58,641 bases of DNA. Source: Halothiobacillus sp. GTDB lineage: Bacteria > Pseudomonadota > Gammaproteobacteria > JAAZVP01. The translations under genes were made by a program, and so were the position numbers. The stretch spans positions 1 to 58,641 of the forward strand of contig JAAZVP010000012.1 of NCBI GenBank assembly GCA_018623495.1. Reading direction: 5' to 3'. Every line of letters begins with the position of its first letter. Within the stretch, counting starts at the first letter, position 1. Under the pieces are notes generated by a model. It worked only from the letters and a program-made list of their open reading frames with translations, ran no database searches and was not told the origin of the DNA. Positions 1-58,641 of the stretch are shown here, in pieces.

Positions 1-70
1 CCTACGGGCTGCCCTTTTCGACTGGGTCTCGACGTGACCGTTACACCCGGCTCGGGGTGAGTCAAGGCAT

Positions 71-106
71 CCGACGCGATTCGCGTTGCTTACCGCGTCC
101 CGCGGG
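71..106. repeat. Dispersed intergenic repeat, copy A
   Basis: This segment resembles 136-171 over its whole length (GCG-TTCGC-TTGCT-ACCGCGTCC-CGGG pattern). The eight bases at 1-8 (CCTACGGG) match the last eight bases of the copy at 136-171, so a third copy probably ends at the left window edge. The units contain short palindromes such as ATGCG-GTT-CGCAT. They look like the small intergenic repeats common in high-GC gammaproteobacteria. The rest of 1-358 shows no convincing gene. Confidence 0.5.
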
Positions 107-135
107 GGTGATGCGCGGCCGCCGTCGTTGGGTAT

Positions 136-171
136 TCGATGCGGTTCGCATCGCTCACCGCATCCTACGGG
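136..171. repeat. Dispersed intergenic repeat, copy B
   Basis: This is the second, cleaner copy of the repeat seen at 71-106. It begins TTCGATGCGGTTCGCATCGC and ends CCTACGGG. Part of it can fold as a hairpin with the arms ATGCG and CGCAT. It lies about 190 bases upstream of the first gene and no coding function is proposed for it. Confidence 0.5.
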
Positions 172-358
172 CTTCCGGTAGGTCGAGCGGTTGAGCGTGG
201 CGCGGCTCGTGGCAGACTGGAGCCTTCCGTCTGCACGAGCCCGTGGGCGCCCCGGCTGCCCAGGGTGTGTGCGGCGTGACGATCGGCGCCGTCTTCCACC
301 CGAGACCGGGGCGGGCGGCGTTGCGGGAAACCCGGCAATCCGGCGAGGGAGTCGTTCG

Positions 359-859
359 ATGATCAACACCGACCTGCCCGAGGGCTACCAGGCCGATGCG
401 GCGCTCGAGGCACTGCTCTACGTGGCCGAGAAGCGACCGGGCACGGACTACCCGGCGCTGTTCCGGATCGTGTTCCTGGCCGACGTGACCCACCTGCGCC
501 AGTTCGGCACCCAGATGCACCGGGAGCAGTACATCGCCTTCCAGGGCGATCCCGTGGCCAGCGGGCTGCTGACGCTGGTGACCGAGGCGGGCCTGGGCGG
601 CGGCGAAACCGATGCCTTCCGTGTCACCGCCGGCAACGTCATCGAGCCGCGCCGTGGTTTTGACGCCGCGAAGCTGGACGAGGCGGCGCGCGAATGCCTG
701 GATTTCGCCCTCCAGGCGGATATCGAGGACCGGGTCAGCGAGGTCCTGGAGGCCAACCCCGCCACCGGCATGGCCGAGTGCGAGCTGGTCTCCATGGGGG
801 CGATCCTGGAGAGCGTGAGCAACCGCGAACAGATCGAGCAGTTCCTGGAAGAAGGCTGA
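359..859 (+). CDS. Panacea/SocA-like (DUF4065-type) protein
   Basis: This 166-residue soluble protein matches the pattern of the Panacea (SocA-like, DUF4065) domain. It has an N-terminal segment ALEALLYVAEK, then FRIVFLADVTHLRQFG, then YIAFQGDPVASG, which corresponds to the family's conserved 'Y-A...GP-P.G' block. Panacea domains often act as antitoxins or protease adaptors beside varied toxins. Here the next gene downstream is a methyltransferase with no toxin-like look, and the upstream neighbour is outside the window. The start ATG at 359 has a good Shine-Dalgarno GAGGGAG. The frame stays open further upstream, but that part is arginine-rich and lacks a ribosome-binding site. The family assignment rests on motif memory only. 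Confidence 0.55.
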   Translation: MINTDLPEGYQADAALEALLYVAEKRPGTDYPALFRIVFLADVTHLRQFGTQMHREQYIAFQGDPVASGLLTLVTEAGLGGGETDAFRVTAGNVIEPRRGFDAAKLDEAARECLDFALQADIEDRVSEVLEANPATGMAECELVSMGAILESVSNREQIEQFLEEG

Positions 860-898
860 GCGACCGCCCGGGGGCGGGCGCCATGAAAGGGAAAGGCA

Positions 899-1660
899 GT
901 GGACGAGCAGACCCTCATCCGCCTGCTGGTGGACCTGCACCGGGACGGCGCGCGCCAGGGGCCCGGCAGCGCTGACGAGACCCGGCGGGCCCTCGACCTG
1001 GCGCGGCTCGATCGCGGTGCACGACTGCGGGTTGCCGACATCGGCTGCGGCACCGGGGCATCCACCCTGGTGCTGGCGGACCGCCTGCCGCGCGCCCGGA
1101 TCACCGCCGTGGACCGGTTTCCCGGGTTTCTCGAAATCCTGGCCGAGCGGGCGCACGCCGCCGGTGTTGCCCGGCGGATCGAGACCCGGGCCGAGTCGAT
1201 GGAATCGCTGTCCTTCGCGGCCGGGTCCCTGGACCTCGCCTGGTCCGAGGGGGCGATCTACAACATCGGCTTCGCCCGGGGGCTGGAGGCCTGGCGGCCC
1301 TTCCTGCGGCCGGGCGGCGTGCTCGCGGTCTCCGAGATCACCTGGCTGCGCCCCGGGCCGCCGGCGGAGATCCGCCGCCACTGGGAGGGGGAATACCCCG
1401 AGATCGCGACCGCGGCCGAGAAGGTCGCCATCCTCGAACGCGCCGGGTTCGATCTGCTGGGCTATTTCGTGCTCCCGCCGAGCAGCTGGATCGACAACTA
1501 CTACCGGCCCGCCGAAAAGCGCATGCCGGCCTTTCTCGAGCGCCACGCGGGGCGACCGGAGGCCGTGGAGATCGTCGAGATGGAACGCCGGGAGGCGGAG
1601 TTGTACCGGCGCTACCAGGACTGGTTCAGCTACGGGTTCTACGTCGCCCGGAGGCGGTGA
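899..1660 (+). CDS. Class I SAM-dependent methyltransferase
   Basis: This 253-residue protein has a Rossmann-fold methyltransferase core. Motif I reads VADIGCGTGAS (about residues 45-55), followed by an acidic post-I residue in ITAVDRFPG and by LRPGGVLAVSEITWL, typical of UbiE-like small-molecule methyltransferases. The substrate cannot be told from sequence. Translation probably starts at GTG 899, which has AAAGG upstream, 39 bases after the Panacea-like gene, so the two may be co-transcribed. The C-terminal third (tyrosine- and glutamate-rich, ending SYGFYVARRR) looks complete. Confidence 0.75.
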   Translation: MDEQTLIRLLVDLHRDGARQGPGSADETRRALDLARLDRGARLRVADIGCGTGASTLVLADRLPRARITAVDRFPGFLEILAERAHAAGVARRIETRAESMESLSFAAGSLDLAWSEGAIYNIGFARGLEAWRPFLRPGGVLAVSEITWLRPGPPAEIRRHWEGEYPEIATAAEKVAILERAGFDLLGYFVLPPSSWIDNYYRPAEKRMPAFLERHAGRPEAVEIVEMERREAELYRRYQDWFSYGFYVARRR

Positions 1661-2015
1661 TTCGCCCCGTTCGCGGTGGCCGTTGGCCGGCGGCAGGCCG
1701 GGGAGGACCGTCCCCGGAACCGGCTTGCCCTGATCGGGGCAGGCTCGGCGCGGCCTGTCGCGCAGACCCGCGCTCGGGCAAACGGGCCAGGCGCGGGCCG
1801 CCCCCGGGAGGGAAAAGGTGATATACTCCGCGCCTCGGTCTGACCAGTCCTGCCGATCCAATCCCCGACGGCCCGTCCCGCGACCGGCCGTCGACTCCGC
1901 GTTTTCCTTGCCGACTGGCGTGCGTTCCCTCCCGGGACCGTGTGACGGGAAACGCCACGCCAGACGAGACCCGCGCGTCCCGGTACGCCCCGCGTCTCCC
2001 AAGGAAAATCACGTT
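1661..2015 (+). promoter_or_regulatory. rhlE leader with extended -10 promoter
   Basis: This 355-base gap has no gene on either strand. At 1819-1827 it contains an extended -10 element, TG-A-TATACT, without a good -35. A start near 1834 would give the helicase mRNA an untranslated leader of about 180 bases. Long leaders are common for DEAD-box helicase genes, where they support cold or self-regulation. No specific element was recognised in this one. Confidence 0.4.
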
Positions 2016-3380
2016 ATGTTGTTCTCTGAACTGGGCCTCCGCCCGGAACTCCAGCGCGCCATCGAAGAGCGCGGCTACACCAAGCCCACCCCGATCCAGG
2101 CCCAGGCCATCCCCGCCGTGCTCTCCGGCGGCGACCTGCTGGCCGCGGCGCAGACCGGCACCGGCAAGACCGCCGGCTTCACCCTCCCGCTGCTCGAGCG
2201 GCTGATGGCGGCCCACCCGGAAGGTGGCCAGGAGGGTGGCAAGCGCCCCATCCGCGCGCTGATCCTCACCCCGACCCGCGAGCTGGCCGCCCAGGTCGAG
2301 CAGAGCGTGCTCGACTACGGCCACCACCTGCCGCTGAAATCGATGGTCATGTTCGGCGGCGTGGGCATCAACCCGCAGATCGAGAAGCTGAAGAAGGGCG
2401 TCGACATCCTCGTCGCCACACCGGGCCGCCTGCTCGACCACCACGGCCAGGGCACCGTCGACCTCTCGCAGGTCGAGGTCCTGGTGCTGGACGAAGCCGA
2501 CCGCATGCTCGACATGGGCTTCATCCACGACATCAGGAAGGTGCTGAAGATCATCCCCGAGAAGCGCCAGAACCTGCTGTTCTCGGCCACCTTCTCCGAC
2601 GAGATCCGCAAGCTGGCCAACAAGCTGCTCGACCGCCCGGCCGAGATCTCGGTCACGCCGCGCAACACCACCGTCGAGGCCGTCAGCCAGTCCGTCTACG
2701 AGGTCGACCGCGACAAGAAGCGCGAGCTGCTGGCGGAACTGTTGATCACCGAGGACTGGCAGCAGGTGCTGGTGTTCACCCGCACCAAGCACGGCGCCAA
2801 CCGCCTGGCCGAGTACCTCTCCAAGCGCGACATCCCGGCGATGGCCATCCACGGCAACAAGAGCCAGTCGGCCCGCACCCGCGCACTGGAATCGTTCAAG
2901 GACGGCTCCATCCGCGTGCTGGTGGCCACGGATATCGCCGCGCGCGGCATCGACATCGCCCAGCTGCCCTACGTGGTCAACTTCGAGCTGCCCAACGTTG
3001 CCGAGGACTACGTCCACCGCATCGGCCGCACCGGCCGGGCAGGCGAGTCCGGCGAGGCGATCTCGCTGGTCTGCGTCGACGAGCACAAGCTGCTGGCCGG
3101 CATCGAGCGCCTGACCAGGCAGAAGCTCACCCGCCACGTCGTGCCCGGCTTCGAGCCGGACCCGAACGCCAAGCCCGAGCCGATCCCCAACGGCCGCAAC
3201 AACGCCGGGGGCGGCAAGCGCCGTGGCGGTGGGGGCCGTCGCGGCGGGAAGGGCGGTTCGGGGGGTGGCCGCGGTCGCGGCGGCGGCCAGGGCCGTGGCC
3301 CCGGCGGTGGCGGTCGCCCGGGCGGTGGCCGTGGCAACGGGGCTCGTCGCGGCGGCGGGGGCCGCAGCGGTAACCGCTGA
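2016..3380 (+). CDS. rhlE: DEAD-box RNA helicase RhlE
   Basis: This is a 454-residue ATP-dependent RNA helicase of the RhlE group, acting in ribosome assembly or RNA turnover. Visible motifs in order are the Q-motif region ([13 protein letters not shown]), Walker [24 protein letters not shown], the motif V region [10 protein letters not shown] and HRIGRTGR. From about residue 395 the protein ends in a low-complexity tail of Gly-Gly-Arg repeats, typical of RhlE RNA-binding tails. The start ATG 2016 follows AAGGA. The frame is open upstream to 1818, but that stretch has no helicase homology. A strong terminator follows at 3439. Confidence 0.93.
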
Positions 3381-3438
3381 ACCGCGACGGAAGGGGGCGG
3401 CGACGCGCGCCCCTCGGGCCGTGCTCGCCTTCCCCGGG

Positions 3439-3477
3439 AAAGGGTCCCGGATCGACATGATCCGGGACCCTTTTGTT
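3439..3477 (+). terminator. Rho-independent terminator of rhlE
   Basis: A perfect 15-bp stem (arms 3439-3453 and 3459-3473, loop GACAT) is followed by TGTTT. The T tract lies on the + side, so it ends rhlE transcription. The convergent katG gene reads into the same hairpin from the other side, without a T tract. Confidence 0.9.
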
Positions 3478-3503
3478 TGCCGGTGGGCTGGAGCAGGAGG
3501 CCG

Positions 3504-5868
<2,365 letters not shown>

Positions 5869-6390
5869 TCAGCCCGGGTTCGTTGTCGGCGTGCCGGGCA
5901 TGAAGATCAGGTCGGTGTCGCCGAAGTCGTGGCCCAGCTGGCTGACCAGGGTGGTGATCTGGCCGCGATGGTGGGTCTGGTGGTGGAAGAGGTGGAGCAG
6001 GATGTCCTCGGTGCGAAAACGCCGCGGTTGCCGGTCCACGGCGGAGACGTAGCGCACGATCCGGTCGAGGTCGGACGCTCCCTGCCCGGCCACCCAGTCG
6101 ATCAGGCGCCGGTCCTCCGCTTCGCGTTGTCGGCGCAGCTCGTCGAAATCCGCGTAGAGTTCCTGGTCGAGCGCGTCGATGGCGTACGGCTCGCCCACCA
6201 GGCGGCCCAGCCACAGCCGATCGACCAGCAGGAGGTGATTGAAGGTCCCGTGGATGGAGCGGAAGAAGGCCCCCAGGTCGCGCTTGCGGTCGTGGTCCGG
6301 GATCTGCGCGCAGACCGCGTAGAGCCGCTCGTTCATCCAGCGGTTGTAAGCGGCCAGCCGGTTGACGTGGTACAGGCGGCTTCCCTCCAT
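5869..6390 (-). CDS. DinB-family putative metal-dependent protein
   Basis: This 173-residue protein has the DinB/YfiT four-helix fold. The usual metal-binding histidines are seen in GTFNHLLLVDRLWL and in the HHQTHHRGQITTL motif near the C-terminus. DinB-fold proteins include thiol-dependent transferases and hydrolases, but the substrate of this one is unknown. The N-terminal helix (YHVNRLAAYNRWMNERLY) is typical of the family. It stops one base before the end of the aminotransferase gene upstream, so it is likely co-transcribed with it. Confidence 0.85.
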   Translation of the reverse strand: MEGSRLYHVNRLAAYNRWMNERLYAVCAQIPDHDRKRDLGAFFRSIHGTFNHLLLVDRLWLGRLVGEPYAIDALDQELYADFDELRRQREAEDRRLIDWVAGQGASDLDRIVRYVSAVDRQPRRFRTEDILLHLFHHQTHHRGQITTLVSQLGHDFGDTDLIFMPGTPTTNPG

Positions 6391-6391
6391 T

Positions 6392-7264
6392 TCATGCCCT
6401 CCCGGTCTCGGTCTCGACGAGTCGATGATAGGCCCCTTGAATCCGGCGGGTCAGCGGGCCGGGGCAGGCGGACAGGGCCCGCCCGTCCACGCGGCGGACG
6501 GGGATGAGCTCCGCGCCGGTGCCGCAGAGAAAGCCCTCGTCGGCGGTGTACAGGTCGAGCGGCGCGAGGGAACGCGGCTGTGCCGGTATCCCGGCCTTCT
6601 CGCAGAGTTCGAGCACGGCCTTCCGGGTGATCCCGTCGAGGGCACCGTCGGTCACCGGCGGGGTCAGCAGCCGGCCGCCGCGGGCAATGAAGACGTTCGC
6701 CGCCGTGGCCTCCGCGACCCGGCCCCGGGCATCGAGCAACACGGCCTCGTCGGCCCCGGCCTGGCGGGCCTCGATCTTTGCCAGGATGTTGTTGAGGTAG
6801 TTGAGGCTCTTGATCCGCGGGTCGAGGACGTCGGGCCCAGGGCGCCGGAGGTTGGCGGTGATCATCGCGATGCCCCGCTCGCGCCGGGCGTCGTCGGCCA
6901 GGCTCACCCGGTCGGCGATCATGAACAGGTTGGCGCGCTCGCAGCGCCCGGGGTCGAGGCCCAGGCTGCCGCTGCCGCGGGTGGCCACCAGGCGGATGTA
7001 GCCGTCCGGCGCGCCGAAGGCGTCGACGAGCTCGGCCACCGCCGTCTCCAGCGTCGCCCGGTCGTAGGGCAGGGCCAGGGCGATGGCCCGCGCGGAGTCC
7101 TCCAGGCGCTCCAGGTGGGGACCGAGGCGGAAAGGGCGGTGGTTGTAGAAGCGGATGCCCTCGAAGACCCCGTCGCCGTAGAGCAGGCCGTGGTCGGTGA
7201 GGGGCAGGGCCGCCTCGCCGGGAGCGGCGAGGCGGCCGTTGAGCCAGAAGACGGGCCGGGTCAT
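6392..7264 (-). CDS. Class IV PLP aminotransferase (branched-chain/D-amino acid type)
   Basis: This 290-residue pyridoxal-phosphate enzyme has the class IV aminotransferase fold. The N-terminus carries GLLYGDGVFEGIRFYN, the catalytic lysine lies in DPRIKSLNYLNNILAKIEA, and the cofactor-phosphate region is in ADEGFLCGTGAELIPV. This combination fits branched-chain (IlvE-like) better than 4-amino-4-deoxychorismate lyase, but D-amino acid aminotransferase cannot be excluded. Its ATG overlaps the stop of the EamA gene in an ATGA arrangement, implying translational coupling. A MocR-type regulator divergent from the pair probably controls it. Confidence 0.8.
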   Translation of the reverse strand: MTRPVFWLNGRLAAPGEAALPLTDHGLLYGDGVFEGIRFYNHRPFRLGPHLERLEDSARAIALALPYDRATLETAVAELVDAFGAPDGYIRLVATRGSGSLGLDPGRCERANLFMIADRVSLADDARRERGIAMITANLRRPGPDVLDPRIKSLNYLNNILAKIEARQAGADEAVLLDARGRVAEATAANVFIARGGRLLTPPVTDGALDGITRKAVLELCEKAGIPAQPRSLAPLDLYTADEGFLCGTGAELIPVRRVDGRALSACPGPLTRRIQGAYHRLVETETGRA

Positions 7265-8119
7265 GGGCGGTTCTCCTCGGGAATGAAGGTGGTCGCGCGG
7301 GCGAGGCAGACGGCCGGTACCACCAGGGCGGCATGCAGCCAGGGCGCGGTGGCCAGCGGCTCGCCCAGCAGGATGGTCGCCAGCAGCAACGTGCAAAAGG
7401 GTTGGAGGAGCTGGAGCTGGCTGGCCCGGGCCACGCCCCTTGCCAGTGCGTGGTACCAGAGCCAGAAGGCGGCGAACTGGCTGACCAGGGCCAGAAAGCC
7501 CAGCGCCCACCACGGCCCCGCGCTCCCCGGAAGGGAGACGCCCGCCCAGCTGTAGCCGAAGCCCAGGGTGATCACGGGGGCTGCGAGCATCAGGGCCCAG
7601 GCCATCACTTGCCAGCCGGCCGCCCTCGGCGTAGGCCACGGCCCCGGCCAGGGCAGCGGCGAAGAGTACCGGGTCCAATCGTGCGGGGCCGGCGGTCCAG
7701 GCGAAGTGGAGGACCACGGCACCGCCGGCAGTGGCCCAGGGCCAGAAGCCGGGAGGGGGCCACTCGTGGTTGCGCAGGCGGCTCCAGGCGGCGGTGGCCA
7801 GGGGCATCAGGGCGAGCGGGATGGCCGCGGGGGCCGCGGGACGGCCGTCCAGGGCGAAGGCGGTCAGGAAGGGGAAGCCGAATACCCCGCCGACGGCGAC
7901 CAGCAGCAGCGGCCCCCACTGGTGGCGCCGTGGCACCGGGGCTTCGGCCCGGGTAAGCAGGACGAAGCCCAGCGCGGCGGCCCCCAGCAGGCGGGCGCAG
8001 GTCAGTGGCAGTGGCTCGAATGCCTCCAGCGCCAGGCGTGTGAAGGGCACGGTGGCGGCGAAGGCGGTGACCGCCGCCAGTCCCGCGAGCAGGGCGTTTC
8101 GGTCCGTGGTTGTCGGCAT
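7261..8119 (-). pseudogene. EamA (DMT) transporter, frameshifted
   Basis: Together two reading frames encode a full-length 10-helix EamA-family exporter of about 289 residues. The N-terminal half starts at ATG 8119 (MPTTTDRNALLAGL, with GGGAGG upstream) and reaches YAEGGRLAS. The C-terminal half continues in another frame from about GWQVMAWALMLAAPV to the stop at 7261. The break lies near 7605-7620 on the short sequence GGCTGGC. In relatives a few residues usually separate these blocks, so a short out-of-frame deletion is more likely than a simple base slip. The C-terminal frame still ends in an ATGA overlap with the next gene. It may be a recent pseudogene or an assembly error. Confidence 0.8.
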
Positions 8120-8251
8120 GGCATTCCCTCCCTTGAGACCTTCAGCCTATCCGCGGGGACGCCGGGCAATACAGATCCAGAAAATGCCAAAGTCATGCAG
8201 TACAGTTGGGGTTTCGGCGGAACTGTCACGGTCTCCGGGGAGGGAATCTGT
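8120..8251. promoter_or_regulatory. Divergent eamA/mocR control region
   Basis: This 132-base region separates the divergent transporter and MocR-type regulator genes. It holds a direct repeat, AATACAG at 8168-8174 and AGTACAG at 8199-8205, 31 bases (about three helical turns) apart. MocR-family regulators often bind spaced direct repeats, so this is a candidate operator. The assignment is an inference. Confidence 0.35.
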
Positions 8252-9673
8252 ATGGGTCGGGAAGCAAGGCGCTACGAGCAGGTGGCCGAGCACATCCGCG
8301 ACCAGGTCCGTCGCGGTGTGCTGCGGCCGGGGGAGCGGCTGCCCTCGGTGCGGGAACTGGGCCGGCGGCTGGGGGTGAGCGTGTCCACGGTGGTGGAGGG
8401 CTACGGCCTGCTCCAGGACGAGCGGCTGATCGAGCCGCGGCCGCGGTCCGGTTTTTTCGTCCGGGCCCCGGCCCGTCGCCCGCCGGCCCCGTCCATGAGC
8501 CGGCCCGAGGCGTTCCCGGTGCCGGTGACCGTGAGCGAGCTGGCCCTGCAGGTCGTCCAGGCCGGCCGCTCCCCCGGGGTGATCCAGATGGGCACGGCCC
8601 TGCCGCGCACCGACTTCCCCGCGGTGGGCCAGCTGCACCGGATACTGGCCCGGCTCGCCCGCCGTCCCGACCCGCGGATGAGCGACTACGACATGCCGCC
8701 GGGCAATGCCGAGTTGCGCCGCCAGATCGCCCGGCGGGCGGTGGAGGCCGGGGTGGCCGTGGACCCCGACGAGGTGGTGGTGACCAACGGCTGCCAGGAG
8801 GCGCTGGTGCTCGCCCTGCGCGCCGTGACCCGGGCGGGGGACACGGTGGCGATCGAGTCGCCGGCGTTCTACGGCACGCTCCAGGCGATCGAGTCCCTGG
8901 GGCTGAAGGCCCTGGAGATCCCCACCGACCCCCGCCACGGCATCAGCCTTGACGCCCTGCGCCTGGCGCTGGAACAGTGGCCGCTGGCGGCGGTGATCCT
9001 CACGCCGAGTTTCAGCAACCCCCTGGGCTATTCCATGGCCGATGCCCGCAAGGGCGAGCTGGTGGCGTTGCTGGAGTCGGCCGGCGTGCCCCTGGTCGAG
9101 GACGACATCTACGGCGACCTCAACCACGCCGGCACCCGCCCGAAAGCGGCCAGGGCCTGGGACGAGACGGGCAACGTGCTGCTGTGCTCGTCGCTCTCCA
9201 AGACCCTCGACCCGGGCCTGCGCATCGGCTGGATCATGCCGGGTCGCTTCCGGGAAGCGGTGGTCCATCTCAAGCTGGTCAGCAGCATGGCCAGCCCCAC
9301 GCTGCCGGCCTTCGCCGCGGGGCGCTACCTGGAGTCCGGCGGTCACGATCGTCACCTGCGCCGGGCCCGGCGCGCCTACCGCGAGCGCCGCGATCGCTTC
9401 CTCGATCTCGCCCAGCGCCTGCTGCCCGAGGGCAGCCGGGTCACCGCCCCGGAGGGTGGCTTCATCGCCTGGGTGGAGCTGCCTCGTGGCACGGATGCCC
9501 TGGCGCTCTATCACCGGGCCATGCAGCGCGGCGTGAGCATCGCCCCGGGGCCGCTGTTCTCCCCCAGCGGCCGCTACGAGCGGTTCGTGCGCCTCAACTT
9601 CGGCCAGGTCGATCACGAGGCCATGGGGCGGGGGCTGGAGGTCATCCGGGCGCTGTTGAACGAGGGGTGCTGA
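8252..9673 (+). CDS. MocR-family (GntR-HTH plus aminotransferase) regulator
   Basis: This 473-residue transcription factor has a GntR winged helix at residues 1-75 (RRYEQVAEHIRDQVRRG, then LPSVRELGRRLGVSVSTVVEGYGLL). It is joined to a fold-type I aminotransferase domain used as an effector sensor. The PLP lysine is in SSLSKTLDPGLRIGWI, and VVTNGCQEAL and DDIYGDL are also recognisable. ATG 8252 has GGGAGGG upstream. By the usual logic of the family it regulates the divergent transporter and aminotransferase, perhaps in response to an amino acid or PLP. It is not clearly PdxR, since no pdxST genes are nearby. Confidence 0.88.
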   Translation: MGREARRYEQVAEHIRDQVRRGVLRPGERLPSVRELGRRLGVSVSTVVEGYGLLQDERLIEPRPRSGFFVRAPARRPPAPSMSRPEAFPVPVTVSELALQVVQAGRSPGVIQMGTALPRTDFPAVGQLHRILARLARRPDPRMSDYDMPPGNAELRRQIARRAVEAGVAVDPDEVVVTNGCQEALVLALRAVTRAGDTVAIESPAFYGTLQAIESLGLKALEIPTDPRHGISLDALRLALEQWPLAAVILTPSFSNPLGYSMADARKGELVALLESAGVPLVEDDIYGDLNHAGTRPKAARAWDETGNVLLCSSLSKTLDPGLRIGWIMPGRFREAVVHLKLVSSMASPTLPAFAAGRYLESGGHDRHLRRARRAYRERRDRFLDLAQRLLPEGSRVTAPEGGFIAWVELPRGTDALALYHRAMQRGVSIAPGPLFSPSGRYERFVRLNFGQVDHEAMGRGLEVIRALLNEGC

Positions 9674-9810
9674 AGTTCGCCCGCCCGGTGGCCGGGTCGG
9701 CGCGGATAGCTCGCGTTCTATGCCACCGATCCGGAACTCCGATTTCTCATCATCGGTCCTGCCCCGGAAACTGGCACCCGGTCCCATAAACCGCCGTGCG
9801 CGGATCCGTC

Positions 9811-11514
9811 ATGCGGGTGTTCAACCAGTTCGGTCTCGGCAATCTCAAGGGTGATGTCTTCGGCGGGGTGACGGCGGCGATCGTCGCCCTGCCCATGGCG
9901 CTGGCCTTCGGCGTGGCCTCGGGCGCGGGTGCCGAGGCGGGCCTCTACGGCGCGGTCCTGGTGGGGCTGTTCGCGGCCCTGTTCGGCGGCACGCCGACGC
10001 TGATCTCCGAGCCCACCGGGCCGATGACGGTGGTGTTCACCGCGGTGATCGTGGCGCTGATGGTCCCCGACCCGGAGACGGGGATGGTGGCCGAGAACGC
10101 CATGGCGATGGCCTTCACCACGGTGATGCTCGCCGGGATCTTCCAGGTGGTGTTCGGCATCCTCAAGCTGGGGCGCTACGTCACGCTGATGCCCTACACG
10201 GTGATCTCGGGCTTCATGTCCGGGATCGGCCTGATCCTGATCATCATCCAGCTGCCCGGCCTGCTCGGGCATGCCTCGCCCGGCGGCGGGGTGCTGGGCT
10301 CGCTGCAGGCCCTGCCGGGGCTGTTCGCCGAGGTGAAGGCGGGCGAGCTGTTGCTGGGGATGGTGGCCCTGGGCATCCTCTTTTTGATGCCCAGGGCGTG
10401 GCAGCGCTTCATGCCGCCGCAGCTGCTGGCGCTGGTGGTGGGCACCGTCCTGGCGGTGTGGTTCATCGGCAGCGGCGAGTACCGCGCCATCGGCGAGATC
10501 CCCTCCGGGCTGCCATCGATCCAGGTCCCCGCGTTCTCCGCCGAGGAGTGGACCACCATGGTGATCAACGCCCTGGTGCTGGCCATGCTCGGCTCCATCG
10601 ACGCGCTGCTGACCTCCGTGATCGCCGACAGCCTCACCCGCACCGAGCACAACTCCGACAAGGAGCTGGTGGGCCAGGGCCTGGGCAACCTCGCCTCGGG
10701 CCTGTTCGGCGGACTGCCGGGCGCCGGGGCGACCATGGGCACGGTGGTCAACATCCAGACCGGGGCCCGCACGGCGCTGGCGGGCCTGGTGCGCGCCGGG
10801 GTGCTGGGGGTGGTGGTCTTCGGTGCCAGCGGGCTGGTGGAGAACATCCCCAAGGCGATCCTGGCCGGCATCGCCATCAAGGTGGGCATCGACATCATCG
10901 ACTGGGGCTTTCTGCGCCGGGCCCACCGGCTCTCGCTGCGCGGCGCGCTGATCATGTACGGCGTGATCGCCATGACGGTGTTCGTGGATCTCATCACCGC
11001 CGTGGGCATCGGCCTGTTCGTCGCCAACATCCTCACCATCCGCCGGCTGTCGGACCTGCAGTCCGAGCATGTCCGGGTGCTCGGGGGGGACGGGCAGGCG
11101 GAGACGAGCGACCTCCAGGGGCTCGCGCGCGAGGAGCGGTGGCTGCTCGACGATGCCGGCAGCGGCGTGGCGCTGCTCGATCTCAGCGGGCCGCTGATCT
11201 TCGGCGCGGCCCAGACCCTGACCCGCCAGCAGAACCGGCTCGACGACACGCGGGCACTGGTGATCGACCTGGCCGGCGTGCCCCACCTGGGGGTGAGCGC
11301 GGCGCTGGTGCTCGAGCGCATCATCCGGGACGCGGCCCGGCGGGGCTGCCGGGTGCTGCTCGCGGGCGTGCACGGCCAGCCGAGGGAGCGCCTGGAACGG
11401 CTGGGCGTGGCCCGGCAGGTCGCCCCCGGGGACTGGCTGGACAGCCGCGTCGAGGCGCTGCGCCGGGCCCGCCCCGGGTCGGAATCGGCGCCCAAGGGGA
11501 CGGTCGAGGCGTAG
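9811..11514 (+). CDS. bicA: SulP-family bicarbonate transporter (BicA-like)
   Basis: This 567-residue inner-membrane anion transporter belongs to the SulP family and ends in a cytoplasmic STAS domain (about residues 435-550, with GVALLDLSGPLIFG and VPHLGVSAALVLE). The N-terminal block GDVFGGVTAAIVALPMALAF, then GGTPTLISEPTGPMTVV, and later SLTRTEHNSDKELVGQG read very much like cyanobacterial and marine BicA, the sodium-dependent bicarbonate importer. Sulfate or another anion remains possible. ATG 9811 matches family starts, with a GTG at 9796 as alternative; neither has a strong ribosome-binding site. It is convergent with metE. Confidence 0.85.
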   Translation: MRVFNQFGLGNLKGDVFGGVTAAIVALPMALAFGVASGAGAEAGLYGAVLVGLFAALFGGTPTLISEPTGPMTVVFTAVIVALMVPDPETGMVAENAMAMAFTTVMLAGIFQVVFGILKLGRYVTLMPYTVISGFMSGIGLILIIIQLPGLLGHASPGGGVLGSLQALPGLFAEVKAGELLLGMVALGILFLMPRAWQRFMPPQLLALVVGTVLAVWFIGSGEYRAIGEIPSGLPSIQVPAFSAEEWTTMVINALVLAMLGSIDALLTSVIADSLTRTEHNSDKELVGQGLGNLASGLFGGLPGAGATMGTVVNIQTGARTALAGLVRAGVLGVVVFGASGLVENIPKAILAGIAIKVGIDIIDWGFLRRAHRLSLRGALIMYGVIAMTVFVDLITAVGIGLFVANILTIRRLSDLQSEHVRVLGGDGQAETSDLQGLAREERWLLDDAGSGVALLDLSGPLIFGAAQTLTRQQNRLDDTRALVIDLAGVPHLGVSAALVLERIIRDAARRGCRVLLAGVHGQPRERLERLGVARQVAPGDWLDSRVEALRRARPGSESAPKGTVEA

Positions 11515-11547
11515 GCGGGCCGGGCCGAACCCGGACCGCGGCGGGGT

Positions 11548-13830
11548 TCAGGCCCGCCGGGCGCGGAGCTCGCGGGCGGCGGTGACCATGTTGGCCAGGG
11601 CCGCCTCCACCTCGGGCCAGCCGCGGGTCTTGAGGCCGCAATCGGGGTTCACCCAGAGCCGCTCGGCGGGGATGTGCGCGGCGGCCTTTTCCATGAGCGC
11701 CACCATCTGCGCCACGGTGGGGATGTTGGGCGAGTGGATGTCGTAGACCCCGGGGCCGATCTCGTTGGGGTACTCGAAGTCCTCGAACACATCCAGCAGT
11801 TCCATGTCCGAGCGCGAGGTCTCGATGGTGATGACGTCGGCGTCCATCGCGGCGATGGACTCGATGATGTCGTTGAACTCCGAATAGCACATGTGGGTGT
11901 GGACCTGGGTGGCGTCGTCCACGCCGTTGGCGGTGACCCGAAAGGCCCGCACCGCCCAGTCGAGATACCCCTGCCATTCCGAGCGGCGCAGCGGCAACCC
12001 CTCCCGCAGGGCCGCCTCGTCGATCTGGATGATGCGGGCGCCGGCGCGCTCCAGGTCCAGCACCTCCTCGCGGATCGCCAGCGCCAGCTGCAAACAGGTA
12101 TCGGCCCGGGGCTGGTCGTCGCGCACGAACGACCAGTTGAGCAAGGTCACCGGCCCGGTGAGCATGCCCTTCACGGGCTTGTCGCTGAGCGACCGGGCGA
12201 AGCGGAACCAGTCCACGGTCATGGGGGCGGGGCGGCTGACGTCGCCGAAGATGATCGGCGGCTTGACGCAGCGCGAGCCGTAGGACTGCACCCAGCCCTG
12301 GCGGGTGAAGGCGAAGCCGTCCAGCTGCTGGCCGAAGTACTCCACCATGTCGTTGCGCTCGGGTTCGCCGTGGACCAGCACGTCCAGCCCGCAGGCCTCC
12401 TGGCGTTCCACCGCCTCCTCGATGTGTTCCCGCATGGCGGCCTCGTAGGTGGCCCGGTCGATCCGGCCCGCGCGGTAGTCGCGGCGGCTGGCGCGGATGG
12501 CCCGGGTCTGCGGGAACGAGCCGATGGTGGTGGTGGGGAACAGCGGCAGGTCGAGCACCTCGCGCTGGCGTTCGCGGCGCTCGGGGTAGGCGTGGTCGCG
12601 CTCGCCCATGGCGGCATCCACCGCCGCCACGCGGCCGCGGACCGCGGGGCGGTGCAGGCGCTCGGAGGCCCGGCGCGAGGCGATGGCCGCCCGGCTGGCC
12701 GCCAGTTCCCCGGCCACCGCCGCCGGCCCCGCGTTCAGGGCGGTCTCGAGCAGGGCGAGTTCGTCGAGCTTCTGGCGGGCGAAGGCCAGCCAGCCCTTCA
12801 GCTCGTCGTCCAGGCCGTCCTCGGGATCGATGTCCACCGGCACGTGCAGCAGCGAGCAGGAAGGGGCCAGCCAGAGGTCGTCGCCGCGGCGCTCGTGCAG
12901 CGGGGCCAGGGCCGCCAGGCAGGCATCGAGATCGGTGCGCCAGACGTTGCGGCCGTCGACGATGCCGGCGGAGAGCACCTTGCGCCCGGGCAGCCAGTCG
13001 GCCACCGGCTGGAGCTGCTCGGGATGGCGGACCGCGTCCACGTGCAGACCGTCCACGGGCAGGTCGCAGGCGAGCTTGAGGTTGTCGGCCAGCGGGCCGA
13101 AGTAGGTGGCCAGCAGCAGCCGGGGGCGATCGCCCGCCAACCGCGAGTAGGTCGACTCGAAGGCCTGCTGCCAGTCGCGGGGCAGGTCCTGGACGAGGAT
13201 CGGCTCGTCGACCTGCACCCACTCCACGCCGCGCCCGCGCAAGCCCGCGAGGATCTCGCCGTAGACGGCGACCAGCCCGTCGAGCAGTTCCAGGCGGTCG
13301 AAATCCGCCCCCTTGATCTTGCCCAGCCACAGCCAGGTGAGCGGGCCGAGCAGCACCGGCCGCGGCTGCATGCCCGCGGCGCGCGCCTCGTCCACCGCGT
13401 CGAACAGGTGGGTGGAGGCCAGGTGGAACCGCTGGCCGGCATGCAGCTCGGGGACGATGTAGTGGTAGTTGGTGTCGAACCACTTGGTCATCTCGCAGGC
13501 CGCGGCGGGCTCGCCGGTGGGGGCCCGGCCGCGGCCCATGCGAAACATCGTGTCCAGGTCCACCGTCTCCCCCGTCGGCCCGAAGCGCTCGGGCACCGCG
13601 CCCAGCATCACGCTGTGGTCGAGGACGTGGTCGTAGAGCGAGAAGTCGCCCACCGGCACGCTCTCCAGGCCGGCCTCCTTCTGCCACTGCCAGTGGCGGG
13701 TGCGCAACTCGCGCGCGGTCTCCAGCAGTTCCGCCCGGGTCGTCGTGCCCTGCCAGTAGTTCTCCAGGGCCCACTTGAGCTCGCGGCGGGCGCCGATGCG
13801 GGGGAATCCGAGATTGTGGGCCTTCGCCAT
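11548..13830 (-). CDS. metE: Cobalamin-independent methionine synthase MetE
   Basis: This 760-residue enzyme transfers a methyl group from methyltetrahydrofolate to homocysteine in the last step of methionine synthesis. The N-terminal [19 protein letters not shown] and the C-terminal catalytic barrel are complete. The zinc ligands are visible as HMCYSEF (His, Cys), [13 protein letters not shown] (Glu) and [15 protein letters not shown] (Cys). ATG 13830 is preceded by GGAGAG. The gene is divergent from a MetR-like regulator across 97 bases, the classical metE/metR arrangement. Confidence 0.96.
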
Positions 13831-13855
13831 GGGGTCTCTCCTGTGCATGCGGGTT

Positions 13856-13885
13856 TTGCGCACAGTCTGGGCAGCGGCCTATAAT
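13856..13885 (+). promoter_or_regulatory. metR promoter
   Basis: TTGCGC at 13856-13861 and a perfect TATAAT at 13880-13885 are 18 bases apart, pointing toward metR. The same intergenic region must also hold the divergent metE promoter. Confidence 0.6.
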
Positions 13886-13915
13886 GAATCAAACGAATAA
13901 ACACGAACCAGAAAG

Positions 13916-13928
13916 TGAGACTTATTCA
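13916..13928. promoter_or_regulatory. Candidate MetR operator
   Basis: TGAGACTTATTCA fits the MetR consensus TGAA-N5-TTCA with one mismatch. It ends on the first base of the metR start codon, so binding here would block metR itself. A second weaker half-site, TGAATCAAACGAA, lies at 13885-13897, just past the -10 box. Confidence 0.45.
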
Positions 13929-14848
13929 TGATCGAGCTGCGCCACCTGCGAACCCTCGCCGCGCTGCGTGACGGCGGCAGCCTGGTGGCCGCCGCCGAGC
14001 GGCTGCATCTCACCCAGTCGGCCCTCTCCCACCAGCTCAAGGAACTCGAGCAGCGCCTGGAGGTGCGGGTGTTCGAGCGCAAGAGCCGGCCGCCGCGCTT
14101 CACCCTGGCCGGCGAACGGTTGCTGGCGCTGGCCGACACGGTGCTGCCGCGCATCCGCCGGACCGAGCACGAGATCGCCCGCATCCGCGGTGGCGAGAAC
14201 GGCCGGCTGCACATTGCCGTGGAGTGTCACAGCTGCTTCGAGTGGCTGATGCCGGCCATGGAGAGCTATCGGCGCTACTGGCCGGAGGTGGAGCTCGACA
14301 TCGCCATGGGCCACAGCTTCGAGCCGCTGCCGGCCCTGGCGGCCGGCGAGGTGGACCTGGTGATCACCGCCGACCCGGACGCCCGGCTGGCGCTCGCCTA
14401 CCAGCCGCTGTTTCGCTACGAGAACGTGCTCCTGCTGCCGCCGGACCACCGGCTGGCGGCCAGCGAGCGGATCGCCCCCGGGGACCTGGCCGGCGAGACC
14501 GTCATCAGCTATCCCGTCGAGCCCGAACGACTGGACATCTTCCATCGCTTCCTCGCCCCCGCCGGGGTGACCGTGGAACGGCGCACCAGCGAGCTCACCG
14601 TGATGATCCTCCAGCTGGTGGCCAGTGGTCGCGGCGTGGCGGCCCTGCCGCGCTGGGCGGCCAGCCAGGCCATCGAGCGCGGCCAGGTCATCGCCCGGCC
14701 CCTGGGCCGCGAGGGCCTCTGGAGCAGCCTGTTCGCCGCCGTGCGCCGCGAGGACCGCGACCAGGCCTACATCGAGGCCTTCGTCGACAACGCCCGCGAA
14801 AGCTGCTTCGAGACCCTCGCGGGCATCCGGCCCGAGCCCGCCAGGTGA
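13928..14848 (+). CDS. metR: LysR-type regulator MetR
   Basis: This 306-residue LysR-type regulator is expected to activate metE with homocysteine as co-inducer. The N-terminal winged helix (MIELRHLRTLAALRDGGSLV, then LHLTQSALSHQLKELEQRL) is typical, as is the effector domain beginning around residue 90 (LHIAVECHSCFEWLMPAM), which is characteristic of MetR. Divergence from metE supports the name. The start ATG overlaps a candidate MetR site, suggesting autorepression. Confidence 0.9.
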   Translation: MIELRHLRTLAALRDGGSLVAAAERLHLTQSALSHQLKELEQRLEVRVFERKSRPPRFTLAGERLLALADTVLPRIRRTEHEIARIRGGENGRLHIAVECHSCFEWLMPAMESYRRYWPEVELDIAMGHSFEPLPALAAGEVDLVITADPDARLALAYQPLFRYENVLLLPPDHRLAASERIAPGDLAGETVISYPVEPERLDIFHRFLAPAGVTVERRTSELTVMILQLVASGRGVAALPRWAASQAIERGQVIARPLGREGLWSSLFAAVRREDRDQAYIEAFVDNARESCFETLAGIRPEPAR

Positions 14849-14858
14849 TGAATGCCGC

Positions 14859-15248
14859 ATGGCCGTGGAAGGCTTCGAGGTGACCCCGGCACCGGGGATC
14901 TGGGCTGCATTTCTTCCCCGGTACCTCCCCCATCAGGGAGAGAACCATGCCCGCCAGGTGCAGACGGCCGAGGGCGAGAAGCGGGGGCCGCGCCACGAGA
15001 GCACCCATCTCGCCCGGGTCACCGACCTGCGGCCCGCCGGGGTCCCCGCGGCAGGCCTCCCCCAGGTGGACCGCGCGACCCTGCGGGCACTGCGCACCGC
15101 TGCCCGCGAGCAGCCGGGGGCCACCTGCGCGACCGTCCTCGACGGCGGCATCCCGGCCTTCGCCGGTGACCGCCTCGACGGGCAACAGCAGGCGGCCTTC
15201 ATGCCCCATCTCCGCCGGCAGTGCGAACGGCGCACCAAGGGGCAGTGA
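14859..15248 (+). CDS. Hypothetical protein, 129 residues
   Basis: I do not recognise this protein. The frame is supported by strong GC preference at third codon positions from about 14960 to the end, unlike the overlapping frames. It is hydrophilic and arginine-rich, has no signal peptide or membrane segment, and ends RRQCERRTKGQ. The start is uncertain: ATG 14859 lacks a good ribosome-binding site, and translation could begin further downstream. The gene lies 10 bases after metR in the same direction. Confidence 0.45.
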   Translation: MAVEGFEVTPAPGIWAAFLPRYLPHQGENHARQVQTAEGEKRGPRHESTHLARVTDLRPAGVPAAGLPQVDRATLRALRTAAREQPGATCATVLDGGIPAFAGDRLDGQQQAAFMPHLRRQCERRTKGQ

Positions 15249-15431
15249 GGGCCTCGGGGCGGACGCCGGTGACGCACGTCGAGACGACGGGGACCGACCC
15301 GCGGGGCCGGGAAGCCCCGAAGCGCCGACCGTGCCGGCGGTCTTCGGTGGCAGTGGCGGCATGACCCCGATCCGGACTGCGAGCCGGCCCCGCGGGAACG
15401 GCGCAGCCGCCGATGCCCGTGCCCGGCCCCT

Positions 15432-16631
15432 TCACTCGTACCCCGTCATCTCCAGGTACCCCCGCCCGGTGTGGCTGCCGGTCACGGTGACCGGCCCTTC
15501 CCAGTAGGGGTAGCGGGTACCCATCCAGCTGTCGGGGTTCACCGCATCCACCGTGACGTCGATCCCCCGGACGGGCAGCCTCACCCGCCAGCGGGTGGGC
15601 AGGGCGCGCCCGGCGACGCGGTCGGTTTCCAGTGGTTCGGCCCGGAAGGCGCCGTGGGACAGGGTCTCCACCTGCCGGACGGGGCTGATCCAGGTGGCCG
15701 AGGTGTAGTGATCGCCGTCCGTGTCGCGCAGGCGAAAGCCCATGAGCCGGCTGCCATCGTCCAGGTGCAGGGAGAACCAGTCCCAGCCCTCCTGGGTTTC
15801 CGCCAGGGGTTGCGAGGACCATTCGTGGTCCAGCCAGGCCTGGCCGGTGACCTCCACCGGGCCCTGGGGCAAGTCGAGCGTGCCGCTGACGCGGTAGAAC
15901 GGCTGGGAATAGTAGTGGCTTGCCTGGCCGGCCTCGGATTTGACCGAGTAGCCGTCCTCCCCGTGAAACACCAGCGGCCCGTGGGCTTCCAGGTCCAGGG
16001 TGTAGGCGAAGTCGGGACTGCCGGCAGTCACCCGCAACCGGTCGAGTGCGTCCTGCCCCGGGCCGGCCCGGCTGGTCAGTGCCCACTCGTCAATCCAGGC
16101 CCGGAAGGGCCGTGCCTGCACGCCGGCCTGGCCGATGCCGCCGCGGCCGAATCGCTCCGCGAACCGGTGGTCGTCCGGGAGGGTCACCGCGGCATGGCCC
16201 ATCCAGGCCTGCGGGCTCTGCCAGCCGGTGGCCTCGCCCGGGGACAGCGCCGAGCGGAACAGGGTCCACTGGATGCCGTAGTCCCGGCCGTCCCCGTCGC
16301 GCAGGTTGGCGGTGAGATACCACCACTCGATGCGGTAGTCCGGGTGGGCGCCGTGGTCGGCGGGGAAGGCGAGGGCCCGGCCCGGTTCGGGCACCGCGAA
16401 GCCCTCGGCGGCCGTGCCCAGCCCGGCAAAGCCCTGGGCCTGGGCGGCGCTCCAGGCCGTGAGCAGCAGGACGGCCAGGAGTGTTGCAAGGTGCTTCTGC
16501 AGCCGTGCGTGGGCGGGATCCCCCGTGGGAGCGACCTCCCGGTCGCGAACAGGACGCGGGCTTCCCAAGGTTCCGGGCCCTTCGCGGCGAGGACGCCGCT
16601 CCCACACGGGGGCTTTGGGCCTAGCGTTCAT
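15432..16631 (-). CDS. AttH/CrtC-like lipocalin, secreted
   Basis: This 399-residue protein has a signal peptide (hydrophobic core LATLLAVLLLTAWSAAQAQ) and two AttH/CrtC-type lipocalin-like domains. Diagnostic pieces are YRIEWWYLTANLRD, YGIQWTLFRSAL, GQAWLDHEWSSQPL and GWDWFSLHLDDGSRLMGFRLR. The family includes carotenoid hydratases and AttH proteins encoded with ABC exporters. It is third in an operon with an ATPase and a permease, whose stop codon it overlaps by 11 bases. The only ATG (16631) would put about 46 extra residues before the signal core. They are encoded largely by a dispersed repeat, so the true start is unclear. Confidence 0.8.
   Translation of the reverse strand: MNARPKAPVWERRPRREGPGTLGSPRPVRDREVAPTGDPAHARLQKHLATLLAVLLLTAWSAAQAQGFAGLGTAAEGFAVPEPGRALAFPADHGAHPDYRIEWWYLTANLRDGDGRDYGIQWTLFRSALSPGEATGWQSPQAWMGHAAVTLPDDHRFAERFGRGGIGQAGVQARPFRAWIDEWALTSRAGPGQDALDRLRVTAGSPDFAYTLDLEAHGPLVFHGEDGYSVKSEAGQASHYYSQPFYRVSGTLDLPQGPVEVTGQAWLDHEWSSQPLAETQEGWDWFSLHLDDGSRLMGFRLRDTDGDHYTSATWISPVRQVETLSHGAFRAEPLETDRVAGRALPTRWRVRLPVRGIDVTVDAVNPDSWMGTRYPYWEGPVTVTGSHTGRGYLEMTGYE
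16521..16612. repeat. Inverted pair of dispersed repeats inside the attH 5' end
   Basis: A unit beginning GTGGGAGCGACCTCCCGG (16524-16548) faces a related unit (16580-16605, reading CTTCGCGGCG...CGCTCCCAC). Together with their flanking CCCCGTG/CACACGGGG they form a large palindrome. The first unit recurs exactly, 25 of 25 bases, on the opposite strand at 48367-48391. This is a REP-like or BIME-like element. It lies inside the annotated start of the lipocalin gene but keeps that frame open. Confidence 0.75.
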
Positions 16632-19026
16632 CGGCGAAGACCTCGAGCAGCTCGGCGGGCGGCGTGCGGTACAGCCGCCAGGCGGGCAGGGCCGCGGCCA
16701 GCGCGGCGGCGAGCAGGGCGAGTGCCCCGAGTGTCAGCCAGTCCCCGGGGAAGAGGAACATGGGCAGGCGCCAGCCGAAGGCCTCCACGTTGATGATGGC
16801 CAGCAGGGCCCAGGCCAGCGACAGGCCCAGGGGGAGGGCCAGGAGAAAGGTCAGCCCCGCCAGTGCCACGCTGCGCAGGAGTTCCATCGCCGCCAGGCGG
16901 GGGCGGGTCAGGCCCAGTGCCCACAACGGCGCGAGGCGGGGCAGGCGCATGGTCCACAGGGTGAGCAGGCTGGTGAGGATGGCGAAACCGGCCACCCCGA
17001 GGGTGAGCACGTTGAGCGCGCCGGTGACCAGGAAGGTCTTGTCGAAGATGGCCAGGGAATGGGCCTTGACCGCCGCCTGGTCGATGACCGACCGGGCCGG
17101 CAGCCCGAAGCGGTCGCGCAGCCCGGCGGCCAGCGTCTCGACCCGGTCGGGGGCGACCCGGACGCCGAACTGGCGGTTGGCAACGCCGGGGAAGCGTTCG
17201 AGCAGGGCATCGAGGGCGACGATGACCTGCCGGTCCGGGTTGCCGTAGTCGGAATAGACGCCGACCACTGGCAGGCGCCAGCCGGGCGCGAGGGGGAGGG
17301 CGTCCCCGGGGGCGAGCCCGGCCCGGCGGGCGAATTGCTCGTTGATCAGGGCACCCTCGGCGGTGGCCACCCGGTCCCAGACCCGGGGCGCGGAGGCCAG
17401 CAACGGCCAGTGGCGGCGGTAGGTCTCGTGGTCGACGATGCCGTAGATCGCGGCCGGTCGCCCGTCGATGCGGGTATCGGCGTGACGGATGGGGAGCACG
17501 GCGTCCACCCGCGGTTCCAGCCAGTCGTGGATGGCCTGCCCCTGCGCGTCCGTCTCCGCGGTGACGTAGAGCTCGGAGACCAGGCGCTGGTCCAGCCAGC
17601 CGGTGAAGGTCTGCTTGAAGCTCGAGACCATCGTGCCCACGCCGATGTTCGCGGCCAGGGCCAGCAGCAGGGCCATGAGGGCCAGGGAGAGCCCGGGCAG
17701 CTGCTCGCGGGTGTCGGCCCAGGCCCACTGGGCCACCGGGCCGCGGGCGAGGCGGGCCCCGAGGGCCAGCATCCCCGCCAGGGCCGGCGGCAGGAGCAGG
17801 GCGGCGCCGAGCAACAGGCCGGCGACGAAGACGAAGCCGGCCACCAGGCCGTCGAGGCCCGCGATCACCGACCCGGCCAGGCCCAGCGAGGCCAGCCCGG
17901 CCAGCGCCTGGAACCGGAGGGTGGTCGCATTCGAGCGGGTGGCCGCCTCGGCACGGGCCGTGGCCAGCACGGGCAGGCGGCGCAATCGCCACAGGCCCTG
18001 GGCCGCGGCGAGCAGCGTCCCCAGCAGCGCCATGCCCAGCCCGGCGGCGATCCAGCCCGGCCGCAGGGCCAGGCCGATGTCGACCGCCGCCCCGTAGAGC
18101 CCGCGCAGGGTGGCGGCCACGTCGGGCACCAGGGCCGCGGCGATCGCGTAGCCCAGGGCGATGCCCAGCGCCCCGCCGAGAAGTGCCAGCGCCAGTAGTT
18201 CGGCCAGGGCGATCGCCAGCAGTCGCCGCGCGGGCAGGCCGATGGCGCGCAGGGTGCGAAACATCCCCCGGCGCTGCTCGAAGGCCAGGCCCACGGTGCC
18301 CTGGACGATGAACAGCCCCACGGCGAAGGAGAGCAGGCCCAGGGCGGTGAGGTTGAGGTGGAAGCTGCGGGTCAGGCGCCGGGCATCGTGGGCGCCGCTG
18401 GCCTCGATCCGCGTGAGCCCGGGGGCCACCGCGTCCAGCGGCGGGCGGCCGCGAGGTTGCGCGGAGAGGACCACGAGGTGGCTGAGCGTGCCCGGGCGAT
18501 CGAGCAGCGTTTCGGCCAGGCCGATGTCGGCGATCGCGGTACCCGGGGCCACCGCGTCGCGGACCACCACTTGCAGGCCGGTCCCGGCGGACCGGATGCG
18601 TTCGGCCGTTGCCGGGCCCGCGAACAGGGTGCGGCGCGCGGCCAGCGGGTCGAGACCGGCTTCGCCGTCGGTTGGTGCCAGGTGCCGCGCGAGCGGCGAG
18701 GTGAGTGGGTCGATGCCCAGCAGCGTCACGGCCGCACCGTTGTATTCCACCTCGCCCTCCAGTACCGGCGAGACCCGCCAGCCGGCCCGGCGCAGGGTGA
18801 CGTACTGGTCCACCGGGATCGTCCCGTCGCGGGCCACGAGCAGGGCCTGCCGGCCGGCGGCGAGCTGGGCTTCGGCCTCGGCATAGCTGGCCCGCGCCTC
18901 GGCGTTGATGGCCTGCACCGCCGTCCACAGCCCCGTGGCCAGGGCCAGCCCCGTGATCAGCGTGAACAGTTGCAGCGGATGGCGGCGCCAGTGGGAGAGG
19001 AGGGTGGCCAAGGCGACGCCGTTCAT
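16621..19026 (-). CDS. ABC exporter permease, FtsX/MacB type
   Basis: This 801-residue inner-membrane protein has the duplicated FtsX-like permease layout. There is an N-terminal membrane helix (LFTLITGLALATGLWTAVQ), a periplasmic domain to about residue 230, a helical block (235-470), a second periplasmic domain and a final helical block ending LYRTPPAELLEVFADER. This architecture is used by lipoprotein or peptide exporters and mechanotransmission systems, not by importers. Its start overlaps the ATPase stop by four bases, and its end overlaps the lipocalin gene, so the three form one tightly coupled operon of AttEFGH type. Confidence 0.88.
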   Translation of the reverse strand: MNGVALATLLSHWRRHPLQLFTLITGLALATGLWTAVQAINAEARASYAEAEAQLAAGRQALLVARDGTIPVDQYVTLRRAGWRVSPVLEGEVEYNGAAVTLLGIDPLTSPLARHLAPTDGEAGLDPLAARRTLFAGPATAERIRSAGTGLQVVVRDAVAPGTAIADIGLAETLLDRPGTLSHLVVLSAQPRGRPPLDAVAPGLTRIEASGAHDARRLTRSFHLNLTALGLLSFAVGLFIVQGTVGLAFEQRRGMFRTLRAIGLPARRLLAIALAELLALALLGGALGIALGYAIAAALVPDVAATLRGLYGAAVDIGLALRPGWIAAGLGMALLGTLLAAAQGLWRLRRLPVLATARAEAATRSNATTLRFQALAGLASLGLAGSVIAGLDGLVAGFVFVAGLLLGAALLLPPALAGMLALGARLARGPVAQWAWADTREQLPGLSLALMALLLALAANIGVGTMVSSFKQTFTGWLDQRLVSELYVTAETDAQGQAIHDWLEPRVDAVLPIRHADTRIDGRPAAIYGIVDHETYRRHWPLLASAPRVWDRVATAEGALINEQFARRAGLAPGDALPLAPGWRLPVVGVYSDYGNPDRQVIVALDALLERFPGVANRQFGVRVAPDRVETLAAGLRDRFGLPARSVIDQAAVKAHSLAIFDKTFLVTGALNVLTLGVAGFAILTSLLTLWTMRLPRLAPLWALGLTRPRLAAMELLRSVALAGLTFLLALPLGLSLAWALLAIINVEAFGWRLPMFLFPGDWLTLGALALLAAALAAALPAWRLYRTPPAELLEVFADER

Positions 19027-19682
19027 GCGATGCGTCCCCGGGAAAGGTGCAGGTGGCGATCCAGGCGGCCGGCCAGCTGGCGGGAGTGGGTGACCAGAAA
19101 GAGGGCGGCCCCGGTATCGTCCACCAGTTCCAGCATCAGTTCGAGCACCCGGTCGCTGGTGGTCTCGTCCAGGTTGCCGGTGGGCTCGTCGGCCAGCAGC
19201 AACGGGGGCCGGGCGGCCAGCGCCCGGCCGATGGCGACGCGCTGCTGCTGGCCGCCGGAGAGCTGTTGCGGGTAGCGGTCGGCGAAGCGCGAAAGCCCCA
19301 GGCGTTGGCCCAGTTCGGCCAGCCAGTCGGGGTCGGCCCGCCCGGCCATGCGGGCCTGGAGGGCCAGGTTCTGGGCCACGGTCAGGGAGGGGACGAGGTT
19401 GAACTGCTGGAAGACCAGGCCGATGGACGCCAGGCGCAGCCGCGCCCGGCCCGCCTCGTCGAGCCCCGAGAGGGGGGTGCCGGCCAGCCGGATCTCGCCG
19501 GCGTCGAAGCCGTCCAGCGCGCCCACCAGGTGCAGCAGGGTGCTCTTGCCGCTGCCGCTCTCGCCGGTGAGCGCCAGGGTCTCGCCGGCATCCAGGACCA
19601 GGTCCACGTCCTCCAGCACCGGCTGGCGCTCTTCACCGGTGACGTAGGCCTTGGCGAGGTGTTCGATTTCCAGCAGGGGCAT
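19023..19682 (-). CDS. ABC transporter ATP-binding protein (LolD/MacB-like)
   Basis: This 219-residue ATPase powers the permease encoded next to it. Walker A is GESGSGKST, the Q-loop is VFQQFNLVPSLTV, the signature is LSGGQQQRVAIGRAL, Walker B is LLLADEPTGNLDE and the H-loop is VTHS. It belongs to the LolD/MacB/FtsE branch that pairs with FtsX-like permeases. It is first in the ATPase-permease-lipocalin operon, 54 bases after the nitroreductase gene. Confidence 0.93.
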   Translation of the reverse strand: MPLLEIEHLAKAYVTGEERQPVLEDVDLVLDAGETLALTGESGSGKSTLLHLVGALDGFDAGEIRLAGTPLSGLDEAGRARLRLASIGLVFQQFNLVPSLTVAQNLALQARMAGRADPDWLAELGQRLGLSRFADRYPQQLSGGQQQRVAIGRALAARPPLLLADEPTGNLDETTSDRVLELMLELVDDTGAALFLVTHSRQLAGRLDRHLHLSRGRIA

Positions 19683-19736
19683 GGTCGGGTTTCCGTGGTG
19701 GCCGTCCGGCGCCCCGCGGGCACCGTGCGCGCTGTC

Positions 19737-20702
19737 TCAGTCGGCGGATTCGAGGACGGCATCGAGCGGGCGCCGCGGGCTGGCCGGCAGGTCCGTGTCG
19801 GCGACGCCCAGGCGCAAGAGGATCTGCGGCTGGCCGTCGCGGCCCACGAGTTCGCGCAGCCGCGGCCGGAGCTCGGCGACCTGGAGCGGCTGGTTGAGAT
19901 AGGAGGCCTGCAGGCCGTGCTGGCGGGCCTTGAGCAGCAGGTGCTGGAGCCCCTGGCCGGCCCGCAGCCACTGGCCGGGGCCGTCTTCGCGGGTGCCGAG
20001 CACCGCCAGCAGCGGTGACGCCTCGGCCAGCTGGCCGTCCCTGGCGGCCACCCCGCCGCCCATGTCGAAGCGGCGGACCACGGCGTGGGCCAGCGGCGCG
20101 GCCAGGCCGGGGACCGCCAGGCCGTCGCCCGCCCGGCGCGGGTGCATCCACGCGGCCAGTTCCCGCCGCCAGCGGGGGTCGTCCCACTGCCGGTGATCGC
20201 CCTCGGCGACCAGCGCGGCCGCCCGTTCGCGCTCGTCTCCGTCGGCCAGGACCTCCAGCCAGGCGCCCTCGGCCGCGGCCGCGCCTTTCAGGTCGTCGAC
20301 GGCATCTCGCGGCACGGGCGTGTCCGCGAACCGCTTGCGCCAGGTGCGGCGCTCGTCGATGGCGGGATCGAGGTCCCCGAGGTGGGCCTCGGGGCCCGGC
20401 CCGGGGGCGGTCTCCAGGCGGGCCAGCCAGTCGGGGTCGTCGGCGTCCGGCAGCAGCGTGGTGCGTGCGGCCAGCCCGGCGGCGGCCGCGGCGACGCGCA
20501 GGTTCATCAGCGCGCAGCCGCAGCTGATGGTCAGCTCGCGGTCCTCGGGGTCGTTCACCGGCAGGGCCCGCCTGCGGTCGGCGTGGAGTTCCACGGCCTC
20601 GCCGCCCAGGCAAAAGATCCAGGGCTGGGTGTTGTGGCTCGATGGCGCCCGGATGGCCCGGGCCACCAGGTCGTGGAGCGTGTCGTCGGGGGTGGCGGTC
20701 AT
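19737..20702 (-). CDS. Acg-family FMN-binding nitroreductase-like protein
   Basis: This 321-residue protein resembles the Acg family (dormancy-associated nitroreductase-like proteins first known from mycobacteria). The N-terminal RAIRAPSSHNTQPWIF block corresponds to the FMN-phosphate site, and ISCGCALMNLRVAA and GLQHLLLKARQHGLQASYLNQP are also characteristic. Some Acg proteins bind FMN without reductase activity and may sequester it, so enzymatic activity is uncertain. It may be co-transcribed with the downstream ABC operon. Confidence 0.8.
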   Translation of the reverse strand: MTATPDDTLHDLVARAIRAPSSHNTQPWIFCLGGEAVELHADRRRALPVNDPEDRELTISCGCALMNLRVAAAAAGLAARTTLLPDADDPDWLARLETAPGPGPEAHLGDLDPAIDERRTWRKRFADTPVPRDAVDDLKGAAAAEGAWLEVLADGDERERAAALVAEGDHRQWDDPRWRRELAAWMHPRRAGDGLAVPGLAAPLAHAVVRRFDMGGGVAARDGQLAEASPLLAVLGTREDGPGQWLRAGQGLQHLLLKARQHGLQASYLNQPLQVAELRPRLRELVGRDGQPQILLRLGVADTDLPASPRRPLDAVLESAD

Positions 20703-20787
20703 GGCGCTTGCCTTGCTCGGGTGCCCCTACCCGTTTACGTCGCCGCCGGCGGTCTGTCAAACGGGGGTGCGCACAGGGTCTACACTT

Positions 20788-21128
20788 GGGAACCTCTGCA
20801 CGAATGGATAGTGCCTCTGCGGGACCGCCAAGGGTCCAGATGCAAGGCGCAGCTCGCAGTGAATGGCCGTCGCCCTTTACCAGAGCTGCAACACAGCAGA
20901 TGGGCCCTTGGCGGCCCGCCCGAATGGGGCTTGCGGGTTTGTCCGCACTCTTGTTCATGCCGCACATCCGTGTGCGGCACCCTGCGGGCGCCCAGTGGGC
21001 GTGCAACCCGGCTTTCCTGCCGGGTTGTGCTCGGTCCTCGACGGGCAATCAGCCCGCCTTCGGCCCGGCGCCTCGATTGCGAACAAACCCGCAAGCCAGA
21101 GGCGCGATCGATTCGTGCAGAGGTTCCC
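20788..21128. mobile_element. MITE-like element with terminal inverted repeats
   Basis: This 341-base element is bounded by perfect 18-base inverted repeats, GGGAACCTCTGCACGAAT at 20788-20805 and its complement at 21111-21128. The similarity continues inward for about 15 more bases with three mismatches. Both ends are flanked by TT (20786-20787, 21129-21130), a possible two-base target duplication. The interior has no transposase-like gene but strong hairpins, for example GCCGCACA-TCCG-TGTGCGGC. GGGAACCTCTG ends are reminiscent of IS5-group elements, which would make this a non-autonomous derivative. Confidence 0.75.
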
Positions 21129-21185
21129 TTGGATCGGGTTCCCGGCAACCGGGGTCGGGCGGCGTACCCGCGGAGAGGTCGATCG

Positions 21186-24100
21186 ATGTCGGCAGGACTG
21201 CCCCGCTGGCCACAGCGCTTCACCATCCGCGTCACCGTGGTGGGGTTGTTCCTGGTCGTGACCTCGCTGACGGCGGCGGTGGCCATCGGCCTGCAGTATT
21301 TCTTCAGCGCCGGCCTGGCGGAGAAGTCCGCGCTGGCCATCTACCAGCAGACCGCGGCGAGCACCCGGGAATACCTCGCCGCGGCGGACGCCCGGGCGAT
21401 GGCGGAGACGCGCCTGCTTGCCGGTCGCGACGACCTGCTGGAGGACGGCCGGCCCGGCGAGCGGACCCGCGCGCACCTCGCCGAGATCCTGGCGCGCAAT
21501 CCCATGCTCTACGCCGCCTACGTGGGCCTCGATGGTGGCGACTTCTTCGAGGTGGTGAACCTCGACAGCGGGGCCCGGGTGCGCGACCGGCTGCGGGCGC
21601 TGCCCCAGGACCGCTGGGTAGTGATCACGGTCAGCGGCAAGGGCGAGGCGCGCCGGCGGGTCTATCGCTACTTCGATGCGGATTTCGCGCTGCGCGCCCG
21701 GCGCAGCGAGCCCAGCGACTACCGTGCCGACCACCGCCCCTGGTTCACCGCCGCGGAACGCGGCCGGATCCACAAGACCGCGCCCTACCTCTTCCAGCAC
21801 CTGCAGGCACCGGGGCAGACCTACGCCACCCGCCTCGGCGACACCGGCGCGGTGCTGGCCGTGGACGTGGCCCTGGAGTCGCTCTCGCGCCGGCTGGCCC
21901 GGCAGAAGTCGACCCCGGAGAGCCGGCTCTTTCTCTTCCAGGCCAGCGGCGAGGTGATCGCCACCAGCGAGGACCCGCCGCCCCCGCCGGTGATCCCGGA
22001 GGCCCGGCCCCTGGCGCTCACCGACAAGCAGCGCCGGGTGGTGCGCGAGCACCCCGTGCTCACCGTCTCCAACGAACTCGACTGGCCGCCCTTCGACTTC
22101 GCCGTGGCCGGCGAGCCGCGCGGTTACGCCATCGACGTCCTCGGGCTGGTCTCGCAGATGACCGGCCTGGAATTCCGCTACGTCAATGGCCACGACTGGC
22201 CGAGCCTCCGGGCGCAGTACCGCGAGGGCCGTCTCGACATCCTCCAGCCGATCCTCGGCACGGCCAGCAACGCCGAGCGCGGCTCGCTCACCCACGTGTT
22301 CGTCAACGCCCCCTTCGGCGTGCTCACCCGCGCCGACGCCGAGCCGGTGACCCGGGTGGAGCAGCTGCGCGGTCGCCGGGTGGCCATCCCCGCCGGCTGG
22401 TCGAGCATCGAGCCGCTGCGGCGCGAGTTCCCGGCGATCGAGATCGTCGAGATGGCCAACGTGCGCGCCATGTTCGAGGCCGTGCGCGAGGGGCGGGTGG
22501 ATGCCGGGCTGGATACCGCCGCGCCGCTGCGCTACAACGCCCGCCGGTTCTTCCTCGACGACGTCGCCATCCATGCCCCGCTGGAGCTCGGCGAGGCGGG
22601 GATCCCGGTGGGACTGCGTTTTCTCGTGCATCCCTCGCGCCGGGAGGTGAGCGGGGTGATCGACCTCGCGCTGGCACACGTGACCCCCGCGCAGCAGGCG
22701 GCCCTGCGGGCCAAGTGGCTGATGGCGGCGGCCAGCGCCCGCCCGTCCCATGCCACCGTCCCCGACCCCGCGCTGCGCGAGCTGGTGGCGCGGCCGGGCG
22801 CCATGGACCGCCTCCACGAGGTGGAACTCGACGGCGAGCTGCATTACGTCTATCTGCGCGGCGTGGGCGAGAGCGGCGGCGAGGCGGATTACCTGGCCGT
22901 GGTCACGCCCCGCTCGGCGGTGCTGGCCCCGGCGCTGGCGGAGGTGGAGAAATCGGTGGCCATCACCGCTGCGCTCCTGCTCCTGCTGCTGCCGCTGGTG
23001 GCCTGGCTGGCGCGCTACATCGTCCGCCCCGTCAGGCGGCTGGTGCGGGAGAACGACAAGATCCGCGAGCGTCGCTACGGCGAGGTGGAGGCGGTGGAGA
23101 GCCGCATCGTCGAAATCGACGAACTGGGGACCTCGATGATGCGCATGGCCCGGGAGATCGAGGGCCATGTGCGCGAGCAGGAGGCGCTGATGGACGCCTT
23201 CACCCGGGTCATCGCCCAGGCCATCGACGACAAGTCCGCCTACACCGGTGCCCACTGCCGGCGGGTGCCGGAGCTGGCCATGCTCATCGCCGAGAAGGCC
23301 CAGGCCAGCGACCAACCGCCCTTCGACCGCTTCGCCTTCGCCGACGAGCACGAGTGGCGCGAATTCCGCGTCGCCGCCTGGTTGCACGACTGCGGCAAGA
23401 TCACCACTCCCGAGCACGTGGTGGACAAGGGCGCCAAGCTCGAGACCATCCACAACCGCATCCACGAGATCCGCACCCGCTTCGAGGTGCTCTGGCGGGA
23501 TGCCGAGATCGCCTGCCTGGAGCGCTGCCTGGAGGCCCCGGCCGAGGCCGGGGCGGCCCGCCGCGAGCGCGATGCCCGCCAGCGCCGGCTGGCGGAGGAT
23601 TTCGCCTTCGTCGCCGCCTGCAACGACGGCTCGATCACCGTGGACCGCGGGGCCGAGGCGCGCCTGGAGCGGATCGCGGCCACCACCTGGCAGCGCCACT
23701 TCGACGATCGGCTGGGGCTGTCCCCGCCCGAGCTCGCCCGCCGCGGGAGTGAGGCCGATCCCCTGCCGGCCACCGAGCCGCTGCTGGCGGACAGGCCCTG
23801 GCACCGGGTCGAGCGGGAGAGCGGCACCGGTTTCGATCCGCGCCTGGGCATCCGCATGGCCATCCCGGAGTGGCTCGACAACCACGGCGAGCTCCACAAC
23901 CTGCGGGTGCCCCGGGGGACACTCAACCCCGAGGAACGCTTCAGGGTCCAGGAGCACATCATCGGCACCATCCGCATGCTCGACCGCCTGCCACTGCCCG
24001 ACGAGCTGGCCCGCGTGCCGCGCTACGCCTCCACCCACCATGAGACCCTCGACGGTACCGGCTACCCGCGGCGGCTCACCGGCGCGGACCTCTCCATCCC

Positions 24101-24341
24101 CGAGCGGATCATGGCCGTGGCCGACATCTTCGAGGCCCTCACCGCCGCCGACCGCCCCTACAAGACCGCCAGGACGGTGAGCGAGGCCATCGCCATCCTC
24201 CACGGCATGGTGGAGGATGGCCGCCTCGACCGCGACGTCTTCGCGCTCTTTCTCGAGAGCGGTGCCTACCTGGAATACGCCCGCCGCCACCTGGCCGAGG
24301 ACCAGGTCGATGCCGTGGACGTGGCGCGCTACCTGCGCTGA
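21186..24341 (+). CDS. Membrane HD-GYP sensor with periplasmic solute-binding domain
   Basis: This 1051-residue protein is a probable cyclic-di-GMP phosphodiesterase. In order it has a membrane helix (residues 15-37), a Cache-like periplasmic region to about 270, a family-3 solute-binding domain (about 285-520, TVSNELDWPPFDFA, LDILQPILGT), a second membrane helix (AITAALLLLLLPLVAWLARY, about 595), HAMP, and HD-GYP. The HD motif is WLHDCGK (about 734) and the GYP motif HHETLDGTGYP (about 955). Around 150 residues are inserted between them, including TIHNRIHEIRTRFEVLWRDAEI. ATG 21186 follows GGAGAGG. The frame is open far upstream, through the MITE, but has no homology there. Confidence 0.88.
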   Translation: MSAGLPRWPQRFTIRVTVVGLFLVVTSLTAAVAIGLQYFFSAGLAEKSALAIYQQTAASTREYLAAADARAMAETRLLAGRDDLLEDGRPGERTRAHLAEILARNPMLYAAYVGLDGGDFFEVVNLDSGARVRDRLRALPQDRWVVITVSGKGEARRRVYRYFDADFALRARRSEPSDYRADHRPWFTAAERGRIHKTAPYLFQHLQAPGQTYATRLGDTGAVLAVDVALESLSRRLARQKSTPESRLFLFQASGEVIATSEDPPPPPVIPEARPLALTDKQRRVVREHPVLTVSNELDWPPFDFAVAGEPRGYAIDVLGLVSQMTGLEFRYVNGHDWPSLRAQYREGRLDILQPILGTASNAERGSLTHVFVNAPFGVLTRADAEPVTRVEQLRGRRVAIPAGWSSIEPLRREFPAIEIVEMANVRAMFEAVREGRVDAGLDTAAPLRYNARRFFLDDVAIHAPLELGEAGIPVGLRFLVHPSRREVSGVIDLALAHVTPAQQAALRAKWLMAAASARPSHATVPDPALRELVARPGAMDRLHEVELDGELHYVYLRGVGESGGEADYLAVVTPRSAVLAPALAEVEKSVAITAALLLLLLPLVAWLARYIVRPVRRLVRENDKIRERRYGEVEAVESRIVEIDELGTSMMRMAREIEGHVREQEALMDAFTRVIAQAIDDKSAYTGAHCRRVPELAMLIAEKAQASDQPPFDRFAFADEHEWREFRVAAWLHDCGKITTPEHVVDKGAKLETIHNRIHEIRTRFEVLWRDAEIACLERCLEAPAEAGAARRERDARQRRLAEDFAFVAACNDGSITVDRGAEARLERIAATTWQRHFDDRLGLSPPELARRGSEADPLPATEPLLADRPWHRVERESGTGFDPRLGIRMAIPEWLDNHGELHNLRVPRGTLNPEERFRVQEHIIGTIRMLDRLPLPDELARVPRYASTHHETLDGTGYPRRLTGADLSIPERIMAVADIFEALTAADRPYKTARTVSEAIAILHGMVEDGRLDRDVFALFLESGAYLEYARRHLAEDQVDAVDVARYLR

Positions 24342-24361
24342 CGACCGGCAGGCGGCCGTGC

Positions 24362-25681
24362 TCAGTCGAGCAGTTGGTTCACGCCCATCAGGTCCTCCTT
24401 GGCCAGCGAGCCGGCGGCCTTTTTCAGTCGCAGGCCGTTGAGGAGGTAGTTGTAGCGGGCGACGGCCAGGTCGCGGCGGGCCTCGAGCTGGGCGCGCTGG
24501 GCGTCGAGGACGTCGACGATGGTGCGGGTGCCCACCTCGAAGCCGGCCTCGGTGGCCTCCAGCGCGGTCTCGGCGGAGGTCAGGGCCTGTTCGAGGGCGC
24601 GGACCTCGCTGATCGAGGACATCACGCCGCGGTAGGCGTCGCGGGTCTGGCGGCGGGTTTCGCGCAGTCGGCCCTCGAGGTTTTCCTGGCTGCGCTGGAA
24701 GTCGTAGACCGACTGGCGGGTGTTGGAGGCGATGGCGCCGCCGGTGTAGAAGGGCACGTTGACGGCCACGCCCACGGAGGCGGAGGTGGCCTCGCGGTCC
24801 ATGCCGAACTGGCGGGTGTCCTGGTAGCCGTAGTTGGCCTCGAGGTCGACGGTGGGGTAGTGGCCGGAGCGCTGCTTTTCCACCTCCTGGCGGGCGATGG
24901 CCACGGCCAGGCGCTGGGAGCGGACCTGGAAGTTGTTCTCCAGGGCGCGTTCGACCCACTCGCCGATGCGCTCGGGGTCGGGGGTCTCCAGGGGTACGCC
25001 GGTGTCGAGGTCGGCGAGGGCGTCGTGCTCCTGGTTGGTGATGGTGGCCAGTGCCTCGAGGGCGTTGTCGAGCTGGTTGGTGGCGGTGATCACGCCGGCC
25101 TGGGCCTGGTCGAAGCGGGCCTTGGCCTCGTGGACGTCGGTGATGGCGGTGAGCCCGACCTCGAAGCGCTTGCGGGTCTGCTCCAGCTGGCGCTCGATGG
25201 CGCGGCGGTTGGCCTCGGCGAAGCGGGTCTCGGCCTGGGCCTCGAGGACGTTGAAGTAGGCCTCGGCGACGCGCAGGACGAGGTCCTGCTTGGCGGCGGC
25301 GTAGTCGACCTCGGCCTGGCGGACCTGCTTGCCGGCCTGTTCCAGGGCGATCTCGCGGTCGCGGTAGTAGAGGGGATGGGTGAGGCTGAGGCCGAGCTGG
25401 AAGTCGTTGTAGGTGGCGTCGTTGTCCAGCCCGGTGCGGTCGTTGAGGTGGTTGCGGCTGGCGCTGGCATTGCCGCCGACCTGGGGCAGCAGCCGGGAGC
25501 GGGCCAGTGGCCGGGCCTCGAGTGCGGCGAGGCGGGCCTGCTCGGCGGCCCGCAGCTGGGCGTCGTTGCGCTCGGCGAGCTGGTAGACCTCGACCAGGTC
25601 CTCGGCGGCCGGGGCCGCGGTGGCGGTGGCCAGCAGCAGGCCGCCGGCGAGCATCGTCTGGAGTTTGCGCTTGAAGGGCAT
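24362..25681 (-). CDS. tolC: TolC-type outer-membrane efflux protein
   Basis: This 439-residue outer-membrane factor forms the exit duct of tripartite efflux and type I secretion systems. It has a signal peptide (MPFKRKLQTMLAGGLLLATA, cleaved near APAAE) and the two repeated helical-barrel halves of the family. Characteristic stretches are QLGLSLTHPLYYRDRE, LRVAEAYFNVLEAQ, EVGLTAITDVHEAKA and EVGTRTIVDVLDAQ. ATG 25681 has GAGGTGG upstream. It is followed in the promoter-proximal direction by the Pcm-like gene, an arrangement seen in other gammaproteobacteria. Confidence 0.93.
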   Translation of the reverse strand: MPFKRKLQTMLAGGLLLATATAAPAAEDLVEVYQLAERNDAQLRAAEQARLAALEARPLARSRLLPQVGGNASASRNHLNDRTGLDNDATYNDFQLGLSLTHPLYYRDREIALEQAGKQVRQAEVDYAAAKQDLVLRVAEAYFNVLEAQAETRFAEANRRAIERQLEQTRKRFEVGLTAITDVHEAKARFDQAQAGVITATNQLDNALEALATITNQEHDALADLDTGVPLETPDPERIGEWVERALENNFQVRSQRLAVAIARQEVEKQRSGHYPTVDLEANYGYQDTRQFGMDREATSASVGVAVNVPFYTGGAIASNTRQSVYDFQRSQENLEGRLRETRRQTRDAYRGVMSSISEVRALEQALTSAETALEATEAGFEVGTRTIVDVLDAQRAQLEARRDLAVARYNYLLNGLRLKKAAGSLAKEDLMGVNQLLD

Positions 25682-25804
25682 CGGCAACCACCTCGGGTTG
25701 TTGGTCGTCGGCCGGCGGCGCCGCCGGCGGATGACGAGGGCGCGGGATGATCCCATTCTAGATCCTGGCCGGCCCGGATCAACCGGGGCCGAGCCGGGCC
25801 CTGT

Positions 25805-26470
25805 TCAGAAAACGAATTCGCGGCCCTGCTCGGCATGCCGCAGCGGCGGGATGTCGGTCTCGAACAGGCTCTCGCGCGCCCAGTCCCGCTCGCCCATGCG
25901 GGTGATCAGCAGCGCCTCCTTGATGGGCGGTTCGCCGACGATGACGAACAGGCGGCCGCCCTGCTTGAGTTGCTGCAGGTAGGTTTCGGGTACCTCGGGC
26001 AGCGAACCGGTGATCACGATCACGTCGAAATGGCGATCCGCCTGCCAGCCCGCGCTGGCGTCACCGGTATGCAGGGAGACGTCCTCGATGCCCTCGGCCC
26101 GGAGGTTTTCCCGGGCGTGGCGGGTGAAGTCCTCGAAGCAGTCCACCGATTCGACCACCCCGCCGAGGTTGGCCAGGCAGGCGGCGAGATAACCGCTGCC
26201 GGTGCCCACCTCGAGGACCTCGTCGCCGGCGCCAACGCCCACGGCCTGCAGCAGCCGGCCCTCGACCACCGGGGCCATCATCACTTCGCCGTGGCCCAGC
26301 GGGATGTTGATGTCGCTGAAGGCGAAGTCGCGGTGCCGGGCGGGGACGAAGGCCTCGCGGCGCGTCTGCTCGATGACTTCGAGCACGCGGGGATCGAGCA
26401 CGTCCCAGGGACGGATCTGCTGCTCGATCATGTTGAAACGGGCCTGTTCCATGTTCTCGGTTGCTGGCAT
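25805..26470 (-). CDS. Protein-L-isoaspartate methyltransferase family protein
   Basis: This 221-residue methyltransferase has the Pcm fold. It shows the N-terminal ARFNMIEQQIRPWDVLDPRV, motif I VLEVGTGSGYLAACLA and the C-terminal LKQGGRLFVIVGEP. Pcm enzymes repair isoaspartyl residues. This tolC-linked subgroup differs from housekeeping Pcm in the region before motif I (SDINIPLGHGEVMMAPVVEGRLLQA), so repair activity is likely but not certain. ATG 26470 was chosen; ATG 26452 is an alternative. A promoter is visible at 26611-26639. Confidence 0.82.
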   Translation of the reverse strand: MPATENMEQARFNMIEQQIRPWDVLDPRVLEVIEQTRREAFVPARHRDFAFSDINIPLGHGEVMMAPVVEGRLLQAVGVGAGDEVLEVGTGSGYLAACLANLGGVVESVDCFEDFTRHARENLRAEGIEDVSLHTGDASAGWQADRHFDVIVITGSLPEVPETYLQQLKQGGRLFVIVGEPPIKEALLITRMGERDWARESLFETDIPPLRHAEQGREFVF

Positions 26471-26610
26471 GACGCTTCTCGGTTGTGACGGGCGCGGGCC
26501 GGGCGCAGAATGCAGGGAATCGTCGCGGCACCGGGCCGGTCGGCCGCGGGCGGGAGCGTGCTCGCCCGCGGCGGCTTCCCGGGCCGCGCCGGTGGCGACA
26601 GAATCCCAAA

Positions 26611-26639
26611 ATAGTAAGTTTTTTGCCCGGGGGCGGCAA
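26611..26639 (-). promoter_or_regulatory. Promoter of the pcm-like gene
   Basis: On the minus strand TTGCCG (26639-26634) and TACTAT (26616-26611) are separated by 17 bases in a local AT-rich patch. Transcription would begin near 26604, leaving a leader of about 130 bases. Confidence 0.5.
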
Positions 26640-26665
26640 GCCGTGACCCCGGCCGAGGAGAGGCG

Positions 26666-28159
26666 ATGTTCCAGGCAGCGGAGGTGGGACGCACCGTCCC
26701 CAAGGCGGACTACAAGCGCGAGCTGCCCGAGCTGCGCACCCGCCTGATCGAGGCCCAGCAGCAGCTGCGCCACAGCAACCGTTCGGTGGTGATCATCCTC
26801 GAGGGGGTGCACGGGGCGGGTCGCGGTGCCCTGGCCAACCGCCTGCAGGAATGGCTGGATCCCCGTGGCGTGGAGACCCACGCCCTCTGGGACCTCTCCG
26901 ACGAGGAGCTCCAGCGCCCCTACTACTGGCGTTTCTGGCGCCGCCTGCCCGCGCGGGGGCGGATCACCGTGCTCTTCGGTGGCTGGTACCAGGACCTGCT
27001 GACCCGCGGCGGCGAGGGCAAGCTGGGCGTCAACGAGCTCGACACCGCCCTCACCCAGGCCCGCCACTTCGAGGAGATGCTCGCCGCCGACGGCACCCTC
27101 TTTCTCAAGTTCTGGTGCCACCTGCCGGAGAAGGCGCAGAAGAAGGCCCTCAAGGACCAGCAGCACATGCCCGGCGAGCATTACCGCTACGGCCACGGCA
27201 AGAAGGCCTGCCTGAAGAACCGCGAGGACCTGCTGCGCACCGCCGAGCGGGCCATCCGCCGAACGGACACCGCCGATGCCCCCTGGTACCTGATCGAGTC
27301 GCGCGACGAGCGTTACCGGGACCTCACCGTGGGCCGGACCCTAGCCCATGCCCTGGAGCGCCACCTGGCCGAGGAGCGCGACGGGTCCGTGCCGCGGACC
27401 TCCGGCGCCCCCGACCTGCCGGAGGCGCCGTCCGCCCAGCGTACCGTCCTCGACGGCGTCGATCTCGAGCGGGCGCTGGAGAAGAAGGAATACAAGCAGG
27501 CGCTGAACCATCACCAGGACCGGCTCTACCGGCTGATCTGGCAGGCCTACCGGGAGAAGCGTTCGATGATCCTGGCCTTCGAGGGCTGGGACGCTGCCGG
27601 CAAGGGCGGGGTGATCCGGCGACTGATCCGGGGCATGGACTCGCGGCTCTACCGGGTCCTCCCGGTGGCCGCGCCCGACTCCCGGGAGCGGGCGCATCAC
27701 TATCTCTGGCGCTTCTGGTGGCAGCTGCCCCGGGCCGGGCGGATGCTGATCTTCGACCGTTCCTGGTATGGCCGCGTGCTGGTGGAGCGGGTCGAGGGCT
27801 TGGCGCGCCAGCAGGAGTGGAAGCGCGCCTACCAGGAAATCAACGACTTCGAGGAGCAGCTGGTGGACCACGGCATCCTGCTGATGAAGTTCTGGCTGCA
27901 CATCAGCGCCGACGAGCAGCTGGCGCGCTTCAAGGCCCGCGAGGACACGCCCTACAAGCGCTACAAGATCACCGAGGAGGACTGGCGCAACCGCGAGCGC
28001 TGGAACGACTACCGCCTGGCGGTCAACGAGATGGTGTTTCGCACCGACACCGAGTACGCCCCCTGGGAGCTGATTCCCGCCAACGACAAGCGCTACGCCC
28101 GCATCGAGGTCCTCAGGCGGGTCTGCGACCGCCTGGAGGCGATGCTCGACAAGGGGTGA
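26666..28159 (+). CDS. pap: Polyphosphate:AMP phosphotransferase (two-domain PPK2)
   Basis: This 497-residue class II PPK2 enzyme makes ADP from AMP and polyphosphate. Two PPK2 domains are fused. The C-terminal one (from about residue 270) keeps Walker A in FEGWDAAGKGGVIRRL and the lid in FDRSWYGRVLVERVEG. The N-terminal copy is degenerate (EGVHGAGRGALANRL, FGGWYQDLLTRGGEG). This domain order is the standard Pap layout. AGGAGAGG precedes ATG 26666. It lies divergent from the Pcm-like gene. Confidence 0.93.
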   Translation: MFQAAEVGRTVPKADYKRELPELRTRLIEAQQQLRHSNRSVVIILEGVHGAGRGALANRLQEWLDPRGVETHALWDLSDEELQRPYYWRFWRRLPARGRITVLFGGWYQDLLTRGGEGKLGVNELDTALTQARHFEEMLAADGTLFLKFWCHLPEKAQKKALKDQQHMPGEHYRYGHGKKACLKNREDLLRTAERAIRRTDTADAPWYLIESRDERYRDLTVGRTLAHALERHLAEERDGSVPRTSGAPDLPEAPSAQRTVLDGVDLERALEKKEYKQALNHHQDRLYRLIWQAYREKRSMILAFEGWDAAGKGGVIRRLIRGMDSRLYRVLPVAAPDSRERAHHYLWRFWWQLPRAGRMLIFDRSWYGRVLVERVEGLARQQEWKRAYQEINDFEEQLVDHGILLMKFWLHISADEQLARFKAREDTPYKRYKITEEDWRNRERWNDYRLAVNEMVFRTDTEYAPWELIPANDKRYARIEVLRRVCDRLEAMLDKG

Positions 28160-28269
28160 GCGACCGATCCCCGGCCGGGTGTCACGGGACTGTCTCGCGG
28201 GCTTCATCCCGCGTTCATCCGCGCTCGCTAGCCTGGCACCAGCGAGAATCCCGATGGGCGTGGAGCCGG

Positions 28270-29418
28270 ATGCGCGCAACCCTGGTCACCGAGACCTTCC
28301 CCCCGGACATCAACGGCGTGGCCGCCACCCTCGGCCAGTTGACCGAGGGGCTGCTGGCGGCCGGTCACCGCGTCCAGCTGGTGCGGCCGCGCAACGGCGT
28401 GGACGGCGAGCGGGCGCTGCCCGAGGGGATGAGCGAGTTGCTGGTGGGCGGGGTGCGCCTGCCCTGGTACCGCGAGGTGCACCTGGGGCTGCCGGTCACC
28501 CACCGGCTGGCCGAGGCCTGGGAGGCCGAGCGCCCGGACGTGGTGCACATCGCCACCGAGGGCCCGCTGGGCTGGGCCGCCCTCCGGGCCGCCCGCAAGC
28601 TGGGCGTGACCGTCACCTCCAGCCTGCACACCAACTTCCATGCCTATGCCTCCTACTACGGCATCGCCTGGCTGGGCCAGCCGGTGATGGGCTACCTGCG
28701 CCGCTTCCACCGGCAGACGGCGCTCACCCTGATCCCCACCCGGCACCAGCGCGACCAGCTGATGGCGCAGGGCTTCCCCGAGTTGACGGTCATGGGTCGT
28801 GGTGTGGACCATTACCTGTTCGCGCCCGGGCGCCGGGACCCGGCACTGCGGAGTCGCTGGGGGGCCGGCGAGAGCGACCTCGTGGCCTGTTACGTCGGGC
28901 GCCTGGCGCCGGAGAAGAGCCTGGACGTCTTCGTCCGGGCCGTGCGCGCCATGCAGGCCGTCGACCCCGGGGTGCGGGGTGTGGTCGTGGGCGATGGCCC
29001 CGAGCGTGCTAGGCTCGAGCAACAAGAGCCGGACCTCGTCTTCTGCGGGGCCCAGCGGGGCGAGTCGCTGGCCCGGCACTACGCCAGCGCCGACGTCTTC
29101 GTGTTCCCCAGCGAGACCGAAACTTATGGCATCGTCGTGCTCGAGGCGATGGCCTCGGGCCTGGCGGTGGTGTGCTACGACTACGCCGCCGGCGAGGAGT
29201 TGATTCGCGACGGCGAGAACGGTTGCCTGGTGCCCTTCGGCGACAGCGAGGCCCTGGTGGCCGCCGCCGCGGGGCTGGCCGGCGACCGCGAGCGGGTCGC
29301 CCGGCTCGGCCGGGCGGCCGTGGCGGAGGCGGCCGGACATTCCTGGACGGCCGTGCGCGAGCGCTTCACCGAGTTGCTGGAGCGGCACGTCGAGGCGCGC
29401 CGGGAGAGGAGGGCCTGA
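28270..29418 (+). CDS. GT4-family glycosyltransferase
   Basis: This 382-residue glycosyltransferase of the GT4 (GT-B) type starts TLVTETFPPDINGVAATLGQ, the usual N-terminus of lipid-linked mannosyl- and sulfoquinovosyl-type transferases. The C-terminal donor site contains YVGRLAPEKSLDVFV and the E-x7-E motif in FVFPSETETYGIVVLEAMASG. The acceptor is probably a membrane lipid or a dolichol-like carrier, given the PAP2 gene just downstream, but this is inference. ATG 28270 follows GGAG, and the frame is open upstream over the Pap gene. Confidence 0.85.
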   Translation: MRATLVTETFPPDINGVAATLGQLTEGLLAAGHRVQLVRPRNGVDGERALPEGMSELLVGGVRLPWYREVHLGLPVTHRLAEAWEAERPDVVHIATEGPLGWAALRAARKLGVTVTSSLHTNFHAYASYYGIAWLGQPVMGYLRRFHRQTALTLIPTRHQRDQLMAQGFPELTVMGRGVDHYLFAPGRRDPALRSRWGAGESDLVACYVGRLAPEKSLDVFVRAVRAMQAVDPGVRGVVVGDGPERARLEQQEPDLVFCGAQRGESLARHYASADVFVFPSETETYGIVVLEAMASGLAVVCYDYAAGEELIRDGENGCLVPFGDSEALVAAAAGLAGDRERVARLGRAAVAEAAGHSWTAVRERFTELLERHVEARRERRA

Positions 29419-29420
29419 TC

Positions 29421-29975
29421 ATGGGCATGCCACACAAGATGGATTTCCTGCATCGCTTCCTCAGCTGGGAGCACGCGATCGTGGAGTTCGCCAACCGGCT
29501 CCATCGCCGCCACCTGGCGAGCCGTTTCTTCGGCATCGTCAGCCGGCTGGGCGACGGCATCGGCTGGTATTCCCTGATGGCCGCGCTGCTGCTCTACTAC
29601 GGCTGGGCCGTGCTGCCGGCCATCGCCCAGATGCTGGTCACCGCCGGCGTGGGCGTGGCCCTCTACGGGTGGATCAAGCGGCGCACGGCGCGCCCGCGGC
29701 CCTGCGAGTCCAACGAGCGGCTGCAGCTGTCCGTCGCCCCGCTGGACCAGTACAGCTTCCCCTCCGGCCACACCCTGCACGCGGTGGCCTTTTCCGTGCT
29801 GATGATCCACCACTTCCCCGAGCTCGCCTGGCTGGTGCTGCCCTTCGCCGTGCTGGTCATGGCCTCGCGCCTGGTGCTGGGGCTGCACTACCTCACCGAC
29901 GTCCTCGCCGGGGCCGCGCTGGGGCTCTCGCTGGCGCTGGTCTCGCTGCAGGTGGGCAGCTACTTCATCGGCTGA
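29421..29975 (+). CDS. PAP2-superfamily membrane phosphatase
   Basis: This 184-residue integral membrane phosphatase starts two bases after the glycosyltransferase stop, with GAGGAGGG upstream. The three PAP2 motifs are complete: KRRTARPRP, PSGHTLHAV and SRLVLGLHYLTDVLAG. Four or five membrane helices are visible. Likely substrates are undecaprenyl diphosphate or phosphatidic/phosphatidylglycerol phosphates. The pairing suggests both act on a membrane lipid or lipid carrier. Confidence 0.9.
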   Translation: MGMPHKMDFLHRFLSWEHAIVEFANRLHRRHLASRFFGIVSRLGDGIGWYSLMAALLLYYGWAVLPAIAQMLVTAGVGVALYGWIKRRTARPRPCESNERLQLSVAPLDQYSFPSGHTLHAVAFSVLMIHHFPELAWLVLPFAVLVMASRLVLGLHYLTDVLAGAALGLSLALVSLQVGSYFIG

Positions 29976-30044
29976 GCCGGGCGCGCTTGACGTCCGCACG
30001 GCGGGCGCCCGACCATCGGCGGCCGATCCATTGCCCGTGCCGCC

Positions 30045-30662
30045 ATGTCCGCCACCCGCTATCCCGTCCCCGCCGAGACCCTGGAACACCGCCTCGAGGC
30101 GCGTCGCTCGCGCTTCATCGCCCGCCTGGCCCGGGTGGACTCCGAGGCCGCCATGGGCGCGCTCCTGGACATCACCCGCGACCGGAACCCGGGGGCCGGG
30201 CACTACTGCCGGGCCTGCCTGCTCGGCGCCCCGGGGGACCTGAACCGCGCCGGCGCGAGCGACGACGGCGAGCCGGCGGGGACGGCCGGATCGCCCATGC
30301 TCCAGGTGCTGGCCGGCAGCGGCGTCGGCGAGGTCGGCGTGGTGGTCGCGCGCTTCTTCGGTGGTACCAGGCTGGGTCGTGGCGGGCTGGTGCGTGCCTA
30401 CTCCGGCGTGGTCCGCGAGGCCCTGGAGGGTCTGTCCCTGCGGGAGCGGGTGGAGCGGCGCCGGGTGGCCGTCGAGCTCGACTACCCCGACTTCGAGCGC
30501 CTGCGCAACGTCCTCGGCGAACTCGACGTGACCCTCGACGAGGTGGATTTCGGGGCCCGGGTTCGGGCGAGGCTGGGGATCCCGGCCGACGGCGGGGAGG
30601 CCCTGGCGGCGGCCCTGTCGAGCCTGGGTTCGGCCGGCAATGCCCTCGCACGCCAGATCTGA
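30045..30662 (+). CDS. yigZ: YigZ/IMPACT family protein
   Basis: This 205-residue protein has the IMPACT (UPF0029) N-terminal domain with RSRFIARLARV and the hallmark SDDGEPAGTAGSPMLQVL, and a C-terminal DUF1949-type domain (VAVELDYPDFERLRNVL). Bacterial YigZ function is unresolved; eukaryotic IMPACT modulates translation control. It lies 69 bases after the PAP2 gene, upstream of the tRNA operon. Confidence 0.9.
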   Translation: MSATRYPVPAETLEHRLEARRSRFIARLARVDSEAAMGALLDITRDRNPGAGHYCRACLLGAPGDLNRAGASDDGEPAGTAGSPMLQVLAGSGVGEVGVVVARFFGGTRLGRGGLVRAYSGVVREALEGLSLRERVERRRVAVELDYPDFERLRNVLGELDVTLDEVDFGARVRARLGIPADGGEALAAALSSLGSAGNALARQI

Positions 30663-30701
30663 CGGGCCGAGCGCCCGGTGAAAGAATTTTTTCGGCGGGG
30701 G

Positions 30702-30729
30702 TTGTCAGGTGCGAATCTATGGGTATAAT
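30702..30729 (+). promoter_or_regulatory. Promoter of tRNA Gly-Val-Asp operon
   Basis: TTGTCA (30702-30707) and a perfect TATAAT (30724-30729) are separated by 16 bases. They sit 32 bases upstream of the first mature tRNA base. Confidence 0.85.
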
Positions 30730-30761
30730 TCGCACCTCCTGTCGACGAGGCAGGACGCCGA

Positions 30762-30837
30762 GCGGGAATAGCTCAGCTGGTAGAGCGCAACCTTGCCAAG
30801 GTTGAGGTCGCCGGTTCGAACCCGGTTTCCCGCTCCA
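30762..30837 (+). tRNA. tRNA-Gly(GCC)
   Basis: This 76-base cloverleaf has encoded CCA. The anticodon GCC is at 30795-30797 and the GTTCGAA T-loop is present. It is first of three tRNAs transcribed from the promoter at 30702. Confidence 0.97.
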
Positions 30838-30842
30838 GATTC

Positions 30843-30918
30843 GGGTGGTTAGCTCAGCTGGTAGAGCATCGCCCTTACAAGGCGAGGGTCGCAGGTTCGA
30901 CTCCTGCACCACCCACCA
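30843..30918 (+). tRNA. tRNA-Val(TAC)
   Basis: This 76-base cloverleaf has encoded CCA and anticodon TAC at 30876-30878. It starts five bases after tRNA-Gly. Confidence 0.97.
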
Positions 30919-30922
30919 GTTC

Positions 30923-30999
30923 GGACTGGTAGTTCAGTTGGTTAGAATGCCGGCCTGTCACGCCGGAGGTCGCGGGTTCGAGTCCCGTCCAGTCCGCCA
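30923..30999 (+). tRNA. tRNA-Asp(GTC)
   Basis: This 77-base cloverleaf has encoded CCA, and the anticodon loop CTGTCAC carries GTC. It starts four bases after tRNA-Val and is the last of the operon. Confidence 0.97.
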
Positions 31000-31006
31000 T
31001 ATCCCG

Positions 31007-31042
31007 AAACCCCCGTGGGCAGCGCCCCCGGGGGTTTTCTTT
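31007..31042 (+). terminator. Terminator of the tRNA operon
   Basis: A nine-base stem (AAACCCCCG at 31007-31015 paired with CGGGGGTTT at 31029-31037) is followed by a T-rich tail, TTTTCTTTT. Confidence 0.9.
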
Positions 31043-31415
31043 TGGCGGTTCGCCTCTTGCCCTGAAACAGGGGGCCTGTCAGCGACGTGACAGGGATTTC
31101 GCGCACCCTTGGGGCCGCTGTCCTTCCTCTCCGTTGGTTGCCGGGTGCGCCAGGCCCTTTCGATTGCTTGCCGAATGGAAAGCCCCCAGAGACAAAGGTG
31201 CCCCCGGGGGTGCAACGATCAAGAGCCCGGGACGACCGAACCAACGGGAAATGCTTGCGTCCTCGGCGCCCTGGCGATAAGCACTACCCTCTGCCGTGTC
31301 CTGGTGAGGGATGCCACGCGCAGGTGTGATGAACCCTTCTCTTGCCTGCCGTTGCGTGCCGCGTGTCCCGGCGGCCTGTCACCCCGGCGTCAATGGGGCG
31401 TGCCATACTCGGGGC
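31043..31415. other. Intergenic stretch without a recognised gene
   Basis: About 370 bases separate the tRNA terminator from phnN. Codon use is poor in all frames and no known small RNA was recognised. There is a 7-bp palindrome, CCTGTCA-GCGACG-TGACAGG, at 31075-31094. No copy of the tRNA-Asp 3' end is present that would indicate an integration site. CATACT at 31404 could be a weak -10 for phnN. Confidence 0.5.
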
Positions 31416-31976
31416 ATGGACGAGCAGGCTCATCTCTTCTATCTCGTGGGGGCCTCCGGCGCCGGCAAGGACACCCTGCTGGATTACGCCCGCCGGCGCC
31501 TCGCGGGCCGCGCGCCCCTGGTCTTCGCCCACCGCTACATCACCCGTGCCCCCGACGCCGGCGGCGAGAACCACGTGGCGCTCTCGCCCGACGAGTTCGC
31601 CAACCGCCGCAGCCGTGGCCTGTTCGCCATGCACTGGCACAGCCACGGCGAGGATTACGGCGTGGGGATCGAGATCCACCAGTGGCTGGCCCGCGGGCTG
31701 GACGTGGTGGTCAACGGTTCGCGCATGTACCTGCCGCGGGCGGCCGACGACTACCCCGAGCTCTGCCCGGTGCTGGTGCGGGTCTCGCCGGCCGTGCTCG
31801 AGGCCCGGCTGCGCGAGCGGGGCCGGGAACGGGGGGCGGAGCTGGAGGAGCGCCTGCGCCGGGCGCGGGCGTTCGGCGAGGTCAGCCACCCCCGGCTGCG
31901 GCTGGTGGACAACGACGGCCCGGTGGCCGAGGGCGGCGAGCGGCTGGTATCACTGCTCGCCGGGCGGCGCTGCTGA
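31416..31976 (+). CDS. phnN: Ribose 1,5-bisphosphokinase PhnN
   Basis: This 186-residue guanylate-kinase-like enzyme phosphorylates ribose 1,5-bisphosphate to PRPP. Walker A is VGASGAGKDTLL; FAHRYITRAPDAGGENHVAL and GLFAMHWHSHGEDYGVG match PhnN rather than Gmk. No other phn gene is nearby, so it may serve general PRPP supply or a phosphonate pathway elsewhere. Its end overlaps the convergent lipoprotein gene by 27 bases. Confidence 0.88.
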   Translation: MDEQAHLFYLVGASGAGKDTLLDYARRRLAGRAPLVFAHRYITRAPDAGGENHVALSPDEFANRRSRGLFAMHWHSHGEDYGVGIEIHQWLARGLDVVVNGSRMYLPRAADDYPELCPVLVRVSPAVLEARLRERGRERGAELEERLRRARAFGEVSHPRLRLVDNDGPVAEGGERLVSLLAGRRC

Positions 31977-32492
31977 GCCGAGTCGCCAGCCCGGCCCCAG
32001 GGCATCGCGGATGGCGCGGGCATCGGGGTAGGCGCCCTCGGTGGCCGGGGCGAGCCGCTTGCAGGTCAGTCGGATGACGTCCGGGTGTTGCCGGCTGTCG
32101 AGCTCGAGCACGGTGACGAAGACCCAGTCCGGTTCGTCGCCGACGCCGCCGAAGAGCCCGCCGAAGTCGGGGATGCCGCCGGTGACCTCGTCGCCGTCGA
32201 GGCGCCTGGCGGCCGCGGTGATGCGAAACCGTGCCGGCCCGATCGTGCGGCCGCCGGGCGGGGCCAGGCGGGCGAATTCGAGCTCGCAGAAGGGCTCGAA
32301 GCGGTCGATGGCGGCGAAGCCGCCGCGCCGCTCGCCCTGGAGATGGACCCGCGCGGCCTCGCCGGGCACCGTGATGCGCGTTTCCAGCACCAGCGGGTTG
32401 CCGGGGGACAGGCCGGGCAGGCGCGGGCCGGTGGCCTGGCAGCCGACCAGCGCGAGCGCCAGCAGCACGGGGATCGGACGGATCGCGTACAT
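31950..32492 (-). CDS. Putative lipoprotein
   Basis: This 180-residue protein has a lipoprotein signal (MYAIRPIPVLLALALVGC, lipobox LVGC) and no recognised domain. The mature part is beta-rich, with two or three cysteines (EPFCELEFARL, RLTCKRL) that could pair. The start at 32492 was set by the signal peptide; the frame is open further upstream. It is divergent from the peroxiredoxin gene. Confidence 0.7.
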   Translation of the reverse strand: MYAIRPIPVLLALALVGCQATGPRLPGLSPGNPLVLETRITVPGEAARVHLQGERRGGFAAIDRFEPFCELEFARLAPPGGRTIGPARFRITAAARRLDGDEVTGGIPDFGGLFGGVGDEPDWVFVTVLELDSRQHPDVIRLTCKRLAPATEGAYPDARAIRDALGPGWRLGSAAPPGEQ

Positions 32493-32521
32493 GACCCGAT
32501 CATGGCAGGAATCCGCTGCGC

Positions 32522-32551
32522 TTGCCGCGGCTTCCCGCGCGGTGCTAGTTT
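32522..32551 (+). promoter_or_regulatory. Peroxiredoxin promoter
   Basis: TTGCCG (32522-32527) and TAGTTT (32546-32551) are 18 bases apart, and a TG one base upstream makes an extended -10. It lies 30 bases before the start codon. Confidence 0.5.
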
Positions 32552-32580
32552 CTTCCATTCAATCGATCGAGGAGGCTGAC

Positions 32581-33069
32581 ATGCCCTTGAGCGTCGGTGA
32601 CAACCTGCCCGAGGCCACGCTTTTCGAGGACCAGGAAGGCAACATCCGCGAGCTCAATCCGCAGACGCTGGCGGCGGGCCGCCGCATCGTCATCTTCGGC
32701 GTGCCCGGGCCCTTCACCCCGACCTGCTCGGAGCGCCACCTGCCGGGCTTCGTCGAGCATGGCGAGGCGATCCGGGCCGAGGGCGTGGACGAGATCTATT
32801 GCATCGCCGTCAACGATCCCTTCGTCATGGAGGCCTGGGCCGAGGCGCAGCAGGTCGGTGGCGAGGTGGTAATGCTCTCCGACGGCAACGGCGAGTTCAC
32901 CGAGGCCATCGACCTGCAGCGCGACATGCGCAAGGCGGGCATGGGCATCCGCTGCAAGCGCTTCGCCATGGTGGTGGAGAACGGCATGGTCGAGTGGCTG
33001 AAGGTGGACGAGTCCGGCTTGCAGGAGAGCTCGGCCGAGAACCTGCTGGACTACCTCAAGCGCCGCTGA
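32581..33069 (+). CDS. Peroxiredoxin (Prx5-type)
   Basis: This 162-residue thiol peroxidase reduces peroxides using the cysteine in VPGPFTPTCSERHLPGF. The Prx5 features DPFVMEAWAEAQ and MRKAGMGIRCKRFAMVVENG are clear. Some gammaproteobacteria fuse a glutaredoxin to this domain, but here the protein ends at LDYLKRR without one. ATG 32581 has a strong GAGGAGG. Its end overlaps the convergent spermidine-synthase-like gene by 14 bases. Confidence 0.92.
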   Translation: MPLSVGDNLPEATLFEDQEGNIRELNPQTLAAGRRIVIFGVPGPFTPTCSERHLPGFVEHGEAIRAEGVDEIYCIAVNDPFVMEAWAEAQQVGGEVVMLSDGNGEFTEAIDLQRDMRKAGMGIRCKRFAMVVENGMVEWLKVDESGLQESSAENLLDYLKRR

Positions 33070-33874
33070 GCCTTCCCGGGTTCTGCGACTTCAGGCGGCG
33101 CAGCTGGCGGCGCAGGTCGATGCCCAGGCGCTCGGTGTCCCGCTCGGCGCGCTGGCGCAGGGTGGCGAAGCCGGGTGGCGGCGCTCCCGGGACGCGGGCA
33201 AAGGCGATGGTGTTGGCCGTCTCGCGCAGCGAGAGGAACAGGGTCTGCCGGTCGAAGGCGGTGTCCATGAGGTCCGTGGCGTGGCCGAAGAGGGCGAGGT
33301 CCTCGCGCCACAGGTTGCTGCAGAGGATCCCGCCCGGTGCCAGGCAGTCGCGGCAGGCGTCGAAATGCGCGTGCGTGAGGGTCGAGGCCGCCATCCCCCG
33401 GCCGTCGTAGAGATCGGAGAACACCAGGTCGTAGTGGCCCGGCGGTGCCCGGCGCAGGAAGTCGCGGGCATCGCCCACGTGCACCGCCAGCCGGGGACCG
33501 GCCTCCAGGGCGAAGAATTCCCCGGCCACCCGGGCCACCAGCGGGCGCAACTCCACCGCCTCCACCTCGGCGCCCGGCTCGCTGCGGGCCAGCCAGCGTG
33601 CCAGCGAACCACCGCCCAGTCCCAGGATCAGCACCCGCTCCGGCCCTGGTCGCAGCAGCAGGGCCAGTGCCATGGCACGAAAATAGGCGAAGGCCAGGTG
33701 GCCGGGGTCGTGGAGCAGCATGCGGGTCTGCTGAACCGGGCTGCCCAGGTGCAGGCGGCGCGAGTCGGCCGTCTCCACCACCTCGACGGGGCCGAAGGCG
33801 TCGGTCTCGGAGAAGATCAGCCGGCCGCCATAGCGTTGTGGCGCACGTCTGCGCGAGCGAAGTCGAAAGGCCAT
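33056..33874 (-). CDS. Spermidine synthase-like methyltransferase-fold protein
   Basis: This 272-residue protein has the spermidine-synthase/SAM-methyltransferase fold: VLILGLGGGSLARWLA (nucleotide-binding glycine loop), VEAVELRPLVARVA, HVGDARDFLRR and DLVFSDLYDGRGM. It is soluble and lacks the membrane part of some relatives. A catalytic aspartate equivalent may be in FSDLYD. Polyamine synthesis is possible, but many such paralogues have no known activity. Confidence 0.8.
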   Translation of the reverse strand: MAFRLRSRRRAPQRYGGRLIFSETDAFGPVEVVETADSRRLHLGSPVQQTRMLLHDPGHLAFAYFRAMALALLLRPGPERVLILGLGGGSLARWLARSEPGAEVEAVELRPLVARVAGEFFALEAGPRLAVHVGDARDFLRRAPPGHYDLVFSDLYDGRGMAASTLTHAHFDACRDCLAPGGILCSNLWREDLALFGHATDLMDTAFDRQTLFLSLRETANTIAFARVPGAPPPGFATLRQRAERDTERLGIDLRRQLRRLKSQNPGRLSGA

Positions 33875-33969
33875 GGGGAATGATCGCCCGGATTCACTGT
33901 CGATCCAAGGGTAGGTGCGCGCGGGCCGCCGTGCGACCCTGCCCGCCCAGTCGCAAGCGAGGAATACTC

Positions 33970-34902
33970 ATGCCCAGATCCAAGCGTCTCCGGACTCTCC
34001 TGCTGTCGATGCTCATGCTCGTGGTCGCCGCCCCGGTGATGGCCGGCCTGGCCCCCGGCGAGCGGGTGTGGATCGGCCTCTACAGCGACAACCTGCGCGA
34101 GGACGGCTACGCCATCGGGACCGTCGAGCAGGTACTCGAGGACGGCCGGGTGCAGGTGGCCGTCCGCGAGCTGGTGAAGGGCGAGGGCCGCACCCTCTAC
34201 GGCACCTGCAGCCCGGGGGCCTCCAACCCGCTGGCCGGGGCCGAGATCGTCGAGGACGACCCCGGGGCGCTGTTGCTGCGCAAGGCCTTCGAGCCCGAGC
34301 AGGTGCAGCCCTGGCGCGCGGGCCGCGACGGCTTCCTCGCCCGGGAGAATGCCGGCGCGGTGTTCTACAAGTGGCTTGGCGGGGCCATGGGCGTGACCGA
34401 GCAGCGCTGCCGGCGCGGCCAGGACCGGGTCGCCGGGGTCGGTTTCCAGCGGGCCGTGAAGGCCTTCGAGGTGGCCTGCCGGCAGGTGGCCTCCACCGGC
34501 GGCAGCGGTTTCCCGGTGCCGGTCGAGCAGCGCCTGGGCGGTGCCGCGGCCATGCTCGCGGACAATGCCGCCTTGCTCGCCGAGCACCCCGGGGCACTCG
34601 CCGAGATGCAGGCCATCGTCGCCGGAGAGGCGGGGCTGCAGGGCGAGGACCTGCTGGCCATCGCCGGCGCGGGCACGCTGAAAAAGACCGCCGAGGCGCT
34701 GGCGACGCTGCGCGAGGAGGCCGGCGGGATCGCCGCGGCCCGCGAGCGGGTGGCGGACCTGCCGGCCATCTTCCACGGCTACGTCGACCTGCTCACCGGC
34801 CAGGGCAGCGCGCCGTTCGGCGGGCAGGCCGCCGAGGCCTGGCACGCGAGCGTGGACGCCGCCCTGGCGGCCGGGGAGTGGCCCCGGTTGCCGCGCATCT
34901 GA
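33970..34902 (+). CDS. Hypothetical exported protein
   Basis: I do not recognise this 310-residue protein. It has a Sec signal peptide ([20 protein letters not shown], cleavage near VMAGL). An N-terminal region (residues 25-110: [33 protein letters not shown]) precedes an alanine-rich helical C-terminal half. Three cysteines ([23 protein letters not shown]) could form disulfides. It is probably periplasmic. The start is set by the signal peptide. Confidence 0.65.
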
Positions 34903-34909
34903 AGGCGGG

Positions 34910-35206
34910 TCAGTCGCGGGGCTTGTTCTGCTCGAAGGCCGCCTGCTGCTCGGCGGTGGCCTCCTTCTGGTAGCGCGCCTTCCACTCGGCATAGGGCATG
35001 CCGTAGATGATCTCGCGGGCGGTGTCGTAGTCCATATCCAGCCCGCGTTCCTCGGCCGCCGCGCGGTACCACTTGGACAGGCAGTTGCGGCAGAAGCCGG
35101 CGAGGTTCATCAGGTCGATGTTCTGCACGTCGGTACGCTCGCGCAAATGCTCCACCAGCCGCCGGAAGGCCGCGGCCTCCAGCTCGGTCCGGGTCGGTTC
35201 GTCCAT
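34910..35206 (-). CDS. DUF1244 family protein
   Basis: This 98-residue protein matches the DUF1244 family through AFRRLVEHLRERTDVQNIDL, LAGFCRNCLSKWYRAAAEER and YGMPYAEWKARYQKEA. The FCRNC pair could bind metal. Function is unknown. Two ATGs six bases apart compete; AGGAGG is best placed for 35206, while ATG 35212 overlaps the BolA stop. It is coupled to the BolA-like gene. Confidence 0.88.
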   Translation of the reverse strand: MDEPTRTELEAAAFRRLVEHLRERTDVQNIDLMNLAGFCRNCLSKWYRAAAEERGLDMDYDTAREIIYGMPYAEWKARYQKEATAEQQAAFEQNKPRD

Positions 35207-35208
35207 TG

Positions 35209-35454
35209 TCATGCCTCCTGTTTCTTCCGCCATTGCTCGGGGGTGTGCGCCTTGATGGCCAGGGCGTGCAGTTCGCCGGAGCGGATCAGGTCGTCGACGG
35301 TGGCGTAGACCATCTTGTGACGCTCGACCAAGCGCTTGTCGGCGAAGGCCTCGGCGATCACCGTGGCGCGCAGGTCGCAGCCCTCGCCCTCGATCATCGC
35401 CTCGGCGCCGGGAATGCCGTCCTCGATGCGTTGCTTGACCGTCTCGGTGTCCAT
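35209..35454 (-). CDS. BolA family protein (IbaG-like)
   Basis: This 81-residue BolA-fold protein has the nucleic-acid-binding core (VIAEAFADKRLVERHKMVYATV) and the loop GEGCDLRATVI, whose cysteine can take part in [2Fe-2S] sharing with a monothiol glutaredoxin. Its short length fits the IbaG branch. It is translated just before DUF1244. Confidence 0.88.
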   Translation of the reverse strand: MDTETVKQRIEDGIPGAEAMIEGEGCDLRATVIAEAFADKRLVERHKMVYATVDDLIRSGELHALAIKAHTPEQWRKKQEA

Positions 35455-35556
35455 CACGGGGATCCTCGGGTGGAAAATGGCGCCCAGTCTAGCGCAGGCG
35501 CGTGCCGGTCAAAACGCGGGGGACGTGCGGGTTGGCCGGGTGGGCCGCCCGGCCGC

Positions 35557-36048
35557 TCAGAAGGGAAAGGGTCCGTCCCACATCTCGGGGTTGGCCCAGA
35601 AGCGGCTGTTGAGCCAGTCCGGGGTGTGCTTGTAGTCGTAGAGGTCGAAAACGTAGAGGTCGTGGCGGCCATCGCCCGCCAGGTGGCGCAGTCCCAGGGC
35701 GAGCAGGGCGCGCTCGTTCCAGCCGCGCTGGGCGGCGCGGTCGACCTCGACCACCAGGCACAGGGTCTCGGCGTAGAGGTCGCGCAGGCCGGCGATCAGG
35801 CCGCGCGCGGTGTCCGGTTCGAGGGTCTCGAGCAGGTCGGTGGCGATGCAGACCGGGTGGCGGCCCGAGGCCGGCAGCCGCCGGTGGGCCTCGTCGGGCC
35901 GCAGGTGGGTGAGGGTCCCGGCGCCGCTTTCGAGCCAGTCCTCGACCGGTTGCGGTCGTTTTGGGGCGATCAGCAGCAGCCGCCCGGGGCGGCGCTCGGC
36001 GAGCAGGGCCCGCACCGGGCCCCAGGGCAGGGGGCCGGTCTCGGTCAT
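35557..36048 (-). CDS. DUF6231 family protein
   Basis: This 163-residue soluble protein has the C-terminal signature FDLYDYKHTPDWLNSRFWANP, near identical to DUF6231 proteins of Pseudomonas. The middle part (VCIATDLLETLEPDTARGLI, ETLCLVVEV) resembles a degenerate methyltransferase-like fold. Function is unknown. Its ATG overlaps the rnd stop by four bases (ATGA), implying coupled translation. Confidence 0.8.
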   Translation of the reverse strand: MTETGPLPWGPVRALLAERRPGRLLLIAPKRPQPVEDWLESGAGTLTHLRPDEAHRRLPASGRHPVCIATDLLETLEPDTARGLIAGLRDLYAETLCLVVEVDRAAQRGWNERALLALGLRHLAGDGRHDLYVFDLYDYKHTPDWLNSRFWANPEMWDGPFPF

Positions 36049-37196
36049 GGCTCGAGTTCCAGCCGCCCATCGCGGACCCGGAGTGCCGCGTCGCCGGCGA
36101 GGAGCCGGCGCAGATCGCCTCCCACCACGCGCTCGCGCCAGCCACCGAGTACCGGCACGTCGGGATCCCCGGCCACCAGCCGCTCGAGGTCCTTGCGCGA
36201 GGCCAGGGCCGAGGGCGAGATGGCGTTGGCCTCGCCGGTGATGCGCACCACCGCCATGAGGGTGTCCGCCAGGGCCTGCTGGGCCTCGTCCAGGCGCGGC
36301 CCGCGGGGCACGCGCGGCAGGTCGGTCCCGGGCACGGCGCGGCCGTCCGCGATGGCGGCGAGCAGGGCGTCGCCGTGCCGGTCGCGGGTGGCCGCGTCGA
36401 GGCCGCGGACGCGCTCCAGGTCCCCCCGGTCCCGCGGTTGCTGCGAGGCCAGGGCCAGGAGGGTGTCGTCCTTCATCACCCAGCGACGCGGCCGGTCGCT
36501 GGCCTCGGCCAGCCGCTCGCGCCAGGCGGCCAGTTCGCGCAGAACCGCCCGCTGGCGCGGCTTGAGCTTCTGCTGGCCGCGCACGCGCTGCCAGGCGCCG
36601 CGGGGATCGGGGCGGTAGGCGTCGGGGTCGCCGAGGGCGGCGAAATCCGCCGTCAGCCAGTCCTCGCGGCCGAGTTCGGCCAGCTGCCGGCGCTGGGCGT
36701 GGTAGATCGTGCGCAGGTGGCGCACGTCGTCGGCAGCGTAGTCGAGCTGGGCCCGCGTCAGCGGTCGCCGGCACCAGTCGGTGCGGGTCTGGGACTTGTC
36801 CAGGTCGATGTCGAGCAGGTCCTTGACCAGCCGGGCATAGCCCACCTGGTCGCCCTGGCCGAGCACGGTGGCGGCGAGCTGGGTGTCGAAGACCTGTGCC
36901 GGCAGCCGGCCGGTGAGGTGGTATACCAGTTCTAGGTCCTGGCGGGCGGCGTGCAGGACCACGACGGTGGCCGGGTCGAGCAGGCGCTGCCAGAGGGGGT
37001 CGAGGTCGTCGATGGCCAGCGGGTCGATGCAGGCCACGAGGTCGTCGGTGGCCACCTGGACCAGGCACAGGCGCGGGTGGTAGGTGCGCTCGCGCAGGAA
37101 CTCGGTGTCCACGGCGAGCCAGGGGCTGCCCCGGAGGGCCCGGGCGAGGTGTTCGAGCCCGTCGGCGGTGTCGATCAGCAGCGGGTGGTCGCTCAT
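36045..37196 (-). CDS. rnd: Ribonuclease D
   Basis: This 383-residue 3'-5' exoribonuclease matures tRNA and other stable RNAs. The DEDDy exonuclease domain shows WLAVDTEFLRERTYHPRL, VVLHAARQDLELVY and LDYAADDVRHL. An HRDC helical domain follows (from about residue 210). It lies downstream of dksA; a 9-bp hairpin (37221-37241) stands between them but has no T tract. Confidence 0.93.
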   Translation of the reverse strand: MSDHPLLIDTADGLEHLARALRGSPWLAVDTEFLRERTYHPRLCLVQVATDDLVACIDPLAIDDLDPLWQRLLDPATVVVLHAARQDLELVYHLTGRLPAQVFDTQLAATVLGQGDQVGYARLVKDLLDIDLDKSQTRTDWCRRPLTRAQLDYAADDVRHLRTIYHAQRRQLAELGREDWLTADFAALGDPDAYRPDPRGAWQRVRGQQKLKPRQRAVLRELAAWRERLAEASDRPRRWVMKDDTLLALASQQPRDRGDLERVRGLDAATRDRHGDALLAAIADGRAVPGTDLPRVPRGPRLDEAQQALADTLMAVVRITGEANAISPSALASRKDLERLVAGDPDVPVLGGWRERVVGGDLRRLLAGDAALRVRDGRLELEP

Positions 37197-37254
37197 GGCG
37201 GGCTCCTGGCCGGAGGGCGACCGGCCCCGGGTCGGGGCCGGGCGAAAGGCGGGA

Positions 37255-37677
37255 TCAGCGGTCTTCGCGGCGCTGCTTTTCCAGGCGCTCGTGCTTTTCC
37301 TGGGCCTCGAGGGTGAGGGTGGCGATGGGGCGCGCCTCCAGGCGCTTGATGCCGATCTCGTCGCCGGTCTCCTCGCAGTAGCCGTAGGACTCGTCCTCGA
37401 TCCGCTCGAGGGCCTTGTCGATCTTGCGGATCAGCTTGCGATAGCGGTCGCGGGTGCGCAGTTCGAGGGCGGCGCCTTCCTCGAGCGAGGCCCGGTCGTT
37501 GATGTCGGGCTCGTGCCAGTTCTCCTCGCGCAGGTGGCTGATGGTCGTGTCCGACTCTTCCATGAGCTCCTGCTTCCACGCCAGCAGTTTCTGCCGGAAG
37601 TACTCCAGCTGCCGCGGGTTCATGTATTCCTCGTCCTCGGAAGGCTTGTAACCCTCGGGAAGTTCCACTTCAGGCAT
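37255..37677 (-). CDS. dksA: RNA polymerase-binding factor DksA, zinc-ligand-poor
   Basis: This 140-residue DksA potentiates ppGpp control of transcription from the secondary channel of RNA polymerase. The coiled coil spans residues 20-95 with the essential tip D58-x2-D61-R-A63. The C-terminal finger carries Cys101, Thr104, Thr122 and Ala125 where E. coli has four zinc cysteines, so it probably does not bind zinc. Such variants are known (for example DksA2 of Pseudomonas), but here it appears with the usual full-length coiled coil. The start MPEVELPEGYKP was chosen over longer frames. A promoter is at 37747-37775. Confidence 0.92.
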   Translation of the reverse strand: MPEVELPEGYKPSEDEEYMNPRQLEYFRQKLLAWKQELMEESDTTISHLREENWHEPDINDRASLEEGAALELRTRDRYRKLIRKIDKALERIEDESYGYCEETGDEIGIKRLEARPIATLTLEAQEKHERLEKQRREDR

Positions 37678-37746
37678 TGTTCTTGGCTCCAAACACCGAA
37701 ATTGCGGGGCGCCGGCACGGGGCCGCCTTTGCCCGTCAGCCGCGCG

Positions 37747-37775
37747 AGTATAATGTGCGCCTTCGGGCGCGGCAA
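37747..37775 (-). promoter_or_regulatory. dksA promoter
   Basis: On the minus strand TTGCCG (37775-37770) and TATACT (37752-37747) are 17 bases apart, about 70 bases upstream of the start codon. Confidence 0.65.
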
Positions 37776-37816
37776 CGTTTCCCGGCTGGGCAGAATTGCC
37801 GGCCGACAAGCCGGGC

Positions 37817-39550
37817 TTATCCCGGTTCGTCGAGGATCTCGGGCCGACCGAAGTGAAAGCCCTGGGCCCAGTCCACGCCGATCTCGCGCAGGATCTCGAC
37901 GGTGGCCTCGTCTTCCACGAACTCGGCGATGGTGGTCAGGCCGAGGCTGTCGGCGATGTCCTGGATGCCCTGGACGATGGCCCGCACCGCCGCTTCGTCG
38001 CGGATACGGCGGATGAGCTCCCCCTCGATCTTGAGAAAGTCCACCGGCAGGTCGGCGAGATAGCGGAACGAGGAGTAGCCGCTGCCGAAGTCGTCGATGG
38101 CCAGCCGCAGGCCGAAGTCGAGGAAGGGTTCGAGGATGCGCTGGGCCTCGTCGGTGTCGCTGAGCAGTTCGCGCTCGGTGATCTCGATGACCAGGGGCTT
38201 GGGTTCGTCCGGCTCGAGGCCGCACTGCCGGCAGAGGCTGCGGGCATGGTCGAGCAGTTCACGGACCCGCCGGGGGTGGCGCAGCAGGTCCGTGGAGATG
38301 TTGACGAAATGGGCCCGCCGGCGGCCTTCCGGGCGCAGGCCGCAGTGATCGATGGTGCGCCGGATGATGGCGTGGTCGACGCGATGGGCGAGCTGGAGCT
38401 GGCTGGCGGCGTCGATGAAGGCCCCCGCCGGGATCGGCTGGCCGTCGGCGCGGCGGATGCGGGCCAGGGCCTCGTCGGCCACCACGTGCCCGTCGGCGAG
38501 GTCGACGATGGGCTGGAAGGCGGGCACCAGCCGGCCCTCGTGGAGGGCGGCCTGGACCTCGCCGCCGGTGAGGAAGACCCCCTTCTTCCGGGGGTCGACC
38601 GAGCGCACGCGGTTGCGACCACCCCGCTTGGCCTCGTAGAGGGCGGTGTCGGCGGCGGTGATCACGGCCTCCATGGCCTCGGGTCCGGAGAAGGCGGCGA
38701 CCCCCGCGCTCACCGTGAGCGAGGGGATCTGGCAGTCGGTGAGGTTGGTGCTGTCGTAGACCGACTGGCGCAGCGTTTCGGCGACCGCCTGGCCGGCGGC
38801 GATGTCGCGGCCGGGGAGGGCGCAGAGGAATTCGTGGCCGCTCCAGCGGCCCAGCAGGTCGCCGGCGTCGAGGTGCTCCATGAGCAGGTTGGGCAGGGCG
38901 ATGAGGACCTCGTCGCCCACGGCATGGCCGTAGTTGTCGTTGATCAGCTTGAAGCGGTCGACGTCGACCAGCACCAGGCTGTAGGCATGTCCCTCGGAGA
39001 CCGAGCGCTCGTGCAGGCGCCCGAGTGCCGCTTCCAGGGTCTGGCGGTTGGGCAGGCCGGTGAGCGGGTCACGGCGGGCCTGCTGGTCGAGCTGCTGGCG
39101 CAGGTTCACCAGCTGGTCGCCGGGCGTGAACAGCAGCAGCCGATGACCGCCCTCCAGGGGGCGGCTGGTGGCGTGCACGGGCAGGCGGGTTCCCGCCCGG
39201 GCGCCGGTGCGCGGGACCAGGTAGGCGTCGCTGCCGAGGTCCTCGCCGGCCGGCGTGCCGGCGAGTGGCGACACCGGCTCCGCGTCGCCGGTGCCCCGGG
39301 TCTGCAGCGCGAACAGGCTGTCGACCGCGCGGCCGGCCATGGTGTCGGCGTCCAGGCCGCAGCAGTCGGCGGCCGCGGCGTTGGCCGCGGCGATCATGCC
39401 GGCCTCGTCCACCACCATCGCCGGGCACGGCAGGGCGGCAAAGGCGGCCTGTTCGGGGGCCTGCAGGGGACGGGGGGCGGCGCTGTGTCGATCGGTGCGG
39501 ATCATGGCTGGCCGGTTGATGAAGGGCGCAGCGGATTGAACACCCGGCAT
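37817..39550 (-). CDS. PAS-GGDEF-EAL protein, degenerate cyclase
   Basis: This 577-residue cyclic-di-GMP enzyme has a PAS-like N-terminus (about 25-130), GGDEF (about 150-310) and EAL (about 325-570) domains. The cyclase signature reads SGHEF instead of GGDEF, so synthesis is unlikely. The EAL residues look intact: ADEALARIR, FVNIS, IEITE, AIDDFGSGYSSF, LKIEG, IAEFVE and AQGFHFGRP. It is therefore a probable phosphodiesterase, perhaps with GTP sensing through the GGDEF remnant. ATG 39550 has GGAG upstream; ATG 39505 and GTG 39568 are alternatives. Confidence 0.88.
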   Translation of the reverse strand: MPGVQSAAPFINRPAMIRTDRHSAAPRPLQAPEQAAFAALPCPAMVVDEAGMIAAANAAAADCCGLDADTMAGRAVDSLFALQTRGTGDAEPVSPLAGTPAGEDLGSDAYLVPRTGARAGTRLPVHATSRPLEGGHRLLLFTPGDQLVNLRQQLDQQARRDPLTGLPNRQTLEAALGRLHERSVSEGHAYSLVLVDVDRFKLINDNYGHAVGDEVLIALPNLLMEHLDAGDLLGRWSGHEFLCALPGRDIAAGQAVAETLRQSVYDSTNLTDCQIPSLTVSAGVAAFSGPEAMEAVITAADTALYEAKRGGRNRVRSVDPRKKGVFLTGGEVQAALHEGRLVPAFQPIVDLADGHVVADEALARIRRADGQPIPAGAFIDAASQLQLAHRVDHAIIRRTIDHCGLRPEGRRRAHFVNISTDLLRHPRRVRELLDHARSLCRQCGLEPDEPKPLVIEITERELLSDTDEAQRILEPFLDFGLRLAIDDFGSGYSSFRYLADLPVDFLKIEGELIRRIRDEAAVRAIVQGIQDIADSLGLTTIAEFVEDEATVEILREIGVDWAQGFHFGRPEILDEPG

Positions 39551-39635
39551 CCGGCTCCGGTCAATCACGATCCTGAATGTGGGTATGAGGATTTCTTATC
39601 GGGCAATCCCGGTCGGGACCCGCGGGGAGAGAAGA

Positions 39636-39722
39636 TGGTGCCGAGGAGAGGACTCGAACCTCCACGTCCGTAAGGACACCAGCACCTGAAGCTGGCGCGT
39701 CTACCAATTCCGCCACCTCGGC
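39636..39722 (-). tRNA. tRNA-Leu(CAG)
   Basis: This 87-base class II tRNA has a long variable arm and encoded CCA. The anticodon loop reads TTCAGGT, giving CAG. Its promoter lies at 39758-39786. Confidence 0.96.
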
Positions 39723-39757
39723 ATGGTAACGGCATCGCGGCTGCGATGTGGGAGCGC

Positions 39758-39786
39758 ACTTTACTCCCGCGCCCCGGGGCTGTCAA
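39758..39786 (-). promoter_or_regulatory. tRNA-Leu promoter
   Basis: On the minus strand a perfect TTGACA (39786-39781) and TAAAGT (39763-39758) are 17 bases apart, upstream of tRNA-Leu. Confidence 0.75.
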
Positions 39787-39831
39787 CCCCGCCGGTCGGA
39801 CCGGGCGAGGGCGGCCGGTCGAGCGATTCTT

Positions 39832-39860
39832 TTGCAGTTGGCGGGCTTGCGCGACACAAT
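39832..39860 (+). promoter_or_regulatory. rnr promoter
   Basis: TTGCAG (39832-39837) and CACAAT (39855-39860) are 17 bases apart, divergent from the tRNA-Leu promoter and about 65 bases before the rnr start. Confidence 0.5.
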
Positions 39861-39927
39861 AGCTCTTTTTTACCACGCCCGTGCGCGGCCACGCGCCGTG
39901 CACCCGACCGGACGACGATACGCCACC

Positions 39928-42300
39928 ATGAGCTCCAAGCGAGTCGAAGACCCCCAGGCCGAGCGCGAGGCGCAACGCTACGACAAGCCCATTGCCAGCC
40001 GCGAGATGCTGCTGCAGGTCATCACCGACCACGGCGGCCCGATCACCTTCCGCCGGCTGGTGGAGGAGCTGGGCTACGACGACCCCGATGACCGCGAGGC
40101 ACTGCATCGCCGGCTGCGGGCCATGGAGCGCGACGGGCAGATCATCCGCAACCGCCGGGGCGGCTATGTGCCGGTGGCCGGTGCCGACCTGGTGCGCGGG
40201 CGGGTGATCGGTCATCCCGACGGTTTCGGCTTCCTCCAGCCCGACGAGGGCGGCGACGACCTGTTCCTCTCGCCGCGCCAGATGCGCTCGCTGTTCCACG
40301 GCGACCGCGCCGTCGCCCAGGTGATCGGCGTGGACCGCCGCGGGCGTCCCGAGGGGGCCCTGGTGGAGGTCATCGAGCGGGCCCACGAGGAGGTCGTCGG
40401 CCGGCTGGTGCTGGAGTCGGGCGTGGCCTTCGTCAGCCCCGACAACAAGCGCCTGGTGCACGACATCCTGGTGCCGGAGGACGCCCTCGCCGGGGCCGAG
40501 GACGGGCAGATCGTGCGGGCGGCGATCGTCGAGCAGCCCTCCGGGCGCAAGAAGCCGGTAGGCCGGATCGTCGAGGTGCTCGGCGATCACATGGCGCCGG
40601 GGATGGAGATCGACGTCGCCATCGCCACCCACGAGATCCCCGCCACCTGGCCGGAGTCCGTGGAGAAGGTGGTTGCCGGCATGTCCGAGGAGGTCGCCGA
40701 GGCGGACAAGCTGGGCCGCGTGGACCTGCGCCACCTGCCGCTGGTGACCATCGACGGCGAGGACACCAAGGACTTCGACGACGCCGTCTTCGCCCAGGCC
40801 ACGCCCAAGGGCTGGCGGCTGCTGGTGGCCATCGCCGACGTCTCCCACTACGTCACCCCCGACAATCCCCTGGACGCCGAGGCCTTTCGCCGGGCCACCT
40901 CAGTCTACTTTCCCGGCACCGTGGTGCCGATGCTGCCCGAGATCCTCTCCAACGGCCTGTGCTCGATCAATCCCAGGGTCGATCGCCTGTGCCTGGCCTG
41001 CGAGATGCAGATCAACCGGGAGGGGCGCATCATCCGCTCGCGCTTCTTCGAGGGCGTGATGCAGTCCCACGAGCGGCTCACCTACGGTGACGTCGCCGAC
41101 ATGGTGCAGTACCGCAAGGACGAGGCCCGCGAGCGCTTCGCTCACGTGCTGGAGAACGTCGACACCCTCTACGACGTCTACAAGGTACTGGCCGAGTCCC
41201 GGCGCCAGCGGGGGGCGATCGAGTTCGAGACCACCGAGACCAAGGTGCGTTTCGGCGAGGGCCGCAAGATCGAGGCGATCGTGCCGGTGGAGCGCAACGA
41301 TGCCCACAAGCTGATCGAGGAGTGCATGATCGCCGCCAACGTGGCCACGGCACGCTTCCTCAAGCGCCACCGGATCAGTGCGCTGTACCGCGTGCACGAC
41401 GCGCCGGCCACCGAGAAGCTCGAGGACCTCAATACCTTCCTCGGCGAGATGGGGCTGCCCAGGGTGGATGCCGACGACCCCGAGCCGGACCAGCTCAACC
41501 GCGTGCTCGATGCCGTGGCCGGCAAGCCCGAGGCCCACATGGTGCAGACCGCCGTGCTGCGCACCATGAAGCAGGCGGTCTATTCGCCCGACAATATCGG
41601 CCACTTCGGCCTGGCGCACGACAACTACACCCACTTCACTTCGCCCATCCGTCGCTACCCCGACCTCATCGTCCACCGCGCCATCCGCCACGTGCTGCGC
41701 ACCGGCGGGGCCGAGGGCTTCCAGTATTCCCACGACATGATGCTGGGGCTCGGCGAGCACTGCTCGACCAACGAGCGGCGCGCCGACGAGGCCACCCGCG
41801 ATGCCATGGACTGGCTCAAGTGCGAGTACATGCTCGACAAGGTGGGCGAGGTCTTCGACGGCGTGGTCGCCACGGTGACCTCCTTCGGGCTGTTCGTCGA
41901 GCTCCAGGGCGTGTTCGTCGAGGGGCTGGTGCACGTCACCAACCTGGACAAGGACTACTACCGTTTCGACCCGGTCCACCATCGCCTCGCCGGCGAGCGC
42001 TCCGGTCGCACCTACCGCGTGGGCGACCGCATCCGCGTGCAGGTGGCCCGTGTCGACCTCGATGACCGCAAGATCGACCTGGCCCTGCCCGAGACCGGCG
42101 AGGACACGGCCGGCGACGCCGGCGAAGAGGCCCCGGCGGGTGGCGAGGGCGCCGGGGAAGGGGGCGGCAAGCCCCGGCGCAAGTCGCGTTCCCGGCGCCG
42201 TTCCGGCCGTTCGCGCACCGCGCGCGACAAGTCCGGTGGCAAGAGTGGAGAGCAGGGCCCGCCCGCCGACCCGGGCGCGGACGCCGACGGCGGGGACTGA
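39928..42300 (+). CDS. rnr: Ribonuclease R
   Basis: This 790-residue 3'-5' exoribonuclease degrades structured RNA and is needed for tmRNA-linked quality control. In order it has an N-terminal winged helix (ASREMLLQVITDHGGPITFR), cold-shock domains, the RNB catalytic core (DGEDTKDFDDAVFAQ with the catalytic aspartates), an S1 domain (GVVATVTSFGLFVELQGVFV) and a basic-acidic tail from about residue 735 rich in Arg, Ser and Gly. It is followed four bases later by rlmB. Confidence 0.95.
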   Translation: MSSKRVEDPQAEREAQRYDKPIASREMLLQVITDHGGPITFRRLVEELGYDDPDDREALHRRLRAMERDGQIIRNRRGGYVPVAGADLVRGRVIGHPDGFGFLQPDEGGDDLFLSPRQMRSLFHGDRAVAQVIGVDRRGRPEGALVEVIERAHEEVVGRLVLESGVAFVSPDNKRLVHDILVPEDALAGAEDGQIVRAAIVEQPSGRKKPVGRIVEVLGDHMAPGMEIDVAIATHEIPATWPESVEKVVAGMSEEVAEADKLGRVDLRHLPLVTIDGEDTKDFDDAVFAQATPKGWRLLVAIADVSHYVTPDNPLDAEAFRRATSVYFPGTVVPMLPEILSNGLCSINPRVDRLCLACEMQINREGRIIRSRFFEGVMQSHERLTYGDVADMVQYRKDEARERFAHVLENVDTLYDVYKVLAESRRQRGAIEFETTETKVRFGEGRKIEAIVPVERNDAHKLIEECMIAANVATARFLKRHRISALYRVHDAPATEKLEDLNTFLGEMGLPRVDADDPEPDQLNRVLDAVAGKPEAHMVQTAVLRTMKQAVYSPDNIGHFGLAHDNYTHFTSPIRRYPDLIVHRAIRHVLRTGGAEGFQYSHDMMLGLGEHCSTNERRADEATRDAMDWLKCEYMLDKVGEVFDGVVATVTSFGLFVELQGVFVEGLVHVTNLDKDYYRFDPVHHRLAGERSGRTYRVGDRIRVQVARVDLDDRKIDLALPETGEDTAGDAGEEAPAGGEGAGEGGGKPRRKSRSRRRSGRSRTARDKSGGKSGEQGPPADPGADADGGD

Positions 42301-42303
42301 GCC

Positions 42304-43065
42304 GTGGCCGGCAGGGAATGGTTCGCCGGCTTCCACGTGGTGGAGTCGGCCCTGCGCGACGCGCCCCGGCGCGTCCGCCGCCTGCTGGTGGAGAGCGGCC
42401 GGCGGGACAAGCGCACGGCCCGCCTCGAGGCCCTGGCAGCGGAGGCGGGCGTGCAGGTCGAGCGCGTCCGGCGGGCCCGGCTCGAGGCCGAGCTGCCGGC
42501 GGGTACCCGCCACCAGGGGGTGGCGGCCCTCTGCGAGGTGGCCGGGCCGCGGGCCGAGTCCGAGCTGCCCGGGCTGGTGGCCTCCGCCGGCGGCCAGCCG
42601 CTGCTGCTGGCGCTGGACGGCGTCACCGATCCCCACAACCTCGGCGCCTGCCTGCGCTCGGCGGAGGCGGCCGGCGTGCACGCCGTGATCGTGCCCAGGG
42701 ACCGCAGTGCCGGGCTCACCCCCGTGGCCCGCAAGGCCGCCTCGGGGGCGGCCGAGCGCCTGCCCCTGGTGGAGGTGACCAACCTGGCGCGTTGCCTGCG
42801 CGGGCTCCAGCGCGAGGGCCTGTGGGTGGTGGGTGCCGCCGGCGAGACCGACCAGACCCTGTTCGCGGCCGATCTCGGCGATCGCGCGCTGGTGCTGGTG
42901 ATGGGGGCCGAGGGCCGCGGGCTGCGCCGCCTGACCCGGGAAACCTGCGACGAGCTGGTGCGCATTCCCATGGCCGGGGATGTCGAAAGCCTCAATGTCT
43001 CCGTGGCCACCGGCGTCTGCCTGTTCGAGATCCGCCGCCAGCGCCTGGCCCGGCACGGCGGCTGA
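42304..43065 (+). CDS. rlmB: 23S rRNA 2'-O-methyltransferase RlmB
   Basis: This 253-residue SpoU-family methyltransferase modifies Gm2251 of 23S rRNA. The three SpoU motifs are visible: LDGVTDPHNLGACLRSAEAA, VMGAEGRGLRRLTRETCD and IPMAGDVESLNVSVATGVC. An N-terminal substrate domain covers residues 1-90. The start is GTG 42304, directly after the rnr stop, the usual rnr-rlmB pairing. Confidence 0.93.
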   Translation: MAGREWFAGFHVVESALRDAPRRVRRLLVESGRRDKRTARLEALAAEAGVQVERVRRARLEAELPAGTRHQGVAALCEVAGPRAESELPGLVASAGGQPLLLALDGVTDPHNLGACLRSAEAAGVHAVIVPRDRSAGLTPVARKAASGAAERLPLVEVTNLARCLRGLQREGLWVVGAAGETDQTLFAADLGDRALVLVMGAEGRGLRRLTRETCDELVRIPMAGDVESLNVSVATGVCLFEIRRQRLARHGG

Positions 43066-43076
43066 GGTCGTCGCCG

Positions 43077-43104
43077 TTGCGGCGCCCCGGCCTTTGGGTT
43101 AGTA
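43077..43104 (+). promoter_or_regulatory. rpsF operon promoter
   Basis: TTGCGG (43077-43082) and TAGTAT (43099-43104) are 16 bases apart. They are followed by a structured leader of about 110 bases before rpsF. Confidence 0.5.
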
Positions 43105-43175
43105 TCTGCCGCCTTTCGGGCCCCGGGCCCGGAAACGACGATTCCGCCGGCAGGGGTCTGCCGGCGTCGATCCCT

Positions 43176-43199
43176 GCCTCACCGCCGTCGGCGGGAGGC
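43176..43199 (+). promoter_or_regulatory. Candidate S6:S18 autoregulatory leader
   Basis: Just before the rpsF ribosome-binding site a hairpin forms with GCCTC/GAGGC outer and CCGCC/GGCGG inner pairs and a bulged A. A second perfect hairpin, CGCCGGCA/TGCCGGCG, precedes it. rpsF leaders of many bacteria bind the S6:S18 complex through a CCG-containing bulged hairpin. This one is a candidate by position and CCG content only. Confidence 0.35.
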
Positions 43200-43222
43200 T
43201 GTCCAAACCGCAGGGAGTGACA

Positions 43223-43552
43223 ATGCGACACTACGAGATCGTGTTCCTGGTCCACCCGGACCAGAGTGAACAGGTGCCCGCCATGATCGAGCGCTACCGC
43301 TCCATGGTCGAGGGCGACGGTGGCAACGTGCACCGCCTGGAAGACTGGGGCCGCCGCCAGCTGGCCTATCCCATCCAGAAGATCCACAAGGCGCACTACG
43401 TGCTGATGAACGTGGAGTGCTCCCAGGGAGTCCTCGAGGAAATCCAGAGCGCCTTCCGTTTCAACGACGCGGTCCTGCGCAGCATGGTGCTGTCGCGCAA
43501 GGAGGCCGTGACCGAGCCATCGCCGATGGCCAAGGGCAAGGACAAGGACTGA
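43223..43552 (+). CDS. rpsF: 30S ribosomal protein S6
   Basis: This 109-residue S6 binds the central domain of 16S rRNA with S18. It starts [19 protein letters not shown] and contains [21 protein letters not shown], both family hallmarks. The C-terminal tail (residues 95-109, MAKGKDKD) is short and lysine-aspartate-rich. ATG 43223 has GGGAG upstream. No priB lies between it and rpsR, unlike in enteric bacteria. Confidence 0.97.
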
Positions 43553-43600
43553 TCCGGTCCCGCGTCCCGCGATTTTTCACGTTTTCAGGGGTAACGAGTC

Positions 43601-43825
43601 ATGGCACGTTTCTTCCGTCGCAGAAAGTTCTGCCGTTTCACGGCCGAGGGTGTCGAGGAAATCGACTACAAGGACATCGACACGCTCAAGAGCTACGTCA
43701 CCGAGACCGGCAAGATCGTTCCCAGCCGGATCACCGGGACCAATGCCCGCTACCAGCGGCAGCTGTCCACCGCCATCAAGCGGGCGCGCTACCTGGCGCT
43801 GCTGCCGTACACCGACCGGCACTGA
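43601..43825 (+). CDS. rpsR: 30S ribosomal protein S18
   Basis: This 74-residue S18 has the typical [12 protein letters not shown] start and [20 protein letters not shown] core. An acidic patch ([12 protein letters not shown]) stands out. It is the partner of S6, second in the operon. Confidence 0.97.
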
Positions 43826-43868
43826 GCCGGTCCCGGCGGCCGACGATCCCGCGCGGCGGATTGCAGGC

Positions 43869-44783
43869 ATGCGAGCGCTAGCCCAGTTCGTCGCCGCCAG
43901 CCGCACGCAGGCGGTGGCGGTGACCACGGCCTTCGTGGCCGCCGCCGCGCTGCTGCCACCGCTGGTCTGGTTCGCGGGCGCGGCCGTTGCGCTGGTGACC
44001 CTGCTGCAGGGCTGGCGCGAGGGCCTGGGCGTGGCGGTCATGGGCGCCGGGGTGGCCGGCCTGCTGGCCTGGCTGCCCATGGGCGGCCCGCTGCCGCTGC
44101 TGGTCCTCGGGCTGTCCGCGGCCCTGCCGGTCTGGCTGCTGGCGGCGATGCTCGCGGCCAGTGGCTCGCTGGCCACCGCCTTGCAGGCGGCGGCCCTGCT
44201 GGCCCTGGCGGTGCTCACCGGCCTGGTTTGGATGCTGCCGGATGCCCAGGCCACCTGGGGCGAGATCCTGCGGCGGTTCCTGCACGACTTCTACGTCCAG
44301 CGGGACCTGCCCATGGAGCAGTTCGATGCCCTGGTGGACCGGTTGGCCACCCTGATGAACGGCATGGTGGCCGCCTCGCTGATGTTCTCCAGCGCCGTGG
44401 GTCTGCTGCTGGGGCGCTGGTGGCAGTCGCTGGTGGTGCATCCCGGGGGCTTCGGCGAGGAGTTTCGCGGCCTGCGCTTCGACCGGCAGACGGCGGTGAT
44501 CGCCGGCCTGCTCCTGGCGGGGGCGCTGGCGCTGCCCGGGGCATGGCTCGACGGGGCGGCCCTGGTGGCCGTCACGCTCTTCCTGTTCGCCGGGCTGGCC
44601 CTGGTTCACGGGCTGGTCCGGCAACGGGGCATGGCCGGGGGCTGGCTGGTCGGCACCTACGCGCTGATGGTGCTGGCCCTGCCGCAGATGACGCTGCTGC
44701 TGGCGAGCTTCGGCTGGCTGGACAGTTTCGTGGATTTTCGCCGGCAGCTGGGCGGTGACCAGGGCCCCGGCGAGGGCGACTGA
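43869..44783 (+). CDS. DUF2232 (YybS-like) membrane protein
   Basis: This 304-residue protein has about eight predicted membrane helices and sits between rpsR and rplI, the normal place of the DUF2232 family in non-enteric gammaproteobacteria. The central conserved loop LPMEQFDALVDRLATLMNGM and the segment SSAVGLLLGRWWQ support it. Function is unknown. ATG 43869 was chosen, with a weak ribosome-binding site. Confidence 0.85.
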   Translation: MRALAQFVAASRTQAVAVTTAFVAAAALLPPLVWFAGAAVALVTLLQGWREGLGVAVMGAGVAGLLAWLPMGGPLPLLVLGLSAALPVWLLAAMLAASGSLATALQAAALLALAVLTGLVWMLPDAQATWGEILRRFLHDFYVQRDLPMEQFDALVDRLATLMNGMVAASLMFSSAVGLLLGRWWQSLVVHPGGFGEEFRGLRFDRQTAVIAGLLLAGALALPGAWLDGAALVAVTLFLFAGLALVHGLVRQRGMAGGWLVGTYALMVLALPQMTLLLASFGWLDSFVDFRRQLGGDQGPGEGD

Positions 44784-44843
44784 ATTTCAATTTTCGTACC
44801 GGCGGTGTCAGGATTGCCGGACGAGTTTCGGAGGGTGAGGACG

Positions 44844-45314
44844 ATGGAACTGATTCTGCTCGAGAAAATCGAGAATCTGGGCAACCTGGGCGATGTCGTC
44901 AACGTCCGCAACGGGTATGCCCGCAACTACCTGCTGCCCCAGGGCAAGGCCCGGGTGGCGACGGCCGAGGCGAAGGCCGAGTTCGAAGCGCGCCGCGCCG
45001 AGCTCGAGCGCCAGGAGGCCGAGATGCTGGAGGCGGCCAAAAAGCGCGCCGAGACCATCGAGGGCCTCGAGGCGGTGGAGATCGTCGCCAACGCCGGCCC
45101 CGAGGGCAAGCTGTTCGGCTCGGTGGGTCCCGACGAGATCGTCGCCGCCCTCGGCGAGAAGGGCATCGAGGCCGAGAAGCGCGAGGTGCGCATGCCCGAG
45201 GGCCCCATCGGCATGGAGGGCGAGTACACCGTGGGCCTGCACCTGCACGCCGACGTGGACGCCGAGGTGAAGGTCGTGGTCAAGGGCGAGGAGCCCGAGA
45301 CCATCGCCACCTGA
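44844..45314 (+). CDS. rplI: 50S ribosomal protein L9
   Basis: This 156-residue L9 starts MELILLEKIENLGNLGDVVN with the family signature GYARNYLLPQGKA. The long connecting helix (residues 45-75) is highly charged, and the C-terminal RNA-binding domain is complete. ATG 44844 has GAGGGTGAGG upstream. Confidence 0.97.
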   Translation: MELILLEKIENLGNLGDVVNVRNGYARNYLLPQGKARVATAEAKAEFEARRAELERQEAEMLEAAKKRAETIEGLEAVEIVANAGPEGKLFGSVGPDEIVAALGEKGIEAEKREVRMPEGPIGMEGEYTVGLHLHADVDAEVKVVVKGEEPETIAT

Positions 45315-45356
45315 TCCGCAGCGATCGGCGGGCCGCGCCGACGCCTTGATCCGCCC

Positions 45357-45388
45357 GACGGGCCGGCACGCGAGCGTGCCGGCCCGTC
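45357..45388 (+). terminator. Hairpin after rplI
   Basis: A perfect 14-bp stem with loop CGAG lies 42 bases after the rplI stop. It has no T tract, so it may be a weak terminator or processing site before dnaB. TAGAAT at 45457-45462 could be a dnaB -10. Confidence 0.5.
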
Positions 45389-45513
45389 TGCGTTGGGCGG
45401 CCGGAAAGGCACCTGCCGGGGCCGCGGGCGATTGCCCGCGCGGCCCGGACTGCGGTTAGAATGATGCACTGGCCGGCCCCCGTCGGGCCGGACCCGCCCG
45501 GGAAACACGCAGC

Positions 45514-46914
45514 ATGTCGGAAAGCTTCGCCGAGAAACCCCGCTCGACCGGCCGCAGCGCCGGCGAGCTCAAGATCCCGCCGCATTCCATCGAGGCCGAG
45601 CAGTCGGTCCTCGGTGGCCTGATGCTGGACAACACCGCCTGGGAGAAGATCGCCGACCGCGTCTCCGAGGGCGATTTCTACCGCCGCGACCACCGCCTGA
45701 TCTTTCGCGCCATCGCCGCGCTCGCCGACCGCGATTCGCCCTACGACGTGGTCACCCTCTCCGAGTGGCTGGAGGCCAACAACGAGCTGGAGAACGCCGG
45801 CGGGCTGGCCTATCTCGGCATGCTGGCCAAGGAGACGCCCACCGCGGCCAACATCACCGCCTACGCCGACATCGTCCGCGAGCGCTCCATCCTCCGCCAG
45901 CTGATCCGGGTGGGCACCGACATCGCGGATTCCGCCTACAACCCGGACGGCCGCGACAGCAAGGCGCTGCTCGAGACCGCCGAGCAGTCGGTGTTCGAGA
46001 TCGCCGAGCAGGGTGCCCGCGGGCGCCAGGGCTTCGTCTCCATCAAGGACCTGCTGGGCGATGCCGTCGATACCATCAACGAGCTCTTCGAACAGGACGA
46101 GCCGGTCACCGGCGTGTCCACCGGTTTCGACGACTTCGACGACCGGACCTCGGGTTTGCACGGGTCCGAGCTGATCATCGTCGCCGGCCGGCCGTCCATG
46201 GGCAAGACCTCGTTCGCCATGAACCTGGCCGAGAACGTGGCCATCTCCGCCAAGGAGCCGGTGGCGGTGTTCTCCATGGAGATGCCGGGCGACCAGCTGG
46301 CCATGCGGATGATGTCGTCGCTGGGGCGGATCGACCAGCAGAAGGTGCGTACCGGCAAGCTCGACGACGACGACTGGCCGCGGCTCACCTCGGCGGTGGT
46401 GATGCTCTCCGAGGCGCCGCTGTTCATCGACGACACCCCCGCGCTCACCCCCACCGAGCTGCGGGCCCGCGCCCGGCGGCTCAAGCGCGAGCACGGCCTG
46501 GGGATGGTGGTGATCGACTACCTCCAGCTGATGCGCGTGCCCGGGATGCAGGAGAACCGGGCCCTGGAGATCTCGGAGATCTCGCGCAACCTCAAGGGCC
46601 TGGCCAAGGAGCTGGACGTGCCGGTGATCGCGCTCTCCCAGCTCAACCGCTCGCTGGAGCAGCGCCCCAACAAGCGCCCGGTGATGTCGGACCTGCGCGA
46701 GTCGGGCGCCATCGAGCAGGACGCCGACGTGATCGTGTTCATCTACCGCGACGAGGTCTACAACGAGGACAGCCCGGACAAGGGCACCGCGGAGATCATC
46801 ATCGGCAAGCAGCGCAACGGCCCCACCGGCACCGTGCGCCTCACCTTCCTGGGCCGCTACACCCGTTTCGAGAACTTCACCGCCGAGACCTACGCCGCGG
46901 AGGACTTCGGCTGA
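45514..46914 (+). CDS. dnaB: Replicative DNA helicase DnaB
   Basis: This 466-residue hexameric helicase unwinds DNA at the fork. The N-terminal domain (IPPHSIEAEQSVLGGLMLDN) and the RecA-like motor (GRPSMGKTSFAMNLA Walker A, VVIDYLQLM Walker B, LSQLNRSLEQRPNKRP, SDLRESGAIEQDAD) are complete, and no intein is present. Its stop overlaps the alr start by one base. Confidence 0.97.
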   Translation: MSESFAEKPRSTGRSAGELKIPPHSIEAEQSVLGGLMLDNTAWEKIADRVSEGDFYRRDHRLIFRAIAALADRDSPYDVVTLSEWLEANNELENAGGLAYLGMLAKETPTAANITAYADIVRERSILRQLIRVGTDIADSAYNPDGRDSKALLETAEQSVFEIAEQGARGRQGFVSIKDLLGDAVDTINELFEQDEPVTGVSTGFDDFDDRTSGLHGSELIIVAGRPSMGKTSFAMNLAENVAISAKEPVAVFSMEMPGDQLAMRMMSSLGRIDQQKVRTGKLDDDDWPRLTSAVVMLSEAPLFIDDTPALTPTELRARARRLKREHGLGMVVIDYLQLMRVPGMQENRALEISEISRNLKGLAKELDVPVIALSQLNRSLEQRPNKRPVMSDLRESGAIEQDADVIVFIYRDEVYNEDSPDKGTAEIIIGKQRNGPTGTVRLTFLGRYTRFENFTAETYAAEDFG

Positions 46915-47996
46915 TGCGCCACGCCCGGGCGCTCATCGACCCGGCGGCGCTGCGTCACAACCTGGGCGTGGCCCGGCGCTTCGCGCCCGACAGCCGGGTG
47001 ATCGCGGTGGTCAAGGCCGATGCCTACGGCCACGGCCTGGCCACGGCCCTGGAGGCCCTGGATGGGGCCGATGCCTTCGCCGTGGCCAGTTCGGGCGAGG
47101 GGGCGCTGCTGCGGCGGATGGGTGTCACCGCCCGGGTGATGGTATTGCAGGGCTTTCTCGATCGCCGCGAACTGCGCCTGCTGGCGCGCCACCGGCTCGA
47201 GCCGGTGATCCACCAGGACTGGCAGGTGGAGCTGCTGGCGGCCCACCGGCCGGGGCTGCCCCTGCGCGTCTGGCTCAAGGTGGACTCGGGGATGCACCGC
47301 ATGGGCGTGCCCGTCGGCCAGGCCGGGGCGTTGCACGCGCGCCTGGCCGCCATCCCCCACGTGCAGGGCACGCCCGGGGTGATGACCCACATGGCCTGTG
47401 CCGACGAAGACGATCCGCGGCCCACCCGCGGCCAGCTGGAGGCCTTCCGCGTCGCCGTGGACGGGCTGGGCGCCGAGCGCAGCGCGGCCAACTCCGCCAG
47501 TCTCATCGCTTTCCCCGAGAGTCGCATGGAGTGGACCCGGCCGGGGATCATGCTCTACGGCTGCTCGCCGTTCGCGAACCCCGGGCCGGAGGCGGAGGCG
47601 CTGCGTCCCGCCATGACCTTGAAGACCCGCCTGATCGCCGTCCAGCACTACCGCGAGGGCGACCGGGTGGGCTACGGCGCCACCTACGCCTGTCCCGAGG
47701 ACATGCCCGTGGGCATCGCCGCCATCGGCTACGGCGACGGCTATCCGCGCCACGCGCGCAACGGCACCCCCGTGCTGGTGGGCGGCCGGCGCGTGCCGCT
47801 CGCCGGGCGGGTGTCCATGGACAGCCTCACCCTCGACCTGCGCACCGCCCCCGACGCTCGTCCGGGCGACGAGGTCGTGCTCTGGGGCGAGGGCCTGCCG
47901 GTCCACGAGATCGCCGACTGGTCGGACACCATCGGCTACGAGCTGCTCTGCGCGGTGGGCAACCGGGTCGAGCGAATCGTGCGGGAGCGCTCCTAG
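46914..47996 (+). CDS. alr: Alanine racemase
   Basis: This 360-residue PLP enzyme makes D-alanine for peptidoglycan. The catalytic lysine is in AVVKADAYGHGL (near residue 34), and the second catalytic base is in VGYGATY. GRVSMDSLTLDL and VGNRVERI are also typical. It overlaps dnaB by one base (TGATG), so the two are translationally coupled, as in many relatives. Confidence 0.95.
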   Translation: MRHARALIDPAALRHNLGVARRFAPDSRVIAVVKADAYGHGLATALEALDGADAFAVASSGEGALLRRMGVTARVMVLQGFLDRRELRLLARHRLEPVIHQDWQVELLAAHRPGLPLRVWLKVDSGMHRMGVPVGQAGALHARLAAIPHVQGTPGVMTHMACADEDDPRPTRGQLEAFRVAVDGLGAERSAANSASLIAFPESRMEWTRPGIMLYGCSPFANPGPEAEALRPAMTLKTRLIAVQHYREGDRVGYGATYACPEDMPVGIAAIGYGDGYPRHARNGTPVLVGGRRVPLAGRVSMDSLTLDLRTAPDARPGDEVVLWGEGLPVHEIADWSDTIGYELLCAVGNRVERIVRERS

Positions 47997-47997
47997 C

Positions 47998-48321
47998 TCA
48001 GCGTTCCAGGTACTGGAGCTTGTCCTCCACGCCGTCCCATTCCTCGGCCTCGGGCAGCGGGTCCTTGCGCTCGGTGATGGCGGGCCACTGGGGGGCGAGT
48101 TCGGCGTTGAGCTCGAGGAAGTGGGCCTGGTCATCGGGGAGCTCGTCCTCCGGGTAGATGGCCTCGGCGGGACACTCGGGGACGCAGAGCTCGCAGTCGA
48201 TGCACTCGTCGGGATCGATGACCAGGAAGTTGGGCCCCTCGCGGAAGCAGTCCACCGGGCAGACTTCCACGCAGTCGGTGTACTTGCAGCGGATGCAGTT
48301 GTCGGTGACGACGAAGGTCAT
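47998..48321 (-). CDS. fdxA: 7Fe ferredoxin FdxA
   Basis: This 107-residue ferredoxin has the [3Fe-4S][4Fe-4S] Azotobacter type I layout. The cysteine motifs [18 protein letters not shown] and [12 protein letters not shown] are followed by an acidic C-terminal extension. GGAGG precedes ATG 48321. It is commonly found beside mutS in gammaproteobacteria. It converges on alr with a one-base gap. Confidence 0.95.
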
Positions 48322-48366
48322 GGCGCGCCTCCTCTGGGCAGGATTCTCCAACGACAGCTTCAGCGG

Positions 48367-48391
48367 TTCGCGACCGGGAGGTCGCTCCCAC
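48367..48391 (-). repeat. Dispersed repeat unit, second locus
   Basis: This 25-base segment is the exact complement of 16524-16548. Here it stands alone between fdxA and mutS, which supports a mobile or dispersed REP-like family. Confidence 0.75.
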
Positions 48392-48431
48392 GGATCGCGG
48401 CCGACCACGGTAGGCCGGGAGGCCGCGCGTT

Positions 48432-50996
48432 TCAGCCGCTGGATTCGGATTGTTTTTTCAGAGCGTAGACCAGTTCCAGGGCCTGGCGCGGGCTGAGGTC
48501 GTCGGGATCGGTCTCGCGCAGGGTCTCCACCACCGGGTGCGGGGCGGGCTCGGCGAACAGGGGCATCTGTTCGGAGGCCCGTTCGGCCTGCCGGGAGGTG
48601 CGGTCCTCGAGCGCGCGCAGGCGCTCGCGGGCGGCCTCGATCACCGATCGCGGAACGCCGGCCAGGCCGGCCACCTGCAACCCGTAGCTCTGGTTGGCCG
48701 GGCCGTCCTTGACCGCGTGCATGAACACGATCCGCTCGCCGTGTTCCACGGCATCGAGGTGGACGTTGGCGATGCCGGGGTATTCCTCGGGCAGGGCGGT
48801 GAGCTCGAAATAGTGGGTGGCGAACAGGGTGAAGGCCCGCACCCGGCTGGCCAGGTGGGCCGCGCAGGCCCAGGCCAGGGAGAGACCGTCGAAGGTGGAG
48901 GTGCCGCGGCCGATCTCGTCCATCAGCACCAGGCTCTGGTCGGTGGCGTTGTTGAGGATGTTGGCGGCCTCGGTCATCTCCACCATGAACGTGGAGCGGC
49001 CGGAGGCCAGGTCGTCGGAGGCGCCGATGCGGGTGAAGATGCGGTCCACCGGTCCGATCTCGGCGCGGTCGGCAGGGACGAAGCCGCCGATGTGGGCGAG
49101 GATCACGATCAGGGCGACCTGGCGCATGTAGGTGGACTTGCCGCCCATGTTGGGGCCGGTGATCACCAGCATGCGCCGGCGGTCGGCCAGGCGCAGGTCG
49201 TTGGGCACGAAGGGCTCGTTCATCACCTGCTCGACCACCGGGTGGCGCCCCCCGTCGATGCGGATCCCCGGGCGGTCGGTGAGTTCGGGGCGCACCAGGT
49301 CGAGCCGCCGGGCCCGCTCGGCCAGGCAGGCCAGGGCGTCCAGTTCGGCCAGGCCCCGGCCGCAGTCGGAGAGCTCGGCGTGGTGCGCCATCAGCGATTC
49401 CAGCAGCCGGTCGTAGAGGGCCTTCTCCCGTGCCAGGGCCTTCTCGCGGGCGGAGAGAACCTTTTCCTCGAAGGCCTTGAGCTCGGGGATGATGAAGCGC
49501 TCGGCACCCTTGAGGGTCTGGCGGCGGGTGTAGTCCTCCGGGGCGTTGCGCGCCGCGGCCCGGGGGATCTCGATGAAGAAGCCGTGGACCCGGTTGTAGG
49601 CCACCCGCAGGTTCTGGATGCCGGTGCGTTCCCGCTCGCGGGCCTCCAGGTCGGCGAGGAACTGGTCGCTGTTGCGCGCCAGCGTGCGCAGCTCGTCGAG
49701 CTCGGCGTCGAAGCCGTCGCGGATCACGCCGCCGTCGCGCAGGACCACCGGCGGGTTGTCGATAATCGCCCGCTCCAGGAGGTCGAGGACCTCGGGGTGC
49801 TCGCCGATCTCCTCGCAGAGCGCCCTCAGGCGGGGAGCCGGGGTGTCGGCCAGCTCGGCCTGGAGGACCGGCAGCATGGCCAGCGACTGGCGCAGGGTGG
49901 CCAGGTCGCGGGGGCGGGCCGAGCGCAGGGCGATGCGGGTGAGGATGCGCTCCACGTCGCCCACCTGCCGGAGCGCGTCACGCAGGCGCTCGGCGAGGTC
50001 GCCGTCGGTGAGCCGGTCCACGGCATCGTGGCGGCCGCCGAGGGTGGTGCGGTCACGCAGGGGGCGGTTGATCCAGCGGCGCAGGCTGCGGCTGCCCATG
50101 GGGGTGACGGTGGTGTCCATCACCCCGGCCAGGGTGTTCTCGGCATGGCCGGAAAGGGACTGCTCCAGTTCCAGGTTGCGGCGGCTGGCGGCGTCGAGGA
50201 CCACCGCCTCGTCGTGGGATTCCACGTGCAGCCCGCGCAGGTGCGGCAGGGCCGAGCGCTGGGTCTCGCGCACGTAGTCCAGCAACGCCCCCGCCGCGCC
50301 GGTGGCCAGCTCCAGGTGCTGGCAGCCGAAGCCCTCCAGGTCGTGGACCCGGAACTGGTCGCAGAGCAGGCGCCGGGCGCACTCGGGGTCGAAGTGCCAG
50401 GGGGGCATGGCCTGGCGCCCGGGGTGGTCGGCCACCGGGGCGGGCAGGTCGGTCTGCTCGGGATAGAGCAGCTCCTGCGGCCCCAGGCGGGCCAGCTCGG
50501 CCTCCAGGGCCTCCTCGCCCTCGATCTCCTGCACGGCGAAGCGGCCGCCGGAGAGTTCCAGCACCGCCAGGCCGAAGCGCTCGCCGTCGAGGGTGACCGC
50601 GGCGATCAGGTTCTCCCGGCGCTCCTCGAGCAGGGCCTCGTCGGTGAGCGTGCCCGGGGTGATGATGCGGACCACCTTGCGTTCCACCGGGCCCTTGGCG
50701 GTGTTGGGGTCGCCCATCTGCTCGCAGATGGCCACCGACTCGCCGCGCTTGACCAGCCGGGCCAGGTAGCTCTCGGCCGAGTGGTAGGGGACCCCCGCCA
50801 TGGGGATGCGCTCCCCGGCCGACTTGCCCCGGTGGGTGAGGGTGATGTCGAGCAGCCGGGCGGCGCGCTCGGCGTCGTCGTAGAAGAGCTCGTAGAAATC
50901 CCCCATGCGGTAGAACAGGAGGGTGTCGGGGTGCTCCGCCTTGATGGCCAGGTACTGGCGCATCATGGGGGTGTGCTGGGGGGATTTCGCGGCCAT
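48432..50996 (-). CDS. mutS: DNA mismatch repair protein MutS
   Basis: This 854-residue mismatch-recognition ATPase has the mismatch wedge [11 protein letters not shown] with Phe34 and Glu36, connector and lever domains, and the ABC-type ATPase with [13 protein letters not shown] (about residue 615) and [16 protein letters not shown]. The C-terminal dimerisation tail ([17 protein letters not shown]) is complete. Start [15 protein letters not shown] at 50996. Confidence 0.97.
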
Positions 50997-51087
50997 GGCG
51001 CGATTGTACGGATTTGCCCGGGACGGGTTAACCGGTTTTCCGGGCGCCAGGCGCTAGAATCGATGAGAGGCATCACGGGAGGGCGCG

Positions 51088-51576
51088 ATGAAAGACGATA
51101 TCGAGGCGCTGGCCGCCGCGGTGGGCGAGGCGCTGGGGGCATCCGGCCAGCGGCTGGCGACGGCCGAGTCCTGTACCGGCGGCTGGATCGCCAAGGCGAT
51201 CACCGACGTGGCCGGCAGTTCCGGCTGGTTCGACCGCGGTTTCGTGACCTATTCCAACGACGCCAAGCGCGAGATGCTGGGCGTGCAGGGGGACACGCTG
51301 GAGCGCTTCGGGGCGGTGAGCGAGGCGGTGGTGCGCGAGATGGCCGCCGGCGCGCTGGCCCGCAGCGGCGCCGACATCAGCGTGGCGGTGAGCGGCGTGG
51401 CCGGCCCCGGCGGGGGCAGCGAGGCCAAGCCCGTGGGCCTGGTCTGGCTGGCCTGGAGCCAGGGCGGGGAGGCCTTCGGCAGCCGGCGCTTCGTCTTCGA
51501 CGGCGACCGCGAGGCCGTGCGTCGCCAGGCGGTGATCGCCGCGCTGGAGGGAATCCGCGACCGCTGCAATGCCTGA
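51088..51576 (+). CDS. pncC: Nicotinamide-nucleotide amidohydrolase PncC
   Basis: This 162-residue CinA C-terminal domain enzyme recycles NMN to NaMN. TAESCTGGWIAKAITDVAGS and AVSGVAGPGGGSEAKPVGLV are diagnostic. It heads the pncC-thpR-recA gene order common in gammaproteobacteria, and its stop lies within the thpR start region (8-base overlap). TAGAAT at 51055-51060 may be its -10. Confidence 0.95.
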   Translation: MKDDIEALAAAVGEALGASGQRLATAESCTGGWIAKAITDVAGSSGWFDRGFVTYSNDAKREMLGVQGDTLERFGAVSEAVVREMAAGALARSGADISVAVSGVAGPGGGSEAKPVGLVWLAWSQGGEAFGSRRFVFDGDREAVRRQAVIAALEGIRDRCNA

Positions 51577-52156
51577 AGCCGGGCGCCAGCGGCTGTTCTT
51601 CGCCCTCTGGCCCGGGGCCGGGGTGCGCCGCCGGGTCAGCGAGCTGGCGCGGCGCCATACCCCGCCGCGCGGGCGGCGGGTGGCAGAGTCGAAGCTGCAT
51701 CTCACGCTGGCGTTTCTCGGCGAGGCGGACGACGAACTGCGCTGCTGTGCCGAGGCGGCGGCCGGGGTGGTGGGGGGCGAGGCGTTCACGCTGGAACTGG
51801 ATCGCATCGGCCATTTCCGCCGGGCCCGAGTGCTCTGGCTGGGCGCGGAGACCGCCCCGCCGGCCCTCGCCGGCCTGCACGCGCGGCTGATCGCCAGGCT
51901 CGCGCGCGACTGTGGCCGGCCCGTCGAGACCCGACGTTTCCGCCCCCACGTGACGCTGGCGCGCAAGGTCGGGCGGGCGCGGCCCCGCTCGCTCGACGAG
52001 CCCGTCGCCTGGCCGGTCACCGACTTCGTGCTGGTGGCCTCCCGGCTGACCCCGGAGGGGGCGCGATACCGCATCGTGCGGCGCTGGAAACTCGATGGCG
52101 GCCAGGCCCCCGCGGTTTTACCTCGGGGGCGGCTGTGGGATAATCGCGGGCTTTGA
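51569..52156 (+). CDS. thpR: RNA 2',3'-cyclic phosphodiesterase ThpR
   Basis: This 195-residue 2H phosphoesterase (formerly LigT) opens 2',3'-cyclic phosphates and can act in RNA end processing. The two HxTx motifs are HLTLAFLG and HVTLARKV. Its end contains the recA promoter. Confidence 0.92.
   Translation: MPEAGRQRLFFALWPGAGVRRRVSELARRHTPPRGRRVAESKLHLTLAFLGEADDELRCCAEAAAGVVGGEAFTLELDRIGHFRRARVLWLGAETAPPALAGLHARLIARLARDCGRPVETRRFRPHVTLARKVGRARPRSLDEPVAWPVTDFVLVASRLTPEGARYRIVRRWKLDGGQAPAVLPRGRLWDNRGL
52116..52144 (+). promoter_or_regulatory. recA promoter
   Basis: TTTTAC (52116-52121) and GATAAT (52139-52144) are 17 bases apart inside the end of thpR. Only a half LexA site (CTGT at 52133) overlaps the -10; no complete CTGT-N8-ACAG box was seen, so SOS control through classical LexA is not evident here. 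Confidence 0.55.
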
Positions 52157-52177
52157 ATCCGGCATTCAGGAATGACG

Positions 52178-53218
<1,041 letters not shown>

Positions 53219-53225
53219 TCCGGGC

Positions 53226-53675
53226 ATGCAGGCCTCGGCCCGCAACCAGGCCATGGACCTGCTCGCCCGCCGCGAGCACTCCGCCCGCGAGCTGCGTCAC
53301 AAGCTCGCGCGACGCGGCTTTGGTCCCGACGAGATCGAGCAGGCCCTGGAAGGCCTGCAGGCCGACGGCCTGCAGAGCGACGCCCGTTTCGCCGAGGACT
53401 ACTGCCGCTCGCGGATCGGTCGCGGATTCGGCCCCCTGCGCATCCGCGCCGAGCTGGGCGAGCGCGGGGTGGCCGGGTCGCACGTGGAAGCCGCGCTGGC
53501 GGCCGAGGCCGCCGACTGGCACGCGCTGGCCGCCGAGGCCTGGCAGCGGCGCTTCGGCGTCGCCCCGGCCGACCGCCGGGAGCAGGCCCGGCAACAGCGT
53601 TTCCTGCTCAACCGGGGTTTCCCGGGCGAGGTGGTCCGCGCGCTGGTCGCGCGGGCCCCAGATACCGAGACCTGA
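53226..53675 (+). CDS. recX: Regulatory protein RecX
   Basis: This 149-residue protein limits RecA filament growth. The repeated three-helix units are visible ([20 protein letters not shown], then [40 protein letters not shown]). It lies seven bases after recA, so expression is coupled, as usual. Confidence 0.93.
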
Positions 53676-53684
53676 GATCAATCG

Positions 53685-56288
53685 ATGAAAAGCGCCGAGC
53701 TCCGAACCAAGTTCCTCGAATACTTCCGCGGCCAGGGCCATGCGGTGGTCCCCTCCAGTCCGCTGGTGCCGGGCAACGACCCCACCCTGCTGTTCACCAA
53801 TGCCGGCATGGTGCCGTTCAAGGATGTCTTCCTCGGCCGCGAGGAGCGCGACTACGTGCGCGCCGCCAGCTGCCAGCGCTGCGTGCGGGCCGGGGGCAAG
53901 CACAACGACCTGGAGAACGTGGGCTACACGGCGCGCCATCACACGTTCTTCGAGATGCTGGGCAACTTCAGCTTCGGCGACTACTTCAAGCGCGAGGCCA
54001 TCCTCTACGGCTGGGAGTTTCTCACCGAGGAGCTGGGCCTGCCCGCCGAGAAGCTCTTCGTCACCGTCTTCGAGGAGGACGAGGACGCCGCCCGCATCTG
54101 GCTCGACGAGGTGGGCATCGACCCCGACAAGTTCGCCCGCATCGGCGCCCACGACAACTTCTGGTCCATGGGGGACACCGGCCCCTGCGGGCCCTGCAGC
54201 GAGATCTTCTACGACCACGGCCCGGACGTTCCCGGTGGCCCGCCCGGGACCCCGGAGGAAGACGGCGACCGTTTCGTGGAGATCTGGAACCTGGTCTTCA
54301 TGCAGTACGACCGGGACAAGTCCGGCACCCTGCACCCCCTGCCCAGGCCCTCGGTGGACACCGGCATGGGCCTGGAGCGGCTGGCCGCGGTGATGCAGGG
54401 CGTGCACAGCAACTACCGGATCGACCTGTTCGAGAACCTGATCGCCGCCGCCGCGGCCGTCATCGGCTGCGAGGAGCGTTCCGGGGATTTTCGCTCGTCG
54501 CTGAACGTCGTCGCCGATCACATCCGTTCCTGCGCCTTCCTGATCGTCGACGGGGTGCTGCCCTCCAACGAAGGGCGCGGCTACGTCCTTCGCCGCATCA
54601 TCCGCCGCGCCGCGCGCCACGGCCACAAGCTGGGTGCCGAGGGCACCTTCTTCCACCGGCTGGTGGAGCCGCTGGTGGCGGAGATGGGCGAGCACTACCC
54701 GGAGCTGGCCCGCGGCGCCGAGCAGGCCGAGCGGGTCCTGCGGCGCGAGGAAGAGCGCTTCAACGAGACCCTGGCCGCGGGCATGGCCATCCTGCGCGAG
54801 GCCATCGCCGACCTCGACGGAAAGACCATCCCCGGCGAGACCGTCTTCCAGCTCTACGACACCTACGGCTTCCCCGCCGACCTCACCGCCGACGTGGCCC
54901 GCGAGCAGGGCCTGGAGGTGGACTTCGAGGGCTTCGAGAAGGCCATGGGACGCCAGCGCGAGCGGGCGCGGGCCGCCTCCCACTTCGAGATGGAGGAGGC
55001 CGCGATCGAGACCGACGCCCGGACCGAGTTCACCGGCTACGGCACCACCGCCGATTCCGGCCGGGTCGTGGGGCTGTTCGCCGGCGGTCGGCCGGTGGAG
55101 CGGCTGGAGAACGGCCAGGACGGCGTGGTGGTCCTCGACCGCACCGCCTTCTATGCCGAGTCCGGCGGCCAGGTGGGCGATCGCGGCGAGCTGCGCATCG
55201 ACGGCGAGACCGCCTTCCAGGTGGAGGACACCCAGAAGCAGGGCGATGCCTTCGCCCACATCGGCCGCGTCCACCGCGGCCACGTGGAGTTGGGGGACGT
55301 GATGAGCGCCGAGGTGGACCGCGAGCGCCGCCAGGCCATCCGCCTCAACCACTCGGCGACCCACCTGCTGCACGCCGCCCTGCGCGAGGTGCTCGGCGAA
55401 CACGTGGCGCAGAAAGGGTCGCTGGTGGCCCCCGACGCCCTGCGCTTCGACTTCTCCCACTTCGAGGCCCTCACCGATGCCGAGCGCGAGGCCATCGAGC
55501 GCAAGGTGAATGCCGAGATCCGCGCCAACGTCCCCGTCGAGACCCGCCTGATGCGCCTGGACGAGGCCAGGGAGGCCGGCGCCATGGCCCTGTTCGGCGA
55601 GAAGTACGCCGACGAGGTGCGGGTGGTGGGCATGGGGGAATTCTCCCTGGAGCTCTGCGGCGGCACCCACGTGGAGCGCACCGGCGACATCGGCTTCTTC
55701 AAGATCACCAGCGAGGGCGGCGTGGCCGCCGGCGTGCGGCGTATCGAGGCGGTTACCGGTGCCGAGGCCGAGGCACTGGTGCGCGAGGAAGAGCGCATCC
55801 TCGGCCGGCTCGCGGGCATGCTCAAGACGCGTCCCGATGAACTGGAGAAGAAGCTCGCCCAGTTCCTCGAGCAGAGCCGGGCCACCGACAAGGCCCTCGA
55901 GCAAGCCAAGGCCAGGCTCTCCGCCCAGGCCGGCGCGGAGCTCAGCGACCAGGCCGTGGAAGTGGACGGCCTGAAGGTGCTGGCTGCGCGCCTCGACGGC
56001 GCCGACGTCAAGACCCTGCGTTCCACCCTAGACCAGCTCAAGAACAAGCTGGGGGAAGCGGCCGTCGTCCTCGGTAGCGCCGAGAACGGCAAGGTGCGCC
56101 TGGTGGCCGGCGTCACCAAGGGCGCCACCGACCGGGTCAAGGCCGGCGAGCTGGTCAACGCGGTGGCCGAGCAGGTCGGTGGCCGCGGTGGCGGCCGACC
56201 GGACATGGCCCAGGCCGGTGGCAGCCAGCCGGAGAACCTCGACGGTGCCCTCCAATCCGTGCCCGACTGGGTGCGGGAACGGCTCTGA
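53685..56288 (+). CDS. alaS: Alanyl-tRNA synthetase
   Basis: This 867-residue synthetase is complete. It has the class II aminoacylation core ([39 protein letters not shown]), a tRNA-recognition helical domain, the editing domain with [11 protein letters not shown] and [13 protein letters not shown], and a C-terminal DHHA1 domain. It follows recX by nine bases in the conserved recA-recX-alaS order. Confidence 0.97.
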
Positions 56289-56357
56289 GCGAGCGGAGCC
56301 CACCGGTGGGCGCCGCCGGACCAGACCAATGACACAAGCCCAAAACCGAGAGCACAC

Positions 56358-57587
56358 ATGTCGCTGATCGTGCAGAAGTACGGCGGGACATCCGTCGGCA
56401 CCACCGAGCGGATCAAGAACGTCGCAGAAAAGGTCATCCGTGACCGCGAGGCCGGGCATGACGTGGTGGTCGTGGTCTCGGCCATGAGCGGCGAGACCAA
56501 CCGCCTGCTGGAACTCGCCCGCGAGGTGTCCGATGCCCCGGCGCCCCGCGAGCAGGACGTGCTGGTCTCCACCGGCGAGCAGGTGACCATCGCCCTGTTG
56601 TCCATGGCCCTGATCCAGCGCGGCTTCGATGCCCGGTCCTACACCGGCTCCCAGGTGCGCCTGATCACCGACAGCGCCCACGGCAAGGCGCGCATCCAGC
56701 GCATCGACGAGGAGCGCATCCATAACGACCTCGAGCAGGGTCGCGTGGTCGTGGTCGCCGGTTTCCAGGGCGTGGACGAGGAGGGCAACATCACCACCCT
56801 CGGCCGCGGCGGCTCCGACACCTCCGCCGTGGCCCTGGCCGCCGCCCTGGGTGCCGACGAGTGCCAGATCTACACCGACGTGGACGGGGTCTATACCACC
56901 GACCCCCGCGTGGTACCCGACGCCCGCCGGCTCAAGTCCATCACCTTCGAGGAGATGCTGGAGATGGCCAGCCAGGGCTCGAAGGTCCTGCAGATCCGCT
57001 CAGTGGAGTTCGCCGGCAAGTACAACGTCCCCCTGCGCGTGCTGTCCTCCTTCGAGGAGTCGGGCGAGGGGACCCTGATCACATTCGAGGAAACCGAAAT
57101 GGAAGAAGCACGCATCGCAGGCATCGCCTTCAACGAGGACGAGGCCCAGCTCACCATCAACGGCGTTCCCGACCAGCCGGGCGTGGCCTACCGCATCCTC
57201 GGCCCGATCTCCGAGGCCAACATCGAGATCGACATGATCGTCCAGAACGTGGGCGACGAGTACACCGACTTCACCTTCACCGTGCACCGCAACGACTACC
57301 AGAAGGCCATGGACATCCTCAACGAGGTGGCCAGCGACGTGGGTGCCCGCGAGGTGAAGGGCAACACCAAGATCGTCAAGATCTCGCTGGTGGGCGTGGG
57401 CATGCGCTCGCACGCCGGCATCGCCTCCACCATGTTCGAGGCCCTGGCCAAGGAAGGCATCAACATCCTCATGATCTCCACCTCCGAGATCAAGATCTCG
57501 GTGGTCGTCCACGAGAAATACAAGGAATTGGGCGTGCGTGCACTGCACGAAGCGTTTGAGCTGGAAAAGGACGCCAGCGTAGAATGA
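56358..57587 (+). CDS. lysC: Aspartate kinase LysC
   Basis: This 409-residue aspartokinase phosphorylates aspartate at the head of the lysine, threonine and methionine pathway. The kinase domain (VQKYGGTSVGTTERIKNVA, GRGGSDTSAVALAAAL) is followed by two ACT domains (from about residue 248), giving feedback control. It follows alaS by 69 bases. An internal start at 57099 may produce a separate 162-residue ACT subunit. Confidence 0.96.
   Translation: MSLIVQKYGGTSVGTTERIKNVAEKVIRDREAGHDVVVVVSAMSGETNRLLELAREVSDAPAPREQDVLVSTGEQVTIALLSMALIQRGFDARSYTGSQVRLITDSAHGKARIQRIDEERIHNDLEQGRVVVVAGFQGVDEEGNITTLGRGGSDTSAVALAAALGADECQIYTDVDGVYTTDPRVVPDARRLKSITFEEMLEMASQGSKVLQIRSVEFAGKYNVPLRVLSSFEESGEGTLITFEETEMEEARIAGIAFNEDEAQLTINGVPDQPGVAYRILGPISEANIEIDMIVQNVGDEYTDFTFTVHRNDYQKAMDILNEVASDVGAREVKGNTKIVKISLVGVGMRSHAGIASTMFEALAKEGINILMISTSEIKISVVVHEKYKELGVRALHEAFELEKDASVE
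57087..57101 (+). promoter_or_regulatory. Internal ribosome-binding site and start in lysC
   Basis: GAGGAAA (57087-57093) stands five bases before an in-frame ATG at 57099. The product would begin MEEARIAGIAFNEDEAQLTI and run to the lysC stop (162 residues, both ACT domains). Aspartokinases of Bacillus and Corynebacterium use exactly such an internal start (MEEA...) for their beta subunit. Confidence 0.5.
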
Positions 57588-57795
57588 CGCGCCTTTCGGA
57601 CGGTTCCCGGGAAAGGCGCACGAAGCGGCCGGGAATCGCCCGATCGGGGAACGATTGCACGGAGTGTGGTCAGAACCCCGTGAGACCCGTCGGAACAGCG
57701 GTGATCGGGTCGATAGGGTTCCAGGGAGGACAGGCCGGCAGGACGCCGCGCACGATCCTGGAAACAGGTGATTGACAGGTACCAAGGAGCAGACA

Positions 57796-57981
57796 ATGCT
57801 GATTCTTACCCGCCGTGTGGGCGAAACACTGATGATCGGGGACGACGTGAGCGTCACCGTGCTGGGCGTCAAGGGCAACCAGGTGCGCGTGGGCATCGAG
57901 GCCCCCAAGGACGTCTCCGTCCACCGCCAGGAAATCTACGAGCGCATCAGGGACGAGGAGGGCAGCTCCGAAGAGGGCTGA
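57796..57981 (+). CDS. csrA: Carbon storage regulator CsrA
   Basis: This 61-residue RNA-binding dimer regulates translation by binding GGA motifs. The start [20 protein letters not shown] and the RNA-contacting [20 protein letters not shown] with Arg44 are intact. AAGGAG precedes ATG 57796. The 208-base gap from lysC likely holds its promoters. A hairpin-rich tRNA-derived array lies just downstream. Confidence 0.97.
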
Positions 57982-57985
57982 TCCC

Positions 57986-58014
57986 TTTACCGGAAGCCCC
58001 GGGAAATGTAGGAT
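57986..58014 (+). promoter_or_regulatory. Possible promoter toward the repeat array
   Basis: TTTACC (57986-57991) and TAGGAT (58009-58014) are 17 bases apart, just after csrA. Each matches four of six consensus bases. It could drive the array and the tRNA-Ser gene expected beyond the window. Confidence 0.3.
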
Positions 58015-58015
58015 A

Positions 58016-58039
58016 CCGTGCCAGTCGTGGCTGGCACGG
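58016..58039 (+). terminator. Hairpin downstream of csrA
   Basis: A perfect 9-bp stem, CCGTGCCAG-TCGTGG-CTGGCACGG, lies 34 bases after csrA. It has no T tract, so termination may be partial and read-through into the array is possible. Confidence 0.5.
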
Positions 58040-58120
58040 CCTGCCGCAAAAGCCGCTCCCTGCATGGCCCACCGGGCTACAGGCGGAGCGCACAAACAAC
58101 GAGCAAGTGCCGCAACAGGT

Positions 58121-58641
58121 GGCCGAGTGGCTGACAGGATCGTCGGGAACGATCCTGGCCGGCCTCCAGGCCGGCCCCGAAGGGGCGAAGGGCAGGAAGC
58201 CCGGAGCAAGGCGCTCCCCTGCACAGGCCGCGAGGCCTGTTGCTTCCAGGGCGCCGGAGAAAGAGCGAGTTTCTGGAGAGATGGCCGAGTGGCTGACAGG
58301 ATCGTCGGGAACGATCCTGGCCGGCCGCCAGGCCGGCCCCGAAGGGGCGGAGGGCAGGAAGCCCGAAGCAAGGCGCTCCCCTGCACAGGCCGCGAGGCCT
58401 GTTGCTTCCAGGGCGCCGGAGAAAGAGCAAGTTTCTGGAGAGATGGCCGAGTGGCTGACAGGATCGTCGGGAACGATCCTGGCCGGCCTCCAGGCCGGCC
58501 CCGAAGGGGCGGAGGGCAGGAAGCCCGGAGCAAGGCGCTCCCCTGCACAGGCCGCGAGGCCTGTTGCTTCCAGGGCGCCGGAGAAAGAGCAAGTTTCTGG
58601 AGAGATGGCCGAGTGGCTGACAGGATCGTCGGGAACGATCC
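58121..58641 (+). repeat. 162-bp tandem array with tRNA-Ser 5' half in each unit
   Basis: Three complete 162-base units start at 58121, 58283 and 58445, and a fourth starts at 58607 and is cut by the window end. They differ at only four positions (58188, 58267, 58327, 58366). Across each junction runs GGAGAGATGGCCGAGTGGCT, the acceptor strand and D-arm of a tRNA-Ser; the first junction is diverged (GGTGGCCGAGTGGCT). About 73 bases later AAGGCGCTCCCCTGC resumes the tRNA into its anticodon loop and then stops. Each unit has hairpins at +14 to +36 (loop CGGGA), +36 to +55, +69 to +81 (loop AGGAA) and +102 to +119 (loop GCGA), relative to the unit start as zero. Weak similarity extends left to about 58099. 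Confidence 0.9.

What the first reader, a model, noticed from the sequence alone, without database searches (positions are those of the whole stretch)
58099..58641. Tandem array built from a split, truncated tRNA-Ser downstream of csrA
The sequence shows an exact 162-base period with over 98% identity between units. Each unit carries the first 22 bases of a tRNA-Ser, a 73-base insertion at the D-loop, then 15 more tRNA bases ending inside the anticodon loop, and 52 unrelated bases. In E. coli csrA is followed by tRNA-Ser(GCU), so a true gene probably lies just right of the window. The nearest known parallel is the tyrT locus of E. coli, where about 178-base repeats carry a tRNA 3' end. Here it is the 5' half, and it is interrupted. 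The near identity suggests recent amplification or gene conversion.
Basis: partly seen in the sequence, partly recalled or inferred. Interest (0 to 1): 0.85.

Follow-up and report, generated by a model that had tools for sequence, protein, structure and literature searches.

The report
Tandem hairpin repeats before tRNA-Ser gene
Between the csrA gene and an intact serine tRNA gene lies a row of near-identical 162-base repeats, each holding the tRNA's front end interrupted by a four-hairpin RNA module that is related to E. coli 'tRNA-linked repeats' and carries loops of the kind the regulator CsrA binds; this front-end, D-loop version appears to be undescribed.

Summary
In detail: a 162-nt tandem array at 58113-58641 (three full units plus a part; 2-9 differences between units), each unit with tRNA-Ser nt 1-22, a 73-nt insert, tRNA nt 23-37 and 52 other bases. 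The insert is the conserved part: a four-hairpin RNA core (99.3% of cells paired, 18 of 22 pairs with compensatory changes in 28 relatives) found in 157 of 369 gammaproteobacterial genomes. The same core lies in the E. coli tyrT rtT repeats and in the rrnB T1-T2 spacer, i.e. the tRNA-linked repeats (TLRs), some of which bind CsrA through GGA loops. Known TLRs carry the 3' end (18-19 bp) of an upstream tRNA/rRNA. Here the core sits in the D-loop, the unit carries the 5' part, and the tRNA lies downstream; 7 of 369 genomes have this type. The array is probably transcribed as the 5' leader of pre-tRNA-Ser and may bind CsrA (inferred). How the core spreads is unknown. New variant of a known kind.

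The parts
57796..57981 (+). csrA (61 aa), gene upstream of the array
   Evidence: PF02599 match G000:C70:57796-57951, E=6.4e-26; relatives
57986..58014 (+). candidate promoter TTTACC-N17-TAGGAT, upstream of the whole array
   Evidence: Similar TTTACC-N17-TATNCT in several other csrA/tRNA-Ser loci (L015, L056, L061, L088; L011 with its second TTTACC). The stricter sigma-70 consensus scan found nothing. Inference only.
58113..58274 (+). unit 1; its tRNA 5' end is eroded in the first bases
58275..58436 (+). unit 2, complete 162 nt: tRNA nt 1-22 (58275-58296), core (58297-58369), tRNA nt 23-37 (58370-58384), 52-nt tail (58385-58436)
58437..58598 (+). unit 3, complete
58599..58641 (+). start of unit 4, cut by the contig end; array resumes at G000:C82:1
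58135..58207 (+). four-hairpin core in unit 1, inserted in the tRNA D-loop after ...GGCTGA
   Evidence: R1 93.9 bits (a seed sequence of the model); structure supported by covariation in relatives
58297..58369 (+). core in unit 2; GGA in loops of hairpin A (TCGGGAA) and hairpin D (GCAGGAAGC)
   Evidence: R1 92.3 bits; fold
58459..58531 (+). core in unit 3
   Evidence: R1 93.4 bits
58621..58641 (+). first 21 nt of the core in unit 4
58370..58431 (+). fifth hairpin of the unit: tRNA nt 23-37 (GGCGCTCCCCTG) pairs with CAGGGCGCC in the tail; an analogous complement of the tRNA piece is seen in G015, G126, G043, G240 and the Ser(GGA) array
   Evidence: MFE fold; sequences

Best explanation
The array is a D-loop ('5'-type') relative of the E. 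coli tRNA-linked repeats. Shown: each unit is a partial copy of the 5' part of the neighbouring tRNA-Ser(GCU), with a conserved ~73-nt four-hairpin module inserted after ...GA in the D-loop, tandemly multiplied between csrA and the intact tRNA gene. Inferred: a module insertion that broke an essential single-copy tRNA could persist only in a duplicated copy, which then shrank to the piece next to the module and multiplied by unequal crossing-over. Inferred: the array is transcribed from a promoter behind csrA as the 5' leader of pre-tRNA-Ser, released when RNase P trims the tRNA, and its GGA-loop hairpins A and D (two per unit) bind CsrA, so that it acts as a weak CsrA sponge whose level follows stable-RNA transcription. 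This is the proposal made for the E. coli TLRs RrA/B/F. Shown in E. coli only: RrB binds CsrA in vitro through such loops. What moves the module is not known.
For: Family: R1, built from 12 cores of 7 genomes, finds the core in 157 of 369 genomes of the class, and in E. coli at tyrT (19.8-24.3 bits) and the rrnB-type T1-T2 spacer (53-54 bits). Independently, Rfam RtT (RF00391) scores units of the same kind at tRNA-Gln and tRNA-Ser of G043 at 34-40 bits, just under its threshold of 45. Structure: 28 cores, 22 pairs, 99.3% of cells paired, 18 pairs with compensatory change, 0 of 500 shuffles as high. Stable-RNA link: in 25 genomes outside the seed set, 14 best hits have a tRNA within about 300 nt, all 14 on the same strand; about 1-2% expected, p < 1e-17. 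Insertion rule: 51 of 54 distinct junctions read NGA before the core. At E. coli tyrT exactly 18 nt remain from the T-loop junction to the tRNA 3' end in all four repeats, which reproduces the '18-19 bp' TLR rule (PMC8144298). The 5' type recurs: junction pattern in 7 of 369 genomes, 0 with the reversed control pattern; an intact tRNA-Ser lies downstream in all but G334, whose contig ends. CsrA: in 28 cores not used for the model, hairpin D's loop is CA(N)GGA(T/A/C)G in all and hairpin A's loop holds GGA in 27, while the stems vary freely. RrB binds CsrA with KD about 100 nM, lost when three GGAs are changed. Relatives are expressed: RtT RNAs in A. pleuropneumoniae by Northern blot, in Thioalkalivibrio by transcriptomics.
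Against: No expression or binding data for this organism. The sigma-70 scan found no promoter, so the leader claim rests on a loose footprint. The total number of GGAs per unit (6) is no more than in shuffles (5.9), so the argument rests only on their place in loops. The cores were found with a model whose seeds carry GGA loops and CGA junctions, so both conservation counts are partly selected for. The E. coli tyrT cores have lost the GGA loops, so CsrA binding is not essential to the kind. 17 of 157 core-bearing genomes have no csrA hit, one of them 100% complete (G013); the association with csrA is not significant (p=0.056). [quoted passage not shown] coli gave only modest, contradictory phenotypes.
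Confidence: 0.68

Rival explanations
1. The core is a selfish non-autonomous mobile element that inserts into stable-RNA genes; the array is passive debris kept by unequal crossing-over, and the GGA loops matter only for mobilisation.
For: Identical cores lie at two different tRNAs in one genome (Pro and Arg in G249) and dispersed in G122 inside ~250-bp repeats. Cores also sit inside other genes: an IS91-like transposase (L141) and the start of a phage terminase gene. A duplicated tRNA-Ser(TGA) carries cores in both its D-loop and T-loop. Genomes with cores have Y1 transposases more often (108/157 vs 100/212, p=3e-5).
Against: 49 of 157 core genomes have no Y1 transposase hit, and genome size and kinship are not controlled. 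No target duplication, no autonomous copy and no transposase regularly next to the core were found. Loops stay fixed while stems vary, which suggests selection on the RNA or single strand, though ssDNA recognition would do the same.
Confidence: 0.45
2. The array is a cis element: a structured leader that slows or tunes expression or maturation of tRNA-Ser(GCU), for example because its extra tRNA 5' ends compete for the tRNA's 3' strand or because its hairpins act as processing or attenuation sites.
For: In the predicted fold of one unit plus tRNA the unit's GGAGAGA pairs with the tRNA's 3' end. The complement of tRNA nt 23-37 in the tail folds the extra tRNA piece away. rtT-like BIME elements have been proposed as attenuators in Enterobacteria.
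Against: Minimum-energy fold of a 254-nt RNA only; RNase P may act before it forms. The same core also stands downstream of tRNAs, where it cannot be a leader.
Confidence: 0.3
3. Assembly artefact: a single unit repeated by the assembler.
For: The array lies at a contig end.
Against: Units carry different single-base changes; contig C82 supplies the other flank; the same layout with one or two units is complete inside a contig in G015, G043, G126, G240 and G345.
Confidence: 0.02
4. Ordinary integration scar: tRNA attachment-site duplications left by a tyrosine integrase.
For: tRNA genes are classic integration sites and part of the tRNA is duplicated.
Against: Attachment sites give a direct repeat at both element ends; here the core splits the target without repeating it (TTCGA|core|ATCC). 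The module has no gene and is 73 nt.
Confidence: 0.03

Closest known systems
tRNA-linked repeats (TLRs) of E. coli: 22 copies at ten loci (Rudd 1999, as described in PMC8144298), including RrA/RrB/RrF in the rrn T1-T2 spacers
   Same: Same four-hairpin core (R1 53-54 bits on the rrnB type), GGA loops in hairpins A and D, partial copy of the neighbouring stable-RNA gene, several copies per locus, core joined after ...GA.
   Different: TLRs carry 18-19 bp of the 3' end of a tRNA/rRNA lying upstream. Here the unit carries the 5' 22 nt plus nt 23-37 of a tRNA lying downstream, with the core in the D-loop.
RtT RNA (Rfam RF00391), E. coli tyrT operon (Bosl and Kersten 1991)
   Same: Homologous core and similar period (178 vs 162 nt); liberated from a tRNA precursor in E. 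coli.
   Different: T-loop insertion, 3' trailer, GGA loops lost; no Rfam RtT match in the window even at E<=5. The stringent-response claim for rtT was later withdrawn (PMC8144298).
AaHKsRNA22 (Rfam RF02902, Aggregatibacter sRNA)
   Same: Its model scores a TLR-like unit at tRNA-Gln of G043 above threshold (45.0 vs 39.8 bits), so it is probably another T-loop member.
   Different: No match in the window.
CsrB/CsrC/RsmY-type CsrA sponges
   Same: Multiple hairpins whose loops read CAGGA(U/A/C)G-like; could work by titrating CsrA.
   Different: No homology, no own GacA-controlled promoter seen, tied to stable-RNA genes; only two loop GGAs per unit.
BIME/REP elements
   Same: Short intergenic hairpin repeats; rtT-like elements were placed among BIMEs by one study (PMC2965389).
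   Different: Specific insertion in tRNA/5S pieces; REP-type transposase presence not required.

Membership tests
tRNA-linked repeats (TLR, as described in PMC8144298) | Lies next to a tRNA or rRNA gene | tested here: met
   Intact tRNA-Ser(GCU) directly after the array, on C82; the join across the contig gap is inferred from the shared array.
[quoted passage not shown]
   The unit carries tRNA nt 1-22 and 23-37, and the tRNA lies downstream. Hence not filed as a TLR in the strict sense.
tRNA-linked repeats (TLR, as described in PMC8144298) | Shared core sequence and hairpins | tested here: met
   R1 finds the E. coli rrnB-type TLR (53-54 bits) and tyrT TLRs (19.8-24.3 bits); four hairpins supported by covariation.
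tRNA-linked repeats (TLR, as described in PMC8144298) | One to five copies per locus | tested here: inconclusive
   Three full units plus parts seen; the assembly breaks inside the array.
tRNA-linked repeats (TLR, as described in PMC8144298) | Transcribed with, and processed from, the stable-RNA precursor | not testable with these tools
   No RNA data; a promoter footprint upstream only.
RtT RNA (RF00391) | Rfam gathering score (45 bits) | tested here: not met
   No RtT match in 57980-58641 at E<=5.
CsrB/RsmY-type CsrA sponge RNA | GGA motifs in hairpin loops | tested here: met
   Loops TCGGGAA and GCAGGAAGC in each unit; loop GGA in 27 of 28 (A) and 28 of 28 (D) relatives.
CsrB/RsmY-type CsrA sponge RNA | Matches an Rfam model of the family | tested here: not met
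   RsmY 11 bits against a threshold of 57, E=3.9.
CsrB/RsmY-type CsrA sponge RNA | Binds CsrA | not testable with these tools
   Shown only for the E. coli relative RrB (PMC8144298).
REP/RAYT system | Y1 (RAYT-like) transposase present in genomes with the element | tested here: inconclusive
   Odds ratio 2.5, p=3e-5, but 49 of 157 core genomes have no hit.

The most novel reading that the evidence does not exclude
The tRNA-linked-repeat core is a mobile RNA-coding module, spread through the Gammaproteobacteria and beyond, with a fixed insertion rule (after GA in T-, D- and anticodon loops of tRNAs and in the 5S 3' end). By landing in stable-RNA genes it repeatedly creates growth-coupled CsrA-binding RNAs. 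The window's array, placed between csrA and tRNA-Ser, would be a multi-unit CsrA sponge next to its target gene.
Probability: 0.3. Interest if true: 0.85.

Novelty: new variant of a known kind. Interest (0 to 1): 0.64.

Why it matters
It joins scattered facts into one family: the rtT repeats of tyrT, the RrA/B/F RNAs between the rrn terminators (copied into many expression vectors), Pasteurellaceae RtT RNAs and this array. A single insertion rule explains why E. coli TLRs share exactly 18-19 bp with their tRNA: that is the distance from the T-loop junction to the 3' end. The rule also allows 5'-type (D-loop) and anticodon-loop types, which are found here. If the loops bind CsrA, many genomes carry growth-coupled CsrA-binding RNAs that are not annotated, and their number per locus can change by simple recombination. 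It also raises a testable question: what moves a 73-nt module without genes into tRNA loops?

Tried and rejected
Rfam at thresholds and at E<=5 on the array: nothing credible. IS110 bridge RNA: one core lies beside an IS110-family ORF (L157) but on the other strand, and others have no such gene; dropped. REP/RAYT mobilisation: weak association only. 'The core always sits in a hairpin loop': left/right flank complementarity was slight at tRNA loci (p=0.013) and absent elsewhere (p=0.70), so the rule is not supported outside tRNAs. Non-tRNA sites near 5S or other known RNAs: none in 14 loci apart from one tRNA-Phe. Core in viral contigs: an exact pattern found none; in phage records 4 weak matches. 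Association with csrA presence: p=0.056, inconclusive. Sigma-70 promoter scan: none. Total GGA count per unit: not above shuffles. Whole genome as file: not available. Literature: four early searches gave nothing useful; the key paper came with rrnB and T1/T2 terms.

Full report
What is there. The window is the whole of contig C70 of a 2.46-Mb gammaproteobacterial genome in 110 contigs. From 58113 to the contig end at 58641 lies a tandem array of period 162. A full unit is tRNA-Ser nt 1-22 (GGAGAGATGGCCGAGTGGCTGA), a 73-nt insert, tRNA nt 23-37 (AAGGCGCTCCCCTGC) and a 52-nt tail. Units 2 and 3 differ at 2 positions, unit 1 from them at 9 and 7, mostly in its eroded first bases. Contig C82 begins inside the same unit and leads into an intact tRNA-Ser(GCU) at C82:107-198. 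The order is csrA - array - tRNA-Ser, inferred across one assembly gap.

A second array in the same genome. Contigs C60 and C45 end in a diverged array whose units carry the 5' end of tRNA-Ser(GGA) (GGAGAGGTGTCCGAGCGGTCGA) and a related insert; it ends at an intact tRNA-Ser(GGA). The tRNA part follows the neighbouring tRNA while the insert is conserved, so the insert is the element and the tRNA part is its target.

The insert is a conserved structure. Twelve inserts from seven genomes gave a covariance model, R1. In a sequence-only alignment of 28 cores, none of them used to build the model, the four hairpins A-D have 99.3% of cells paired (80% in shuffles) and 18 of 22 pairs with compensatory changes, 0 of 500 shuffles as high; sliding the partners by one column drops pairing to 43%. 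The loops stay fixed while the stems change: hairpin A's loop holds GGA in 27 of 28, and hairpin D's loop reads CA(N)GGA(T/A/C)G in all 28. A caveat: most of these cores were found with a model seeded by such loops.

Distribution. R1 finds the core at E<=1e-3 in 157 of 369 genomes of the class and, at E<=1e-4, in 70 of 299 of the phylum, outside the class mostly in one family. In 25 genomes outside the seed set the best hit has a tRNA within about 300 nt in 14 cases, always on the same strand (p below 1e-17 even at 2% expectation).

Insertion rule. 51 of 54 distinct junctions read NGA before the core. Targets seen: T-loop (TTCGA|ATCC) of Gln, Pro, Arg and Ser tRNAs; D-loop of Ser(GCU), Ser(GGA) and Ser(TGA); anticodon loop of Ser(CGA) (L164) and Ser(TGA) (L150). 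One duplicated tRNA-Ser(TGA) carries two cores, in D-loop and T-loop, and one full-length Ser(GGA) copy carries a core in its T-loop, next to the intact gene. Insertion thus goes with a spare copy of the target, as expected if a broken essential tRNA cannot survive alone (inference). T-loop types lie mostly downstream of the tRNA with its 3' end; D-loop types lie upstream with its 5' end. In most of both kinds a complement of the tRNA piece beyond the core is also present, so that the spare piece can fold away.

Link to the known. The E. coli tyrT repeats (rtT/rttR) have the same layout, and R1 finds three of them; Rfam's RtT model in turn scores the G043 units at 34-40 bits, just under threshold. 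Exactly 18 nt lie between the T-loop junction and the tRNA 3' end at tyrT, which reproduces the '18-19 bp' rule of the tRNA-linked repeats (PMC8144298). A BLAST search with a consensus core also hit the T1-T2 spacer of E. coli rRNA operons, where the core splits a duplicated 5S 3' end (R1 53-54 bits). These are the RrA/B/F RNAs, shown to bind Hfq and CsrA, the latter with KD about 100 nM and dependent on GGA motifs. The GGA loops had been noted here from the alignments before that paper was found.

The 5' type. The D-loop junction pattern occurs in 7 of 369 genomes and its reversed control in none. Apart from G334, where the contig ends, an intact tRNA-Ser lies just downstream. Named examples at csrA/tRNA-Ser are an uncultured Ectothiorhodospiraceae bacterium (L011) and two gammaproteobacterial MAGs (L084, L046). 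I found no description of this type in the papers searched, a limited library.

How it may work. A TTTACC-N17-TAnnnT box behind csrA recurs in some other csrA/tRNA-Ser loci, upstream of any array; the strict consensus scan does not see it. If it is the tRNA promoter, the array is the 5' leader of pre-tRNA-Ser, cut off by RNase P. Each unit then offers two GGA-loop hairpins. In E. coli the analogous RNAs bind CsrA but have modest and puzzling phenotypes. The total GGA content of the unit is not above chance, the tyrT cores have lost the motif, and 17 of 157 core-bearing genomes lack a csrA hit. I hold family identity as near certain (0.9), transcription as leader as likely (0.6), CsrA binding as somewhat likely (0.55), and a physiological sponge role as open (0.3).

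What moves it. Unknown. Genomes with cores more often hold Y1 transposases, but a third have none. A simple 'hairpin loop target' rule failed outside tRNAs.

Verdict. Observation confirmed; interpretation partly right. Because one defining TLR feature (the 3' end of an upstream RNA) is not met, the array is filed as a new 5'-type variant that shares the TLR core and probably works like a TLR, not as a TLR in the strict sense.

Noticed in passing
E. coli rrn T1-T2 spacer (L171, L175, L176; plasmid pAK51 L170): The familiar vector sequence between the rrnB terminators (GACAAATCCGCCGGGAGCGGATTTGAACG...) is a full core splitting a duplicated 5S 3' end; 3971 of 5426 E. coli genomes have a blastn match to the core.
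   Followed up: partly
G000 contigs C60:62300-62549 and C45:8391-8516: Second, diverged 5'-type array in the same genome, before tRNA-Ser(GGA).
   Followed up: yes
G000:C31:1789-1866 (L120): T-loop-type core downstream of tRNA-Gln in the same genome, so one genome holds both types.
   Followed up: partly
G136:C1:3570600-3571034; G125:C1:1407152-1407429; G000 C9:125-262, C50:70097-70234, C64:50283-50420, C67:691-828: R1 hits at steps of about 68-72 nt: tandem arrays of the core alone, apparently without tRNA pieces. G136 has 53 cores in all.
   Followed up: no
L154-L156 (G122), L159 (G264): Cores inside ~250-bp dispersed repeats with terminal inverted repeats TAGCCYGSATATTGCACC, MITE-like.
   Followed up: partly
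L122, L123 (G000 C63, C105) and L121: Another dispersed family in this genome with a core inside, starting near GAACCTCTGCACGAATCGATAG.
   Followed up: no
L141:1066-1147: Core apparently inserted in an IS91-like transposase reading frame.
   Followed up: no
L174 (phage PhiKM PQ738613): Core overlaps the start of the terminase large subunit gene and is read as protein.
   Followed up: no
G000:C82:107-198 with the last unit: The unit's spare tRNA 5' end is predicted to pair with the 3' strand of the intact tRNA-Ser; possible misfolding cost.
   Followed up: no
L109 (G043:C30): Rfam AaHKsRNA22 scores a T-loop unit above threshold, so this Aggregatibacter sRNA is probably another member of the family.
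   Followed up: no
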